A DNA stretch of 64,000 nt from Verrucomicrobiia bacterium (GTDB lineage Bacteria; Verrucomicrobiota; Verrucomicrobiia; Opitutales; Cerasicoccaceae): contig JAUIHT010000001.1 in NCBI GenBank assembly GCA_030432235.1, forward strand, positions 1,426,001 to 1,490,000, read 5' to 3'. Made by a program: the position numbers and the translations under genes. The notes beneath the pieces are model-generated. The model searched no databases and had not been told where the DNA came from. It saw only the letters and a program-made list of their open reading frames with translations. How positions within the stretch are numbered: position 1 is the stretch's first letter; each line of letters starts with the position of its first letter. Positions 1-64,000 of the stretch are shown here, piece after piece.

Positions 1-78
1 ATTTTCATAAGCAGTTTGATAGAACTGCGCCAGACTACCAAACTTCGTTAGTATCCCCTATACCACTTTCGGGGGGTA

Positions 79-930
79 TCAGTTTACCTGCTGGTCCAGG
101 TGCGGGAACTCGCCACTCATTTGAACTCTTTTGGAGGGAAGGTGTCGCTTGAGCGCCCGTGACTCATCCTCGCGTGTCACCCGCATTGCCCACAAGCTCG
201 CGGCCAGCCGATTGGGCGAACCCGTCTTATTGAAAATCCGCTTCACATGTTCTTTGACGGTGTTCATCTCGATATCCAGGAGTATGCCGATTTCTTCGTT
301 GGTCTTTCCCTCCGCCAGTAATGTCATGACTTCCGCTTCGCGCGGCGTGAGGCCGGCCCGGTTGAGCGCGGCTGGGTTGGCCTGGGAATGCAGCATGCCG
401 TCCCGGGAGACAGCCAGGTTACGTGCGCTGCCCAGGAGCGACTGCGCGAGGGCAAGCAGGTTGCGTTCTTCCTGGGTATAATCGGCGCTTCGGTTGCGCT
501 CGATGCCGAAGAATGAAATCTCTCCCTCCACATCCGGGACGTAAATGGCACAGTGATCGTCTATCCCCAGGGGTTTGTAGACTTCTTCAAAGATGTCGAT
601 TTCGCGAAACTGGCGTGACGTGAAAAAATCACTGCGGGTAAAGGGCTTGCCGTCATTTACCGTGTGATCCCAATTATAGAGGGGATACTGTGACATCAGG
701 CTGGCATAAGCCTCCATGGACTTTTCGAAACCAGGCACCACTTGGCTGAAGCCCGTTTCGAGCACGCCGGTGCCAAGGGTCAAGCTGCCGAAAAAAATGA
801 ACTCACAGGGCGTGATGGCCTCCAGAAACACATACGCACGCTCCGCATAATTATCCAGCCCGAGGTCCGGGAGCAGGAGAGCCTCCGAAGCACGGCAGAA
901 TGTTGTTACCTGTCTATGAGTGAGCAGCAT
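79..930 (-). CDS. LuxR-family transcriptional regulator
   Basis: A 283-residue DNA-binding regulator. The C-terminal LuxR/FixJ helix-turn-helix lies at about residues 193-250, with the usual LTPREAEV opening, a TNEEIG turn and a TVKEHVKRIF recognition helix. The N-terminal ~180 residues resemble a GAF/autoinducer-type sensor fold but I cannot name the ligand. There is no receiver domain, so it is not a classic response regulator. Upstream and downstream neighbours give no functional hint: the gene ends near the window edge and the next operon diverges from it. Start ATG at 930 is the first in frame; no strong ribosome binding site is visible. Confidence 0.85.
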   Translation of the reverse strand: MLLTHRQVTTFCRASEALLLPDLGLDNYAERAYVFLEAITPCEFIFFGSLTLGTGVLETGFSQVVPGFEKSMEAYASLMSQYPLYNWDHTVNDGKPFTRSDFFTSRQFREIDIFEEVYKPLGIDDHCAIYVPDVEGEISFFGIERNRSADYTQEERNLLALAQSLLGSARNLAVSRDGMLHSQANPAALNRAGLTPREAEVMTLLAEGKTNEEIGILLDIEMNTVKEHVKRIFNKTGSPNRLAASLWAMRVTREDESRALKRHLPSKRVQMSGEFPHLDQQVN

Positions 931-1126
931 GCCGATGTATTGATCGCGTAGGCCTTGTGAGAGGGGTCTCTGGGTAGCTGTATTTCATATACTCGCGAAT
1001 TTTTGCATGTGAAGCGAAGACCGGACTGCGGCATCGGCTTTGATGCGCGTACTCTTAGGGGTAAGTCTTGTTTAAGGATGCGGACTTGGCAAGGGCTTGT
1101 GGGGCGGTTATCTTGCTCCATTTTTC

Positions 1127-1543
1127 ATGCGTACCTTGGAAATACTCGTGGCTGCTGTGTTGCTGGCTTTACTGGCGGCATGGCTGGACCCCAAGCTGCA
1201 TCCGCCAGTTCCGAGTAGGGCTATTTCGGTCGAGGCGATTGCAGAGGCGCAGCCGGAGTTGGCGAACTATCTCTTTGTCGATGCCCGACCGGCGGCGGCC
1301 TTTGCCGAAGCGCATATTCCGGGAGCCGTAAGCCTGAACGAGGACGACTGGGGCAGCGGTCTGGAAAACTTTCTGACTGTATGGGACCCCGAACTGAATG
1401 TGGTCGTGTACTGTGACAGCTCCGCTTGCCAGGCCAGCGAGCATGTCGCGGAGCGGCTGCGCGAAGAGCTAGCCATGGAGAATGTGCGAGTCCTGGAAGG
1501 AGGTTGGGAATCATGGAGACAAGCAGGTCTTCCAGTCGAATGA
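1127..1543 (+). CDS. Membrane-anchored rhodanese-like protein
   Basis: About 138 residues: an N-terminal hydrophobic segment (residues 4-20) acts as signal anchor or signal peptide, followed by one rhodanese domain. The family carries a persulfide on a loop cysteine; here the loop reads VVYCDSSACQAS, with the VDARP motif earlier, so the catalytic Cys is present. A TTG at 1097 could extend the protein by ten residues, but the ATG at 1127 places the hydrophobic segment at the N terminus. It is the first gene of a tight three-gene operon; the next gene starts inside its 3' end. Likely role: envelope sulfur or redox chemistry together with the two cysteine-containing downstream proteins (inference). 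Confidence 0.8.
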   Translation: MRTLEILVAAVLLALLAAWLDPKLHPPVPSRAISVEAIAEAQPELANYLFVDARPAAAFAEAHIPGAVSLNEDDWGSGLENFLTVWDPELNVVVYCDSSACQASEHVAERLREELAMENVRVLEGGWESWRQAGLPVE

Positions 1544-1974
1544 TCACTGCCTTGAGCATCGTCCTGCGCGTCGTGCTTTGCGCCGTCTTTGCCTACGCGG
1601 GGATAGTAAAGCTCATCGGCCCGGCGACGTTTTTTGCCGACGTGCAGTCCTACCGTTTCCTGTCCAGGGAACTGGCCATAGCCGTGACCTACTTCATCCC
1701 GGCTTTGGAGGTCGTCTGCGCCATGGCCCTGTGGCTGCCGCGCTACCGTGTGTCCGCGTCGGCAATACTGACTCTACTACTGGCGGCTTTCACCATATTG
1801 CTGGCGATCTCCTGGGTGCGTGGGCTGGACATCACCTGTGGCTGCTTCGGAAATTCCGATGGCAACCGGACGCCGTATCCGCTTTTGCTGGTCCGCGATC
1901 TTGCACTGCTGGCGTTGGCCGCCGTAGTCTTTGCCTTCGAACGTCACCGTACCCGTCGTATTTCCCTGCCATGA
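1513..1974 (+). CDS. MauE/DoxX-family membrane protein
   Basis: About 153 residues with four predicted transmembrane helices, matching the MauE/DoxX-like integral membrane family. MauE is known from methylamine dehydrogenase maturation, where it is linked to disulfide handling. A conserved-looking CGCFG motif lies between helices (DITCGCFG). The start at 1513 is chosen because a perfect AGGAGG sits at 1498-1503, nine bases upstream; an alternative ATG at 1540 overlaps the rhodanese stop as ATGA but has no ribosome binding site. The 3' end overlaps the DUF1573 start by four bases, so translation is probably coupled. No methylamine dehydrogenase genes are nearby, so a general redox role is more likely. 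Confidence 0.8.
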   Translation: METSRSSSRMITALSIVLRVVLCAVFAYAGIVKLIGPATFFADVQSYRFLSRELAIAVTYFIPALEVVCAMALWLPRYRVSASAILTLLLAAFTILLAISWVRGLDITCGCFGNSDGNRTPYPLLLVRDLALLALAAVVFAFERHRTRRISLP

Positions 1975-2621
1975 TCCGCCGTCTATCGCTCATCCTTTTG
2001 CTTTTGCCCCTGGCTTGCTTGGCCGGGCTGGAGTGGGAAACCGAGAAGCTTGAGCTGCCTGCCGAGGCCGGCCAGACGGAGGTCGTCGGCGTCTTCAAGT
2101 TCACCAATGCGGGCGACACTCCGGTGAAGATTCTCCGTACGCAGTCGAGCTGCGGCTGCACCGTGCCTGAGCTGGAAAAGGATACCTACGCGCCGGGCGA
2201 ATCAGGCGAGCTGAAGGCGATTTTTACCGTAGGGGACCGTACCGGTCTCCAGCGGAAGGTCCTGACAGTTGTGACCGACGACCCCGATTTGCCGGAAACG
2301 CGGCTTACGCTGGAGACTGACATTCCGACCATCGCGAAGATACGCCCTAAGTTGCTCCTGTGGCGACTGAACAGCGAGCCCGAGTGGAAGGCGATCAGCG
2401 TCGAAACAGACCCAGCCAACAAGCTCAGCATCCCGAAGAGCTCCGACGATTTGGAATTACCTCCTTATGAGCTGAATCCAGACGCGGATATCCCGGGACT
2501 GTACGCCCTTCGCCTGCACCCGACGGATACCGAAAAGCGCTCGCAGTACCAATTCCCCGTCGTGGTGGAGCTGCCCTCAGGGGAGAAAAAGACGTTCAAG
2601 GTGCACATGCTGGTCCGGTAG
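1971..2621 (+). CDS. DUF1573 domain secreted protein
   Basis: 216 residues with a hydrophobic signal peptide (about 1-18) and a DUF1573 immunoglobulin-like domain. The hallmark SSCGCTVPE motif is present near residue 62, in a strand pattern like PapD/ASPM-type folds. These proteins are exported to the periplasm or outer membrane in Bacteroidetes, Planctomycetes and Verrucomicrobia; their biochemical role is not established. The start overlaps the upstream stop (ATGA at 1971-1974). Together with the rhodanese and MauE-like genes it forms an operon in which all three products carry a conspicuous cysteine motif. Confidence 0.85.
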   Translation: MIRRLSLILLLLPLACLAGLEWETEKLELPAEAGQTEVVGVFKFTNAGDTPVKILRTQSSCGCTVPELEKDTYAPGESGELKAIFTVGDRTGLQRKVLTVVTDDPDLPETRLTLETDIPTIAKIRPKLLLWRLNSEPEWKAISVETDPANKLSIPKSSDDLELPPYELNPDADIPGLYALRLHPTDTEKRSQYQFPVVVELPSGEKKTFKVHMLVR

Positions 2622-2806
2622 GCTTCTCGAACTGCCTTGACGTCAAAGTGGCTGCCAGGGCCCCAATTAGGCGTTTTCCCGCTATTTTTTGGGGATCAAA
2701 CGCAATTGAATGCAAAAAGAAGCTAGACAAAACGATCGTTTAAGTCTACTATCTTCGGGTTTAAATAGGTAATACCAGCTTAGATAGCTAAGATATCATA
2801 TTTTCA

Positions 2807-4144
2807 ATGGCACAAAAATCCCTGCTTGCGTCACGTAAGTTCATCAAACCTTCCTTCTCTTATCTGGTCGAGAAGAAGCGCGATGGCGGCGAGTTCTCTG
2901 AGGAGGAGATCCGCTATATCGTCGATTCCATCCTGGACAAGGAGATGCCGGAATTTCAGATGGCGGCCTTGGCCATGGCCATCTTTTTCCAAGGCATGTC
3001 CGCCCAGGAAACGGCCACCTTTGCCGAGGAGATGATGCTCTCCGGCGAGGTTATCGACCTCTCCAAACTCGCTAAGCCCAAGATCGCCAAGTATTCCACT
3101 GGCGGTGTGGGTGACAAGACCACGCTCGTGCTGGCTCCGCTGGCTGCGGCCTCGGGGGTCATCATGCCCTGCATGAACGGTGTGGACGAAAACTTCGTCA
3201 TCAGCACCCTCGACAAGCTCTCGGCTATCCCGAAGATCGAGCTCGACGCCGACCTGAAGGACTTCGTCAAGCAGCTCACGGACGTCAACTGCGCGATCAT
3301 CCAGCAGCATCCGGAAATCGCTCCGGTCGACGGCATCCTCTACGAACTGCGCCAGAACACGGCCACCATCCCGAGCCTGCCGCTCATTACCGGTAGCGTG
3401 CTCGCGAAGAAGCTTTCCGAAGGCGCCGAAGGGCTCGTCATCGACGTCAAGTGGGGCAACGGTTCCTACATCAAAGATGTCGAGCAGGCCAAGCAGCTCG
3501 CTCGCAGCATCACCCGCGTGGGCCGCAGCATGAAGCGTCGTTGCGTAGCCCTCGTGACGGATATGAACCAGCCGCTCGGCGATTGTGTCGGCACCGGCCT
3601 GGAAATCCAGGAAGCCATCCAGCTCCTCAAGGGCGAAGGCCCCGAGGACCTGCAGGAGCTGGTGCTCAAGCTCGGCATGGAAATCGTCCGCCTCGCCGGT
3701 GTGGCCGGCTCGACCCTCTCGGCCAAGCAGACCGTGCAGCGTCACCTCAAGGACGGCTCCGCGCTCGAGAAGTTCAAGGAAATGGTCGCGGCCCAGGGCG
3801 GTGACACCTCCTACATCGACGACCCGGAGAAGTTCCCCAAGGCCAAGTACATTCGCAAACTGCCCGCACCGAAGCGCGGCTACGTACACACCATCAATGC
3901 CGGCATGATTGCCCGCGGTGTGCAGATGCTCGCCTCCAACAAGAAGGGCAAGCTCGACCCGGCCGTCGGCGTCTCCGAAATCAAGAAGGTCGGCACCCAG
4001 GTCAAGCAGGGCGAGCCCCTCATGATGATTCACTACAACGACGAGGCCAAACTCGACGGCGCCCTGGAGTACCTCCGCAGCGCCTACCGCCTCGCTCCCA
4101 AGCGTCCGAACCCGCCCGACCTCGTCGTCGAGCGCGTCGCCTAA
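2807..4144 (+). CDS. deoA: Thymidine/pyrimidine phosphorylase family, divergent active site
   Basis: 445 residues covering the whole nucleoside phosphorylase class II fold: N-terminal helical domain, STGGVGDKTTL phosphate loop at 97-107, and C-terminal domain. The family cleaves thymidine or uridine with phosphate to base and deoxyribose/ribose 1-phosphate. Known base-contacting residues corresponding to Arg, Ser and Lys appear kept (LRQNT, R182; S197; K201). However the usual KHSTGG is KYSTGG (Y96), and the nearly invariant GRGLGHTGGT segment before LDKL is replaced by GVDENFVIST. Substrate or activity may therefore differ. No purine/pyrimidine salvage genes flank it; it has its own leader (2622-2806) and terminator. 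A long reverse-strand ORF over it is a shadow. Confidence 0.8.
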   Translation: MAQKSLLASRKFIKPSFSYLVEKKRDGGEFSEEEIRYIVDSILDKEMPEFQMAALAMAIFFQGMSAQETATFAEEMMLSGEVIDLSKLAKPKIAKYSTGGVGDKTTLVLAPLAAASGVIMPCMNGVDENFVISTLDKLSAIPKIELDADLKDFVKQLTDVNCAIIQQHPEIAPVDGILYELRQNTATIPSLPLITGSVLAKKLSEGAEGLVIDVKWGNGSYIKDVEQAKQLARSITRVGRSMKRRCVALVTDMNQPLGDCVGTGLEIQEAIQLLKGEGPEDLQELVLKLGMEIVRLAGVAGSTLSAKQTVQRHLKDGSALEKFKEMVAAQGGDTSYIDDPEKFPKAKYIRKLPAPKRGYVHTINAGMIARGVQMLASNKKGKLDPAVGVSEIKKVGTQVKQGEPLMMIHYNDEAKLDGALEYLRSAYRLAPKRPNPPDLVVERVA

Positions 4145-4168
4145 GCGAGTCAGTCGATTACTTTTCAA

Positions 4169-4203
4169 AACGCCCGCGGTTTACGAACCCGGGCGTTTTT
4201 TTT
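4169..4203 (+). terminator. Rho-independent terminator of the phosphorylase gene
   Basis: An 8-bp stem AACGCCCG / CGGGCGTT (4169-4176 with 4190-4197) continues, after one bulged C, into a GGTT/AACC stem closed by a TACG tetraloop. It is followed by a run of eight T (4196-4203). It begins 25 bases after the phosphorylase stop codon. Confidence 0.9.
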
Positions 4204-4256
4204 AACGTTGAGAGGTGGAGCGGCTGAAAGCCCTTTCCTGTCACGCCTTATTGGCT

Positions 4257-4679
4257 TCATCTATTTGGTTTTCTTGTGAGCACATCTTTGAATCCGTCAT
4301 CGATCCTTGTTATATAAATCCTATCGCCGTCGATTCTTACATTCCATTGCTCATTTCCAAATTGTAGTTGATTGCCCTCTAGCTTATATCTTCGTTGCTC
4401 ATTTATAATTCTAAATGGATTCGGATCGAGCTTTGTCGACATACCTAAAACAGTGAAATCGCACGTCCCATCACTTCGAAAGTCATATCGTGCAAAAGTA
4501 TACGCAACATTCTGTTGACCGATGTGGGTTGGTGTGGATTCCCATAAGCCCACGATTTCGCGCTCACTTTTTATAACCTCATTCGATTTTCGATTCTCTG
4601 GAGCACAGCCTGGTAATAACAAATTTATCGTCCAAAGCAGGATAAATGAGCTCGTGACATAATTATGTTTAGTTTTCAT
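4257..4679 (-). CDS. Putative lipoprotein, AT-rich
   Basis: 140 residues. The N terminus has a short charged region, a hydrophobic stretch and a lipobox LLPGC with the lipidated Cys at about residue 25. The rest contains a GLWES segment and alternating strands, reminiscent of lipocalin-like small lipoproteins, but I cannot assign a family. The coding region is clearly more AT-rich than its neighbours, which suggests recent acquisition. It stands alone, with about 170 bases of AT-rich non-coding sequence (4680-4852) before the next gene on its 5' side. Confidence 0.7.
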   Translation of the reverse strand: MKTKHNYVTSSFILLWTINLLLPGCAPENRKSNEVIKSEREIVGLWESTPTHIGQQNVAYTFARYDFRSDGTCDFTVLGMSTKLDPNPFRIINEQRRYKLEGNQLQFGNEQWNVRIDGDRIYITRIDDGFKDVLTRKPNR

Positions 4680-4852
4680 TTTCAGTTCTTGGTCAACTGC
4701 GATTATACATGAAAAATTATCATTCTATAAGGTTTGGCTCAAAAAGGAAATATCTAATTATACTTAAGGTGAATGGTGGAGACAGGTACTTGCCAGCAAA
4801 CATACGGAAAACATGAATATGTTTCATGTGTGCTTTGCAGACATCATCTAGT

Positions 4853-6319
4853 TCAGCGAATAAATGCTCCAGTCACACTCCCTTCGCACTTTTTCAATCC
4901 CGCCACGTCGCCGGCGTAGACCAAGTGCCCGCCGTCTTTACCGCCGCCGGGGCCCATTTCGATGATCCAGTCGGCGAGTTTGATGACGTCGGCGTGGTGC
5001 TCGATGATGACGATGGTGTTGCCGTGGTCACGCAGTTGGAAGATGAGGTCCATGAGCCGTTGGATGTCTTCCCAGTGCAGGCCAGTGGTAGGTTCGTCGA
5101 GCAGGTAGAGGGTTTGGCCCTGCTGGCGTTTGGAAAGCTCCAGGGATAGCTTGATGCGCTGGGCTTCACCGCCGGAGAGGGTGTTGGCGGGCTGTCCGAG
5201 CCGCACGTAGCCGAGGCCGACGGCTTGCAGGGTGCGCAGGCGCTCGTGAATTTTCGGGATGGCGCGGAAGAACTCCAGCGCTTCGTCCACCGTGAGCTCC
5301 AGCGCCTCGGCGATATTGATGCCCTTGTAGCGTACCTCAAGGGTCTCGCGGTTATAGCGCGCGCCGTGGCAACTCGGACACTCGACGAAGACGTCGCCGA
5401 GGAACTGCATGTCGAGCTTGATCTGGCCGTCGCCCTGGCAGCGTTCGCAACGACCGCCGCGGGTATTGAAGCTGAAGCGGCTGGCGTTATAGCCGCGCAC
5501 CTTGGCCAGCGGACACTTCGCAAACAAATCACGCAGGTGGTCGAAGAGCTTCGTGTAGGTGGCGGGGTTGCTGCGGGGGCTACGTCCGATCGGTTCCTGG
5601 TCGACACGCACGATGCTCTTGAAGGCGTCGAGGCCATCGAGCCCCGTATGCTTGCCGGGGAGCTGGCGTGCGCCATGGAGTTTCCAGGCGGCGGCGCGCC
5701 CGAGGATGTCATTTACCAGCGTGCTCTTGCCCGAGCCGCTGACGCCACAGACCACCGTGACTAGCCCGACGGGAAAACTCACGTTCACGTCACGCAGGTT
5801 GTGCTCGGCAGCCCCGAGGATGGTCAGCATGCCGCGGCGCGGGGATAGGGTGGCGGCGTCCTTGTAGAGCTCGCTTTTGCCTGAGAGGTAGGGCCCGGTG
5901 CGGCTCTTCTTCTCGGCCATGCATTGTTCGGGCGTGCCCTGAAAAACGAGTTGCCCGCCCTGTGCGCCGGCGCCGGGACCTATTTCTATAAGCTCGTCGG
6001 CGGCCAGCATGGTCTCTGCGTCGTGCTCGACCACCACGACGGCGTTGCCGCGGTCGCGGAGCCCCAGAAGGGTGTCGATGAGCTTGCGGTTGTCGGTGGG
6101 GTGCAGGCCGATGGAGGGCTCATCCAGCACATAGCAAACACCGACCAGTCCCATGCCGAGCTGTGTGGCCAGGCGCACGCGCTGGGCCTCACCGCCGGAG
6201 AGAGTCGCATATTCCCGGTCAAGGGTCAGGTAGCCCAGGCCCGTCTCACGCAGGAAGCGCAGACGCTCCGCCAGGCCGTCGACGGCCTCGGACACAGGGG
6301 CGTAGTGGGACTCAGGCAT
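4853..6319 (-). CDS. uvrA: UvrA excinuclease, C-terminal half (split gene)
   Basis: 488 residues that begin exactly where the N-terminal half at 9107-10474 stops in a normal UvrA. Contents in order: ABC signature I LSGGE (40-44) and Walker B I YVLDEPS (63-69), Walker [12 protein letters not shown] (192-200), the second zinc module with four Cys (C291, C294, C314, C317), signature II LSGGE (381-385) and Walker [13 protein letters not shown]. Nothing is visibly damaged. The two halves sum to 943 residues, the usual full UvrA length. The start ATG lies six bases after the stop of the upstream unknown gene and in the same frame, so translation may be coupled. Role: ATP-dependent lesion recognition in nucleotide excision repair, if the halves assemble. 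Confidence 0.9.
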
Positions 6320-6325
6320 GTCTGA

Positions 6326-6766
6326 TTACATTTCTTCGATTAAGCGGAAAAAGCAAAAGGCCAGCTTCATAGTAAAGAAATCCTCGGAGAAAACAGCCGT
6401 CGCTCCGCGAATCTGGTGTTTGAAGGTGAAACCCTCGTTTTCGAACTGTGGATGGTAAATGCTGAACTTCTCCTCGATTTTCCGCTTTTCATTGCAGGAA
6501 AACAGCGTGGCTCCACGTCCGTATAAGTCCGGCAGGATGATGCCAATGTCCTCGCCACTTTGTTGGACGATACGCTTCCGGCCTTTGCGGATTACTTGCA
6601 GGAAGGCCTCACCGTTGCCGTCCCGGACGAGGAAGTCGCCGTACAGGCCTACGCGGCAGTTGGACCAGTCGTGATAAAAGATTCTGTCATCGGAACAACT
6701 CCCCGTAATCCGAACCGTGAACAGGCCCGACATGGAGAAACTAACCGTAAGTGGAGAAGCGGGCAT
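6326..6766 (-). CDS. Unknown protein inside the split uvrA locus
   Basis: 146 residues from ATG 6766 (an ATG at 6733 is an alternative). I do not recognise the family. The sequence has short alternating strands (LFTVRITG, FYHDW, GDFLVRDGNGEAFLQVI) that give it the feel of a small beta-barrel of the LURP-one/tubby type, but this is a weak impression. It lies between the DUF2270 gene and the C-terminal half of uvrA on the same strand, separated by 55 and 6 bases. The in-frame extension upstream to 7051 overlaps the DUF2270 gene and is not coding-like. Confidence 0.6.
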   Translation of the reverse strand: MPASPLTVSFSMSGLFTVRITGSCSDDRIFYHDWSNCRVGLYGDFLVRDGNGEAFLQVIRKGRKRIVQQSGEDIGIILPDLYGRGATLFSCNEKRKIEEKFSIYHPQFENEGFTFKHQIRGATAVFSEDFFTMKLAFCFFRLIEEM

Positions 6767-6821
6767 GGGGATAAACCAAAGCAAGTTTGGTGCTTTGGCA
6801 AATCCTCTTAGACGGCCGGGC

Positions 6822-7514
6822 TCAAAGCGTCCACTTCTTGCGGTGCATGGCCTTGATGCTGAATTCGCCGGAGTTCTGATCCAGCGTAAAGGAGGCCACG
6901 GTGCAGGTGAGAATCGTACCGTAAACGATGGCGAAGAGTATCCAGAAGAACCAGGCGGGCAAGGAGTGGTGCTGAATCGCGTTGATGAAGCCCATGGGGG
7001 TATGTGAATTCTCGAAATGCAGCCAGATTTTGGCCACCCAGGCGGAAGCAATGATGCAGAATATCCACAGATAGTTGCGTTTGAAGCGGCGCACCAAGGC
7101 CGTCCAGCGGCTGATCTTGAAAGTCGGCATGAGCAGGTCCTCGGCCATGAGCTTGCGCCACTCTCCCTGCAGCAGCCCGGCGTCCCGCATGACTACCGGC
7201 ATGAGAAAGTGCGCTTCCAGCATGCGTACACGCGCGCGAAAGGCGTCGTAGTAGCGGTAGCGGCGCGCTTCGATGACGAGCAGGAGGAAGCAGACCACGT
7301 TAGCGAAGAGGAAGATGAGCTGCGTGTTTTTCGGATCGCCCAGTCCGTAGGTGATGAGACCAGTCATGCTGAGGATGGCCCAATTGGTGGTCACGTCGAG
7401 ACGTTGCCGCCAGATCATAATTCGCCCCAGCTCGCCGCGATAAAAGTGGACCATTACCGTGTAATAGTCTTTGGAATCGCAAGGAAGCGGTTTCTGATCG
7501 AGTTCCGAACTCAT
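6822..7514 (-). CDS. DUF2270 integral membrane protein
   Basis: 230 residues. The N-terminal YYTVMVHFYRGELGR...WRQRLD...TTNWA pattern is typical of DUF2270 predicted membrane proteins. There are about four transmembrane helices: two near residues 46-80 and two near 148-165 and 187-212, with a long cytoplasmic stretch between the pairs. The function of the family is unknown. It sits between the sigma-54 regulator and an unknown gene, all on the same strand, in the segment that separates the two uvrA halves. Confidence 0.75.
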   Translation of the reverse strand: MSSELDQKPLPCDSKDYYTVMVHFYRGELGRIMIWRQRLDVTTNWAILSMTGLITYGLGDPKNTQLIFLFANVVCFLLLVIEARRYRYYDAFRARVRMLEAHFLMPVVMRDAGLLQGEWRKLMAEDLLMPTFKISRWTALVRRFKRNYLWIFCIIASAWVAKIWLHFENSHTPMGFINAIQHHSLPAWFFWILFAIVYGTILTCTVASFTLDQNSGEFSIKAMHRKKWTL

Positions 7515-7594
7515 CGTTCGATATTCGCGCTATCGATTGCGCGGCGTCAAGGGCGGGTTTTCCTTTTACCGGTGTTTAAAACGCTACCCCGCGA

Positions 7595-9058
7595 TCAGAC
7601 CTTCCCGGCTTTGCGCCAACGGTAGAGCGTGGTCGGGTGGATGCCAAGCTGGGCGGCGGTCCAGGTGAGGTCTCCGTCGCTTTCGTCCAGAAGTTTTCGG
7701 GCCAGTTCCATGCGCTGGCGTTTGTTCGGCATCATGGGCGCGCCGGGCGCAGAGAAAGGCGCCGGGCTTTGGGTGGGGGGGGGAGCGTGCCTGTCCGCTG
7801 GGTGATGGATGATGCGATGCGGTGGCGTATTTGAGGAAGAAAACGGTCGCTGGCTGGAGCCGGGAAAGGGGCGTGGTGTAGTCCGCTCAGCCAAGGGGAA
7901 GGGAGCCCGGCTGCCATCGGCGCGCAGTTGACGCCGTGCGGGCGGGTCCCACCAGGACGCGCGCATGACGGGCCCATCGTAGTGGATGGCCATCCTCTCG
8001 ATGACCTGCTTGAGCTCGCGCACGTTGCCGGCCCAGTCGTACTGCTGGAACTTTGCGATCAGCTCCGGTTCCAAGGTTTCGAAATTCTTGCCCATGCGCA
8101 CGGCGGCATCACCGAGGAAAAGCATGGCCAGGTCCGGAATGTCCTCCACGCGGTGGCGCAGGGGAGGGGTGTTGAGAATGACTTCGGAAAGGCGGTAATA
8201 GAGGTCGAGCCGGAAGTTACCCTTGTCGCTCTCTTCGCGCAGGTCGCGGTTGGTGGCGGAGATAACGCGCACGTTGCAGGCATATTCCTTGGTGGAGCCC
8301 ACACGGCGCGCCTGACGTGTTTCCAGGAAGCGCAGCAGCTTGGGCTGAAGCTGGATTTCCAGCTCGCCGATCTCGTCGAGGAAGAGTGTGCCGCCGGCGG
8401 CTTCCTCGACCATACCGGGCTTGGCCTTGGCCGCACCGGTGTAGGCGCCTTTCTCTGCGCCGAAGAGCTCGCTCTCCAGCAGCTCGGCGGGGATAGCCGC
8501 GCAGTTCATGGCCACAAAGGGCTTTTTGCCCGAAGCGCGGTGGATAGCCTCCGAGACGCGCTCCTTGCCCGTGCCGGATTCGCCCATGACCAGCACGCTG
8601 GCGTTGGTCGGCCCGATACGCTGCACGGACTCCCGCAGGGCGACCATGGCGGCGCTACGCCCCACAAGCCCCTGCGTGTTGATGGGCGCCTGCGCACCGT
8701 AAAGTTGCCACCAGAGCTTTTGGGTGTTGGCACAGGACTCGATGGCTCCGTTCCAGCGTTCGTCAGCGTCGTTTTCGTCGATGACGTCGTGCGCGCCGTC
8801 GCGGGCGGCGTCCATGATCTGCTTGGTGGAGAGGCCTTCGCCGAGCACTAGATAATACCGGCTGGCGCGCGCGAGCCGCACGCGGGTGTCTGCCCAGTCC
8901 GGCTTGAGCGACTCCTCGTAGGGCACCAGATAAACCAACTCGGTCGAGGAAGCGTCGAGGGCCTGTACCTTGGTCTGCGCCTGTACGCGATGCCCCAGCG
9001 CCTGAAGGCGTTTGAGAGCGGCGGGAGACTTGCCTGGCGTTAACAACGTCACGCGCAT
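7595..9058 (-). CDS. Sigma-54-dependent transcriptional activator
   Basis: 487 residues. Residues 1-120 look like a degenerate receiver-type domain without an obvious phosphoacceptor aspartate. The AAA+ domain follows: Walker A GESGTGKE at 159-166, the sigma-54 contact loop at 204-209 as GAYTGA instead of the common GAFTGA, Walker B TLFLDE around 224-229, and an arginine-containing LYYRLS motif. A low-complexity Pro/Ser/Arg linker (about 375-440) precedes a Fis-type helix-turn-helix near 455-485. It activates transcription from sigma-54 promoters; its targets are not evident here. A 6-bp dyad lies at 9081-9094, just upstream of its start. Confidence 0.9.
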   Translation of the reverse strand: MRVTLLTPGKSPAALKRLQALGHRVQAQTKVQALDASSTELVYLVPYEESLKPDWADTRVRLARASRYYLVLGEGLSTKQIMDAARDGAHDVIDENDADERWNGAIESCANTQKLWWQLYGAQAPINTQGLVGRSAAMVALRESVQRIGPTNASVLVMGESGTGKERVSEAIHRASGKKPFVAMNCAAIPAELLESELFGAEKGAYTGAAKAKPGMVEEAAGGTLFLDEIGELEIQLQPKLLRFLETRQARRVGSTKEYACNVRVISATNRDLREESDKGNFRLDLYYRLSEVILNTPPLRHRVEDIPDLAMLFLGDAAVRMGKNFETLEPELIAKFQQYDWAGNVRELKQVIERMAIHYDGPVMRASWWDPPARRQLRADGSRAPFPLAERTTPRPFPGSSQRPFSSSNTPPHRIIHHPADRHAPPPTQSPAPFSAPGAPMMPNKRQRMELARKLLDESDGDLTWTAAQLGIHPTTLYRWRKAGKV

Positions 9059-9080
9059 GACGGCAACTTGAATCAGTAAG

Positions 9081-9094
9081 ATTGCATTTGCAAT
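9081..9094. promoter_or_regulatory. Dyad upstream of the sigma-54 activator
   Basis: ATTGCA-TT-TGCAAT, a perfect 6-bp inverted repeat with a two-base spacer, 22 bases from the start codon at 9058 and inside the 48-base gap after the uvrA N-terminal half. It could be an operator; no binding protein is implied by the sequence alone. Confidence 0.3.
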
Positions 9095-9106
9095 GCAGAC
9101 TTGCGC

Positions 9107-10474
9107 TTATTTTTCCTCTTGTAGCTTGCCGATAAAGGCCAGCGCGGCGTCGATGTCGAGGGCCATGAAGTCGGCAAAGCCCAGCCCGGCGACCTTGACG
9201 GCGCGGGCGCGGGCATTCAGGCGTTGCCCGTGGCAGTCGGGGCAGATGTTGCTGGTCTGGTACTGCATGAGTCGGGTTTTGAGCCCGTCGCTGCTGGTGG
9301 TGCGCCGGGTCTCGGCGAGATCGGCCAGGACGCCTTCAAAGGGCAAGACTTCGGGCTTGGTGTTGCCAGGCTTGAGCTTGAAGGAGAAGAGACGTTCACC
9401 CGCGCCGTGCAGAATCTGGTGGCGCGTGTCCTCGGGGAGTTCGGACCAGGGCGTGGTGGGGTCGAAGGGCAGTTGCTCCGCGAGCTGCTTCAGGATGGCA
9501 TTGCGTTTGATGATCATTGCCTTGGAGCCGAGACGCCAGGGTTTGATGGCGCCACCGCGCACGGTCTTGGACGGATCGGGTACAACGAGTTCGGGCAGGA
9601 ACTGGTTGGTGCGGCCCACGCCACCACAGGTAGGGCAGGCGCCTTCGGCGTGATTCCAGGAAAAGTGTCGCGGGCTGAGTGGCTCGTAGACCACACCGCT
9701 GCTTTCACCGGCGAGTGCGCGGCTGAGCAGGATTTCCTTCCAGGGAGAGTCTTTGTCCGCCTGTACGAGGGCGAGCGCACGGTCACCGCCTTCGCTCAAG
9801 GCCAGCTCTAGGCTGTCGGCGATGCGTGCGCGCTGGTCTTCGCGCAGCATGAGGCGGTCGACCACGACTTCGAGATTCATCTCGCCACGGGTGCTGGGGA
9901 ACTTTTCCAGGTCCGCGATCTCGTGTACTTCGCCGTCCAGGCGCACGCGCTGGAATCCCTTTTGCCGCAGGCGCGGCAGCTCCTCGCGGATGACCGAGGC
10001 CTTGGCTGTGATGACCGGTGCGAGCAGCAGGCAGCGGCTACCCTCGGGCTCCCGCAGCAGCCGCGCGATACAGTCGTCGAGACTGCGCCGGATGATGCGA
10101 CCGCCGTCGATGGGGTCGAACTGCTCGCCGCGCACGGCCCAGAGCAGCCGCGCGTAATCCGCAATCTCCGTGACGGTGGCGACGGTGCTGCGTGGGTTGC
10201 CCGCGCCGCCGGTGCGCTGCTCGATGGCGATGACGGGTGAGAGGCCGTGGATGAAGTCGACGTCGGGCCGCTTCATTTGCTCGAGCATGCCGCGGGCGCG
10301 GGCGGAAAGACTTTCGATATACTTGCGGTAGCCCTCGGCGTAGAGTGTGTCGAAGGCCAGCGAAGATTTGCCCGAGCCACTCACTCCGGTGATCACCACG
10401 AGCTTGCCGCGCGGGATGCGCAGCTCCAGGTCGCGCAGATTGTGTTCGCGCGCGCCTTTGATGTGGATGTCCAT
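9107..10474 (-). CDS. uvrA: UvrA excinuclease, N-terminal half (split gene)
   Basis: 455 residues matching UvrA from its first residue up to just before ABC signature I. Walker A I is GVSGSGKS (30-38... region), followed by the UvrB-binding-type region (about 130-240), the ACPTC half of the first zinc module and the insertion region with [10 protein letters not shown]. The first CxxC pair of zinc module 1 is absent: residues before [13 protein letters not shown] contain no cysteines. The protein ends FIGKLQEEK-stop, and the C-terminal half begins at the residue expected next. This half lacks signature and Walker B of the first ATPase, so it cannot form a complete site alone. Confidence 0.9.
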
Positions 10475-10553
10475 TCTGTTTATCGGTTATCGATTCTTAG
10501 CTAGCGGTTTCCAGTTCAGGAACGGAGCCGTCTCGTTCGCACGGTAAGTTAAC

Positions 10554-10595
10554 CGAAAACAGACAATCGAAAATCGACAACTGAAAACTAATAAT
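10554..10595. repeat. 7-nt-period degenerate tract
   Basis: Six consecutive heptamers (CGAAAAC, AGACAAT, CGAAAAT, CGACAAC, TGAAAAC, TAATAAT) between the uvrA N-terminal half and the next gene; the last unit overlaps the stop codon of the gene at 10588. A looser, inverted relative lies at 10477-10516. It belongs to the same type of tract as 13034-13061, 39552-39607, 47908-47942 and 48003-48042. Confidence 0.6.
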
Positions 10596-11397
10596 CCACC
10601 CGTTCGCCGTTGACGTAGATGCGCACATCGCTGACGTTCTCGGGCTCGAAGTTGTCCGGCGGAAAACGAAAACTGGTCAGCATGAGCGTGATGTCCAGAG
10701 CATCGGACTCAAGGTCGTGCCGGTCGCCTTCGACCAGGAAGCGGTAACTGCCGCGTCGGCTGCCGTAGATGATCATGGAAATCTCATGGTCTTCCCCCGC
10801 GCCGGTTACCTGGCCACGCAGCACGAGGTGCTTCCAGGTCTTGCCGTCGATGTTGATGGTTTCCTCGCCGGTGACTTCCATCAGGGGATAACGATCCAAC
10901 ATTTCCTTGCGTGTCATGTTGCTGTACTCGTCCAGTGAGGTCGTCCAGGGCCCGACTTCCAGTGTGACGATGCTGCGTTGGCCGACAACGGCGGTGACGG
11001 GGGCATTCCAGGAAAGCATTTTCCAGCCGGCCGGAATAGATACCTCGAAAGGGATGGGGCGGCCGGTAATGACGGTACGACGTGGCAGGGGAGGCAGGCT
11101 GTCGAGCCGCCGTTGCAGGTAGCTGTCGTTCAGGTTTTTCTTCGGAGCCTGCGGTTTTGGCGGGCCTTTGGCCTCGGCGGGCTCTTCGCCACTTGCCTCC
11201 AGACTTTTCAGATACTTTTCGTATTCCTCAGCCTGTTCCTCTGCGTAGTCTGCGATTTCCCCCATCGTTTCCTCGGCGCCTTTACCGGCCAGAGGTTTTT
11301 CCCGGATACGACTTTCCACCATCTTAAAATAAAAGACAGAAGTCACCATGCCGAAAGCGAAGGTAGCCAGTATATAATAGCTGGGACGAATGCGCAT
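10588..11397 (-). CDS. Membrane-anchored protein of unknown function
   Basis: 269 residues. A single N-terminal transmembrane helix (about residues 7-25) is followed by an acidic coiled-coil-like stretch (about 45-75), a Pro/Lys linker and a C-terminal globular domain rich in beta strands (about 100-269). I do not recognise the family. The start ATG at 11397 places the hydrophobic helix directly at the N terminus. It is on the same strand as uvrA and the efflux operon but separated from both by about 100 bases. Confidence 0.65.
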   Translation of the reverse strand: MRIRPSYYILATFAFGMVTSVFYFKMVESRIREKPLAGKGAEETMGEIADYAEEQAEEYEKYLKSLEASGEEPAEAKGPPKPQAPKKNLNDSYLQRRLDSLPPLPRRTVITGRPIPFEVSIPAGWKMLSWNAPVTAVVGQRSIVTLEVGPWTTSLDEYSNMTRKEMLDRYPLMEVTGEETINIDGKTWKHLVLRGQVTGAGEDHEISMIIYGSRRGSYRFLVEGDRHDLESDALDITLMLTSFRFPPDNFEPENVSDVRIYVNGERVDY

Positions 11398-11494
11398 CGT
11401 TTAAAACGACTACGACTTTATTACAGTTGATTCTAAGGTCAAACCCTGGTGACCGGGAATACCTGGGGTTAATGGCCTACGATTATCACTAGGC

Positions 11495-13033
11495 CTAAGG
11501 CCCGCCGAAGTATTGCTGCCAGAAGTCCTGCTCGCTTTCCGGCTTGTCCATGGCGTTGATTTTGGCGGCGGATTGTTGGGCTACGCGGGGCAGGCCGCCG
11601 GTAGCATGCGCGAGGTTGGCAATGGAAATGGAAAGGTTGGCCTCGGCGTCGACGAGGTCCTGGCGTGACTGGTCGAGGTCCTGCTGTGCGGTCAGGAGAT
11701 CCAGCAGGCTATTGATCCCGGTTTGGTAGCCGATATTAATGGCCTCATAGGCTTCACGCTGGGCTTGTACGGCGGCACGCTGGGCGGTGACTTCACCGAT
11801 GGCGGAACGGAAGCCAAAGTAGTAGGTCCACACGCTGGAGAGTACGCTGAGTTCCTGCGCACGCAGATTCTGGCGGGCTTGACGGGCGAGCGAACGCGCG
11901 CTTTGGATGGCGTACTTGTTGTTGAAACCGTCAAAGATGTCCCACTCCAGGGCGAGGTAGGCCTGATAGTCTTCCACTGTTTCAAAGCCTGTGCTGTCCG
12001 TGTTTTCATAAGAGCCGGTGACACCGGCTGTGAGCTCGGGCCAGAGGTCGGCCTGGGCGGCGCTAAGGTTGGCGTCGGCTTCACGCACCGCTGCATAAGC
12101 GGAGAGGATGGCCGGCCGGTTTTGTAAGGCGACGGCCAGGAGGCGAGAGACATCCTGATCGATTTCGTGGAAGGACGGTGGGTCCAGTGGCGGAACGATT
12201 TCCAGGTAGGCACCGACTTGCAGACCCAGCGTGGTGGCGAGATTGGCCCGGGCTTCCTCGATTTGCGCGATGTCCTGCTGTTCCTGGGCTTCGGCGCTGC
12301 GGACGCTTGCGAGGGCGCGCAGGGCATCCTGCTTGGTGCCCAGTCCGGACTCGAGTTTTTTACTGGCGGCGTCGTAGGTGGCCTCGGCATTGGCGAGTAG
12401 CGCGCGTGTGGCCTCGAGCGTGGAGTTGGCGGCGTTGAGGTCGTAGTAGGCCGTCATGACGTTGAGCACGACATCCTGGTAGGTCTGGTTGTAATCAAAG
12501 TTGGCAGCGTAAAGGGCCTCCCGGGCAGCGTCGGCGATAGCCTCGCGTCCACCGAAATTATAGAGGAGCCAATTGATATCGAGCGTCGGGCCGTAGGCTG
12601 TCTGGTAGAACGAAGTATTGGGAAACAATTCGTTCTTTAGCTTGGTTCGTGAAAGGGTGTAGCCGGCAGTCACCTGCGGGTAATAGGTGCTCAGGCTTTG
12701 CCCGTATTGTGCGGCGACTGACTTCGCGGCAAACCACGAGCTGCGAGTCTGCGGGTTGTTCTCCAGCGCGATGTCCACCAGAATGGGTAGTTCCAGTGGT
12801 CCCATGCCGACGAGGGCGCTGGCGGTGTTCGGATGAGCGCTGTTTTTCTGGTTCTGGTTAGGCGAGGGCAGGGCCTTTACCGGAGGTTTCCACTGCTCGG
12901 TGGGACGGTGCGCCACCTCCTTGTCGACGTTGACGCAGGAAGTGAGTGTAAAGCAGAATGCCAAGAACAGAAGGCCGGAGAGCGGGGTAAGTCCGCGTGC
13001 CTGTCTTGAATCCGTTGTCAGTAGTTTTTTCAT
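11495..13033 (-). CDS. Outer-membrane efflux protein (TolC/OprM family lipoprotein)
   Basis: 512 residues from ATG 13033. A signal peptide ends in a lipobox LTSC (Cys about residue 33), as in OprM-type channels. The rest contains the duplicated long-helix architecture of the outer membrane factor family. It forms the exit duct of the RND pump encoded upstream on the same strand. An in-frame ATG at 13048 would add five residues, but it lies inside a 14-nt tandem repeat (13034-13061), so the MKKLL start at 13033 is preferred. Spacing to the RND gene is about 40 bases. Confidence 0.9.
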   Translation of the reverse strand: MKKLLTTDSRQARGLTPLSGLLFLAFCFTLTSCVNVDKEVAHRPTEQWKPPVKALPSPNQNQKNSAHPNTASALVGMGPLELPILVDIALENNPQTRSSWFAAKSVAAQYGQSLSTYYPQVTAGYTLSRTKLKNELFPNTSFYQTAYGPTLDINWLLYNFGGREAIADAAREALYAANFDYNQTYQDVVLNVMTAYYDLNAANSTLEATRALLANAEATYDAASKKLESGLGTKQDALRALASVRSAEAQEQQDIAQIEEARANLATTLGLQVGAYLEIVPPLDPPSFHEIDQDVSRLLAVALQNRPAILSAYAAVREADANLSAAQADLWPELTAGVTGSYENTDSTGFETVEDYQAYLALEWDIFDGFNNKYAIQSARSLARQARQNLRAQELSVLSSVWTYYFGFRSAIGEVTAQRAAVQAQREAYEAINIGYQTGINSLLDLLTAQQDLDQSRQDLVDAEANLSISIANLAHATGGLPRVAQQSAAKINAMDKPESEQDFWQQYFGGP

Positions 13034-13061
13034 TTCTGAATTCTGCATTCTGAATTCTGCG
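13034..13061. repeat. Tandem 14-mer (7-nt period) between RND and channel genes
   Basis: TTCTGAATTCTGCA followed by TTCTGAATTCTGCG, i.e. four heptamers. It abuts the preferred start codon of the outer-membrane channel gene and contains an alternative in-frame ATG. Confidence 0.7.
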
Positions 13062-13071
13062 TTAAATAAAA

Positions 13072-16000
13072 TTACTTCGTTCTCTCACCGCGAGCAAAGA
13101 AAGGTATGCGGTCCATGACCTTGGTTTGGAACTGCTCGAAGTACAGGAAGAGCGCCGGGGTCACGTAAAGTGTGATCAACTGCGAGACGATGAGCCCGCC
13201 GACGATGCAGGAGCCGAGTGGCTTGCGGCTTTCGGCATCCGCGCCGATCCCAATGGCCAGCGGGACGGCTCCGAGCAGCGCCGCGATAGTGGTCATCATG
13301 ATGGGACGGAAACGGGAGAGGCAGGCCTTGTGGACGGCATCGCGTGGATTCAGTCCCTCGTGCTGATACATGATGGTGAAGTCGATCATCATGATACCGT
13401 TCTTCTTCACGATACCCATGAGCATGAACATCCCGATGCCGGCGTAAAGCGACAGATCCTGCCCGAGCAATAGCAGCGTGAGGAGGCCGCCGACGATGGC
13501 CACGGGTAGGGCCGTCAGCACGGTGATGGGATGGATGTAGCTTTCGTACAGAACGCCCAGGATGACGTACATGACAAACACAGCGACCACGGCCATGATA
13601 GCCATGCTTCTAATCGTCTGCTCAAACAGCTCCGACTGGCCTTCCATCTGTTTGATGACTTCCTGTGGCACGATCTCATCGGCTTTTTGTTTGAGGAAAT
13701 TGTTAGCCGTTCCGATGGGAACGCCCGGAGCCGTGTCGTAATAGATCGTGACGGAGCTGAAATTATTCAGGTGATTCACGGCCACCGGGCCGACTGAGTA
13801 ATTCCATTTCGAGATGGTGTTGAAGGGCACCAGGTTCGTCCCGATGTTGTAGTCCTGGCTGTCCATCAGGTAGGTGGTGCTCTGGTTGGTTTGCGAGGCA
13901 AAGTAGAGCATCTCCATGTCCGGAGCGTCCTCCATGAACTGAGGCGCGGCCTGGACGATGACCTGATACTGGAGGAAGGGAGCATTGATGAGATATTCGT
14001 AATTCTGCGAATAGGCGTCCATCAGCACGGTGGAGAAATTTGTTGCCGTAACGCCCAGGGCCGAAGCCATGTCGCGGTCCAGTCCCACGCTCAACTGCGG
14101 GTTGTCCATAAAGAGGTCGGAGGAGACGGAGGAGAAGTAACCGCTTTCCCACATGGCCGCGACGAGCTCCTGGGAGGACTTGTAAATGGAGTCGGTGTCG
14201 AGCCCATACATGCTGTAAGCGTAGTTACCCTGATTGGTTGAAAAGGCACCTGCGCTGATCTGCAGGGTGGGCTGGGGGCGAATCAAAGGCAGCACGCCGG
14301 GAATCTTTTCCATGGCCTCGACCAACTGCCGATTGACTTCGTCGATGCCGGGGCGCTTGTCGATATCGATGAGTGACACGATGGTGTAACCGAAGTTGCT
14401 CTGCACAAACTGCGGCACGCCGGTGACGGTGACGAAGTTTTCCACGTAGGGGTTGGACTTGAGTATGTTGTGGATCTGCTGCTGGTAGTCGTCCATTTGC
14501 TGGGGCGAAGTGCCAGTCTGTGCCACGAACACACCTTGGATGAAGCCGCTATCCCCGGTCGGGATAAAGGTCTTCGGGACCAGCATGCCGAACCAAACCA
14601 CACCGGCCATGCAAACGGCCCAGGCCACGGCCGATACCCAGCGGTGCTTGAGGAAGAAATCCAGGGAGGGACCGTACCAGCCCAGGCACCAGGCCTCGAT
14701 TTTGTTGGCGAGCTTTTCCAGGCGGGTTTTCTGGTCAGGCTTACGCTCTTTCAGGGCGCGCGCGCACATCATCGGGGTGAGTGAGAGCGAGACCAGTCCG
14801 GAGGCGACGATGGCCACGACGATGGTCACGCCCATTTCCTGGAACATCAGGCCCATCATGCCGCTCATAAAGACCAGCGGGATGAAAACCGCCGCCAGCG
14901 AAAGCGTCATGGACAGAATGGTGAAACTGATCTCCCGGGCACCCTCCATGGCGGCGACGGCGGGGGACTCCCCGTGCTCTTCCATGCGCCGCACCATATT
15001 CTCCAAAAAGACCACGGCGTCGTCCACGAGGAAGCCGATGGAGAGCGTCAGGGCCATGAGAGACAGGTTATCCAGGCTGTAGTCCATCAGGTTCATGACC
15101 ACGAAGGTCACGAGCAGGGCCATGGGCATAGCCACCATGGGGATGAGGGTGTCACTGGCGCGCCCCAGGAAGAGGAAGATGACCATGCACACGAGAGCGA
15201 ACGCGATCAGGAGCGTCATCTGTACATCGTTGACGCTCTCGATGATGGTAATGGCGCCGTTGTGGATCGGCGTCATGATGATGGAGCCGGGGATTTGCTC
15301 CCGCAACTTGGGCATCATGGCCTCTATATCCTTGGCGATTTGCACCGTGTTGCCGTTGTTGGCCTTCATGATGCCTAGCACGACGCCGGTGGCGCCGTCG
15401 GGAATGCCCTCGGCCCAATAGTCCATGTTCAGGTACTGGGACTGGATGGTCTCCACCGCCGTAGCGACGTCGCGCATGTAGATGGGGCGGCCGTCCTTGA
15501 AGGCGATGATCAAATTGTCGTAGTCCTCCGTCGTTTCAAGCTGGGTATCCGGGATCAGGGTGAAGCTGTACGAGTCGCTGTTCATCTGCCCGGCGCCAAG
15601 CTGGTTGGTACCTTCCTTGATGGCGTTGGCGATGTCGGTAAAGGTCAGCCCGCGGTTGTACAGTTCGTTCGGGTCGACGTTGATCGTAAAGGCCTTGGGG
15701 GCGCCGTAGACGTTCACCTGGGAGACGCCGTCGATCATGTTCAACTGCTGGGAGACGGCGGTAAAAGCATAGTTATAGAGGTCGCCCAGAGTCATGGTTG
15801 TGCTGACCAGCCCCATGTAGTATACCGGTTGGTTGCTGGGGTTTACCTCTTTGTAGGTGGGCGGGCTCGGCATATCAGTCGGCAGGCTCCCGGTGGCGCG
15901 CTGAATGGCGGCCTGGACGCCGGTGGCGGCGGCCGTCAGGTCCATATCGAGGTCGAACTGCAGGATGATGCTCGAATTGCCCAGTGTGTTGGCGGAGGTG

Positions 16001-16239
16001 ACCAGATTGAGGCCTTCGATCTGCAAAAACTGTTGCTCCAGGGGCGAGGCCACATTGGCCGCCATCAGCTCCGGATTCGCCCCAGGGTAGCTGGCGCTGA
16101 CCTGGATGACCGGGTAGCTGACGTTGGGAAGGTCGCTGACCGGGAGCGAATTATAGGAGAAAATCCCAAAGAGGCCAATGGAGACGGCCATCAGGATGGT
16201 CATCACCGGGCGCTTGATAAAGGGCGCTGAAAGGCTCAT
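13072..16239 (-). CDS. RND multidrug efflux permease (AcrB/MdtB type)
   Basis: 1055 residues, the normal length for a hydrophobe/amphiphile efflux RND pump. It starts MSLSAPFIKRPV, has a first transmembrane helix at about 12-30, two large periplasmic loops and the proton-relay helix SIGFLVDDAVVFLENM with the paired Asp. The permease exports drugs or other amphiphiles across the inner membrane using the proton gradient. It lies between the membrane fusion protein (18 bases upstream) and the channel protein, giving the order adaptor-pump-channel. No TetR- or two-component-type regulator is adjacent. Substrate is unknown. Confidence 0.95.
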   Translation of the reverse strand: MSLSAPFIKRPVMTILMAVSIGLFGIFSYNSLPVSDLPNVSYPVIQVSASYPGANPELMAANVASPLEQQFLQIEGLNLVTSANTLGNSSIILQFDLDMDLTAAATGVQAAIQRATGSLPTDMPSPPTYKEVNPSNQPVYYMGLVSTTMTLGDLYNYAFTAVSQQLNMIDGVSQVNVYGAPKAFTINVDPNELYNRGLTFTDIANAIKEGTNQLGAGQMNSDSYSFTLIPDTQLETTEDYDNLIIAFKDGRPIYMRDVATAVETIQSQYLNMDYWAEGIPDGATGVVLGIMKANNGNTVQIAKDIEAMMPKLREQIPGSIIMTPIHNGAITIIESVNDVQMTLLIAFALVCMVIFLFLGRASDTLIPMVAMPMALLVTFVVMNLMDYSLDNLSLMALTLSIGFLVDDAVVFLENMVRRMEEHGESPAVAAMEGAREISFTILSMTLSLAAVFIPLVFMSGMMGLMFQEMGVTIVVAIVASGLVSLSLTPMMCARALKERKPDQKTRLEKLANKIEAWCLGWYGPSLDFFLKHRWVSAVAWAVCMAGVVWFGMLVPKTFIPTGDSGFIQGVFVAQTGTSPQQMDDYQQQIHNILKSNPYVENFVTVTGVPQFVQSNFGYTIVSLIDIDKRPGIDEVNRQLVEAMEKIPGVLPLIRPQPTLQISAGAFSTNQGNYAYSMYGLDTDSIYKSSQELVAAMWESGYFSSVSSDLFMDNPQLSVGLDRDMASALGVTATNFSTVLMDAYSQNYEYLINAPFLQYQVIVQAAPQFMEDAPDMEMLYFASQTNQSTTYLMDSQDYNIGTNLVPFNTISKWNYSVGPVAVNHLNNFSSVTIYYDTAPGVPIGTANNFLKQKADEIVPQEVIKQMEGQSELFEQTIRSMAIMAVVAVFVMYVILGVLYESYIHPITVLTALPVAIVGGLLTLLLLGQDLSLYAGIGMFMLMGIVKKNGIMMIDFTIMYQHEGLNPRDAVHKACLSRFRPIMMTTIAALLGAVPLAIGIGADAESRKPLGSCIVGGLIVSQLITLYVTPALFLYFEQFQTKVMDRIPFFARGERTK

Positions 16240-16257
16240 GGCGAGGCGTCGTGGCGT

Positions 16258-17466
16258 TTAGGTTCCCGACTGTGAGGACGAGCCTGGCTTGGTTTCTGTT
16301 TTTCCGGCCGAAGCAGCGGACGCGATTTGTTTTTTGCCGTCCAGTTCGCTGATGGATACCTGGACGCCGTCCCGGAGCATGAGCAGGCCTTTCGTGACAA
16401 CTTTTTGACCTTTCTTGAGGCCCTTTTCGATGACGATGGACTTGTCATCCTGGAGCTGTCCAGGCGTTACATAGACCTGTTTGACGGTATTGTCGTCGTT
16501 GACGACAAAGACGTATTCGCCTTTTTGGCCGAGGGCGACTGCGGAGCTGGGAATGAGCACCGCATCCTTGAGTTCCTTGAGGTATATGCGAATGGCCAGG
16601 GGCTGGTCGGGCCAGAAAAAGGCGTCTTCGTTCTCCAAGGTCGCGCGCAGGTTGACGGTGCCGGTGGTTTCGTTGACCGCATTGCCGAGGATGGTCAATT
16701 TGCCGTAGCGGAATTTATCCCGTTCGCTCAAATAGGCAGCGCGTATTTTCAGCTCTCCGCCGGCCTTGGTATACTCTTGGCGCAATTGGGGAAACTTCGT
16801 CACGGGCACGATAAAATCGCTGTATATCGGTTGGTACCGCTCGACCGAAGTCAGTTCTGTTCCGCTCATGGCGGTGACGACATTGCCGATGTTGACGTTG
16901 TACAAGCCGGCCATGCCGTCGATGGGGGAGCGGATTTCGGTGTAGCCGAGGTTGACTTCGGCGGCAAGCACCTGGCCTTTGGCGGCTTCGATTTGGCCGA
17001 GGTTTTCCTTAACCGTGGCCTGCAGGGTTTGAAAGTCCTGCTCGCTGATGAGCTTCTGAGGAACGAGAGCGCGGTTGCGGTCGACGTTGAGTTGATTGAT
17101 ATCCAACTCGGCCTCGGCCTGGGCAAGGTTGCCTTTGGCCTCCATCAGGGCGGCTTCGTAGGGGGGTTGATAGATTTTGAAGAGCAGATCGCCTTTCTTG
17201 ACCATACTGCCCTGCGTGAAGGGCGACTCTACGATCTGCCCGTCCACCTGGGAAACGATGGTGACTGACTCGAAGGCGGTGGTTTTACCGAGGGTGTCGT
17301 AATACAGCGGTACCGTCTTGGTGATGGCAGTGGCGGCGTCAACGGGCCGCGGGCCGGGCTTGGGCTTGGCCTGCTCCTTTTTTCCACAGCCGGCTACCCC
17401 TAGCAGGGTGAGTATGGAGACTGCCAACAGTAAGCAGAAGCGGGGGGGATGCTGTAGCGTGCGCAT
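16258..17466 (-). CDS. RND efflux membrane fusion lipoprotein
   Basis: 402 residues. The signal peptide ends with lipobox GVAGC (Cys near 27). It then shows the adaptor layout: a lipoyl-like half (VDGQIVESPFTQGSMVKKGDLL), an alpha-helical hairpin (about 100-165), the second lipoyl half (YTEIRSPIDG), a beta-barrel and a membrane-proximal domain. It bridges the RND pump and outer-membrane channel. First gene of the three-gene operon; a 7-bp hairpin (17527-17546) lies in its leader. Confidence 0.95.
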   Translation of the reverse strand: MRTLQHPPRFCLLLAVSILTLLGVAGCGKKEQAKPKPGPRPVDAATAITKTVPLYYDTLGKTTAFESVTIVSQVDGQIVESPFTQGSMVKKGDLLFKIYQPPYEAALMEAKGNLAQAEAELDINQLNVDRNRALVPQKLISEQDFQTLQATVKENLGQIEAAKGQVLAAEVNLGYTEIRSPIDGMAGLYNVNIGNVVTAMSGTELTSVERYQPIYSDFIVPVTKFPQLRQEYTKAGGELKIRAAYLSERDKFRYGKLTILGNAVNETTGTVNLRATLENEDAFFWPDQPLAIRIYLKELKDAVLIPSSAVALGQKGEYVFVVNDDNTVKQVYVTPGQLQDDKSIVIEKGLKKGQKVVTKGLLMLRDGVQVSISELDGKKQIASAASAGKTETKPGSSSQSGT

Positions 17467-17526
17467 AGTCCTGAGAGGGGCTGCATCATCCGCGAGGCCT
17501 AGCGGGCTGTCAATACGGGTTTATCG

Positions 17527-17546
17527 TCCGGAGTATCTTCTCCGGA
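17527..17546. promoter_or_regulatory. Hairpin/dyad upstream of the efflux operon
   Basis: TCCGGAG-TATCTT-CTCCGGA, a perfect 7-bp inverted repeat about 60 bases before the fusion-protein start on the minus strand and after the small membrane gene. There is no T-run, so it may be an operator rather than a terminator. Confidence 0.35.
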
Positions 17547-17570
17547 GGTGCGGTGCAGCCGTTGGCTACA

Positions 17571-17831
17571 CTACTGTTCGCTCTTGACGTCGACGGTGGC
17601 CAGGGCGCTGGCTTTGGCCGTGGCAATGACCATATCCGGATCGTGGTCATTTTGCGGCCCATGGTTGATTGGCTGCGATTTTAACTCCTCAACATAAGCA
17701 CGTTGAGATTCGCGATGATGAGACAGCATCGCCATCGTCACCACAGCGAGAATCAGCAAGGCCATACCGCCCAGCAAGAATGGTCGCCAGAAGAACCAGA
17801 ACTCTTCCCATTTATCCCCACGTTTCCCCAT
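17571..17831 (-). CDS. Small single-pass membrane protein
   Basis: 86 residues: an aromatic-rich N terminus (WEEFWFFWRPF), one strong transmembrane helix (about residues 18-36) and a hydrophilic tail. No family recognised. It precedes the efflux operon on the same strand by about 100 bases and could be co-transcribed with it. Confidence 0.55.
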   Translation of the reverse strand: MGKRGDKWEEFWFFWRPFLLGGMALLILAVVTMAMLSHHRESQRAYVEELKSQPINHGPQNDHDPDMVIATAKASALATVDVKSEQ

Positions 17832-18004
17832 ACGTAAATAAATTCATAGCATTTTCACAACCATTGTGAAGCATTAAGCCTTCACTGGTGATTATCCGTG
17901 AGGGCTGATGGGTTCTTTACCCTATGCGGAGCTTGGTACTTAATGCTTATGGGGAACTGAATTGGGAAAAATCTTTCTTATGAGACATTGCACGCTGTGG
18001 AGCC

Positions 18005-18919
18005 ATGCGTACACTGACTCCTATGACTTCGCATCTTTGCCGTATTGGAGCGCTGGCAGGCTTGATAGCCCTGTTGAGCGCTTGTTCAACTGCCCCGGAG
18101 ACGGGCCGCTCCCAACTGTCGCTCCTGCCGGAGTCCCAGCTCGATGCCATGGGAGCGCAGAGCTTCAACGAGATGAAGCGGGAGCTCAAAATCTCCCACG
18201 ATCCGGAAATGAATGCCCGCCTGCAGCGCGTGGGTAAACGCATTGTGGAGGCTGCCCGCGCACGCGGCGCAGACCTGCCGCCTCCGTCCCAATGGGAGTT
18301 TGTCGTCTTCGAGGACGAAGCCGTCAACGCCTTCGCTTTGCCCGGCGGCAAGGTGGGCTTTTACACGGGCATTTTTCCTCTCTTTCAAAGTGATAACGAC
18401 CTGGCCATCGTGATGGGGCACGAAATCGCCCACGTCTCCGCCGACCACGGGCAGGAGCGTGTGTCGCAACAACTGCTGGCGCAGGCCGGCAGTGCGGGGC
18501 TTGCCGTCGGTCTGGGAGCGTCCGATGTCGACAGTGATACGGCGCAACTGGCGCTGTTGGGTTTCGGCTTGGGCGCACAGGTAGGCGGTTTGCTCCCGTT
18601 TAGCCGTCTTCAGGAGTCGGAGGCCGACCATATCGGGCTTATCTATTCGTCCTCAGCCGGCTACGACCCGCGCGTGGCGGTTGCATTCTGGGAGCGCATG
18701 GGGTCTCAGGGCGGGCCGACACCGCCTGAGTTCCTTTCAACCCATCCGGACTACCGCACGCGCATGGATCGGCTGCGCAAGCTCATGCCCGAGGTGCTGC
18801 CGCTGTATCAGAAGACGCGCAACGACTTTTCGGACTACTCTTTGTTGGGCCCGGTGACGCCGGAAAACATGTATGCCTTTTATCATGCCGAGGCGCGTGC
18901 GCTTTCAGGCTTGGAATAG
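18005..18919 (+). CDS. M48-family metalloprotease lipoprotein (BepA/LoiP-like)
   Basis: 304 residues. The signal peptide ends in lipobox LLSAC (C27). The zinc-binding HEIAH motif is at 139-143 and the third ligand is in ESEADHIG near residue 205. Family members such as BepA and LoiP are periplasmic proteases that monitor outer-membrane protein assembly. This one lacks the C-terminal TPR domain of BepA. The M20 peptidase gene follows after 27 bases on the same strand. Confidence 0.9.
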   Translation: MRTLTPMTSHLCRIGALAGLIALLSACSTAPETGRSQLSLLPESQLDAMGAQSFNEMKRELKISHDPEMNARLQRVGKRIVEAARARGADLPPPSQWEFVVFEDEAVNAFALPGGKVGFYTGIFPLFQSDNDLAIVMGHEIAHVSADHGQERVSQQLLAQAGSAGLAVGLGASDVDSDTAQLALLGFGLGAQVGGLLPFSRLQESEADHIGLIYSSSAGYDPRVAVAFWERMGSQGGPTPPEFLSTHPDYRTRMDRLRKLMPEVLPLYQKTRNDFSDYSLLGPVTPENMYAFYHAEARALSGLE

Positions 18920-18946
18920 GTCGGTAAACCCTGAAAGGTGTCGGCC

Positions 18947-20326
18947 ATGCTCGATCCGATTCAGCTCATCTCTGAATATTCTTCTTTTCCCAGCGTTTCG
19001 ACTGACCCGGCCTACGCCGAGGGCATGCAGGGCGCGCGGGACTTCATTGCAGGCAAACTGGAGGCGCTTGGGTTTGGCGTCGAAGTGATTCCCACGCCCA
19101 AGCATCCCATCATCCTGGCCGAACGAGGTGATGCCGACTCAGGCTGGCCGCATCTGATGCTTTACAGCCACTACGACGTTCAACCGGCCGATCCGTTCGA
19201 CTTGTGGGACTCCGATCCGTTCAAGCCCGAGGTGCGCGGTGATCGGCTTTACGGGCGTGGTGCGGCGGATAACAAAGGGCCCACTATCGTCCAGCTTTGT
19301 GCGCTGGCTAAGGTGCTTGAGGCCCAGCCCGATTTGCCCTTACGCATCACCTGGCTAATCGAGGGTGAGGAGGAAATTGGAAGCCCCAGCATCCCTGGCT
19401 TTCTGGAGAAGTACGCCGCCCGCCTGGGACAGGCCGACTTCATCGCGCTTTCCGACACCGGTTGCCCCAATCCTGAGCAACCTGCCATCACCATCGGCCT
19501 GCGTGGGTTGGCTCCGCTGGAGTTTCGTCTGCGCGGTCCGTCGCATGACCTGCATTCGGGTATTTGCGGTGGCGCGGTCATGAATCCTTTGCGAGCGCTT
19601 TCGGCTTTGGCTGGCTCTCTGCACAAGCCCGACGGCACCGTGGATGTAGCGGGTTTTTACGATGATGTCATCGAACCGCAGGACTGGGAGCGCGATGAGC
19701 TGGCCAAGCTGCCTACCTCTCTGGAGGAGCTGCAGGGTGCCTTGGGCGTGCCTGCCTTCGACTGCCCGCCGGGTCTAAACCCTTTCGAGGCCACCCGTCT
19801 GGCGCCTACACTGGAGTTCAACGGCATGGGCGGCGGCTATCAGGGCGAGGGTGAAAAGACCATCATCCCCAGCCGTGCCTTCGCCAAAATCACTTGCCGC
19901 TTGGTGCCGAACCAGGTTCCCGAGGATATCCTCGCCAAGGTCGAGGCCGCAATCCGCGAGCGTTGCCCGGAATCGGTGGAGTTGGAAGTGCTGCTGCGCG
20001 CGGGTGGGGGACCTTATATGGTGGTGCCGCCCGGACGTCCGAATACGCCCGCCGATCAGAATCCGCATCTGGCCCGAGCCTTCGAGATTGTCGATACCGC
20101 CATGAAGGATGTCTGGGGACGCCCACCGGTTTACCTGCGCGAGGGCGGCAGTGTGCCCATCATCGGCATGCTCAAGGACGCCACTGGCTGCGACAGCCTC
20201 ATGATGGGACTCTTCACCACGGAGGACCGTCTGCACTCGCCCAACGAGAGTTTTCACCTGGGCATCATGCAAAAGGGTATCGACACCTACGCGCGTCTCT
20301 TCGCCGGCCTCGCAAGCAAAGCTTGA
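18947..20326 (+). CDS. M20-family dipeptidase
   Basis: 459 residues, the length of the M20 peptidases of the CNDP-dipeptidase-like group. Metal and catalytic motifs are visible: SHYDVQPAD (His and Asp), GRGAADNKGP (bridging Asp), EGEEEIGS (general base Glu and ligand), and a C-terminal LHSPNESF His. It should cleave dipeptides or related amide substrates in the cytoplasm with two metal ions. The ATG at 18947 is preferred over the GTG at 18938 because GAAAGG at 18933-18938 is correctly spaced for it. Confidence 0.9.
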   Translation: MLDPIQLISEYSSFPSVSTDPAYAEGMQGARDFIAGKLEALGFGVEVIPTPKHPIILAERGDADSGWPHLMLYSHYDVQPADPFDLWDSDPFKPEVRGDRLYGRGAADNKGPTIVQLCALAKVLEAQPDLPLRITWLIEGEEEIGSPSIPGFLEKYAARLGQADFIALSDTGCPNPEQPAITIGLRGLAPLEFRLRGPSHDLHSGICGGAVMNPLRALSALAGSLHKPDGTVDVAGFYDDVIEPQDWERDELAKLPTSLEELQGALGVPAFDCPPGLNPFEATRLAPTLEFNGMGGGYQGEGEKTIIPSRAFAKITCRLVPNQVPEDILAKVEAAIRERCPESVELEVLLRAGGGPYMVVPPGRPNTPADQNPHLARAFEIVDTAMKDVWGRPPVYLREGGSVPIIGMLKDATGCDSLMMGLFTTEDRLHSPNESFHLGIMQKGIDTYARLFAGLASKA

Positions 20327-20390
20327 GGATGTCCTGTGCGGTCACGCACCGCAGGGTTTGGGGGGCGCGTAGCCCCATAACACGATTGGG

Positions 20391-20981
20391 CTAGCCGTTA
20401 AGCAGGATGAGGTCGACGCGGCGGTCATCGATGACGTCGGCGGAGTCCTTGGGCATGTCCTGATCGGCTTCGAGTTCGCCGAGTGAAAGGATGTCGATGC
20501 GGTCGGCGCTGATGCCGAGCTGCACAAGATAGGTTTTGACGGCATTGGCGCGGCGGTCGCCCAGGCCGAGGTTGTACTCGGTGGTGCCGTACCAGTCGGT
20601 ATTACCCTCAGCCACGAGGCGGGCGGCAGGATTGCTGCGCATGACGTCGGCCACCTGCTCGAGCTTGAGCCGCTCGCTGGGACGGATGCTGAACTCGTCG
20701 TAGCCGAAGTAAATCACGTCGACGACTTCTTCATTGCTACCGTCCATGAAGCTGTTCGGGTCACGACCGGGTAGGTCACCCTCGGAGTAAAGATCCGTGC
20801 CGGAGCCGTTGAGGCCATTGTTGTACACATCACCGGATGCCCAAATGGGAGGGCCACCGGGCCGGGTGGGGTCGCCCATCACGGTGTCGGAGGGCGTGGG
20901 GTTGGTCTCTTTTGAGCACCCCGTGAGGAATAAAAAGGCAAGGGCAGCCAAGAATGAGCCGGTTTTGACAATGGAGTTCAT
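20391..20981 (-). CDS. OmpA/Pal-like peptidoglycan-binding lipoprotein
   Basis: 196 residues from ATG 20981. Lipobox FLTGC near residue 22, a Gly/Pro/Asp-rich linker, then an OmpA-C domain with IYFGYDEFSIRPSE, the EGNTDWYGTTEYN pattern and GDRRANAVKTYL, which contact meso-diaminopimelate in peptidoglycan. It resembles Pal, which tethers the outer membrane to the wall, but no tol genes are adjacent. A longer start at 21005 is possible but places eight extra residues before a normal signal peptide. Confidence 0.85.
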   Translation of the reverse strand: MNSIVKTGSFLAALAFLFLTGCSKETNPTPSDTVMGDPTRPGGPPIWASGDVYNNGLNGSGTDLYSEGDLPGRDPNSFMDGSNEEVVDVIYFGYDEFSIRPSERLKLEQVADVMRSNPAARLVAEGNTDWYGTTEYNLGLGDRRANAVKTYLVQLGISADRIDILSLGELEADQDMPKDSADVIDDRRVDLILLNG

Positions 20982-21036
20982 CAAAGATAAATGTGGCGCT
21001 CTCAAAATCAGGGTTCAAGTTATTTCGCGGGTCAGC

Positions 21037-21891
21037 GTGACATTTTCGCAAAAATCTTTCAAACGTGAGGTCGTTTTCCTGGTGGATAACGGTTCGCTAC
21101 GCCCTGCGGTCACGCTGGGGCTGCGTCGTGTGGCCTGGCGCCTGTCGCGCGAAACCGGCGCGGAAGTCCTGCCGGTGTCCGTATTGCATTCGGATAAACT
21201 GCCTGCAACCGAGCTTGAGGGAGCGCCCGCGATGGTCTTTCGGGGGGCGATCAAGCGGCTGCTGGCAGAGGGGGTGCGTCATTTTCGCGTGCTGCCCTTT
21301 TTCTTCGGGCCGAGTCGTGCCCTGACGGATTTCCTGCCCGAGGTTTTTGAGCGGGAGGCAGCTTCCTGTCCGGATGCTCGTTTGAAAATCGCGCCGCCGT
21401 TGGGGGGAGACCCGGCTGCGCCGGATCCGCGTTTGGCCGAAGCACTCGCTGATCGCATGAGGCAGGTACGCGAAGCGGAGGGCTTGGATGACACGCCGGT
21501 GGTGCTGGTGGACCACGGTTCGCCGGTCCGTGCCGTGGCGGAATTACGTGATCGGGTAGGGGAGCAGCTTGGTGCTTTGTTGCCGGGTTGCCGCGTTACG
21601 GTGTCCTCGATGGAGCGTCGCCCGGAGCCGGAATATGATTTCAACGAGCCTTTGCTGGAGCACCTGCTCGGTTCGCCGGGCTTCGATGCCGGTTCGTTGG
21701 TGGTGGTCCCGATGTTCCTGCTGGAGGGGCGTCATGCCGGCCCGGATGGTGACATCGCGCAGATGTGCCAAAATGCGGAAGCGAAGTGTCCCGGTTTAAC
21801 GATCCATCAATGCGCGTTGCTCGGCGAACACCCACTCATCCTGGCCATTCTCAAAGACCGCCTCAAGCAGGGCAGTGGCCCTGCTGCTTAG
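21037..21891 (+). CDS. CbiX/SirB-like chelatase family, first domain degenerate
   Basis: About 284 residues with two tandem CbiX-type domains. The family inserts metal into sirohydrochlorin, using a His in an HGS loop and a second His in a GRH...D motif. Domain 2 keeps both (VDHGS, H160; [11 protein letters not shown]233). Domain 1 has VDNGS (N18) and GPSRALTD, so it lacks both catalytic histidines. No cobalamin, siroheme or heme genes lie nearby. The GTG start at 21037 is the best in-frame candidate after the divergent lipoprotein gene. The 3' end overlaps the convergent regulator gene by four bases. Confidence 0.75.
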
Positions 21892-22553
21892 GCTTGGTTT
21901 TGATTGGGCAGTGCAGTGTCGATAATGCCGTGCTGGATAGCGTAGCGCGTCAGGCTGGCGACATCGTGCAGGTCGAGCTTCTTCATCAGGTTGGTGCGGT
22001 GGTTCTCCGCCGTTTTGACGCTGATGTTGAGCTTGCGGGCGACTTCCTTGGTGCTGTAACTCTCGGCAATGAGCTGGAGGACCTCACGCTCACGGGCGGT
22101 CAGTATTTCCATGCCCTTCTTAGACATGGCCTGCGGGTTGAGTACGGCCTCGCGCAACATCTGCGCTACCTCGGGACCAAAATAGCTGCCGCCGTTGGCG
22201 ACGATTTCGATGCCCTTCTTCAACTCGGACAGGGGCGCCGACTTCTCCACGAAGCCATGGGCGCCGGCCTGTAGCAGCTCGCGCACGAGGGATGGGTTTT
22301 GATATCCGGAGAACACCAGCACGCGGGTATTCTGCAAATGTTTGGAGAAGCGACGCAGTACCTCCGCTCCGTTCAGTCCGGGCAGCATAACGTCGAGGAT
22401 GACGAAATCCGGTTTCGTCTCCAGGCACATCGTCAGTGCGGATTGCCCATCGCCAGTTTCGGCGATAACTTCGAAAGTAGGATCTGCCGAAACGACATGA
22501 GCGATCATTTCGCGGACAGCCGTTTGGTCTTCAATTATTATGACACGCTTCAT
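21888..22553 (-). CDS. NarL/FixJ-family response regulator
   Basis: 221 residues. Receiver domain 1-120 with acidic pair ED (8-9), phosphoacceptor D54 (VILDVMLPG), switch Ser/Thr region (VFSGY) and Lys in VEKSAP. LuxR-type helix-turn-helix at about 150-215 ([37 protein letters not shown]). It should be phosphorylated by a histidine kinase; none is adjacent, so it is an orphan here. Convergent with the CbiX-like gene, overlapping it by four bases. Confidence 0.93.
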
Positions 22554-22762
22554 TGCGTAATATCTTTATAAATATGATATAAAGGCCTTAGATTACCAGA
22601 GTTTTCAGTTTCATTGCGAAGCAAGGTTTACCTTGCAATCAAGTTTTACAAATTTATTACGAAAAATCACCTTAACAGGGTACAATTTCTCGTGTAGGTA
22701 GGGGCATAAGCCTAGGGGCAGTGCTTGATTAGATGAATGACTGAATGTTCTTACCGGAAAAT

Positions 22763-22787
22763 AAAAAAGCCCTCCGTGGGGAGGGCT
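22763..22787 (-). terminator. Rho-independent terminator of the small basic protein gene
   Basis: An 8-bp GC-rich stem (AGCCCTCC / GGAGGGCT, 22768-22775 with 22780-22787) with a four-base loop is followed on the minus strand by six T. It lies 19 bases after the stop codon of the small basic protein. Confidence 0.9.
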
Positions 22788-22806
22788 GGAAAAGTTGCCA
22801 GGCGTT

Positions 22807-22965
22807 TTATGCCTCAGGCTTGGTCTTACGCAGGCCAACGACACGATCACCGTCGGACCACTGGCCGCGCTTTTGCAGCAACTCAACGCGCTCGAAGCGC
22901 TTGAGAACGCTACGCTTTTTGCGGGCTGCTGCCGTACCTTTGGAGAAACTGGGATGCTGTGACAT
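22807..22965 (-). CDS. Small basic protein (Chlamydiae/Verrucomicrobia family)
   Basis: 52 residues from ATG 22965, beginning MSQHPSFSKG, very rich in Arg and Lys, with the RSVLKRFERVELL and GQWSDGDRVVGLRKTKP segments that define a small basic protein family found in Chlamydiae, Verrucomicrobia and Planctomycetes. The molecular role is unproven; the size and charge suggest binding to RNA or the ribosome (inference). It is monocistronic with its own terminator, as expected for a highly expressed small protein. The ATG at 22989 would add eight residues not seen in the family. Confidence 0.88.
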   Translation of the reverse strand: MSQHPSFSKGTAAARKKRSVLKRFERVELLQKRGQWSDGDRVVGLRKTKPEA

Positions 22966-23068
22966 GATTCTGAGAATTGGAATTAGCAAAAGCGGATGAA
23001 AAAAGGCTAACCGCCGCGCTTGGTCAACAATAAAAGAAGACGTTTCCGGGCAGAACGCGATCCGGTGA

Positions 23069-23602
23069 TCACCAGGTGGAGGTCACCATATTGACGATTT
23101 TGTCAGCCAGCTTGGCGGTCAGTACTGGCATGGCCTCATACTCGGAGGGTTGGAAGCCGCCGGTGACAAAGGCCTGCTGCGTGGCGCTGACTTCGCGCGC
23201 GGGGATGAAAGCCTTATCGGTGCGGTTGTCCGTCAGAATGACAGTGGCATCCAATGTCAGCCCGAAGGACTCAGCAAGGTAAGTGTCAGACTGCTGCGTG
23301 GCGGCGACGTTACGCTCATAATCGGTAACGATGACCTGCAAGGTGGCGTCAGCGGACGGGCTGTCGACGATCTTGATGGCCTGCTGTTCCTGGAGCTTGG
23401 CGATGATTTGCTGGCTAAGGAGGGCCTGCACCTGCGGAGCCATGGAGCGGTTCTTGACCGGCGGCACGTACAGGGTGGTGAAAGGTAGCTCGGCGGGCTG
23501 GCCCAGGCGGTAGTTTGCGCAGCCGGTGACGAACAGCAGTGCGAGAACCAACCCGGCACAGGCAAGTGTGCTCCGGAGGTATGAGTGCGGATTATTGGTC
23601 AC
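23069..23602 (-). CDS. lptE: LptE-like LPS-assembly lipoprotein
   Basis: 177 residues. Signal peptide with lipobox FVTGC (Cys about 28), followed by NYRLG, LYVPPVKNRS and PQVQALLSQQIIAKL segments typical of LptE-type lipoproteins, which plug the LptD barrel and deliver lipopolysaccharide to the outer surface. Its start overlaps the end of the BamD-like gene by 11 bases, so it is the last gene of a fabH-BamD-like-lptE operon. No lptD is in the window. Confidence 0.8.
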   Translation of the reverse strand: MTNNPHSYLRSTLACAGLVLALLFVTGCANYRLGQPAELPFTTLYVPPVKNRSMAPQVQALLSQQIIAKLQEQQAIKIVDSPSADATLQVIVTDYERNVAATQQSDTYLAESFGLTLDATVILTDNRTDKAFIPAREVSATQQAFVTGGFQPSEYEAMPVLTAKLADKIVNMVTSTW

Positions 23603-25007
23603 CGGCGGGAAGGTCCTGGTTGGTGGCTTGCTCGCCCTGGAACTTGTCCACTTCCTCCTGTTTTGGATTGGCGGGCCCGGGCGGATTGTAGGGCTGCAGG
23701 ATGCCGTCTTCGTAGAGCGGGGCTTCGCCGGGCGGGTAGAAGCCGGGCTCGCCGTCGGGGCCTACACCGGGCTCGACCATGCCGGGCTCTTCCATGAAGG
23801 GCTCGACCGGCACACCAATGCCCTCGTACTGCTGGGGCGGCTCTCCGGGCGTGAAGACCTCACCGGCTTCGGCGCCGGGCGTTTCCATGAATTGCTCGGT
23901 GGATTCGATCTGGAAGGCTTCGTCTTCCAGATTGTCGACCTCGGACTGCTCCAGGTATTCACGTTCGCTCGGGCGCTTGTAGCGACCGAAGATCCAGTCC
24001 ACCGGTGTCATGGGAGCCTTGATGCCGGCTTTGATCTTATCGATCTGCTCACGGGCTTGTATGGCTACGGAAGAGCTGGGGTCGACCGTGATAGCTTCGT
24101 TGTAGAAGGTGAGGGCGGCGCGTGAGTTGTTGCGGAACTTGTAGTAAAAATCGCCGAGCTTGTATTTGCTCATAGCGAGGGTTTCGCGCATGTAGTACAG
24201 GCCCGCTTCGGCCTCATAGATGCCGTCGGCCTTGGGAAAGAGAATCATGTAGTCGGAGTAGTAGCTGAGAGCCTGGCGGGTGGCCTCCTGGTCATAGGAT
24301 GCACCTTGCACGAGCGAGGCGTAGGTTTGGGCCAGGGTCAGGTAGGCGTCCGAGGAAAGGATGCTGCCGGGGTAATTGTTGATCAGGCGGTCGAGTGCGT
24401 CGATGGCTTCCTCCTGCTTGTCTTCCTTGTTGGCAATGATGGCGGCGTTCATCAAGGCCAGCGGCGCATACTCGCTGTAGGGAGCGTTTTTGACCACGGC
24501 CTCGTAGGCATCGACGCCCAACTGGTAATCGCGAAAGCCCGGAATGACACCCCAGTAATAGGGACGTTCGCCGTCCTGCACGAGCTCGCCAATCTTGTAC
24601 TGGGAGGAGATGACCTGGTTGAAATTCGGGTATTCCGGATAGCGGCGGATGATGGCGTTGAATTCCTTGTTGGCACTTTCGAACTGGTGGCGCTGCGTAT
24701 AAATGAAACCGCGCTGATAGTGGGCCTCCGGAGCGAAGGCGGTGTTCGGGTAATCATCCACCACGTCATCATAAAGGCCAAGGGCCGTCCATTGGCTGCC
24801 TTTATCCTGGGCGATGCGGGCCTGAGCCATCAGCTCGGCGGCTGATTCATGCTCGGTGGAGCCAGGCTGGTCCAGGGATTTGGGCACGTCACCCAGTAGT
24901 TTCCAGCGGCTCTCTTCCTGCACCCATTCGACGCCGGGGAAGGCGGCGTACAGGGCAGGCAGAGCCCAAAGAACGGCGAGGAAGAATCCGGTAACGCGAA
25001 GTTGCAT
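23592..25007 (-). CDS. TPR outer-membrane assembly protein (BamD-like)
   Basis: 471 residues from ATG 25007 with a cleavable signal peptide. Residues 50-350 hold consecutive tetratricopeptide repeats of the BamD/YfiO type (YDDVVDDYPNTAFAPEAHYQRG and similar). The C-terminal ~110 residues are a Pro/Glu/Gly-rich tail without clear fold. BamD is part of the outer-membrane beta-barrel insertion machine; this protein is nearly twice its usual length, so equivalence is uncertain. No lipobox is evident. Starts at 25034 (ATGA overlap with fabH) or 25040 are possible. Confidence 0.75.
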   Translation of the reverse strand: MQLRVTGFFLAVLWALPALYAAFPGVEWVQEESRWKLLGDVPKSLDQPGSTEHESAAELMAQARIAQDKGSQWTALGLYDDVVDDYPNTAFAPEAHYQRGFIYTQRHQFESANKEFNAIIRRYPEYPNFNQVISSQYKIGELVQDGERPYYWGVIPGFRDYQLGVDAYEAVVKNAPYSEYAPLALMNAAIIANKEDKQEEAIDALDRLINNYPGSILSSDAYLTLAQTYASLVQGASYDQEATRQALSYYSDYMILFPKADGIYEAEAGLYYMRETLAMSKYKLGDFYYKFRNNSRAALTFYNEAITVDPSSSVAIQAREQIDKIKAGIKAPMTPVDWIFGRYKRPSEREYLEQSEVDNLEDEAFQIESTEQFMETPGAEAGEVFTPGEPPQQYEGIGVPVEPFMEEPGMVEPGVGPDGEPGFYPPGEAPLYEDGILQPYNPPGPANPKQEEVDKFQGEQATNQDLPAGDQ

Positions 25008-25030
25008 GTGACTAACTTTCAATCGGTAAA

Positions 25031-26029
25031 TCATTGCCATTTAAGGAGAGCGCCCGCCCAGGTCAAGCCAGCGCCAAAGGCGGCCAGCAGAATCCGATCC
25101 CCGGAGCCGAAGCGTCCCAGGCGGCGTGCCTCTTCCAAAGCCAGCGGAATGGAGGCGGCGGAGGTGTTGCCATAGCGGTCGATATTGACGAGGAAACGGT
25201 CCAAGGGCAGCTCCAGACGGGCCGCCAGCGCATCGATGATACGGATATTGGCCTGATGAGGGATGACGCAGGTGATATCCGCTGCGGTGAGGCCGTTGCG
25301 CTCGAGGAGATCGTTGGCGACGGCTCCCATTTCCTTGACGGCGAGCTTAAAAACCTCCTTACCGCTCATGCGCAGGTAGTGCTGCCGGGCTGCCAAGGTT
25401 TCGGCGGAGGCGGGCAGACGTGATCCGCCCGCCGGGGTGTGCAGCAAATCGGTACGGCTGCCGTCGGCCCCCAAAATCATGTCCACGATGCCCACGCCGG
25501 GTTCGTCCACAGCTTCGACGATGCAGGCTCCGGCGCCGTCGCCAAAGAGGACGCAGGTGGAGCGGTCTTCCCAATCCAGGATGCTCGACATCTTTTCCGT
25601 GCCGACCAGAAGCACGCGCTTATAGGCACCTGACTGCACCAGGCGCGTGACCACATCAAGGCCGTACAGGAATCCGGAGCAGGCCGCAGAAATATCGAAA
25701 GCGGGGACGCGCGGAAGCCCTAACTCGGCCTGAATCAGGCAGGCAGTGGCGGGGAAAGGCAGCTCGGGCGTCATGGTCGCGCAAACGATGGCATCGATAT
25801 CGGTGGCCTGAAGGCCGGCGTCCGCCAAGGCGGCGCGGGCGGCTTCGGCTCCCATCTGTGATACCTCCTGGCCAGGCTCGGCCAGCCGTCTTTCTGCAAT
25901 GCCTGTGCGGGTGCGGACCCACTCGTCCGATGTTTCTACATGCAGTGCGAGCTCGTCATTGGTCACTACCTTGTGGGGCACAAAAGTGCCGAGACCGGAC
26001 AGGATGACGGAGCGTTGGGAATCTTCCAT
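25031..26029 (-). CDS. fabH: Beta-ketoacyl-ACP synthase III
   Basis: 332 residues, normal for FabH. The catalytic triad is complete: C117 (AACSGF), H258 (IPHQAN) and N288 (YGNTS). It condenses an acyl-CoA primer with malonyl-ACP to start fatty acid synthesis. FabH homologues include OleA, but this sequence carries the ordinary FabH motifs and is 35 kb from oleCD, so I keep FabH. It is the first gene of the operon with the BamD-like and LptE-like genes, linking lipid and outer-membrane biogenesis. Confidence 0.93.
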   Translation of the reverse strand: MEDSQRSVILSGLGTFVPHKVVTNDELALHVETSDEWVRTRTGIAERRLAEPGQEVSQMGAEAARAALADAGLQATDIDAIVCATMTPELPFPATACLIQAELGLPRVPAFDISAACSGFLYGLDVVTRLVQSGAYKRVLLVGTEKMSSILDWEDRSTCVLFGDGAGACIVEAVDEPGVGIVDMILGADGSRTDLLHTPAGGSRLPASAETLAARQHYLRMSGKEVFKLAVKEMGAVANDLLERNGLTAADITCVIPHQANIRIIDALAARLELPLDRFLVNIDRYGNTSAASIPLALEEARRLGRFGSGDRILLAAFGAGLTWAGALLKWQ

Positions 26030-26154
26030 AGGTATTTAGCAAAACGGAAAGGGGATAGTCTTTTCGCCGGGATGGCAATAGGTTTGTTCAAAGGATTCCT
26101 GCAGGCCGTTGAACGCCGGTTGCTTTTTCGGTAAAGTGGACCCAGATTGTCCCC

Positions 26155-26967
26155 ATGACTGTTTCCGGATTAAAGCTGGCTCTGGTGCAGATGCCGGTGG
26201 CAACGCTCGCGGTGGAGGACAACCTGGCCCGCGGGGCTGAGTTGATTGCCCGCGCGGCGGCGGAAGGTGCGAATCTGGTGGTTCTGCCGGAGCTTTGGAC
26301 GACAGGCTTTCACTGGCCAAAGAACGTTCAGATGGCCGCGGAGCATGTCGGCATTCACGAGCGGGTGGCAGCCCTGGCGGTCAAACACGGAGTTTGGCTG
26401 GCGGGCTCGCTTCTAAGCGTCGGTGTGAAGGGAGGGGCGGCCAACACCAGTATGCTTTTTTCCCCGGAAGGGGCCTGTGTGGCTCAATACAGTAAGATGC
26501 ATCTGTTCAGCCTGACCGGTGAGGATCGTTATCTGGAGCCGGGGGCCGAGGCTGTTTGCGCTGAATTGCCCTGGGGGCAGGCCGGTCTGACGATCTGCTA
26601 CGATCTGCGCTTTCCCGAGCTGTGGCGCATGCTGGCGCTGGCAGGTGCACGGCTGATTCTATGTCCGGCCGGCTTTCCTGAGCCCCGGCAGGAGCATTGG
26701 CGAACTTTGCTGCGCGCGCGTGCCATCGAAAACCAGTGTTTCGTGGCGGGCGTCAACCAGACTGGGACTCAGACCATTGCGGGAGGTTCGCCTTTGACCT
26801 ATTTCGGCGGCTCACTCCTGGTGGACCCCTGGGGTGAAGTCATTTGGGAGGGCGGACGCGATGAAGCCTTGCATGTGGCCGAAATCGACCTGGGCAAAAG
26901 CGATGAAGTGCGCCGCCGGATGACGGTGTTCCAAGACAGGCGGCCTGAGTGCTACCGCCTCGGGTAA
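26155..26967 (+). CDS. Carbon-nitrogen hydrolase (nitrilase superfamily, omega-amidase-like)
   Basis: 270 residues. The Glu-Lys-Cys triad is visible: E46 (LPELW), K114 (YSKMHLF) and C148 (TICYDLRFPE). The pattern resembles omega-amidase/YafV-type enzymes, which hydrolyse alpha-keto acid amides, although other amide substrates are possible. Divergent from fabH; the ATG at 26155 is the natural start. Confidence 0.88.
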   Translation: MTVSGLKLALVQMPVATLAVEDNLARGAELIARAAAEGANLVVLPELWTTGFHWPKNVQMAAEHVGIHERVAALAVKHGVWLAGSLLSVGVKGGAANTSMLFSPEGACVAQYSKMHLFSLTGEDRYLEPGAEAVCAELPWGQAGLTICYDLRFPELWRMLALAGARLILCPAGFPEPRQEHWRTLLRARAIENQCFVAGVNQTGTQTIAGGSPLTYFGGSLLVDPWGEVIWEGGRDEALHVAEIDLGKSDEVRRRMTVFQDRRPECYRLG

Positions 26968-26975
26968 CCGTAACC

Positions 26976-27221
26976 CTACTGATTCTGGCCTGCCAGGGCA
27001 GGGCCGGGCTCGACCGGGTCGGTATTTTGGGCTGCAGTGCAGTTCTTGCCCATCGCCCAGTTCTGGAAGTCATTGTAGTCTTTTTTCACGTACGGATGCC
27101 ACTCGACCGTGCCGCCGAAATCCTCATCGACGTGGGGGTGGGTTTTTACCGTATCGGGATACTTGCAACCCGTCAGGGCAAAGAGAGAAGCGATGACTAC
27201 AGCAATAAAGGTTGTGCGCAT
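26976..27221 (-). CDS. Small lipoprotein
   Basis: 81 residues from ATG 27221, with signal peptide and lipobox FALTGC (Cys near 18). The mature part is hydrophilic with a HPHVDEDFGGTVEWHPYVKKDY segment split by charges. Family unknown. It ends nine bases from the convergent nitrilase gene. Confidence 0.6.
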   Translation of the reverse strand: MRTTFIAVVIASLFALTGCKYPDTVKTHPHVDEDFGGTVEWHPYVKKDYNDFQNWAMGKNCTAAQNTDPVEPGPALAGQNQ

Positions 27222-27281
27222 AATGGTTGGGTATAAAGGCTCCACAGTATGGCGCAAGGCTGAAATACTGCCATGGAGCGC

Positions 27282-27824
27282 TTAATCTGCGTCTTTGGTC
27301 AACCCCTGCAGCGCCTCCGAAAACGCCAACAGGTCCGTAGCGACACGCTTGACGCGCTCTTGCACGGCGGGGTCCGCGATGGTCTGCTGCTCAAAGGCTT
27401 GGCCGGTGGCGTAGACAAAACGCGGAATGACGACGCAACGGAAATCCAGCATCAGGCTGTTGGCAAAGGGCATAATTGACATATAGCTGCCATGGCCCCC
27501 TGCCGCGCAGAGGAAGCCAACCACCTTGCCGTTCCAGGCTTGCCCGGTCAGCTCCAGCAGGTTTTTGGCCGCAGCATTGGCATCGTAGTTGTAGACTGGG
27601 GTGGCCAGGAGTATGCCGCTGGCTGCAATGATGCGCTCCCGCACCGGCTGGACGTTCTCGTGGCCGTAGCTGGCACCTCCGTCACAGAAGGGGAGCTCGG
27701 TTTGGGCCAAATCGAGCAATTCCGGCTGGGCTCCCTGAGCTTCCATTGCGGCTATTGCCTCGCGGGCAAGGATGGCGCTACGACTGGCCGGGTTATGGCT
27801 GCAACTGATGACTAATGGTGACAT
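27282..27824 (-). CDS. NADPH-dependent FMN reductase family protein
   Basis: 180 residues from ATG 27824. Flavodoxin-like fold: SCSHNPASRS phosphate loop near the N terminus, ATPVYNYDANAAAKNLLEL in the middle and LCAAGGHGSYMS as the FMN-ring loop. It should reduce FMN or quinones/azo compounds with NAD(P)H in the cytosol. The reading frame stays open upstream to 28112, but that part overlaps the FecR gene and is not coding-like. Confidence 0.82.
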   Translation of the reverse strand: MSPLVISCSHNPASRSAILAREAIAAMEAQGAQPELLDLAQTELPFCDGGASYGHENVQPVRERIIAASGILLATPVYNYDANAAAKNLLELTGQAWNGKVVGFLCAAGGHGSYMSIMPFANSLMLDFRCVVIPRFVYATGQAFEQQTIADPAVQERVKRVATDLLAFSEALQGLTKDAD

Positions 27825-27864
27825 GTCGGGTGATGTTTGGGCACGAGCCGCCTTTGTCGAACGC

Positions 27865-27894
27865 AAAAAAAAGCCCCGGCGTGAGCCGGGGCTT
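27865..27894 (-). terminator. Strong terminator after the FecR-domain gene
   Basis: A 10-bp stem AAGCCCCGGC / GCCGGGGCTT (27871-27880 with 27885-27894) with GTGA loop is followed on the minus strand by eight T. It terminates the gene at 27916-28758. Confidence 0.92.
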
Positions 27895-27915
27895 TTGGAA
27901 AGTTGTTTGGTTGAA

Positions 27916-28758
27916 TCAACCACCAGCCGGGCTGATATCGATACCCGGGTCGATGGGTTCATCTGGAGTTTCGCCTTCGTTTTCGGTTGGCTCGGTGGGT
28001 GCCGGCGGAAGGACAATCTGGTCGGTTTCGGTTTGAGCTTCCTGAATTTCGTCAACTGCGTCCTGGGCGGTTTGGGTTTCCTCTGCGGTAGCAGGGCGGG
28101 GTGTGCCAACATTGGTCACCGTAACGACCTTCGTGCCTTGTGGAGTCGTCGATACGCTACCCGAAACCGTTACGGATTCACCGGGAGCGATATTGGTAGG
28201 ATTGCCTTCCACGATGGCGACGACGTCACCGGAGGCATTGGTGATGGTAGTGAAGACCTGATCGCCGCTTTGGGTCACAGTCACCACGTAGTCGGTACCA
28301 CGGATACCAGCGGAAGCGGTCGGGGTGTTGACATTGTACGTCGAACCTTCCTGCAGGCGCTTGACCTGGCCGGCTACCGTTCCACCATCGAGGTACAGTT
28401 CCGTCTTGGACTGGCTTGGGTCTTCCGTCAGGCGCATGAACGTGCCCTGTGAGGGGTCGAACTCAGCCTGGACGAACTCGGAAACTTCAAAGGTGCTGTT
28501 TTCCGAAACGGTCACCGCAGCGCCGTTCGAGAAGAGAAGCAGGGCGGAGGACTTTTCCCCGGTCACCACCTGCATCCCATCGCTGAACTCCATGCCACGT
28601 TCGAGAGGCTTGGTCGCACCGGTTTCGGTGTTGACCAAGTTGACTGTCCCCCGGGCGGAGAAGACTTTAATAGTACCTTCCGACATTTGAGCTTGGGCCA
28701 AGGTGGGCACCAAAACTGCAAGGCCGGTCAGAAGAATGAATTTACGCATAAGATTCAT
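27916..28758 (-). CDS. Secreted FecR-domain protein
   Basis: 280 residues. Signal peptide (about 1-23), then a FecR-type domain: GTVNLVN, GMEFSDGMQVVTGEKSSALL, and the hallmark TPTASAGIRGTDYVV. The C-terminal tail is rich in Pro, Thr and Glu. Unlike FecR anti-sigma regulators it lacks an N-terminal cytoplasmic part and transmembrane helix, so it is a periplasmic or surface version whose role is unknown. Monocistronic, with a strong terminator. Confidence 0.85.
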   Translation of the reverse strand: MNLMRKFILLTGLAVLVPTLAQAQMSEGTIKVFSARGTVNLVNTETGATKPLERGMEFSDGMQVVTGEKSSALLLFSNGAAVTVSENSTFEVSEFVQAEFDPSQGTFMRLTEDPSQSKTELYLDGGTVAGQVKRLQEGSTYNVNTPTASAGIRGTDYVVTVTQSGDQVFTTITNASGDVVAIVEGNPTNIAPGESVTVSGSVSTTPQGTKVVTVTNVGTPRPATAEETQTAQDAVDEIQEAQTETDQIVLPPAPTEPTENEGETPDEPIDPGIDISPAGG

Positions 28759-28954
28759 CGCGAGCAGGTGTTCGTGTTGGGTGACTGGTTTGTGTCGTAG
28801 AGACTTCTAATTGATTAAATTATGCATTCGTTCTACAGCCTCGGGCAGGTGAGTTCAAGCAAATTGTTGTCCGGGCACGGAATGAGTTTTCCTGTCTCTA
28901 ATATTGGGATTTACTATTGGCATGGAGCGGGTGGGCTATCTAAGCTTGGTACTC

Positions 28955-29761
28955 ATGAGCGCCGTTTCGCGAAAAAACACTATCTTGGGCATTGATATCG
29001 GTGGCAGCGGCATAAAGGGCTGCCCGGTAGACCTGAAAACGGGCGAATTCGCCGAGGAGCGTCTGCGGATACCGACTCCGCAGCCGGCGACACCCATGGC
29101 GGTGGTCGAAACCATTTCCCAGATAATTGATCATTTTAAGTGGAAGGGGCCGGTGGGCTGCGGTTTTCCGGGAGTTATCCACCGCAACACGGTCTTCACC
29201 TCGGCAAATCTCGACGATAGCTTTGTGGGATTCGATCTGGGCAACGGTATTTCCAAAATCACCGGACAGCCGGTGGGTGTTATTAATGACGCCGATGCGG
29301 CGGGCCTGGCGGAAATGCGCTTCGGAGCCGGCCACGATTTTGATGGTCTGGCCCTGTTGGTGACCGTGGGTACCGGGCTGGGCACGGCTCTTTTGTATAA
29401 GGGCGAGCTGATCCCCAATATGGAAACGGGGCACCTGCTAATGAAGCATAAGCACAAGCTCGTCGATGCCGAGAGCCTGGCGGCGGACTCCGCGCGTCGC
29501 GCACAGGACATGAGTTGGGAGACCTGGGCCAAGCATTTCAGCAAATACCTGAATTACGTACACGCCTTGGTTCGGCCGGAAATGTTCATCATTGGCGGTG
29601 GTATCGCCAAAAAGGCCGATAAATTCATGAAGCTGATTAAGTGCGACTGTGAGGTGCGTGTGGCTACTCTGGAGAACAAGGCAGGAATCATCGGTGCGGC
29701 GGTAGCCGGAGCTGAGATGCCCCAGGCGACATCAAGGAAGGCACGCAAGAAGGCCGATTAA
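28955..29761 (+). CDS. ppgK: Polyphosphate glucokinase (ROK family)
   Basis: 268 residues from ATG 28955. The GIDIGGSGIKG phosphate motif at the N terminus, GFPGVI, the NDADAAGLAEM motif and VTVGTGLGTAL are characteristic of polyphosphate-dependent glucokinases, which phosphorylate glucose with polyphosphate or ATP. The usual ROK zinc-binding CxCGxxGC is absent, as expected for the PPGK subgroup. In-frame ATGs at 28904 and 28922 would only add a hydrophobic stretch not typical of the family. Convergent with the hybrid kinase gene. Confidence 0.85.
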   Translation: MSAVSRKNTILGIDIGGSGIKGCPVDLKTGEFAEERLRIPTPQPATPMAVVETISQIIDHFKWKGPVGCGFPGVIHRNTVFTSANLDDSFVGFDLGNGISKITGQPVGVINDADAAGLAEMRFGAGHDFDGLALLVTVGTGLGTALLYKGELIPNMETGHLLMKHKHKLVDAESLAADSARRAQDMSWETWAKHFSKYLNYVHALVRPEMFIIGGGIAKKADKFMKLIKCDCEVRVATLENKAGIIGAAVAGAEMPQATSRKARKKAD

Positions 29762-29791
29762 CGGTTATTATTAGTATACCGGTAATTACAG

Positions 29792-31849
29792 TCAGGTGGC
29801 GTTGGATTCCACGATGCCAATGGCTTTGAGCAGGAGCATTTCCAGGCTTTCCATCGTGATGGGCTTGGACAAGAAGGTGTCCAGGCCAGCCTCGAAGCAG
29901 CGCTCAGGATCCCCCTTGAGGGCTGATGCGGTAATCGCGACCAGACAGAGTTTTACCTTCGCCTTGATTTTTGCTTCATGGGCGCGGATGCGCCGGGATG
30001 CTTCGATGCCGTCGACGACAGGCATGTTAATGTCCATGAACACGACTTGGTAAGGCCTCTCTTTAATTTTATCGATGCACTCCTGACCGTTCATAGCCAG
30101 GTCGGCCTCGTAGCCAAATCGTGCCAGCATCGACTGTAAAAGCTGAGCGCTGGTGGGGTTATCCTCAGCAACGAGGATATTGAGGGGATGTTGCTTGGCG
30201 ATTTTTTCCTGACGGGGAGTCCGGTTGGCCAGGCTGGATTCGGCTGCCGCGTTACGGCTGTGTACGACGATCTTGAAGCTGAACTGCGAGCCTTTTCCGG
30301 GCGTGCTTTGCACGCGGATTTCGCCCCCGAGCATCTGGCACAGTCGCTGGGAAATAGCCAGACCGAGACCGGCGCCGCCGTACTTGCGGGTGGTGGAGGC
30401 GTCCGCCTGCGAGAACAACTGGAAGATGCGCAGTTGGTCATCCTGGGCTATGCCGATACCGGTGTCTTCCACGCGAAATTCCAGCAGGGATTCCGGGTCG
30501 GCATCCTGGCTGCGTGCCCCATCGACCGTGCGTTCGACGAAAATGCGAATATAGCCGGAGTCGGTGAATTTAACCGCATTGCCAACCAGGTTGAACAGAA
30601 TTTGCCTCAGTCGGGTAGAGTCGGTTTCGATGAACAACGGCAGATCCGCGGCCATATGCAGCTCCAGGCTGACGCCATGCTGCTCGGCGTCGCGGCGGAA
30701 GATGGAGACCACCTCCTCCATCAGGTCGCGCAGATTGAAACTGGTCTTTTCGATTTCGAGTTTGCCGGCTTCGATCTTGGAAAGGTCCAGGATGTCGTTG
30801 AGCAGCTTGAGTAGCGTCCGGCTACTGCTGTTGATGACTTCAAGCATGTCTCCCTGATCCGCGGAGACATCGGTTTCGCGCAGCAGTGAGGTGAAACCGA
30901 TGATGCCGTTGAGCGGTGTGCGGATTTCGTGGCTCATGGATGCGAGGAACTCCGACTTGGCGCGGTTGGCGGCCCGGGCCTCGTCGCGGGCTTCGCGCAG
31001 CCGTTCGGACTCGATGCGCTGGGCTTCGACCAGGCGTTCCTGCAAGTGGCGTTCGCGTTCCTGGGAGCGTTCGCGTTCTTCCTTTTCGGCTTTGAGTTCG
31101 TCGATGCGGCGTTTGAGCTCCTCACTGGTCAGGCGCAGGCCGATATCGGAACTCTGGATGCGGTTCAGCATATGGTTGAAAGAGTCGGTCAGCCGCCCCA
31201 ATTCGTCTTCACCGAGTTTACGCGCGCGCAGAGAGAAGTCCTCTTGCTCGGTAATGCGGTCGGCCGTGGCCACCAGTTCTTCCACAGGTGCTGAAATCCT
31301 GCGCATGTAGCTGAGAGATAGCCTCGCTGCCACCAGGGAACAGACTGCGATGATGACTATACTGAATAAAGCCGATCCGAGCAAGGCATGGTAGACCGGA
31401 CTGCGATCTGAATCGATCAGGAGCCGGCCCACGTTGCGACCTCGGTAGGAGATGAGTTTCTCGATCACTAGGCAGTTCGTGAAGATATTACAGTCCTCGG
31501 GCCTGGGCCAACGATCCCCCAGGGAAACCGGTGCGCCGGGATCGCGGTAATAGACAGCGATCACTTCTCCCCGGTCATCAATGATCATGGCACGGCGGAC
31601 GGAATGTTGGGACCTCAGTTGCTTCAGCGCTTCACTGGCCTTGTCACGATTTCGGTTCGCGATATCGGTTCCGAGGCTGATCGCCATGATCTCGCCCATG
31701 GCGTCCAGGTCGTCCCTCATGTGGCTGTTGAGTTGGTAGACCTGGAAGCCAACGATGAAGATACAGGAAAGAATCACTGCCAGGAGGGCGGTGGCGCTGC
31801 TGATCAACATCAGCCTCGCCCGCATGGGCCAGCTGGTAATGCTCTTCAT
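29792..31849 (-). CDS. Hybrid sensor histidine kinase
   Basis: 685 residues. Transmembrane helix 1 at about 14-38, a periplasmic sensor region of about 110 residues, helix 2 at about 155-177, HAMP to about 235, a charged coiled coil (240-300), HisKA with H307 ([12 protein letters not shown]), HATPase with DTGIGI and GGAGLGLAI motifs, and a C-terminal receiver with [13 protein letters not shown]. It should autophosphorylate and pass phosphate to its own receiver. The output partner is not adjacent; it is divergent from the Wsp-type receptor operon 240 bases away, where I see no clear additional feature. Confidence 0.93.
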
Positions 31850-32089
31850 CCTAATAATACACGAATCCCGATGGCGTTGCTATTGCTGGCGATGACGACC
31901 CAGAAAGTGCATTCCATACCGCAATTATGACGCAAGTGTTTTCGTTACGAAATTCTTAGTGATTAACGACTAATTTTGCGCCGGGGGCAAGCTTGTGCTG
32001 GTTTTAGCGGAACACTGTCGAATGCGGCAACTCTCTCCTTGCCATTGATTTTTACAACGCCAAGCTTGGAATGAGCGTCTGCCTTGTGA

Positions 32090-34363
32090 ATGAAGCTGCG
32101 TTTACGCCATAAAGTAATCGGTCTTGCTCTGGGATCTGCCCTGTTCCCCGCCATTGCGCTGTCGGTGTTTGTCGGCATCCAGGAGGGGCGCAGCAGCAAT
32201 CAGGTGCAGGCGGAGCTTGGAAAGATCGTCAGCAAGAGCCTGTCTGATACGACAGAGGAAGTCTACGGTCTGTGCCTGACGGCCAACGATCTGGTGCAAA
32301 AACACGTCAATGCCACCTTGCATGTGGCCCGCTATTTGTTCGAGCAGGCCGGGCCGGTCAGCTTCGGCCCGGAGGAAGTGCCCTGGCAGGCGCGCAACCA
32401 GTATACGGGTGAGGTCATCGAAATCATGTTGCCTGAGATGAAGGTCGGCGGCGTCTGGTTGGGGCAGAATTTCAATTCCGGGGAAAAGACACCGGTGGTC
32501 GATCAGGTTCGCGAGTTGGTTGGCGGTACGGCTACGATTTTCCAGCGCATGAACGAATCCGGTGATATGCTGCGGGTGGCTACCAACGTGAGCAAGCTCG
32601 ACGGCAATCGCGCGATTGGCACTTTCATTCCGGCGGTCAATCCGAACGGGGAGCCCAATCCCGTTATCCAGACGGTAGTGGACCAGAGAGAGACCTATCG
32701 CGGCCCCGCGTTTGTCGTCAACGACTGGTATCTGACTGCCTATCAGCCCATCATGGGGGAGGGGAATTATGTCGAAGGGATTCTCTACGTAGGCGTGAGG
32801 CGCGAATCGGTCGCCACTCTGCGTCGCGCCCTGGACTCACTGGATATCGGTGAGCACGGTTTCGTCTGGATTATGTACGGGGCGGATAGCAAGCGTGCCG
32901 GCCAGTTCGAGTACACTTCGCCGGGGCGTTTTCCCTATACCGGCGACACGTCCACTATCACGGACGTAAACGACGAGCACTACTTTGAAAAAATCCGCCA
33001 GGACGCCATCAAGCTCGACGGCGGTGAGGTTGCTTCCAGGGTTGCCAGTTGGGCGGACCCGACCGACCCCAGCCACATTCACACGACCGAGATTCACTAC
33101 ACCTATTTTCCCGAGTGGGACTGGGTTATCGGGGTGACGGCTTTTGAGGAAGATTATGCCGAGCCCCGTCGTGCCATTTCGAATGTCTTCAGTCAAATCC
33201 TCATGGGAACCACCATCGGTGGCCTCATTGTGGTCATCGCCGTGGCCTTTATCGCGACCTATCTTGGTGGACTCATCGCGCAGCCCATCTCCTTCCTGAC
33301 CGGGGTCGCGGCCAAAGTGGCCGAAGGCGATCTCGGCGGAGCGATGTCCTTGGCGCGGGGCGGGCTTTGCAACAAGCGTAGCGCCAGCGAGGAACTTTCC
33401 AAGGCCAAGGACGAGACGGGTGATCTCTATCGTGCTATTATGGCCATGATCGAAAACCTCCGGCGGCTCGTGGGTGAGGTCAAGCAATCCAGTACCGAGC
33501 TCATGGGTTCGGCGTCGGAGATTTCCGGCACGGCGCGTTTGCAGGAAGGCACGGTGCAGGACTTCGGCGCCTCCTCCAGTGAGATCGCCGCAGCAGTGAA
33601 GGAGATTTCCACAACGGCTAAGGAGCTTACCGGCACCATGTCCAACGTCTCCGAGAGCGCACGCCGCACTGGCGAGGCCGCGGGAGATAGCCGCTCTTCC
33701 CTCGGGGAGATGCGCGAGGGCGCCGAGGAGCTGGCCGTCGCCACCACTTCCATATCCGACAAGCTTTCCGTCATTACCGAGCGCGCAGGCAACATCAGCA
33801 GCATCGTCACTACCATCGCCAAGGTGGCTGACCAGACCAACCTGCTTTCACTCAATGCCGCCATCGAGGCGGAAAAAGCCGGCGAGTTCGGCCTGGGCTT
33901 TGCCGTGGTCGCGCGGGAAATTCGTCGCCTGGCCGACCAGACTGCCGTGGCCACGCTCGATATCGAGCAGATGGTGCGCGAGATGCAATCCTCGGTCAAC
34001 GCGGGCGTCATGGAGATGGACAAGTTCCACCAGGCCGTGCGCGGCAGCGTCGATGACATCACCCGCCTGGGTGGTCAGATGGAGCAGATCATCCAACAGG
34101 TGCAATCGCTCACGCCGCGCTTCGAAGCGGTGACCGAGGGCATGGAGGCACAGGCGACCGGCGCGGACCAGATTTCCGATGCCATCACGCAGCTCAATGG
34201 CGCCGCGCAGCAGACCTCTGCGTCGTTGCAGAATTTCAAAAGCGCCACCGAGAAACTCGACCGCGCTGTGCGCAATCTGGACGAAGGCGTTTCGCGCTTC
34301 CGCATGGAGGAAGGTGAAGCCGTCGAGGATGCGACCAAGCCTGACGTGGAGGACGAGGCATGA
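32090..34363 (+). CDS. Methyl-accepting chemotaxis protein 1 (WspA-like position)
   Basis: 757 residues. Transmembrane helix 1 about 9-28, a large periplasmic Cache-type sensor (about 30-370), transmembrane helix 2 about 374-397, HAMP, then a cytoplasmic coiled-coil signalling domain with the hairpin tip [20 protein letters not shown]. No C-terminal NWETF-type tether pentapeptide is present. Receptors cluster with CheW and control CheA. First gene of the Wsp-type operon; the next receptor starts in its last four bases (ATGA). Confidence 0.93.
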
Positions 34364-36561
34364 GTTTACGCGCCAAGATAATCGTCTATCTCTTTCTGCC
34401 GGTCCTGGCTATCGGGATCACCGTAGCCAGCTTCAACCTCTACCGGGATCACCATCGGCTCGTATCCAAGGATCTCGAACTGATGGAAGAGGAACTCGAA
34501 AAAGCCGGGCTCAAAATCGACGCTGGCAATCTCGAGGCCGTCACGGTGGCGCGCGCTCTTGCCGCCAGCCAGGAAAGCGGGCTCTTTGGCCGTCGGGAGG
34601 AGACCATCCAGTTCATGAAGCAGGTGCTGGAGAATAATCCCCAGTTTATTGGCATCGGTGTGGGTTATGAACCCAATGCCGACGACAAGGATGCCGTCAC
34701 CTTGGAGGCTTATAAGACCCTGCCGGCTTGGACGGACTCTACCGGACGATTCCTGCCGTACTGGTATCGTGACCTCACCGACGAGGGCCGAATCAAGCTC
34801 GAGAAGCTCGTCGATATGGATACGAGCCTATACTATCAAGGTGTGCGCGAAGCCTATGCCAAGCGGCCCGACCTGCCGTTCCTCATCACCGAGCCTTACG
34901 TCTATAATAATCTGAATCTGATTATCGAGCAAATCGCCCCTATCATTATCAATGGGAGCTTCCAGGGCATCTGCGGCATCGACCGCAGCCTTGAGTACTT
35001 GCACGGCTATCTCGATGATTTAAAGAACCAGACTTTCCATACGGCGGAGTTTTTTCTCATCAGTGGCCGCGGCAATATCATCGCCTCCACCCACGGCAAG
35101 GAGCTGCGCACCATTAGTACGGATGACCTCTACGTCGAGCCGCACAAGGATGGTGGCGGGCGTGTCGTTACGGACATCTTTGTTTCCGATGGTTACACCC
35201 AGGTGCTTGATACCGACAAGGCTGCCTCGCTTCCGGATCGTAATGTCAGCAAGACCTACAGTGATTTGTTCGACGAGTTTTCCCTGGTGCGCAAAGACAC
35301 GCCGCCGCGTCTTTTTGACGACCCTCTGGGCGGTCAGCGGGCCTACGTCGCCAGCGCCTTTATCCCGACCGGCGGCTGGCGGCTGGTCATGACGGTGTCC
35401 GAAGAGGAAATCATCGGGCCTACCCGTCAGTCCATTTTGATCACCGGCACTTTCGGGCTCGTGGCCATGCTGACAATATTGCTCATCATCGTGATCTTCG
35501 CCAACCGCTTCTCCGCACGTATTGCCAGTGCCAGCGAGTTGGCCCAGCGTGTCGCGCAGGGTGACCTCACCGCCACCGTGACGGTCGATACGCAGGATGA
35601 AACCGGTCGCCTGCTGGCTGCCATCCAGCGCATGATCGATAGCCTCAATGCCCTGCTGTTGCAGGTGAAGCAATCGACCATCCAGCTCGTTTCCACCGCC
35701 ACGCGCATCACGGGCACGGCCAAGGCGCAGGAGGCTACCATTCAGGACTTCGGCGCCTCCACCGCCGAGATCGCTTCCGCCGTTAACGAAATCTCCGCCA
35801 CCTCGCGTGAGCTTTCCAACACCATGGCAGGCGTATCGGAGTCCTCCGCCGAGACAGCCGGCCTGGCGGAGTCCGGCCGGAGTCAGTTGAGCGAGATGGG
35901 GCAGACAATGGAAAACCTTTCCAACGCCACGCAGTCCATCTCGGCGAAACTGGCGGTGATTTCAGAAAAGGCGCAAAGCATCAACAAGGTCGTCACCGCC
36001 ATCAGCAAGGTTTCCGAGCAGACCAATCTGCTTTCACTCAACGCCGCCATTGAGGCCGAGAAGGCTGGTGAGTACGGACTCGGCTTCGCCGTCGTCGCGC
36101 GCGAGATACGCCGCCTGGCCAACCAGACCGCGCAAGCGACGGTCGATATCAAAGCCATCGTTACGGAGATGCAGGGCGCAGTCTCCAGTGGCGTCATGGA
36201 GATGGATAAGTTCTCCGAAGGCGTCCATGGCGGGGTCGGGGAGATACGCGACCTCGGCTCGCAGTTGGAATCCATCATCAATCGCGTTCAAGAGCTTACC
36301 CCGCGCTTCGACTCGGTCAAGGAAGGCATGCTTTCACAGACGCAAGGCGCGCAGCAGATCAGCGAGGCCATGGGGAACCTCCGCGATGGTGCCGAGCGCA
36401 CGTCCGATTCGTTGAAGGAATTCGACAAGGCCACGAAGGCGCTTCACCAGGCCGTGACCAACTTGCGCGGCGAGGTGGCCCGCTTTAAGGTGTCTGAGCG
36501 CAACGCCACCGGCGTCACGCGCATGCCTTTCCCCATGGGAGTTAAGAAGAAACAAGATTAA
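34360..36561 (+). CDS. Methyl-accepting chemotaxis protein 2
   Basis: 733 residues with transmembrane helices at about 6-25 and 364-388, a double-Cache-like periplasmic sensor, HAMP and a signalling domain whose hairpin tip is nearly identical to that of the upstream receptor ([17 protein letters not shown]). The sensor domains differ, so the two receptors probably read different ligands into one pathway. The signalling domains look like a tandem duplication. Followed by a 9-nt-period hairpin repeat and then cheW. Confidence 0.93.
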
Positions 36562-36591
36562 GAAACGATATTCATGGAAACTGAATTTTGT

Positions 36592-36666
36592 AACCACGGA
36601 AGACACGGAAAGACACGGAGGTATTCAAAGCAAAGCCTTCTGTGTTTTTCCGTGTCTTCCGTGGTT
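36592..36666. repeat. Inverted-repeat hairpin of CACGGA units before cheW
   Basis: Arms 36592-36621 and 36636-36666 are near-perfect inverted copies built from repeated ACACGGAA-type units (period 9-10), with a 14-base loop. It ends ten bases before the cheW start. A related hairpin lies at 38992-39060 in the same operon. Confidence 0.9.
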
Positions 36667-36676
36667 TAATTACGTC

Positions 36677-37132
36677 ATGCTTCTCATTCTCTTTCGCATC
36701 GGAGACCAGCCGCACGCGCTCGATGCCACTCAGGTCGAGACGGTGGTTCCGGCGTTGCCTTTGCGGAAGATACCCGGCGCGCCCGTTTCCGTGGTGGGCG
36801 TCTTTGAGCATCAGGGGCGCATGATTCCTGTGGTCGACCTCTCTCTCGCTGTCACCGGTAAAGTCGCGCAGCCCTTGCTTAGTTCGCGTTTCATCATCGT
36901 CAAGGCGGGCGAGCGTCCCATCGCGTTGCTGGCTGAGCAGGTCACCGAGACTCTCGAAGTCTCCGAGGAGAAGCTCCAGGACCCCGGCTTGAAATCAAAG
37001 GATGCGCCTTTTCTCGGTGAAATCTTCCGTGACGAAGACGGTTCTATCGTCCAGTGCGTCACGCCCGGCAGTGTACTGCCAGAAGAGGTCCTGGCTTCGC
37101 TCCAACTCGAGCCGGAGGAGGCCGCGTCATGA
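36677..37132 (+). CDS. cheW: CheW-like adaptor (WspB position)
   Basis: 151 residues, a single CheW domain from the first residues (LLILFRIGDQPHALDATQVE) through VDLSLAVTG to the C-terminal strand. It couples receptors to the CheA kinase. Its stop overlaps the CheR start by four bases (ATGA). Equivalent to WspB by order. Confidence 0.88.
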   Translation: MLLILFRIGDQPHALDATQVETVVPALPLRKIPGAPVSVVGVFEHQGRMIPVVDLSLAVTGKVAQPLLSSRFIIVKAGERPIALLAEQVTETLEVSEEKLQDPGLKSKDAPFLGEIFRDEDGSIVQCVTPGSVLPEEVLASLQLEPEEAAS

Positions 37133-38388
37133 AGCTGCCACAAGACCTCGGCGCGCGGCTGGCCTCCAGCTACGGTTTGGACCCGAACCTCTGCCAGGGA
37201 CCGGGCCTGGAGCATGCCGTGCAGCATTGCCGGGAGAAATTGGCGCTGCCGGACAACGAAGCGTTCTTTACGCATTTGCGCAGCTCCCGTGATGCGTTTA
37301 AAGCCTTTGCCGAGGAGCTGCTGATCCCCGAGTCGTGGTTTTTTCGTGACCGCGCGCCATTCCTCTTTCTCAAGCAGTGGGTAAACGATGTCTGGCTGAA
37401 AGCGCATCCGGACAGGCCGCTCAAGGTGCTGAGCTTGCCGTGTGCTGCGGGGCAGGAGCCGTACTCCATCGCCATCACGCTGCTTGAGGCCGGACTCGAC
37501 CCCGAACGCTTCAGTGTGCTTGCCGGTGATCTTCACCCGTGTCTGCTCGATCAGGCGCGTGAAGGCCGTTACCGTGCCATCGCTTTTCGCGGTGGTGAGT
37601 TCTGCGACAAGGACAGGTATTTCGAGCAGGACAAGGACTGCCATCTGCGTGTGCGCGAGTTCGTGCGGCAGCGTGTGGAGTTTCGCCTGCTCAATCTCAT
37701 CGACCCGTTGTGCTATGCGGCGGCCTCGCCCTTCGACGTCATCTTCTGCCGAAACGTCCTTATTTACTTTGACGAAAAAGGCCGCAAAGCCGCTTTTCGT
37801 GGGCTTAGTCAGGCCCTTACGCCGGACGGCCTGCTCTGTGTCGGGCACGCCGACGCCCTCGGGCGCATCACGGAGGACTACCAGCGGGTAGGGCCGCCCG
37901 GTGCTTTCAGTTATCAAAGGAAACCCGCAGAGGCGCCTTCGTCCAGGCCCGCCCCGATTAAAGCTTTGCCGCGCAAAGCGAAAGCGTCATGGGTGGCAAG
38001 CAAGCCACTACCCAAGTACGCCCCGAAGAAGCCCTCCGAAAAAACTGAAGCCAAGGAGCAAAAGCCTCAAGCTGTGTCTTCCATCGGCCAGGCGCGCACG
38101 CTGGCGGACAACGGTAAACTTTCCGAGGCACAGCAGCTTTGCCGTGAAGAGTTGACCAGGTCCCCCGGCTCGGTCGAGGCGTTGTATCTGCTCGCGCAAA
38201 TCCTGCTCGCGCAAAAACGCATTCCCGACGGCGACGCCTGTCTGCGCCGCGTGGTCTATCTGGACCCAGGTCATACTGACGCGCTCTTCCGCCTGGCCCT
38301 GCTGGCCGAACAGCGCGGTGACGAACGCGAGGCCACGAACTGGCGCCGCCGCGCCACCAAACGCCAACTGGAGACCGCCAACCCGTAA
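37129..38388 (+). CDS. cheR: CheR methyltransferase with C-terminal TPR (WspC-like)
   Basis: 419 residues. CheR domain in the first ~265: FFRDRAPF, the S-adenosylmethionine loop LPCAAGQEPYSIA, GDLHPCLLDQAREG and the FCRNVLIYFD motif. A Pro/Lys-rich linker (about 265-315) leads to two or three TPR motifs (about 320-415). CheR-TPR fusions are typical of WspC and related alternative pathways; it methylates receptor glutamates. The start at 37129 overlaps cheW. Confidence 0.93.
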   Translation: MKLPQDLGARLASSYGLDPNLCQGPGLEHAVQHCREKLALPDNEAFFTHLRSSRDAFKAFAEELLIPESWFFRDRAPFLFLKQWVNDVWLKAHPDRPLKVLSLPCAAGQEPYSIAITLLEAGLDPERFSVLAGDLHPCLLDQAREGRYRAIAFRGGEFCDKDRYFEQDKDCHLRVREFVRQRVEFRLLNLIDPLCYAAASPFDVIFCRNVLIYFDEKGRKAAFRGLSQALTPDGLLCVGHADALGRITEDYQRVGPPGAFSYQRKPAEAPSSRPAPIKALPRKAKASWVASKPLPKYAPKKPSEKTEAKEQKPQAVSSIGQARTLADNGKLSEAQQLCREELTRSPGSVEALYLLAQILLAQKRIPDGDACLRRVVYLDPGHTDALFRLALLAEQRGDEREATNWRRRATKRQLETANP

Positions 38389-38391
38389 CGC

Positions 38392-38976
38392 ATGCCCGAC
38401 GAGAATCACAGTGAAGCCAAACCGAACGGGCGCATCCGCCTGTTGGACCGGCCTGCGCCGGAGGGCTACCTACGCGAGTGGCAAGACCGCTTGCGTGACA
38501 AGCCCGACGACGAGGTGCGCGACACGGTGGCCTTGCTGGTCTTCCGCGTGGCCAAGGAGTGGCTGGCCCTGCGTGTGGGTTCCGTGGCGGAAATCACCGC
38601 CGACGCACCGGTGCACCGTGTGCCGCACCGCACCAACGAAGTCTTGCGTGGCATCGTGAACGTCCGCGGCGAGCTGCAACTGGCCTTTTCACTACGCGCC
38701 ATGCTGGGCCTGCGCGAGGGCAGCGCTCCCCAGGCCAGCGCGCGCGTTTATCCGCGTATGATCATGATTGCCAGCGAGGGACAACGCTTCGTCACACGCG
38801 TCGACGAAGTCATGGGCGTATCGCATTTCGAGACCGCGCTCATGGAGGACGCCCCCGTGACGGTCAGCAAGGCGCTGGCCACCTTCACCCGCGGCCTGTA
38901 CTCCTGGCACGACAACAAAGTGGCCGTCCTCGACGACGAACTTATCTTCCACAGCCTCCTCAACCAACATCTATAA
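38392..38976 (+). CDS. cheW: CheW-like adaptor (WspD position)
   Basis: 194 residues: a ~45-residue N-terminal extension followed by a CheW domain (LLVFRVAKEWLALRVGSVAEI, NVRGELQLAFSL, TRVDEVMGV). The longer N terminus and its place between CheR and CheA match WspD. It starts three bases after the cheR stop. Confidence 0.9.
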   Translation: MPDENHSEAKPNGRIRLLDRPAPEGYLREWQDRLRDKPDDEVRDTVALLVFRVAKEWLALRVGSVAEITADAPVHRVPHRTNEVLRGIVNVRGELQLAFSLRAMLGLREGSAPQASARVYPRMIMIASEGQRFVTRVDEVMGVSHFETALMEDAPVTVSKALATFTRGLYSWHDNKVAVLDDELIFHSLLNQHL

Positions 38977-38991
38977 ATGAAACCGATTTTT

Positions 38992-39060
38992 AACCGCGGA
39001 TTACACGGATAGCACGGATGCAAGAAACACATATCCGTGTTATCCGTGTCATCCGTGGTT
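38992..39060. repeat. Inverted-repeat hairpin of CACGGAT units before cheA
   Basis: Arms 38992-39019 and 39033-39060 are inverted copies made of 9-nt units (CGCGGATTA, CACGGATAG, CACGGATG), with a 13-base loop. It sits 24 bases before cheA. Same architecture as 36592-36666 but with GGAT instead of GGAA units. Confidence 0.9.
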
Positions 39061-39084
39061 AAATAATATCCAGTCCTTTTTATC

Positions 39085-41922
39085 ATGAGCGCCGGCGACA
39101 GTTTTCCCATGCTCGACCTCTATCAGCAAGAGGCCGAAACGCATGGCGCCGCGCTCAACGACGGGGTGCTGGAGCTGGAGAAAAATCTGGAAGCGCCGTC
39201 CAAGGATACTTTGGATGCGCTCATGCGGGCGGCGCATAGCCTCAAGGGTGCGGCGCGCATCGTCGGCCTGAAAATCGTCGGCGATGTCGCCCACGTGCTG
39301 GAGGACGTCTTTGTCAAGGCAGGTCAGGGTAAGCTGGCCTTTGCCGTCGATAACCTCGACGAGCTGCTCCGCGCCGTCGACCTGATGGTCGCCTCCGGCA
39401 AGCAGGACGAGGCCGCGATGGGAGACTGGCTCAAGGCCAACGAACACCTGGCCGAGGATATCATCGTAGACTTAAAAGCCATCGAGGACCGCTCCGCGAA
39501 AAAAACGCCCCCCGTCGAGTCTCCCGAGGTCCCTGAGAAATCATCTGTGCCTTCTACGTCTGCAGTCTCATCTCCTACATCTGAAATCAAAAATCAGAAA
39601 TCTGAAATAAACTTGGCCGATGCCTCCATGCTGGACCTCTTCCGCACCGAGGCGGAGACCCAGCTCGGCACCTTGTCCGGTGGCCTGGTTGAGCTGGAGG
39701 ACGACCCGTCGCCCGAGCGCGTCGAGCCGCTCATGCGGGCGGCGCACAGCCTGAAAGGAGCGGCGCGTATCGTCGGCCTGGGGCCCGCCGTGGACCTTGC
39801 CCACGCCATGGAGGACGTCCTTGTAGCCGCCCAGAACGGCCAGTTGGAGCTAACCTCCGACGGCATCGACCTGCTCTTGCGCGCCACCGACTGGCTCAAG
39901 GCGATGTCCGTTGCCTCCGAGGACGAGCTCACCGCCTGGCCGCAAACGCACGGCGACGAGCTGGCAAACTTCCTCGCTGATTTAAAAGCACTGCTCGCAG
40001 GCGAAGCCCCCAAGGCCAAACCCGCGCCGCAGCCCGAGCAAAAGTCTCCCGAGCCACCCGCACCTTCGCCTGCGCCCACTGCCGAGTCTCCCTCGTCACC
40101 CGTTCCTCGTCCCTCGCCCCCCGTTGAGAAACCGGCAAAGAAGGAAACCGCCAAAGCGTCGTCCGGCAGCCGCTCCGACTCCGTTGTGCGCGTCTCGGCG
40201 GAGAATTTGAACCGCCTGATGGGCCTGGCGGCTGAGACCTTGGTGGAGACGCGTCGCCTGGAGCCTTTCCGCGAGAGCCTGTTAAAACTCAAGGAGACGC
40301 AGGCGGAGCTGAATCACCGCATCGAGGTCGCCGGGGCTTCGTTGGAACGGCAGCAGTTGCCGCCGACGGTGGAAGCGGAGCTGCACCAGGTCCGCGCCAG
40401 CGCGCGCCAGGGCCTCGAGGCCATCCGGCGGCAGATTGACTTTTTCGACAGCTTTTCGCGCAGCCACACCTTGCTCTCCGACCGCCTCTACCGCGAGGTG
40501 CTCGATAGCCGTATGCGCCCCTTTGGCGACGGCACCGTGGGCTACCCGCGGCTCGTGCGCGACCTCGCCCGCTCGTTGGAGAAGAAGGTCAAGTTCGAGG
40601 TCGAGGGCAAGGACACTCCGGTCGACCGCGACATCCTCGAGAAGCTCGACGCGCCGCTAAACCACATCCTGCGCAACGCCTGCGACCACGGCCTCGAAAC
40701 GCCCGCCGAGCGCGAGGCCGCGGGCAAGGACGCCAACGGCCACCTCTCCCTCAGCGCGCGCCACAGCGCCGGCATGCTCGTGGTCGAGGTCAAGGACGAC
40801 GGCAAGGGCATCGATATCGAGCGCGTGCGCGCCAAGGTGCAGGAGCGCGGGCTCTGCGCCGCCGACATGGCCGAGCACATGACCGAGGAGGAGGTGCTCG
40901 AATTCCTTTTCCTGCCCGGCTTCTCCACCGCCGGCAGCGTCACCGAGATTTCCGGGCGCGGCGTCGGGCTGGACGTCGTGCAGACCATGATGCAGGAAAT
41001 CGGCGGCCACGTGCGCGTGCAGACCGCGCTGGGGCAGGGCAGCACCTTCGTCATCGAGGTGCCCATCACGCGCTCGGTCATCCGCGCGCTGCTGGTCGAA
41101 ATCGACGGCGAGCCCTACGCCTTCCCGCTCAACCGCATTGTGCGCACGCTCCACCTGCCGCAGCAGGACGTCCGCGCGGTGGAAAACCGCCAGTACTTCA
41201 CCCTCGACAGCGCCAACGTCGGCCTCGTCTCCGCCGACGCTGCGCTGGGGCTCACCGGTCATGCTAGCAGCATCAGCCCCGAGCTGACCGTCGTGGTGGT
41301 CAACGACCGCAGCAACCTCTACGGGGTTGAGGTGGACAAACTTCTCGGCGAGGCCTCGCTCGTCGTGCGCCCGCTTGACCTGCGCCTCGGCAAGGTGCCC
41401 GGCATCTCCGCCGCCGCGCTGACCGAGGAGGGCGCGCCCCTGCTCATCGTCGACGTCGAGGACCTCGTGCAGGCCGTGGACAAGCTCCTCTCGGGCGGCT
41501 CACTCGTCCGCGCCGAGCGCCGCGAGGGCGGCGAGTCCAAACGGCAGCGCCGCGTGCTCGTGGTGGACGACTCCCTCACCGTGCGCGAGACCGAGCGCCA
41601 GCTTTTGGAGAACGCCGGGTTCGCCGTGGAGGTTGCCGTCGACGGCGCGGACGGCTGGAACGCGGTGCGCCTGGGCGACTTCGACCTCGTAGTCAGCGAC
41701 GTCGACATGCCGCGCATGAACGGCTTCGAATTCGTGGCCAAAATCCGCGCCGACAAACGCCTCGAGCGCGTGCCCGTCGTCATCGTTTCCTACAAGGACC
41801 GCGAAGAGGACCGCATGAAAGGCCTCGAAGCCGGCGCCGACTACTACCTCACCAAGAGCTCCTTCCAGGACGACACCTTCATCAACGCCGTCGAGGAACT
41901 AATCGGCGGGGCCGAGTCATAG
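39085..41922 (+). CDS. cheA: Hybrid CheA kinase with two Hpt domains and receiver (WspE-like)
   Basis: 945 residues. Hpt domain 1 with H51 and Hpt domain 2 with H221 share the identical segment LMRAAHSLKGAARIVGL, indicating duplication. Next come a Pro-rich linker, dimerisation domain, HATPase (LNHILRNACDHG, DDGKGID, GRGVGLDV), CheW-like regulatory domain and a C-terminal receiver (VVDDSLTVRE, phosphoacceptor in SDVDMPRMNG). The order and the fused receiver match WspE, except that WspE of Pseudomonas has one Hpt. The linker between the two Hpt domains is encoded by eight consecutive 7-nt units (39552-39607). It is the last gene of the operon before the repeat island. Confidence 0.95.
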   Translation: MSAGDSFPMLDLYQQEAETHGAALNDGVLELEKNLEAPSKDTLDALMRAAHSLKGAARIVGLKIVGDVAHVLEDVFVKAGQGKLAFAVDNLDELLRAVDLMVASGKQDEAAMGDWLKANEHLAEDIIVDLKAIEDRSAKKTPPVESPEVPEKSSVPSTSAVSSPTSEIKNQKSEINLADASMLDLFRTEAETQLGTLSGGLVELEDDPSPERVEPLMRAAHSLKGAARIVGLGPAVDLAHAMEDVLVAAQNGQLELTSDGIDLLLRATDWLKAMSVASEDELTAWPQTHGDELANFLADLKALLAGEAPKAKPAPQPEQKSPEPPAPSPAPTAESPSSPVPRPSPPVEKPAKKETAKASSGSRSDSVVRVSAENLNRLMGLAAETLVETRRLEPFRESLLKLKETQAELNHRIEVAGASLERQQLPPTVEAELHQVRASARQGLEAIRRQIDFFDSFSRSHTLLSDRLYREVLDSRMRPFGDGTVGYPRLVRDLARSLEKKVKFEVEGKDTPVDRDILEKLDAPLNHILRNACDHGLETPAEREAAGKDANGHLSLSARHSAGMLVVEVKDDGKGIDIERVRAKVQERGLCAADMAEHMTEEEVLEFLFLPGFSTAGSVTEISGRGVGLDVVQTMMQEIGGHVRVQTALGQGSTFVIEVPITRSVIRALLVEIDGEPYAFPLNRIVRTLHLPQQDVRAVENRQYFTLDSANVGLVSADAALGLTGHASSISPELTVVVVNDRSNLYGVEVDKLLGEASLVVRPLDLRLGKVPGISAAALTEEGAPLLIVDVEDLVQAVDKLLSGGSLVRAERREGGESKRQRRVLVVDDSLTVRETERQLLENAGFAVEVAVDGADGWNAVRLGDFDLVVSDVDMPRMNGFEFVAKIRADKRLERVPVVIVSYKDREEDRMKGLEAGADYYLTKSSFQDDTFINAVEELIGGAES
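39552..39607 (+). repeat. In-frame 7-nt-period tract inside cheA
   Basis: Eight consecutive heptamers, most beginning TC (TCTGCAG, TCTCATC, TCCTACA, TCTGAAA, TCAAAAA, TCAGAAA, TCTGAAA), translated as a Ser/Thr then Ser-Glu-Ile-Lys-Asn linker between Hpt1 and Hpt2. Composition is AT-rich inside a GC-rich gene, and the period matches the intergenic tracts elsewhere in the window. Confidence 0.85.
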
Positions 41923-42621
41923 GGGCAAAGAGCGCGTGGCGAGTGGCGCGTTAAGGTAGAAGCGGCGTCTCGCCGCTTTCCTTTGCCACACAGAAAAGCG
42001 GCAAGATGCCGCTTCTACCTTAAAAGATACCGCGCCCAGTCCGTTCAACAGCCATCTTGGCTGTTGAAGTAAACAGGCTGGAAGCCTAATTCACGCATCC
42101 CGTCGCCGCAATCGCAACGCCTTCCGTCCTGACCCCACCGGCCAGCGTCTTTACCCCAACGGGGTTACGTATTTTAGCCCAAGGTTGGCCGCCAGGCCTA
42201 CCTTGGGTACGAAGAACCAGTATTGCATTACCCCAACGGGGTTGCGGAGACACCATCGCCGCCCGTGAACCCTAATTCGCGGCCTATCCATTGGGATTTG
42301 CCACGCGTGCCTCATGCATCGTCACCCACGCATGCACCATCACCGCCCGTGCACCGGATTCCGCAACCCCGTCGGGGTAGGCCGTCCTGCATCGACGCAT
42401 CCCCAGGGTAGGTCTCGCTGCGCTCAACCAACCCCGGGCTAAAATCCGTAACGGCCTTGCCGTATTTTTGATACTGCCACCTGGCACAACGACGCCGCCA
42501 TGCGGCAAGATTACGCCCCTTGCTGCCCAAACCACCACACCCGCCACCCGACCCACGCCCCTCGTCACTCCACCCACATAAAAGCTTTCCTTAATCCCGT
42601 CATCTTGTGATAAAAATACCC
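41923..42621. repeat. Hairpin/inverted-repeat island A
   Basis: About 700 bases without a credible gene. Components: a large inverted repeat 41951-41980 / 41994-42023 (TTAAGGTAGAAGCGGC arms, each arm itself a hairpin); a hairpin at 42046-42066 (CAACAGCC stem); a 5-bp hairpin at 42075-42087; an element at 42151-42246 carrying ACCCC-AAC-GGGGT twice and CCCAAGGT/ACCTTGGG between; and an inverted copy of that element at 42362-42463. In the second copy the terminal hairpin is ACGGC-CTT-GCCGT instead of ACCCC-AAC-GGGGT, a paired change that keeps the stem. Lies between cheA and the KAP gene. Confidence 0.85.
42451..42469 (+). terminator. Possible terminator in island A
   Basis: ACGGC-CTT-GCCGT hairpin followed by A and five T (42465-42469). 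It could end transcription coming from cheA, although it is also one element of the repeat family. Confidence 0.4.
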
Positions 42622-44820
42622 ATGCCCTCGAAAAAAGCTGCCCCGGATTCTGGAAAGGACGACAACGTGTCGAAAAAGAAGGACGCCAAGTCGCCGCCGT
42701 CCCTGCCGCCGCTGATGATGTTCAGCGACGAGCCCATCGAGCGGCTTATGAGAGAACAGCAGCTTGACGCCGACCGCTTCTCGGAAACCATCGCGCGGGT
42801 TTGCCGGGGCGTCGAGGGCCCGTTCAACATCGGCGTCTTCGCCGGGTGGGGCGAGGGCAAGACCACGGCCCTCCGCCAGGCCAAGGCACTGCTCGACGCC
42901 ACGGCCCGCTCGCAGGAAAACCCGGACGGACACGACATCGTCACGGTGTGGGTCAACGCCTGGAAGTACGAGCACGACCAGCACCCCATGCTGCCGCTCA
43001 TCGCCTCCATCGTGGATGCCGTCGAGCAGAAGTTAAAAGCCATGAAGCGCGATGAGCAGGGCCAGATCGTCGGCGTGGCGGGAGACTTCTTTAAAAAGGT
43101 CAGCATTGGGCTGCGCGCGCTGGCCCACTCGACCACGGTGGAGCTGTCGGGCAACGTATTACCGGGCCTCGGCGCAGGCGTACAGCTCGACACGGGCAAG
43201 TGGGCCGAGGAATACGAAAAACTCTCCCGCATCCATGACCCGATGCTCGACCAGTCCATCTTTTTCAAGGCCGACCACATCCTCACACAGCTCTACGACA
43301 CGTTTCAAGGAGCCAACAAGGAGCAGTTAGAGACCAAAATCGTCATCTTCATCGACGATCTCGACCGCTGCCTGCCCGACAAGGCGATGGCGCTGCTCGA
43401 ATCCATCAAACTGGTCCTCGCACACCCGGGCTTTGTCTTCTGCCTCGCCATCGACCGGGACCCCGTCGACGCCTTCCTGCAAAAGCGGTACAAAAAAGAG
43501 TTCGGCATGAAGGAATACGCCAAGGCCAGCGGCGGACACTACCTCGACAAGCTGATACAACTACCCCTCCACCTGCCGCGACGCACGCAGCAGTTTGAAA
43601 AGCATATCGAACAGCTAATTTGGAAATATCGTGACACCATCCATGAGGCTGGATTTTCAAAAAAAGATCCAGGGCTCTCAGAAGTTCTCAATGGATTGTT
43701 TGAAGCAGCACCTGCTATTGCAAAGGGAACGGCCAGCAACCCACGCTCACTTGTTCGTCTTCTAAATCGACTGCTGTTTGACCGTGTATCATGGCAGGCA
43801 AAGCTCGAGGCAAAAGAAAATGACGGAACCTTGAGTGACGAGGACCTGAGCGTGACGCAGTTTATGCAGTTTGCAGCCATCTCGCGCATGTTGCAGGACA
43901 AGCTGAAACAAGAGCATTACCTTATGCTCGCTCTAGATCGTGGAGTTATGACGAATGCTTTGCTGCTTTATTTGCCGAAGTTTTCTAAAAAAGATGACGA
44001 TGAACCAAGTGAAAACATAGTTCTCTGTAGGCGGTTGGCAGAGCTCCCACATGAGTATGAAGAAGTCGGACAAGAGCTGGCTAAGCGTAGATTTAAAATA
44101 AAACAGGTATCATCATTTAGCACAGAGAAGTCAGATGTTTTGTCTGATTCTCCATATAGCCGTTTTGAGCAACGCTATCGCTTAATAGCATTAGCTGAAG
44201 ATTTAGATGAGCGTCCCTACCTCAAGGACATGCTGCGCACCGAGTTGGGACAACGTTGGCTCATAGAAGATGATTTACGCATACAAGTGGAAGGCTATCT
44301 TGCCACCGTCTCCGAAAAGCCCGACGAAAAGGAAAAGACGACCAAACCCGAATTTGAAGAGCTTTTCCAGCAGGTAAAGGACGACAGTCTGCAGGACAAT
44401 GAACGCTCTAGCGCCATAGGGGGACTTAGCTATTATTTTTCCAAGCGCTCAGAGGTCTATGAACTAATCAAAGCCTTGGCAGAAGATGCTGATACGCCAG
44501 ACACACTGCTTGCTATAGCAATTCGAATGCTTGGCTGGCGCTATACAAATCGTCCCGGAAGCTTCGAGCTAATCAAAGGTTATGCCGAGCGAGACAAGAC
44601 GTTAGACTTGCCTCGTAAAGAGGCTATCTTAGCGCTTGCTGCGCACTATATAAAGCGAGATGAGGCATTTGAGCTGCTCAAGCAGCTCTTAATCAAGGGT
44701 AGGCTATCGGAAAAGTTACGTGAATCGGTTTTATATGAAATTCGTAACTTTGAGTATGTCCAAAGCCGGGTGAGGCAATGGTGCGTGGAGCAGGGATTTT
44801 TTAAAGAATACGACTTATGA
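42622..44820 (+). CDS. KAP-family P-loop NTPase
   Basis: 732 residues from ATG 42622 (a GTG at 42607 is possible). Walker A GWGEGKT at 75-81, the KAP hallmark WVNAWKYE at 110-117 and Walker B VIFIDDLDRC at 241-250 are intact. The usual transmembrane insertion between Walker A and B is not evident. The C-terminal part (about 590-725) has HEAT-like helical repeats. KAP NTPases are linked to membrane-associated assemblies and, in several cases, to phage defence, but this gene has no partner. The first ~325 codons are GC-rich; from about 43600 the codons become clearly AT-richer, so the gene looks mosaic. Flanked on both sides by repeat islands. Confidence 0.88.
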   Translation: MPSKKAAPDSGKDDNVSKKKDAKSPPSLPPLMMFSDEPIERLMREQQLDADRFSETIARVCRGVEGPFNIGVFAGWGEGKTTALRQAKALLDATARSQENPDGHDIVTVWVNAWKYEHDQHPMLPLIASIVDAVEQKLKAMKRDEQGQIVGVAGDFFKKVSIGLRALAHSTTVELSGNVLPGLGAGVQLDTGKWAEEYEKLSRIHDPMLDQSIFFKADHILTQLYDTFQGANKEQLETKIVIFIDDLDRCLPDKAMALLESIKLVLAHPGFVFCLAIDRDPVDAFLQKRYKKEFGMKEYAKASGGHYLDKLIQLPLHLPRRTQQFEKHIEQLIWKYRDTIHEAGFSKKDPGLSEVLNGLFEAAPAIAKGTASNPRSLVRLLNRLLFDRVSWQAKLEAKENDGTLSDEDLSVTQFMQFAAISRMLQDKLKQEHYLMLALDRGVMTNALLLYLPKFSKKDDDEPSENIVLCRRLAELPHEYEEVGQELAKRRFKIKQVSSFSTEKSDVLSDSPYSRFEQRYRLIALAEDLDERPYLKDMLRTELGQRWLIEDDLRIQVEGYLATVSEKPDEKEKTTKPEFEELFQQVKDDSLQDNERSSAIGGLSYYFSKRSEVYELIKALAEDADTPDTLLAIAIRMLGWRYTNRPGSFELIKGYAERDKTLDLPRKEAILALAAHYIKRDEAFELLKQLLIKGRLSEKLRESVLYEIRNFEYVQSRVRQWCVEQGFFKEYDL

Positions 44821-45593
44821 GGACTCGGGCAGGCATACCTAACGTCTGAATCGTCGCCCTCGCACCCCAAGCCGGAGGCTTGGCAGCATGTAGCCGGTGG
44901 TTGAGCGAGGGACGAGCGACACCACCGGGGCCGGGCGTCGCCAAAGTCACATCGCCCGTTGCCAAAACCGCATCGCCCATCGCCCAAGGCATGCATCCCG
45001 GGGGGGATGCCAGCGTGGTGAGTCGGGAGGGGGATGCGCCGGGGTCGTGTGGCCATGGGCAAGCTTGGCGTAACCGTTGGCGGAATCGGCTGGCTGACAA
45101 GCACCGTGACTTTTAAATGACATCGTGTGTCCGCCGGTCTGGCATCCCTCCGGGATGCGTGGAGAATGGGGGATGTTGTCCGGTGGTGTCACTCGTTCCT
45201 CGCTCAACCACCGGCTAATTTCTGGGAAACCTCCGGTTTCGCTGGGAGGGGCGATGATATAGGCCTTTATATGGGTTGCATTATCATCAAGGCCAACGGC
45301 CTTATGGCACCGTAGCCTGGGGCAACGCCCCAGGTGCGGGGAAGGTCTTCCTTTCGATAAGGGCTGAAGGCCCGGCCCTGGATGGTGCTGGCACTTGGGG
45401 ATTACAATTGGGGCCGGGCCTTCAGCCCTCGAATTTTTTTTGTTGGACGGGAATCCTGGGGCGTTGCCCCAGGCTACGATGGTGTGGGCCTTTGGCCCGT
45501 TCCGATAAGACGCAGGCGGGCCAGGATGGGTATTCAATCTGCTCAGATGTGATTCATATATGACGCTTCTGATATGTTTGAAACTACTCTATA
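44821..45593. repeat. Hairpin/inverted-repeat island B
   Basis: About 770 bases without a credible gene. Element b1 (44867-45010): CCAAGCC-GGA-GGCTTGG, CCGGTGGT...ACCACCGG (44894-44901/44921-44928) and GCATCCC...GGGATGC. Element b2 (45142-45240) is b1 in inverted orientation, with the first stem changed to GAAACC-TCC-GGTTTC. A third system is a large inverted repeat centred near 45395: 23-bp arms identical in inverted form (45312-45334 / 45455-45477), inner 19-bp perfect arms (45360-45378 / 45411-45429), and outer hairpins 45289-45303 and 45486-45498. Almost every hairpin has a three-base loop. Confidence 0.88.
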
Positions 45594-45666
45594 GTGTCTT
45601 TGCGTCTTTGCGTGAGTTTCTTTTCGTTAGGTCGGCTTTGTGTTCTCTATGTCCTTTGTGGTTTAA
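45594..45666. repeat. Single-arm tract related to the 7- to 9-nt repeats
   Basis: GTCTTTGC is repeated, then TTTGTGTTCTCTATG and TCCTTTGTGGTTTAAG follow. The reverse complement begins AACCACAAAGGACA, resembling the AACCACGGAAGACA arm in the che operon. It lies just downstream of the glycoside hydrolase gene (minus strand). Confidence 0.55.
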
Positions 45667-45690
45667 GATCGTCTCGCTGAGAGGTGTTTT

Positions 45691-46995
45691 TTACGGGGCT
45701 TCGATAAACAAATACGCGGGGGATTCTGTCACGGTGAGGGTGGTTGTTGTGGGCGTGGGTTGGGTGAATTTGATTTTCGTGTCGTCGTCTTTGGCCAGGG
45801 GCATGCGTTCGGCTTTGGTGACTTTGCCGCTGCCGGTGTTGAGCGTGACCTCTGCGGTGCGGCCGTTGCCGGTGGGGGACCAGGCGGCCCAGACGAACTT
45901 TTTCGGATCGCTGGCGCTCTGATACTCGTAGACGTACAGTTCGCCGACGTCTTCTTTTATCACGCGCTTGAAGCGATAGTCGCCGAGCGTGGCGCGCAGG
46001 TGGGAGACGGCGTAGAGCGATGGCTTGGGCACGAAGTTGCGCGTCAGCCCGGCGGCGGCGTGGACGCTGGGCTCGTCCTTGTCGTTGAAGAAGTAGATGT
46101 AGGCGCGGTCGATGGCCATGTTGGAAAAGCACAAAAAGGCGCGTACGAGGTACTGCGCCTGCTGGGTGTCTGTGACGCCTTCCCAGTCCTTGAAGTTGCC
46201 TTCCGTGTGGTTGGGCTTGGTGGTGGAGTCCCAGCCGAACTCGGTGACCCAGACTTCCTTGCCCGGCACGTTGGCGTCGCGCCAGTCGATGAGCTGTTGC
46301 ACCTTGGAGAGAAATTCGTTGTCGGGGTCCTCGGGGTAGGTGCGCTTCCAAGTGGGCCAGCCCTCGACCTGGGCGTAGGTATGTATCTTGAGGACGTCGT
46401 AGAGCGGCGCGAGGTCCTTGATGGTCGTGACGCTCTTGGAGTATTTGTCGCTCTCGCCGGGGTTGAGGTTGCCGGTGAGGATGGTCAGCTTGGGGTCGCC
46501 GCGTCGCAGGCCGGTGGCGAAGGCTTTGAAGACCTTGGTGTAATCCTCGTCGCTGAAGACGCCGGGCTCGTTGCCGATCTCGGCCGCCGTCACGAGCTTG
46601 TGTCCGGACGGGCCGAAGTAGCGGGCAAATTCCTCGCCGTAGCGCTCGACGTCCTTCTCGATGTCGGCCCATTTTTCCGGAGGCAGGTGATTAAAGGTCA
46701 GCGAGGCGTCGATTTCGTAGCCGTCCCGGACCCAGTCGCCGTAGAGGTTTTCCCAGTGGACGTTGTTGGCGGACTTCGGGAACTGCGTCGGGCTGGACGT
46801 GTCGCCGCCGAGGTCCCAGTGGATGTTGTGGTAGTCGCGCACTTGGCGGATGGCGGGCGCGTAGAGCTCGGGCTTGAAGTTTATCGTGTGCACGCACAGG
46901 CCCATGAAGTCGTTGAAGACGGGCTTTTCCTGCACGACAGCGGGGGATAGGGCCGGGATGAGAACGAAGGGTAGGAGGGTAAGGCATTTGATCAT
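45691..46995 (-). CDS. Secreted clan GH-A-like glycoside hydrolase
   Basis: 434 residues. A signal peptide (about 1-20) is followed by a TIM-barrel-like domain with AEIGNEPG (acid/base candidate E143) and VWVTEFGWDS (nucleophile candidate E252), the two glutamates of clan A glycosidases. The C-terminal ~90 residues form a beta-sandwich-like tail. The exact GH family and substrate cannot be fixed by eye; GH39-like or a related clan A family is possible. Divergent from the deoR-rhaB genes, which suggests a link to deoxysugar or plant/algal polysaccharide use (inference). Confidence 0.75.
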   Translation of the reverse strand: MIKCLTLLPFVLIPALSPAVVQEKPVFNDFMGLCVHTINFKPELYAPAIRQVRDYHNIHWDLGGDTSSPTQFPKSANNVHWENLYGDWVRDGYEIDASLTFNHLPPEKWADIEKDVERYGEEFARYFGPSGHKLVTAAEIGNEPGVFSDEDYTKVFKAFATGLRRGDPKLTILTGNLNPGESDKYSKSVTTIKDLAPLYDVLKIHTYAQVEGWPTWKRTYPEDPDNEFLSKVQQLIDWRDANVPGKEVWVTEFGWDSTTKPNHTEGNFKDWEGVTDTQQAQYLVRAFLCFSNMAIDRAYIYFFNDKDEPSVHAAAGLTRNFVPKPSLYAVSHLRATLGDYRFKRVIKEDVGELYVYEYQSASDPKKFVWAAWSPTGNGRTAEVTLNTGSGKVTKAERMPLAKDDDTKIKFTQPTPTTTTLTVTESPAYLFIEAP

Positions 46996-47115
46996 GGTTT
47001 TCTGCTATAACGTTTTCCCTTGGCGTGTCACGACCTTACTTTAGTCAAGCATTGGAAGAAAGTGACGCTCCGTGGTTGATTTTGAAACCCCGTCCGCCTA
47101 GCCTGCGCTCTTCGT

Positions 47116-47919
47116 ATGACGAATAAGCAGCGCCTGGACCTGATCGAGAAGTTTATCCGCGAGCATAAGTACGCGGATTTGCACACGCTGGCGCAGAAGT
47201 TCGACATCAGCCTGTCCACCGTGCGGCGCGCTCTGAACGACCTCGAGACGACGGGCATCGTGCGGCGGCATCACGGTGGCGCGAGTCTGGTCGAGGGCGA
47301 AGCCGGCAGCGGCGGCTACGACTTTATCACGCAGGACGACCGCCAAGCCGACGAGAAGCACGCCATCGCGCAGTGCCTGTCGCAGTACATCGAGCCGGGC
47401 ATGACCGTACTCATCGACGGCGGCACGACCACCTACGCGGTGGCGCGCCAGCTCGTGGAGAAGCGGCTCGTCATCATCACCAACAGCCTGCCCATCGCGG
47501 CGCTCTACAGCGAGGTCGGCTCCTGCGAGACCATCGTCACCGGCGGCACGGTCTACAATCGCCTGGGCATCCTCTACGGCCCCTCTTGCGAGCGCGCGAT
47601 TTCCCAGGTCCATGCTGATGTGGCCATCATCGGCTCGGCGGGCATCACGGCGGAGGGCATCTGGAACAACAACAGTTTCATCATCGCCAACCAGCTCAAG
47701 GTCATGGAGGCGGCGGACAAGGTGTACTTCGTCATCGACAGCACCAAGCACGAGCACCGCAACGTTCACCACTGCTGCGAGCTTTCAGACAAATTCTCCC
47801 TCGTCACCGACAAGGCTCCGCCCGACAAGCTGGCTGCCGCTTTGAGAAAAGCCGGTACGGAAGTTATCGTAGCCGAGCCCGCCGCCCTTCATCCCGAGGA
47901 TGAAGAAGCCGAAAGCTGA
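47116..47919 (+). CDS. DeoR-family transcriptional regulator, probable rhamnose regulator
   Basis: 267 residues. N-terminal DeoR helix-turn-helix (RLDLIEKFIREHKYAD, LSTVRRALNDLE, VRRHHGGA) and C-terminal DeoRC sugar-phosphate sensor domain (LIDGGTTTYAVA, IVTGGTVYN). It normally represses sugar catabolic genes and is relieved by a phosphorylated sugar. The rhamnulokinase gene follows 134 bases downstream on the same strand, so control of rhamnose use is likely. Its stop codon lies inside a 7-nt-period repeat (47908-47942). Confidence 0.88.
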   Translation: MTNKQRLDLIEKFIREHKYADLHTLAQKFDISLSTVRRALNDLETTGIVRRHHGGASLVEGEAGSGGYDFITQDDRQADEKHAIAQCLSQYIEPGMTVLIDGGTTTYAVARQLVEKRLVIITNSLPIAALYSEVGSCETIVTGGTVYNRLGILYGPSCERAISQVHADVAIIGSAGITAEGIWNNNSFIIANQLKVMEAADKVYFVIDSTKHEHRNVHHCCELSDKFSLVTDKAPPDKLAAALRKAGTEVIVAEPAALHPEDEEAES

Positions 47920-48042
47920 AAGTCCAAAGCTAAAAGCCGAATACCTTTACGTTCACCGTACTGACCTTTTACAAATTACCCAACAACCCCCACGAATTTT
48001 AAGAGCTCTCCGCTTTAAGCTCTAGGCTTTCAGCTTTCGGCT
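47908..48042. repeat. Inverted pair of 7-nt-period tracts between deoR and rhaB
   Basis: Tract 1 (47908-47942) is five heptamers GCCGAAA, GCTGAAA, GTCCAAA, GCTAAAA, GCCGAAT. Tract 2 (48003-48042) is, read on the minus strand, GCCGAAA, GCTGAAA, GCCTAGA, GCTTAAA, GCGGAGA. The first two units are identical in both, so the tracts can pair as a long stem around a 60-base loop. Tract 1 contains the deoR stop codon. Confidence 0.88.
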
Positions 48043-48053
48043 CCACCCCTTCC

Positions 48054-49466
48054 ATGAAACGAACCCATTGTGCAGCCATCGATTTAGGTGCGACCAGCGG
48101 ACGCGTCATTGTCGGATCCTACGACGATGACGGCCTCGAGCTGACTGAAATTCGTCGCTTCCCCAACGCCTTCCATACCCTGGGCAAGCATGCCTACTGG
48201 GACTTGGGCGGCTTCTACAGCGAGGTCAAGGCCGGCCTGGCCGAGGCCAAGCGCCTCTTTCCCGATTTGGCCTCCTGCGGCGTCGACACCTGGGGCGTCG
48301 ATTACGTCATGCTCGACCGCAACGGCCGGCTGGCTTTTCCCACGCACGCCTATCGGGACCAGCGTACCGAGCCGCTGCTGAAGAAAATCAAGAGCACCGG
48401 GCAGGACAGGGCGCTCTACGACTGGACCGGCATCCCGGCTATCAACTACAACACCGGCCTGCAGCTGGCCGAGACCGTCACGGCTTTCCCGCACCTGAAG
48501 GAAGTCGTGGACCGTGTGCTCTTCCTGCCCGATTATTTTAACTATCTGCTCTGCGGCGCCATGGCCAATGAGGTTTCCATCGCCAGCACAGGTCAGCTAC
48601 TGGACTTGAAAGGTGTGGCTTTCTCCAGTGAAGCGCTGGAGTACTTCGGTATCCCGCAGAGCTGGTTCGAAGGGCCGACCAAGGCCGGCCGCCGGCTCGG
48701 TAAAATCAAGGACATCCCGGAACTGGATGGCGTCGAGGTTATCCTCGCCCCTGGGCATGATACTTCCTGCGCCTTCGAGGCCATCCCGCAGACGGGCAAG
48801 TCGATGCTCATCTCCGCGGGCACCTGGCTGCTGACCGGAGGCCTGACGGAAAAACCCGCCACGGGAGACGAAGCTTATACGCTAGGCGTTTCCAACGAAC
48901 GTGACGGACTGGGTGGTTTTCGCCCGAACAAAATCCTCCTTGGCCTGTGGCTGCTGGAGCAGACCTTGCCCTCCTTCGATAAGCGTCCTGAATCCGCCGC
49001 CGAGTGGAGCTCGCTCATTGAGGCGGCCGAGGAAGAGTCTCCGGCCGAGGTCTGTATCGACACCACCGATCAAACGCTCTTCAATCCCGCCAACATGCGT
49101 GCCGCCATCGACGCCAATCTCAAGCGCCAGAAGGCGAAGCCGCCCGAGACCTTGCCCGGCTACACGCGCCTGATTTGCGACTCCCTCGGGCGTAGCGTAG
49201 CGGCCACGGCGGAGAAGTTTGCCCGCATGACCGGCACGGAGTTCGACAGCATATCCATCGTCGGCGGTGGCTCAAAGAACCGCCTGCTCTGTCAGCGCAT
49301 CGCGGACTTCTCCGGCTGGCCCGTTTCCAGCTACAGCCTGGAGGGCACGGCCGTCGGCAACATCGGCTATCAGCTTCTCGGCCTGGGTCGCGTACCGAGC
49401 CTCGAAGTGTTCCGTCAGACCATTGCCCGTAAGCTCAATTCGCAAACCTACCAGCCCCGCGCCTGA
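48054..49466 (+). CDS. rhaB: Rhamnulokinase
   Basis: 470 residues of the FGGY kinase family with the RhaB-type N terminus AIDLGATSGRVIVG, GVDTWGVDYVMLD, the substrate segment YNTGLQLAE and C-terminal IVGGGSKNRLLCQ. It phosphorylates L-rhamnulose to rhamnulose 1-phosphate. No rhaA, rhaD or transporter is in the window, so the rest of the pathway must lie elsewhere. Paired with the upstream DeoR regulator. Confidence 0.9.
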   Translation: MKRTHCAAIDLGATSGRVIVGSYDDDGLELTEIRRFPNAFHTLGKHAYWDLGGFYSEVKAGLAEAKRLFPDLASCGVDTWGVDYVMLDRNGRLAFPTHAYRDQRTEPLLKKIKSTGQDRALYDWTGIPAINYNTGLQLAETVTAFPHLKEVVDRVLFLPDYFNYLLCGAMANEVSIASTGQLLDLKGVAFSSEALEYFGIPQSWFEGPTKAGRRLGKIKDIPELDGVEVILAPGHDTSCAFEAIPQTGKSMLISAGTWLLTGGLTEKPATGDEAYTLGVSNERDGLGGFRPNKILLGLWLLEQTLPSFDKRPESAAEWSSLIEAAEEESPAEVCIDTTDQTLFNPANMRAAIDANLKRQKAKPPETLPGYTRLICDSLGRSVAATAEKFARMTGTEFDSISIVGGGSKNRLLCQRIADFSGWPVSSYSLEGTAVGNIGYQLLGLGRVPSLEVFRQTIARKLNSQTYQPRA

Positions 49467-49472
49467 TTTACC

Positions 49473-50264
49473 ATGCCACTACGCCACTCGCTTCTATTGT
49501 TCCTGCTTGCACTGCCCGGAGTGCTGCCTGCGGTCACCCTGCAGGAGGTCATCCAGGGCTACATCAACGCGCAGGGGGGAGAAGAGGCTATCAAGACAGT
49601 GCATTCCCTCCGTCTGGAAGGTGTCATTATTCAAGGCGATGCGACCGTGCCGTTTATCCAGTTTAAGAAGGTTCCTAACCTGATGCGCACTATTGTCGAG
49701 TTGCCGCAGGGCGAATTCATCAGCGGCTACGATGGCAAGACGGCCTGGATGAAGTCTCGCGTCATGCAGCACTCGCTGGCCATGGAGCCCGAAGCCGCGG
49801 CGGCTACCGCCACCAGTGCCCCGCTTTTTAGTCAGCTTTATACGCTGCGGGATCAGCCTGATCGTCTTCTTTTGCTCGGCTCTGCCGAGATCGATGGCGA
49901 GTCTTGCTACGAGGTTCAAGCCCGTCCGGACTCCGGTCAGGACATCACTTTTTTCGTCTCTGCCGAAAACTTCCTGGAGAAGAAGGTGGAGTTTATCCAT
50001 AAATCGGAAGGCAAGCTGAGTCGCACGGAGGTATACTATTCGGCCGAGCGCAAGGTGCCGCCCTTGACCATTCCGTTTCTCATTACCACCTATCAGGATG
50101 GTAAACTTTCCAACGAGATACGCATTGAGAAAGCCGCGATAAACCCCGGTATTTACAGCGATTACTTTTCGCCTCCTGGCGGTATTCGCACGAAGGAAGA
50201 AATAGTCGCCGAACAGAAGAAAAAAACAGCACCTCCTGCGAAGGCTGTCGAAGAAGACGAGTAG
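49473..50264 (+). CDS. Secreted protein, possibly LolA/LolB-like fold
   Basis: 263 residues. Signal peptide (about 1-20), then VTLQEVIQGYINAQGGEEAIKTV, a pattern seen in outer-membrane lipoprotein-sorting-like proteins of the LolA/LolB superfamily, and repeated beta strands. The C-terminal tail is Lys/Glu/Ala-rich. It begins six bases after the rhaB stop, but functional coupling to rhamnose use is not implied. Family assignment is tentative. Confidence 0.65.
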   Translation: MPLRHSLLLFLLALPGVLPAVTLQEVIQGYINAQGGEEAIKTVHSLRLEGVIIQGDATVPFIQFKKVPNLMRTIVELPQGEFISGYDGKTAWMKSRVMQHSLAMEPEAAAATATSAPLFSQLYTLRDQPDRLLLLGSAEIDGESCYEVQARPDSGQDITFFVSAENFLEKKVEFIHKSEGKLSRTEVYYSAERKVPPLTIPFLITTYQDGKLSNEIRIEKAAINPGIYSDYFSPPGGIRTKEEIVAEQKKKTAPPAKAVEEDE

Positions 50265-50273
50265 CCGCCTCTA

Positions 50274-50567
50274 CTAAGCCTTGGCCTCTGGCTTTTCTTT
50301 GGGCTGAGCGGGAGTCTGTTCGCGCTTGACTTCGCCCTCTTGCGGATGTGCCGACTTTTCCGGCTCCTTCATCGCGTCCTTGAAGGTTTTTTCCGCATCG
50401 GCGGTGGCGTCTTTGAATTCCTTGAGGGCCTTGCCGGCGCCACGCGCCAGCTCCGGCAGCTTTTTACCGCCGAAGAGCAGCAGCGCCAGCAGGACGATGA
50501 GGCCGATTTCCCAAGGGCCGAGGTTGCCAAGAAAGGCGACGGGCAGGTGACTGAGGGCGGATGCCAT
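50274..50567 (-). CDS. tatA: Sec-independent translocase subunit TatA
   Basis: 97 residues from ATG 50567. One N-terminal transmembrane helix with the TatA/E hinge (LGPWEIGLIVLLALLLFGGKKLPELAR), an amphipathic helix (GAGKALKEFKDAT) and a charged Pro/Glu/Lys tail. TatA multimers form the twin-arginine pore for folded proteins. tatB and tatC are not in the window. The reading frame is open upstream to 50645 but overlaps the next gene. Confidence 0.93.
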   Translation of the reverse strand: MASALSHLPVAFLGNLGPWEIGLIVLLALLLFGGKKLPELARGAGKALKEFKDATADAEKTFKDAMKEPEKSAHPQEGEVKREQTPAQPKEKPEAKA

Positions 50568-50607
50568 GATGAATATAAGATAGAGACTGTTGTTATGGAG
50601 TAAAACC

Positions 50608-51537
50608 CTAATTTTGGGCCGATGGTTCCACCGTAAGTGAAACATTGACCGATAGTTCGTCCTGTCGGCGCATGGCCGGACCTGCGTCGGTTAGCACAAG
50701 TTCATCGCCGACACGGGGCAGGCCGACAGCGATATCGAGGCCATAGGCGCGGCCATTGCGGAAGGAGGTAGGGCGTAGCACGGCAGTAGTTTCGAGCTCG
50801 TGGTTGCGTGTGATGACGTTGCGCTCCAGCGTGATGAAGCGGCTCTGCATCCAGCCTACAGCGATGCCCTGCTCGGGGTCGACGGATACAATCTCCCCGA
50901 CGATAAGGTTGCGGCTGGGCGCAATGTAGGGAGACTCTTTCGGAGCTTCGGGTACTTTCATCGGGGTATAGGTGGGGCCGGATTCGCCCTCCGGCGCGAG
51001 GTGCATGGCGCGACCTTTGCCAGTGCGCATGCGGTTGCTTTCAGCTTCGCGGGAGGGGTCAAAAAATCCGCTGAAGAGGCCACCGAGAAATTCCTCGCCG
51101 GGCTTATTTTCCTTTTCAGGTGGAGTGGCAGGTGGTTCCGTGCTTCCCGCCGGGGCCTCGTCTTGGGGGACGGGCTCGCTGTTGTCAACAGGGACAGCTT
51201 CACCATAGACAACGCCCTCGGGCACACGCGGGGTGGGCTGCTCCTTGGCATGGGAGGGCGGCGTGGCCGGAGTCTGAGCGCTTGGCATCAGCAAGGGCAC
51301 TTGCACTGCGGCGGTGTCGCGCTCTTCGACCACAACGCCATCTACCTTGGTGACGATGCGGCGCGAGAGCACGGGCTGCTGTGGCGCGCCGGACGATTTT
51401 TGCGTGGAGCTGGTCTTCGCCGGTTCCTCGTCCTCACCCGCCTTGGCCACCCCACTGCGCGGTGCGGCCTCCAGAACGGAGCACATTAGCAGCGCACCGA
51501 GGAGGAAGGTGAACAAGCGTTTGGTGTAAGGAGTCAC
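50608..51537 (-). CDS. Secreted Pro/Glu-rich protein of unknown function
   Basis: 309 residues. Signal peptide (about 1-24), a long low-complexity Pro/Ala/Glu region (about 28-200) and a compact C-terminal domain (about 205-300) with NLIVGEIVSVDPEQGIAVGW and PRVGDELVLTD strands, which read like a small beta-barrel. No family recognised. It is followed by tatA 40 bases downstream on the same strand. Confidence 0.65.
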   Translation of the reverse strand: MTPYTKRLFTFLLGALLMCSVLEAAPRSGVAKAGEDEEPAKTSSTQKSSGAPQQPVLSRRIVTKVDGVVVEERDTAAVQVPLLMPSAQTPATPPSHAKEQPTPRVPEGVVYGEAVPVDNSEPVPQDEAPAGSTEPPATPPEKENKPGEEFLGGLFSGFFDPSREAESNRMRTGKGRAMHLAPEGESGPTYTPMKVPEAPKESPYIAPSRNLIVGEIVSVDPEQGIAVGWMQSRFITLERNVITRNHELETTAVLRPTSFRNGRAYGLDIAVGLPRVGDELVLTDAGPAMRRQDELSVNVSLTVEPSAQN

Positions 51538-51552
51538 AAGGTTTCGGGGAAA

Positions 51553-51759
51553 TTAAGCACGCCTGAGCTTCCAGAGTAGGGCATTGCCGCGCTTTTCCTT
51601 ACGTTCCAGGCCGATGTCCTTCTCCAGTTTCTTGGTCCACTCCGGACACGGGCGGTCGTAGGGAAGCTTGAGCGAATCCCGCAACTCCTTCCAAGTCAGC
51701 CCGGAGCCATCCTTAACAAGCTGTTTCCGAATGACGTCTCGAAATTCAGAATAGCTCAT
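51553..51759 (-). CDS. Small conserved-looking basic protein
   Basis: 68 residues, highly charged, with FRDVIRKQLVKDGSGLTWKELRDSLKLPYDRPCPEW, which looks like a helix-turn-helix or winged-helix fragment. It lies 13 bases downstream of rpoD and on the same strand, so is probably co-transcribed with dnaG and rpoD. Role unknown. Confidence 0.65.
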   Translation of the reverse strand: MSYSEFRDVIRKQLVKDGSGLTWKELRDSLKLPYDRPCPEWTKKLEKDIGLERKEKRGNALLWKLRRA

Positions 51760-51772
51760 GGGTGGACGGAGG

Positions 51773-53599
<1,827 letters not shown>

Positions 53600-53627
53600 G
53601 GGCTGGTATCGGTGGGTATCGGGCGGC

Positions 53628-55457
53628 TCAGTCGAGTCGCGGCGGATGGTGCAAATGGTTTCGAAGGATTTCGAGTCGTTCTAAAATAAGTGCGTTTTTT
53701 CGGTTCGAATCGCTTTCAATTTTTATTTCAGAATTTAGGCCGTCGGATCGTTCCTTGAAGTACGTATAGTGCATTCTTTGCAGGCAATCGTTGGCTGCAT
53801 GGATATAATCCTCGACCTTGGGGGAATCGGAGAGAAGCCTATAAATATAATTCCTTTCTGTGTCATTCTCAAGCAACATGTCGATATTCTCAGGTCCCTG
53901 CCATTCGCCTTCTTCGTTTGCGGCAATTAGGCGCGCGAGGATGGCGCCTTCATGAGACTCGATGTCAATCCATTCAATATCAATGACTTGCGTTAGTTTT
54001 TGGCCTAATTCAGAAAAATGAAGAATTAAGGAGAGTATTTCTCCCTCGACGCATGTCAATTTCTGATTGTTCCGTATTTTTTGCGTTGGGTGAACTTTTT
54101 CTATGGGCTGAGGACGGGCTTTTTCACCCCGCATGGCGGCAAAATCCTGCCTGACGGCGCCCGGTTCGACCTGTACGATGCGGCTTATTTCGGCCAGGTA
54201 GGCGTCCTGGGCCACGGCGCTGTCGCATTCGCGCACAATGGCGTAAATTTTATCGAGAGCTTCGGCCTTTTCTCTCGCACCGGCTTTTTTCGGCTCGGGC
54301 AGGAGGGCCTGGACGGAGAACTGCATGGCACTGAGGGACTTACCGCGCAGGGCGTCCAAGGCCTCGGCACCGCCCTCGCGGAGGAGGTCATCGGGGTCCT
54401 GGCCTTGAGGCAGGCAGAGAAAAGTAACCTCCAGGCCGGCGGTGAGGGCCAGCGGGAGCATGCGCAGGGCGGCCTTTTGACCTGCGGAGTCACCGTCGAG
54501 CAGGCACTCCAGATGACCGGTGTAGCGGCGGGCGAGCGATAGCTGGTGGGCGGTGATAGCCGTTCCCTGGGGGGCGACGGCGTTTTTGATGCCGACCTGC
54601 CAGCAGCGAAGGCAGTCGAGCTGACCTTCGACGAGTATCAGCGAATCGCCGTCCTGGAGCTCTTTACGGGCGCGTTCCAGGCCGAAGAGCACGTGGCTTT
54701 TGATGAAAATGGGCGTTTCCGGCGAGTTGATGTACTTCGCCTCGTGGGACGGGTCGTCCTTGGGAGTCTGGTCGGTGACACGCGCGGTGAAGGCGATGAC
54801 GCGCCCCTGCACGTCACGAATGGGCACCATGAGCCGCCCCCGGAAGCGCGCGCGAGCCCGGGAGAGGTCTTTGTCGTGATCGCGCAGGTAGAGCAGACCG
54901 CTCTCTCGCAGGGCCTCGATGCTGTAGTTTTTCTTCCGCAAAAACTCGATAAAGGGGGTACCGTCGGGCGGGGAGAAGCCGATTTGAAACTCCTCGGCCA
55001 GCTCCGGCGGGAAGCCGCGCTGTTGCTCCCAGTAGGCACGCATGGCTTCCGCCTGTGGTTTGTCCGCCTTAAAGCAGCGGTGAAAGTAGTCGGTGGCGGC
55101 TTCGTGGAGGTCGAAGAGCTCCTTGCGCAGGCTGATGCGCTCGGGCGGGGTGCCGTCGTCCTCATAGTCGAGCTGAATGCCAAAGCGTTGCGCGATGGAC
55201 TCGACGGCCTCCTGGAAGTTCAGATTCTCCTTGAGCTGGATGAAGCGAAAGAGGTCCCCGGCGTTGCCGCTGGAGTAGTCCATGAAGACGTTTTTCTCCG
55301 GGTGGATATAAAACGAGGGCGTCTTTTCGGAGTTGAAGGGGCTGAGGCCGCGGAATTGTGCGCCGGCGCGCTTCATCTGAGTGTAGGCCCCGGCAACGTC
55401 CACCAGGCTGACCCTCTGGCGGATGTCTTCGATGCAACTGCGCTTAATCCGGGGCAT
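53628..55457 (-). CDS. dnaG: DNA primase DnaG without zinc ligands
   Basis: 609 residues from ATG 55457. The N-terminal CHC2-type domain is recognisable ([29 protein letters not shown]), but the four metal ligands are gone: S39, N42, D60 and S63 stand where Cys, His, Cys and Cys are expected. The core and TOPRIM motifs are intact (VEGQLDCLR and [10 protein letters not shown]). The C-terminal ~150 residues (helicase-interaction domain) are encoded by clearly AT-richer codons. Primase makes RNA primers for replication. The open frame from 55466 uses a TTG. Confidence 0.93.
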
Positions 55458-55586
55458 AACAGCCAATCAAGCAAAAGTCAGACCGCTTGCGCAACTGAAA
55501 GTTGCAAACAAGTTATCCGCACTATGCGGTTTCGTCTTCCACAAGCCCAGGCCTGATGGCGCGCAGGCCCAGGTGCGTAGCAGAGG

Positions 55587-56294
55587 TTACTCAGCTTCGC
55601 GCGCCTTGGCGAGGGCGGCGGCTTTTTCAGCGAGGCGTTCCCCGAAGATATCGTAGCCTTCTTTGGAGTAGTGCAGGTCGTTCGGCTTATTTGGCCGGTG
55701 GTCGTTGAGGTCGTCGGTGTCGACCCATTCCCAGTGTGGATTGGCTTCCGCCATGGCGACTTGCAACTCACGCATGCGGGTCCAGTTTTCCTCTTTGCCC
55801 TTGGGCTCGTGGTCGCTCAGGCGCCCGTAGACGACGCTGATATCATCGCGGCTCAGGTCGGTTTCGAGCTGCTTGATAAGACCCTTGAAGCTTTGTTCGT
55901 AGACATCTTCGTAGCCTCCCTTGGCATCCCGCTCGCCCTGCATCCAGACGAAAGTGACGGTATCGATGTCCTTGCCTTGGATGGCTTCGTTGACCTTGAC
56001 CATGAGGTTATCGTAAATTTCGCCTTTGGGCTTGGCTTCGGGATATTTGGGCTCCTTGCCGCTGGAGGGCTTCCAGTCCTTGTACCAGCGCCAGATGGGC
56101 TGGCCGCCCTGTGCCTCCTTGACCACGATGACCTCGTCCGGGGCCATGGCTTTGGTCACGGCTGGGGTGAAGGTACGGTCTGGCTCGAGCCGGGCCATAT
56201 TGGACTGGCCGGAGAGGATGAAAAGGTGCGTGGCGGCACCGAGTGGGGTGGCGAGGGCCAGCGCGAGAGGAAGAACAAGGCGGGTAATGCGCAT
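55587..56294 (-). CDS. Secreted SASA-domain carbohydrate esterase
   Basis: 235 residues from ATG 56294. Signal peptide, then the sialate O-acetylesterase/SGNH motifs: LSGQSNMA (nucleophile Ser), FVWMQGERDA and NDLHYSKEGYDIFG (Asp-x-x-His). It should remove acetyl groups from a carbohydrate outside the cytoplasm. No sugar-utilisation genes are adjacent. Confidence 0.85.
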   Translation of the reverse strand: MRITRLVLPLALALATPLGAATHLFILSGQSNMARLEPDRTFTPAVTKAMAPDEVIVVKEAQGGQPIWRWYKDWKPSSGKEPKYPEAKPKGEIYDNLMVKVNEAIQGKDIDTVTFVWMQGERDAKGGYEDVYEQSFKGLIKQLETDLSRDDISVVYGRLSDHEPKGKEENWTRMRELQVAMAEANPHWEWVDTDDLNDHRPNKPNDLHYSKEGYDIFGERLAEKAAALAKAREAE

Positions 56295-56392
56295 CCGATG
56301 ATCCTCAATCATGCGCCCGGAGGACATCGATAATAATATTCCGTCTTTTGACGAAACGGCCTTTTCACTGGAAACTATGCTGCTTGCGCCGC

Positions 56393-58042
56393 CTAGCGAA
56401 TGGTTTGCAGGTGGCGGCGGATATCCTCGGCCTGCGGGTGAGCAGGCGCCAGTGTGAGGAACTCCTGATACAGGAAGATGGCATTGCGGCGGTTGTTGTA
56501 GAGGCGTTCGTAGCCGCGAGCCAGAGCCAGGGTGATGTCCGGGCTGTCCGGGAAGCGTTCCTTGGCGCGTATCATTTCAGCCATGAGCCGCTCGCTGGAC
56601 TGCGTGCGCTGGATGGCGCGCAGGAAATTCACGGTGTAGCGCAGGTCGCCGGGGTTGAGGCGCTTGGCCTCGGAGGCGTAGAGCTCGGCCTGAGGCCATT
56701 GCTTGGACTCATAATAGGCGCGTGACAGGCCGTAGTAAACCGGTGCGGCATCGGGCTCCTCGGCCAGCGCGGCTTGATAAAGGCGGATAGCCTCGGCGAA
56801 ATTGCCAGCCTCGTAAGCCAGGTCGGCACGCTCGCGCAGGGACTGCGGCGAAACAGGGGGCGGGGCGGCGACCTCAACCACGGTTTCCGTCACGGTAGTG
56901 GTCGTGGCGGTGGTTCCGGTGGAGCCGTTGGCCAAGGGGGTGGGGGCGACTTCTTCACCGGTGTTTGTCGGGGTAGTAGCGCCGGTTTCGGCCACTGTAG
57001 CGGTGACGCGCTCTTCCTCGCGATGGGCGGGCGGGCCGGGCAAGGTGGCGGACTTATCGAGGTCAGGCGGCAGGGCCGTGTTGGAGCCTCCGGCCAGATT
57101 TATCGTTTCGCCGGTGCGATCAATGGTGATGGTGCCGCTGGTGCCCTCCTTGCGGACGGCTTCCGCCTGCGCCAGGGCGGCGGCTTCTTCGGCCTTTTTC
57201 TTTTCAGTTGCGGCTACCAATTGTTGCTTGGCCAACTCCGCTTGGGCCTCGCGCCAGCTCTTGAGTTCGAGTCTGGCCGCAGCCAGGGGAGAGTTGTCGA
57301 GCGCGGCGGGATCTACCTTGTCGAGCTGGGCGATACGCTTTTCGGCGGCAGCCCACTGTTTTTCGCGTATGTCGACCTCCAGCAGGCCGAGCAATGCGCG
57401 GGCGCGTGAATCTCCCTCGGCGGGGGCGGTCAGCGAAGCCTCGAATAGACGCCGTGCCTGGGGGAGATTATCGAGGTCCAGATAGAGGCGCCCGATACTG
57501 GCGGCGTCGGCAGCGTCGGGCTTACCGCCGGAAAGTTTGATGGCTTGCAGCCAGGCGTCGAGCGCGGCCTTGCTTTTGTGCTCGCTGGTCAAGGCCTGGG
57601 CGAGCGCTCGCCAGGCTGCGGCGTCCTCGGGAGAGTCCTGCAGGTAAATCTGGTAGGCACGGGCGGCCGAGGCTGTGTCGCCGGTCTCACCGTGTGAGCG
57701 GGCGGCGTACATGGCCAGGTCGGCGCGGGATGGGTCCAACTGGACCACGGTGTCGAAATAAAAGGCGGCCAGAGCGTGGTCGGGCTTCTTGGCGTAGGCA
57801 AAGGCCATGGCCTCGAGCACCTCGGGGGAATTGGGGTATTGCTGGTCGAGCGCCTCAAGCTGGTCCAGGGCCTGATCGGTCTGTCCACTGAACAAAAGCC
57901 GATTGGCCCGGTCCAACCCTTGAGTGATGGCCTCGCGGCGTGCTTCCAGGCGCTCACTCTCGGATTGCCCGCATCCGTTAAGGAAAAGGGTTGCCAGGGC
58001 AAGGCCGAGCACCGCAAGCTTTCGAACTGATTTGGACTTCAT
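56393..58042 (-). CDS. TPR-repeat lipoprotein
   Basis: 549 residues from ATG 58042. Lipobox LFLNGC (Cys about 24). Tetratricopeptide repeats occupy about 30-260 and again about 430-545, separated by a coiled, Lys/Ala-rich segment and a Thr/Pro/Val-rich low-complexity linker (about 290-420). Probably a periplasmic or outer-membrane scaffold. Divergent from the DUF362-like gene, with about 50 bases between starts. Confidence 0.75.
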   Translation of the reverse strand: MKSKSVRKLAVLGLALATLFLNGCGQSESERLEARREAITQGLDRANRLLFSGQTDQALDQLEALDQQYPNSPEVLEAMAFAYAKKPDHALAAFYFDTVVQLDPSRADLAMYAARSHGETGDTASAARAYQIYLQDSPEDAAAWRALAQALTSEHKSKAALDAWLQAIKLSGGKPDAADAASIGRLYLDLDNLPQARRLFEASLTAPAEGDSRARALLGLLEVDIREKQWAAAEKRIAQLDKVDPAALDNSPLAAARLELKSWREAQAELAKQQLVAATEKKKAEEAAALAQAEAVRKEGTSGTITIDRTGETINLAGGSNTALPPDLDKSATLPGPPAHREEERVTATVAETGATTPTNTGEEVAPTPLANGSTGTTATTTTVTETVVEVAAPPPVSPQSLRERADLAYEAGNFAEAIRLYQAALAEEPDAAPVYYGLSRAYYESKQWPQAELYASEAKRLNPGDLRYTVNFLRAIQRTQSSERLMAEMIRAKERFPDSPDITLALARGYERLYNNRRNAIFLYQEFLTLAPAHPQAEDIRRHLQTIR

Positions 58043-58093
58043 CCGCGCGGCAACCACCTTTCCCCGCGTCACTTACGCTGTCAAGAATTGAGA

Positions 58094-59134
58094 ATGCACC
58101 GATTGTTCAATTTTCTCCTAACGATTCCGGTCCTATTGGCCGGCTCTTTGAGCGCTGCGCCGGACTATAAGCCTTCGCCGCAACTGCAGGCCTATGTCTG
58201 GGAATACCCGCTCAAGGGCTTTACCGAGGTCGATTACCAGGCCGGGGTCGAGACGCTGTTTCGCGTTTACGAAGAAAACGCGCCCATGAAGATCGCGCCG
58301 GGCGAACGCAAAAAGGTGGGGCTGAAAATCTACACCGCCTCCGGTCCGGGCCTGGCTACGCCCAAGGCGCTGACCAAGGCGGTCATCGAGGCCCTGGAGC
58401 AGCGCGGGTTCAAGCGCGAGGATATGTTCATCATCGATTACGACGAGAGCCGCCTTCGCCGGGCTGGCTATCTGCCTCGTGAGGGTACCGGTACAAATTA
58501 CTTCGAGGACGTCGTCGTCTACTCTCTGGATAAAGGCGATCACTACGACGACACCTGGTTCTACGACAGCAACCTGCCTTCGCGCGAACGCGTGGCCCAG
58601 GCCGCCAACAATTACCAGATGCAGTTCGAGGCCGATCCGGATGAGCGCAAGAGCTTCCTGGCAACCCCGCTGCTGCTGGACGCGCAGTTGTGGATCAACC
58701 TCCCCATGGTGGCCGACAGTGACGCCCTTGGTGTCAGTGGGGCACTTGGGAATGCCACTCTCTGGAATATCAGCAACAACCAGCGCTTTTTCGCCAGCCC
58801 GGCCAACGCTCCCGTTGCTGCCGCGGAAATCGCCGGCATCCCCGAGCTGCGCTCCACCTGGGCCTTCACCATTATGACGCTGGAGCGCTACCAGTACATG
58901 GGCGGCCCGCGATTCAACGCCATGTACTCCGAGCAGGAGCCCAAGCTCTGGATGAGCGCCAATCCCGTCGCGCTGGACTACCTGATGTGGAAGCGTATCA
59001 AGCGCTTCAAGGAGAGTCAGCATTTTGAACCACCCGAGCAGGATCCGGCGCTCTTCGAGTACGCCAAGGCAGTCGGTCTGGGCGAATACGACATCAACAA
59101 CCTCAAACTGGTTCGTTTGGCCCCGGCCAATTGA
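58094..59134 (+). CDS. Secreted DUF362-like protein
   Basis: 346 residues from ATG 58094 (a TTG at 58088 is possible). Signal peptide (about 1-20). The segment VGLKIYTASGPGLATPKALTKAVIEAL and the following DMFIIDYDESRLRRAGY resemble DUF362 proteins. No Fe-S cluster cysteines are present, unlike many DUF362 members. Function unknown. Confidence 0.65.
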   Translation: MHRLFNFLLTIPVLLAGSLSAAPDYKPSPQLQAYVWEYPLKGFTEVDYQAGVETLFRVYEENAPMKIAPGERKKVGLKIYTASGPGLATPKALTKAVIEALEQRGFKREDMFIIDYDESRLRRAGYLPREGTGTNYFEDVVVYSLDKGDHYDDTWFYDSNLPSRERVAQAANNYQMQFEADPDERKSFLATPLLLDAQLWINLPMVADSDALGVSGALGNATLWNISNNQRFFASPANAPVAAAEIAGIPELRSTWAFTIMTLERYQYMGGPRFNAMYSEQEPKLWMSANPVALDYLMWKRIKRFKESQHFEPPEQDPALFEYAKAVGLGEYDINNLKLVRLAPAN

Positions 59135-59210
59135 GTCGTTGCCCAATCGTCACGCCGGCCCGCGTGATTCGGCTTGAGTTCGAGCCCCGGTGCGGATTGG
59201 AGATCGGGGC

Positions 59211-59903
59211 ATGAAACGCGTGCTTTCGTCTTCCCTTGTCAGGGTTTTGCTGACCCTGTGCCTGCTGGCGACCTCCCTTACTGCCAAAACGGCCGCCGTC
59301 GAACGTATTTACCTACCCATCGGGGTCGTCGACGCTGAGGCCCTCATCGGCCCGCCGCCCGCGCCTGGTTCTGTCGAGTTAGCCGAGGATCTCGCCATCG
59401 TCCTGTGGATGCAGGAGACACGCACGGCGGATCAAATCGAGTTGGCCGAATCACAGGAGGATTTCGACCTGGACGATTTCGCCGAAATCCTGGCCAAGCC
59501 CATGACGCGCGTCAATGCTATCGAGCTGCGAGCCGCCCTTAAGGAGGTCATCGAGGAGGTCAAGCTGGAGTACGAAGCTATCAAGGCGCACTACGCCCGG
59601 GCGCGCCCCTACAGGCAGAGTGAACTCGTCCATCCGGTCTTCGAACACGAGGGCTCAAAGGGTTACCCAAGCGGGCACTCTACCCGCGGTATGATCTACG
59701 CGCTGCTCCTGGCTGATGTTTTTCCGGAGCAAAAGGATACGCTCATCGAGTATGGGCGGCACGTCGGCTACAACCGCGTACTCGTGGGGGTGCATTTCCC
59801 AAGTGACGTCCGTGCAGGACAGAAACTCGGCACGGCCTACGCCGAAGCCATCCTCAAACAGCCTGGTTGGGCCGACGCCAAAAAACGTATCTTGGGCGAG
59901 TGA
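59211..59903 (+). CDS. Class A acid phosphatase (PAP2 superfamily)
   Basis: 230 residues from ATG 59211. Signal peptide, then the three phosphatase motifs in order: KAHYARARP (K-x6-RP), YPSGHST and NRVLVGVHFPSD (R-x5-H-x3-D). These give a vanadium-haloperoxidase-like site that hydrolyses phosphomonoesters in the periplasm (PhoN-like). A GGAG lies upstream of the start. Confidence 0.85.
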   Translation: MKRVLSSSLVRVLLTLCLLATSLTAKTAAVERIYLPIGVVDAEALIGPPPAPGSVELAEDLAIVLWMQETRTADQIELAESQEDFDLDDFAEILAKPMTRVNAIELRAALKEVIEEVKLEYEAIKAHYARARPYRQSELVHPVFEHEGSKGYPSGHSTRGMIYALLLADVFPEQKDTLIEYGRHVGYNRVLVGVHFPSDVRAGQKLGTAYAEAILKQPGWADAKKRILGE

Positions 59904-59911
59904 ATCTCAAT

Positions 59912-60283
59912 CTACGTAGTGAATAGCATCCGGACTAACGCCATGCTGAGAGCGAAGAGATAGCCATAGAAGAAAGATTCGAGGCGTATGACATCCTTGC
60001 TGCGTATTTTCCTGTGTCGACCAATCCATGCCATGAGCGCTCCAATAATTATGGGCGTTATTATCAGGTTGATGATTTTCAGTGAAGTGGAAGAGAGGAA
60101 ACTTTCCGGAAAGAGGATCAAACTGAGCCCGCCCAGAATTGCCCCGAGCAGAATATAACCGAGAGATACCCAATAAGGGTTATACTTCTTTTGGCGGTCC
60201 CAGAAGTGAAGGCCAGCTTCCGCCAACACCTCGAAGAATAGTTGGAGGAATATTTCGGCTAAGAATTGAATGATGAATTCCAT
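59912..60283 (-). CDS. Small multi-pass membrane protein, AT-rich
   Basis: 123 residues with about three to four hydrophobic segments (SLGYILLGAILGGLSLIL, INLIITPIIIGALMAWIG, FYGYLFALSMALV). No family recognised. The codons are more AT-rich than in flanking genes. It converges on the phosphatase gene and lies upstream-adjacent to oleD on the same strand (23 bases from its stop). Confidence 0.6.
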   Translation of the reverse strand: MEFIIQFLAEIFLQLFFEVLAEAGLHFWDRQKKYNPYWVSLGYILLGAILGGLSLILFPESFLSSTSLKIINLIITPIIIGALMAWIGRHRKIRSKDVIRLESFFYGYLFALSMALVRMLFTT

Positions 60284-60306
60284 AAGGTAGACATCGGTGG
60301 TCGACT

Positions 60307-61284
60307 TTACCTGTCCACCAATTCCTGAATGCCCGTTTCGTTACTGACCACGGACGTGTAACCCAAGTCGCGCCGGGCTGCGGAGATATCGAACCAGTGA
60401 TCCTTCGACATTTCCACGGCGACGAAGCGTGTCATGGGCGGCTCGCCTTTGAGTTTTAAGGTGCTCCAGATTTTTTCCAGAATGGCTCCGGCACGGTAGG
60501 CGGTCTTGGCGGAGACGGGCTTTTTTAACGGCGGCTCGCCGAGACGCTGGAGCAGGTCGCCAATCCAGTCCCAGAGCACCACAGGTTCCCCATCGGAAAT
60601 GAAATAGGCCTTGCCGCGAGCTTTGCCGTTTTGCAGGGCATCAAGGGCGAGCAAGTGGGCGTGGGCGGCGTTTTTGACATGGGTGATGTCGACGCGATTT
60701 GTGCCGTCGCCGATGGGCCGCAGGCGTCCCTGGCGCGCACGTTGAACCAGGCGCGGGACGATGTGCGGGTCGCCCTTGCCCCAGATGAGGTGTGGGCGTA
60801 GGGCGCAAACAGCCAGTCCGTCGCGGGAGTCCGCTGCCAGGGCCTCCGCCTCTGCGAGGGCCTTGGTGGCGGGGTAGGTGCAGGGGAAGTCCTCGCCCAA
60901 CGGTAGCGACTCGTCGCCGCCCCGAATTGCCTCGCCGTTGAAAACCACACTGGGCGTGCTGGTGTGGACTAGGTAGCGCACGCCATGCTCTTGGCAAGCC
61001 GCCAGGACGTTGCGTGTGCCTTTTACATTCGCGTCGAAGTACTCCTGGAACGGTCCCCAGACCCCGGCTTTGGCCGCGACGTGAAAAACCCCTTCGCAGC
61101 CTTCCACCGCTTTCATGACATCCTCGCGTTTACCCAAATCACCCTGGACCACCTCGACGCCACGGACGGCGTTCTCCGGCTGTGGGGAACGGCCCAGGCT
61201 GCGGACTTCATGTCCGCGCGCCAGCAGACCTTCGACGATATGTCCGCCGAGGAAGCCGCCGCCACCGGTTACGAGGATTTTCAT
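60307..61284 (-). CDS. oleD: NAD(P)-dependent reductase, OleD-like
   Basis: 325 residues, extended short-chain dehydrogenase: GGGGFLGGH Rossmann loop, HVAAKAGVWG, catalytic Ser/Tyr-x3-Lys (HTSTPSVVF, YPATKALAE) and DGTNRVDITHVKNAAHAHLLAL. These are features of the 3-beta-HSD/OleD group, which reduces 2-alkyl-3-ketoacids in long-chain olefin biosynthesis. The start overlaps the OleC-like stop by four bases (ATGA), supporting the pathway call. oleA and oleB are not adjacent. Confidence 0.8.
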   Translation of the reverse strand: MKILVTGGGGFLGGHIVEGLLARGHEVRSLGRSPQPENAVRGVEVVQGDLGKREDVMKAVEGCEGVFHVAAKAGVWGPFQEYFDANVKGTRNVLAACQEHGVRYLVHTSTPSVVFNGEAIRGGDESLPLGEDFPCTYPATKALAEAEALAADSRDGLAVCALRPHLIWGKGDPHIVPRLVQRARQGRLRPIGDGTNRVDITHVKNAAHAHLLALDALQNGKARGKAYFISDGEPVVLWDWIGDLLQRLGEPPLKKPVSAKTAYRAGAILEKIWSTLKLKGEPPMTRFVAVEMSKDHWFDISAARRDLGYTSVVSNETGIQELVDR

Positions 61285-62963
61285 TTTGTGGACAGATTTG
61301 TGATTCTAGAGAAATGCTCTGGTTCAGGATCGCCCCTGTCGGTGGTCCAGAAATCCTTCATGGGTTTAGCTGCCATTGATATTCGATGAATTTTTGCGTT
61401 GTGCCTCACATCAACCGGGAAGGAATCGTTGAATAGGAAATGACGAATATTGACAGCTTGATCATGCTTTGCTCCAAGTGCCGTTAATTCTCTGATTAGG
61501 TGATTTTTTTCTTTTTTTGTAAGCGGTAGTGGCCAAGTCACAGGCTCTATTGCCAGCACGGGGATTTGCTTTCCCCGCTCGCCCAGGCCCAGCAACGCCG
61601 TGCGGAAGACATCCGGATGGGTGTTGAAAACGCCCTCGACGCAGTCGGTGTAGAGCGTGCCTTGCTCTGTTTCGACGCGCTCGGCCTTGCGTCCGCAGAA
61701 CCACAGGCGGCCTTCGTCGTCGAAGTAGCCGAGGTCTCCCATGCGGTGCCAGACGGTTTCTCCATCGTGGACCTTGGCGGCGGCGGTGGCCTCCGGCAGG
61801 CCGTCGTATTTCCGGGTGACGGTCGGTCCGGTGACGAGGATTTCGCCGATCTCTCCTTGGGGCAGCTCGCGGGTGTCGGAAAGGGAGGCCAGGCGGGCGT
61901 CTTCGATCGCGATGATTCTGACCGTGACGCCGGGCAGCGGCAGGCCGACACAGGTCCCTTTGCCCTGCTCGGTGAGTGAGGCGGAGTATTCCAAAATCTC
62001 CGTGCCGCTGATGCTGGAGACGGGCAGCACCTCGGTGGCACCGTAGGGAGTGTGGACTTCACCGTTGGGCATGATCGCCTTGAGCCGCCGGATGAGCTCG
62101 GGCGGGCAGGGGGCTCCGGCCATGAGCACCCGGCGCAGGCTGGGCAACGTTTGCCCATGAGATTCACAATAGTCGGTGATTTTCGTCCAGAGCACGGGCG
62201 AGCCAAAGCTGTTCGTGACTTTGTGCTTGTGGATGGCAGCGGCGATTTTCGACGGGTTGGCTTTGGCGGGGCGGCTGGGGTTCATCTCGGGCACGACGGT
62301 GGTCATGCCGAGGGCGGGGTTAAAGAGCGCGAAGATGGGCAGCATGGGCAGGTCGACCTCACCGGGCTCGATGGCGAAATGCTCGCGCAGCATGGCCACC
62401 TGGGCCTCGAACATCCCGTGGGTGTAGCGCACGCCCTTGGCCGGGCCGGTGGAACCACTGGTGAAGAGGATCGCCGCTAGCTCGTCCGCGCTGGTTTGGG
62501 CGGGGGAGAATTTTTGTTCGGAGGCCGCACGGGCTTTGTCCAGAAAACGGGCGTTGAGCGTTACCCGGCTTTTGACCGAGCGGAAGCTCTTTGGAAAAAA
62601 ACGGCTGACGGCCTGCGCCAGCGGGATGCCGACGAGGGCTTCGGGCTCGGCATGCCTCACGCAGCGCAGGAAGCCTCTCAGGCCCATGCCCGGGTCGATA
62701 ACCACCGGCGGGGCGCCAAGCTTGAAAAGCGCGAAGACGCCCGCGATTAGCTCCAGGCCCGGTCGTGCCATCAGCAGCACACGGCTGCCACGCTGGATGC
62801 CCTGCTTCGCAAACAGTACGGCCGCGCCTGTGGCAAGAGCCTCCAATTCCGCCAGGGACAAACGGTGACCTCCTAGCGAGGGTGGTGTCACAACCGCGAT
62901 TTGCTCCGGCTGGCTGCGCGCGGAGCTGGTCAGGTGTCGTGCGACGTTGCAAAGTTTGGCCAC
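61281..62963 (-). CDS. oleC: AMP-dependent synthetase, OleC-like beta-lactone synthetase
   Basis: 560 residues from GTG 62963. Adenylation motifs: ILFTSGSTGPAKGV, TPYGATEVLP, WHRMGDLGYFDDEGRLWFCGR. The segments PIFALFNPALGMTTVVPEMNPSRPA and SFGSPVLWTKI are typical of OleC, which converts beta-hydroxy acids to beta-lactones in olefin biosynthesis. The last ~75 codons are noticeably AT-rich. Paired with OleD by a four-base overlap. Confidence 0.8.
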   Translation of the reverse strand: MAKLCNVARHLTSSARSQPEQIAVVTPPSLGGHRLSLAELEALATGAAVLFAKQGIQRGSRVLLMARPGLELIAGVFALFKLGAPPVVIDPGMGLRGFLRCVRHAEPEALVGIPLAQAVSRFFPKSFRSVKSRVTLNARFLDKARAASEQKFSPAQTSADELAAILFTSGSTGPAKGVRYTHGMFEAQVAMLREHFAIEPGEVDLPMLPIFALFNPALGMTTVVPEMNPSRPAKANPSKIAAAIHKHKVTNSFGSPVLWTKITDYCESHGQTLPSLRRVLMAGAPCPPELIRRLKAIMPNGEVHTPYGATEVLPVSSISGTEILEYSASLTEQGKGTCVGLPLPGVTVRIIAIEDARLASLSDTRELPQGEIGEILVTGPTVTRKYDGLPEATAAAKVHDGETVWHRMGDLGYFDDEGRLWFCGRKAERVETEQGTLYTDCVEGVFNTHPDVFRTALLGLGERGKQIPVLAIEPVTWPLPLTKKEKNHLIRELTALGAKHDQAVNIRHFLFNDSFPVDVRHNAKIHRISMAAKPMKDFWTTDRGDPEPEHFSRITNLSTK

Positions 62964-63068
62964 GCTGGACAGGCTTCATGGCCTTGGGGCTTCTGCAAGC
63001 CGCAAATCCTTGTCATGACCGCATCAAAATCATTGCCAAAGACTAAGCGTGTCCTATGCCCTTGTTTT

Positions 63069-63800
63069 ATGCCGCCATACACCGACCCCTTTACGGCCAT
63101 CCATCCGAAGGATGACATGTACGATTCGCCATCCAAGGCGTTTTACTATCTCTTTGGCTACGAAGCATTGGAGTTGGTGGAACGTTTCGGCGGCTTGGAG
63201 AAGATCAAGGGCCGGCCCTGCAACATTCTGGATTACCCCTGTGGCTTCGGCCGGGTCTTAAGGCATTTGCGGCGGCGTTATCCGGATGCGCGCATTATGG
63301 CTTCCGACCTCAACAAAGACGGGGTGGGGTTCAGCGCCCATACTTTTGACGCCATTCCGATGAACGCACCGGAGCGTCCGGCGGATTTTCATTTGGAGGA
63401 ATCCTTCGACCTCATTTTCTGCGGCTCACTCCTGACCCACTTCGACGAGGACTTGTGGGATGAGCTGCTGGGCTTTTTCCAGCGCCACCTGGCCATTGGG
63501 GGCCGGGTGATCTTTACCACGACGGGGCGGCATTCAGCCAGCTGGATGCGCTACAAAAAGGGCAGTTTGGGCACTACACCGGAGGTAGCCGCAGCCATCC
63601 TGCGCGATTATGACGCAACCGGCTTTGGCTATAGCGATTACGTGGAGGGCCAGGGCTACGGCGTGGCTTTATCCCGTCCGGACTGGGTCCTGGCAAAAGT
63701 CTTTTCCATGCCGGGTTGGACCTTGGTTGCCGCCGCTGAAAGAGGATGGGGCTGCAATCAGGACTATTTTGTCCTGGAAAAAATCGACCGTGACGAGTGA
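63069..63800 (+). CDS. SAM-dependent methyltransferase
   Basis: 243 residues from ATG 63069. Class I methyltransferase motifs: NILDYPCGFGRVLRHL (motif I), IMASDLNKDG, FDLIFCGSLLTHFDE (motif IV). The HPKDDMYDSPSKAFYYLFGYEAL opening is like methyltransferases of surface-glycan or small-molecule pathways. Substrate unknown. An ATG at 63015 would extend it by 18 residues. Divergent from oleC. Confidence 0.75.
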   Translation: MPPYTDPFTAIHPKDDMYDSPSKAFYYLFGYEALELVERFGGLEKIKGRPCNILDYPCGFGRVLRHLRRRYPDARIMASDLNKDGVGFSAHTFDAIPMNAPERPADFHLEESFDLIFCGSLLTHFDEDLWDELLGFFQRHLAIGGRVIFTTTGRHSASWMRYKKGSLGTTPEVAAAILRDYDATGFGYSDYVEGQGYGVALSRPDWVLAKVFSMPGWTLVAAAERGWGCNQDYFVLEKIDRDE

Positions 63801-63808
63801 CGGATAGG

Positions 63809-63826
63809 GCGTGTTTAACAACACGC
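63809..63826. terminator. Hairpin between convergent genes
   Basis: GCGTGTT-TAAC-AACACGC, perfect 7-bp stem, eight bases after the methyltransferase stop and just after the convergent partial gene. No T-run, so efficiency as a terminator is doubtful. Confidence 0.45.
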
Positions 63827-63833
63827 GGTCGAC

Positions 63834-64000
63834 TTAATAGTCGGCGTAGGTAATGCCACCCCAGAACAGGGAGACGTTGTCACCGCTGATATTCTTGCGC
63901 TTGACCAGCTCGTCGGAATCCACCTCCAGAGTGGTGTCGCTGATCTTCTTGTAAGAAGCAGGGGAGTAGTCCACGATGCCCAGGATATTAGTGCCCCGGT
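63834..64000 (-). CDS. C-terminal end of an unidentified protein (partial)
   Basis: The open frame enters from the right window edge and ends with TAA at 63834-63836. The last 54 residues include TNILGIVDYSPASYKK and SLFWGGITYADY. No family recognised; the 5' part lies outside the window. Confidence 0.6.
   Translation of the reverse strand, partial: RGTNILGIVDYSPASYKKISDTTLEVDSDELVKRKNISGDNVSLFWGGITYADY

Follow-up and report, generated by a model that had tools for sequence, protein, structure and literature searches.

How can a tract of DNA keep an exact 7-nt period while the sequence of its units changes? The question is raised by the junction between a DeoR-family regulator gene and a sugar kinase gene in a bacterium of the class Verrucomicrobiia, within the window of 64,000 nt that was analysed. 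The original prediction, made from this window, described two inverted heptamer tracts at the junction and took them to represent a repeat class defined by its period rather than by a fixed sequence, with the sequence itself free to drift.

The deoR-kinase junction

The junction holds a fold-back element. Tandem Repeats Finder and a lag-7/lag-14 scan both recovered heptamer tracts at 47906-47941 and 48004-48042, confirming that tracts in 7-nt phase lie inverted to one another between deoR and the gene predicted to be rhaB, which encodes an FGGY-family sugar kinase. The regulator gene occupies 47116-47919 on the plus strand (Pfam DeoRC, 2e-39, and HTH_DeoR; C-terminus compared with relatives), and the closest named relatives of its product are from Cerasicoccus species, which places the genome in Verrucomicrobiota near Cerasicoccaceae. 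The left arm of the element (47907-47940, plus strand) reads AGCCGAA, AGCTGAA, AGTCCAA, AGCTAAA, AGCCGA, which belongs to the dialect that we call AAAGYNN. As had been predicted, the deoR stop codon, a TGA at 47917-47919, lies inside this arm; it falls in heptad 2, so that the repeat encodes the C-terminal AES of the regulator. A loop of 68 nt (47941-48008), present as a single copy in the genome, separates the left arm from its inverted partner, the right arm (48009-48042, minus strand). The two 34-nt arms are 85% complementary, and their outermost 16 nt are identical. The kinase gene (48054-49466, plus strand; Pfam FGGY_N and FGGY_C) begins 11 nt past the right arm. Folded as RNA, the element reaches -46.2 kcal/mol (z=-7.1). 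No intrinsic terminator, in the form of a GC-rich stem followed by a T run, was found in 47800-48150, and no Rfam family matched the element at gathering thresholds.

Two similar tracts elsewhere in the window, reported at 10554-10595 and 13034-13061, are both real by Tandem Repeats Finder. The first of these, which we place at 10551-10591 (plus strand), has an inverted partner that had been overlooked at approximately 10480-10509 (minus strand; AAACYRA/AATCGAN dialect), and it is therefore also one of a pair. This second fold-back, 10480-10591, occupies the intergenic gap at 10475-10587, and it folds no better than shuffled sequence (z=-1.2). The neighbouring gene at 9107-10474 (minus strand) encodes a UvrA-type protein of just 455 aa with UvrA interaction and DNA-binding domains and is followed by an unrelated regulator gene; it looks like a truncated UvrA paralogue. 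The tract at 13034-13061 (minus strand; CAGAATT/GCAGAAT) is single and does cover an alternative start codon, as had been suggested: it supplies an upstream ATG for the outer-membrane efflux protein (OEP) gene at 11495-13048, from which the protein would begin MQNSE-MKKLL. A further tract of the AAATCYR type, absent from the original prediction, was found at 39566-39608 (plus strand). It lies in frame in a CheA-like gene and encodes SEIKNQKSEIN, the linker joining two Hpt domains of the protein.

Genome-wide abundance and anatomy

The source genome comprises 5.72 Mb in 42 contigs, of which 1.598 Mb, or about 28%, was read. This portion contains 70 heptamer loci, implying about 250 per genome by extrapolation. 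The proposed class survived comparison with shuffled sequence: at a lag-7 score of at least 7, a 1.198-Mb sample yielded 60 tracts, as against 2 in a dinucleotide-sampled control. Other periods in the same 1.198 Mb gave 1 (period 5), 12 (period 8), 3 (period 10), 1 (period 11) and 0 (period 13) tracts; periods divisible by 3 were likewise elevated, as coding sequence predicts. The genome therefore has the tandem 7-nt excess over chance that characterizes heptanucleotide simple-sequence repeats. Open reading frame calls, made with a crude longest-ORF model, place 68 of 101 tracts outside genes, whereas the non-coding share of the sample is just 6.8%. Density is uneven, with a single heptamer locus in the 200 kb of C20:1-200000 and about 30 in the 400 kb of C42:1-400000; the DNA of C20 is possibly foreign or of more recent origin.

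Inverted pairing is the rule. Two tracts were found at 35 loci, in inverted orientation at 32 of them and in direct orientation at 2, with 1 locus ambiguous; the members of an inverted pair share their heptamer type. In the 32 strong pairs, arms of 17-46 nt (about 4-6 heptads each) enclose loops of 24-143 nt, for a total span of 77-217 nt. Elements occupy a median of 87% of the intergenic gap, with arms flush with both gene ends. They show no preference for the orientation of the flanking genes (21 codirectional, 6 convergent, 5 divergent). A role as terminators was considered and rejected, there being no T-run and no clear excess at convergent genes. Conservation does not extend to the ends of the elements, and no sequence beyond the heptads is common to them; the conserved palindrome with a tag sequence that marks REP/REPIN elements is absent. 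The class is as it was predicted to be: genome-wide, recognized by its 7-nt period and inverted pairs, with members that differ in sequence. At C42:371449-374776, five successive intergenic gaps are occupied by heptamer tracts; those in the first three, at least, lie at the 3' ends of PEP-CTERM-like paralogues, where the arms encode a basic tail.

Each locus is written in one of several dialects, AAAGYNN, GATGAAA, GCTRARY, AAACYRA or AAATCYR. The most frequent is AAAG[CT]NN, under which the dialect classifier mis-binned one GATATGG-type pair and one weak pair. Orientation is constant within a dialect: in the first arm, the cores of AAAGYNN, GCTRARY and GATGAAA lie on the plus strand and those of AAACYRA and AAATCYR on the minus strand. 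We did not retain a YRR motif that would unite the two orientation classes, since palindromic steps make it trivial. The elements also share a polarity. Of 34 untied pairs, 32 have a first arm in which G outnumbers C, whichever strand is read (binomial p 7e-8, a value that treats pairs as independent although dialects are shared). The same polarity is seen at all 6 loci between convergent genes, implying that start-codon context is not its source.

A fixed core and free positions

What became of the idea that the class is defined by period rather than by sequence? The period stands, but period alone does not define the class, which consists of a few dialects with a near-fixed core. Nor is the sequence free to drift, since some positions of the heptamer are nearly fixed. 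In tracts taken without dialect selection, differences between neighbouring units range from 10% to 51% according to position, and this position-specific variability (chi 136) far exceeds the maximum of 17.6 in simulations of uniform drift on the same tracts. The near-identical units with uniform drift that would be expected of a heptanucleotide simple-sequence repeat are therefore not found here. The same contrast appears between arms: in AAAGYNN pairs, arm-to-arm mismatches occur at 14 of 254 positions in the AAAG core (5.5%) and at 42 of 116 in the two free positions (36%; p=2.6e-13), a contrast somewhat biased by the selection of pairs on the AAAG core, which is why the chi test without dialect selection matters.

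A second relation holds within each locus. Arms at the same locus are more alike than arms of the same dialect at other loci (permutation p=5e-5), and at a few loci the arms match exactly over 31 nt, imperfect units included. There is no outer-to-inner gradient in arm identity. The elements are thus conserved in two layers, a core that is held everywhere and a mirror relation that is specific to the locus. The period persists because the heptamers combine a fixed core with free positions.

Loops and single arms

The loops, in contrast with the shared heptads, are unique. Loop-to-loop similarity is not above background (5 matches from 38 loops, compared with 20 from 200 controls), and 23 of 24 loops have no second copy in the whole genome; the exception holds a different dispersed repeat. 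The sample and the whole-genome search together rule out the loops being copies of each other or of other genome segments, and the internal sequence common to copies of a MITE or insertion element is missing. A different, dispersed fold-back family (CCACAGATGACCACAGAT..., GCCGCAGATGGACG...CGTCCATCTGCGGC) is present in the same genome, at C37:166463-166605 (L053:6463-6605) and L065:11867-11940 (C42), with diverged copies elsewhere; once, it lies within the loop of a heptamer element.

We also considered whether the loop is the ancestral spacer, and rejected this as a general account. Alignments of whole loops to the spacers of relatives are mostly not significant (p=0.015 to 0.95), and at the PFOR-DHOD and lspA gaps described below such an origin is impossible. 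The loop at the clpP-clpX junction does keep GTCGATAAA, which is conserved in the spacer of relatives, and there a retained spacer fits better than a foreign loop. In a pair of PEP-CTERM paralogues, the left arm and a terminator loop are common to both, whereas the right arm is present in one copy only, suggesting that arms can be added or lost singly.

Gain at gene junctions

Up to nine genomes of the family were examined at seven conserved junctions that bear an element in the source genome (G000): deoR-kinase, clpP-clpX, mreB-mreC, frr-proB, DksA-like-lspA, PFOR-dihydroorotate-dehydrogenase-like (PFOR-DHOD) and BCCP-OadB. At all seven, the nearest relative compared, G001, lacks the element and has nothing but a gap of no more than about 40 nt. 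This is the presence and absence at orthologous sites that a MITE or insertion element would show. G001 is only about 81% (DeoR) and about 85% (ClpX) identical to G000, a distance that makes a fine ordering of events impossible.

Two junctions have almost no ancestral spacer. At PFOR-DHOD, G001, G002, G006 and G008 have a gap of -4 to 3 nt, compared with 120 nt in G000, and the gap at lspA measures at most about 12 nt in all 9 relatives, compared with 153 nt, including a loop of 71 nt, in G000. Other relatives carry fold-backs of their own at the same places. At PFOR-DHOD, G005 and G009 have an AAATTCA-type and G007 an ATTATGA-type element, of 86-96 nt and with unlike loops; G005 and G009 show poor synteny over about 200 kb and so fall short of a strain-like comparison. 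At mreB-mreC, G008 and genus g4 bear their own, different inverted elements. At frr-proB, heptad tracts occur in three g4 genomes, in two of which an arm appears to enter the start of the proB coding sequence (RNPQSAIRN). Because G001 is bare and other relatives have their own fold-backs at the same junctions, we conclude that gain is lineage-specific and recurrent. No target-site duplication was evident by eye at the seven junctions, where the relatives are too diverged for spacer alignment.

Distribution across Verrucomicrobiota

The pattern AARY repeated four times at 7-nt spacing, which covers one heptad family only, has matches in 222 of 288 Verrucomicrobiota genomes, distributed very unevenly. 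Among the matches listed, each genome favours its own heptads. The reversed heptad pattern is not a valid control, as it also matches heptads in another register; it reaches extremes of 927 and 790 matches in G233 and G324 (genus g147), whose genomes measure 4.4-5.1 Mb. In genus g59, three genomes (G153, G057 and G118) have 69-370 matches, counting both patterns on both strands, and most of their congeners have none or few. An Opitutaceae metagenome-assembled genome carries a UvrA-like open reading frame (L035:4395-9339) with three in-frame heptad tracts, one of them an inverted pair.

Origin of the elements

The explanation that we tentatively prefer, with a probability that we would put somewhat short of even, is that fold-back inserts are gained whole, after which template switching with a 7-nt register preserves the likeness of their arms. 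After its split from the nearest relative compared, the lineage would have acquired about 250 short inserts at gene junctions. Each would enter as a unit, in the manner of a non-autonomous fold-back insertion; we infer this from two junctions at which the loop could not have come out of an ancestral gap that spanned about 12 nt at most. The arms would later be maintained by intramolecular template switching together with slippage, with only the core needing to pair. The core would be the part that must pair, or that is bound by the inserting enzyme, and units that had lost it would no longer be copied; free positions and loop could drift, and the period would outlast the drift. In E. coli, template switching is an established route to inverted copies and to the correction of imperfect palindromes into perfect ones, and it has been proposed for the evolution of RNA genes (PMC7202029, PMC8794818). 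Evidence against insertion comes from the unshared loops, the unconserved ends and the lack of an evident target-site duplication, since mobile elements usually show at least one of these.

It is also possible, if unlikely, that the elements grew in situ. A slippage tract would arise at the edge of a spacer, snap-back of the nascent strand would write a mirror copy at the opposite edge, and the old spacer would become the loop, with neither an insertion event nor dedicated machinery required. The arms that lie flush with gene ends and fill most of the gap, and the loop at clpP-clpX, are explained well in this way. The PEP-CTERM paralogues that differ by a right arm, and the best of the loop-spacer alignments, also speak for it. 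It does not explain the junctions almost without ancestral spacer: the gaps at PFOR-DHOD and lspA could not have yielded loops of 29 and 71 nt. Nor would it lead one to expect a G-first polarity fixed by dialect.

We regard a selected function as unlikely. The arms would be arrays of binding sites, each with a fixed 5-nt core and a 2-nt spacer, or parts of a required hairpin, and purifying selection would hold the core; regulation, chromosome organization and DNA uptake are among the proposed roles. Conservation of the core beside diverged free positions and loops is what this predicts. The GGGANTN repeats of Xanthomonas have the same pattern of five fixed and two free positions and the same convergent pairs (PMC4692102), and the strong RNA fold of the deoR-kinase element is also in its favour. 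However, selection leaves the dialects unexplained, as at least five in one genome would need several binders, and it accounts neither for indifference to gene orientation nor for the bare junctions of the nearest relative compared. The second fold-back in the window folds no better than chance, and the searches for a terminator and an Rfam family found neither. Sense-strand mismatches of the G.U type number 34, compared with 26 of the A.C type; this difference is not significant, so selection for an RNA stem is not clear.

Templated end extension appears very improbable. Here a telomerase-like polymerase would add repeats to both 3' ends of a double-strand break, with filler DNA joining them. 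Under this model both arms would bear the same repeat, the repeat strand would run toward the loop on both strands, and the first arm would be the richer in G; the core would be fixed and other positions loose, loops would be unique and the target would not be duplicated. It fits the polarity and the core well, but the exact 31-nt mirror arms at some loci, imperfect units included, speak against it, and we know of no bacterial enzyme that works in this way.

Finally, ordinary heptanucleotide simple-sequence repeats produced by polymerase slippage, as proposed for the heptanucleotide excess of many bacteria (Mrazek 2007, via PMC4679880 and PMC4692102), and then drifting neutrally, are largely refuted here and remote in probability, because positions differ fivefold in variability, far beyond uniform-drift simulations, and because inverted pairing at 32 of 35 loci, the similarity of same-locus arms and the fixed polarity are left unexplained.

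Relation to known repeats and significance

A search of the literature on heptamer repeats and related terms, covering few subscription journals, turned up no account of fold-back elements written in multiple dialects. Previously surveyed heptanucleotide repeats reportedly consist of near-identical units, and we know of no description of them as fixed-core, fold-back pairs. Those repeats, the long repeats of Mrazek 2007 and the cyanobacterial heptanucleotide repeats of Mazel 1990, share with ours an intergenic 7-nt tandem excess, to go by the papers that cite them; over-representation of heptanucleotides is already known (Mrazek 2007, as cited in PMC4679880 and PMC4692102).

The closest parallels are two heptamer systems. 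In Xanthomonas, GGGANTN/GGGAATC repeats are conserved at positions 1-4 and 6, have mostly 4 units and are about 90% intergenic (Rehm et al. 2015, PMC4692102), and 70 of 186 (Xcc) and 75 of 183 (Xac) form convergent inverted pairs; the Nostoc heptamer GGGGA(T/C)T is treated alongside them (PMC4692102). A 7-nt unit consisting of a core with two free positions, and convergent pairing, are both found here. Xanthomonas, however, has a single G-rich heptamer that has been read as a G-quadruplex, whereas our elements are written in several A-rich dialects and pairing is the rule. The main dialects lack the G-runs of a quadruplex-capable heptamer, so that the G-quadruplex explanation cannot be general. 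The TAACTGA repeats of marine Beggiatoaceae, cyanobacteria and Bacteroidetes (MacGregor, PMC4679880) are likewise intergenic heptamers, in two to six copies and sometimes interrupted by a related heptamer. Their arrays are direct and lie mostly just upstream of start codons, with 1 inverted case in 170 (PMC4679880). There a single fixed heptamer is repeated directly, whereas here several dialects form inverted pairs at both gene ends.

Among mobile and palindromic elements the likeness is one of architecture. MITEs and Rickettsia palindromic elements are short palindromic repeats interspersed at gene junctions and occasionally lie in frame within genes. REP/BIME elements are described in similar terms, as short palindromic interspersed repeats at gene junctions (PMC3733652). 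All of these have a family-wide sequence, whereas here just the heptad dialect is common and the loops are unique. The Foldback and Galileo elements of Drosophila are described as having inverted arms of internal tandem repeats, and the Galileo arms as holding multiple transposase binding sites (PMC4168063, PMC3573991, PMC3688188). As those sources present them, they are kilobase eukaryotic transposons; the elements described here have arms of 17-46 nt.

The richness of bacteria in 7-nt repeats has been an open question since at least 2007. Existing explanations in terms of G-quadruplexes or translational regulation rest on one heptamer each, and slippage on perfect repeats. Fold-back pairing, the division into core and free positions, G-first polarity and recurrent gain are constraints on any mechanism, and they open the question to testing through genome comparisons inside a single genus; the contrast within g59 provides a natural comparison for finding the maker of the elements. 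That maker could be bacterial machinery dedicated to the task, either a polymerase that adds repeats or a transposase that reads heptad arrays, writing G-first arms in many phyla in lineage-specific dialects, with the GGGANTN repeats of Xanthomonas and the TAACTGA repeats of Beggiatoa among its products, although we consider so broad a proposal quite unlikely. If a dedicated enzyme does make the elements, its activity would add a new route by which repetitive DNA enters genomes.
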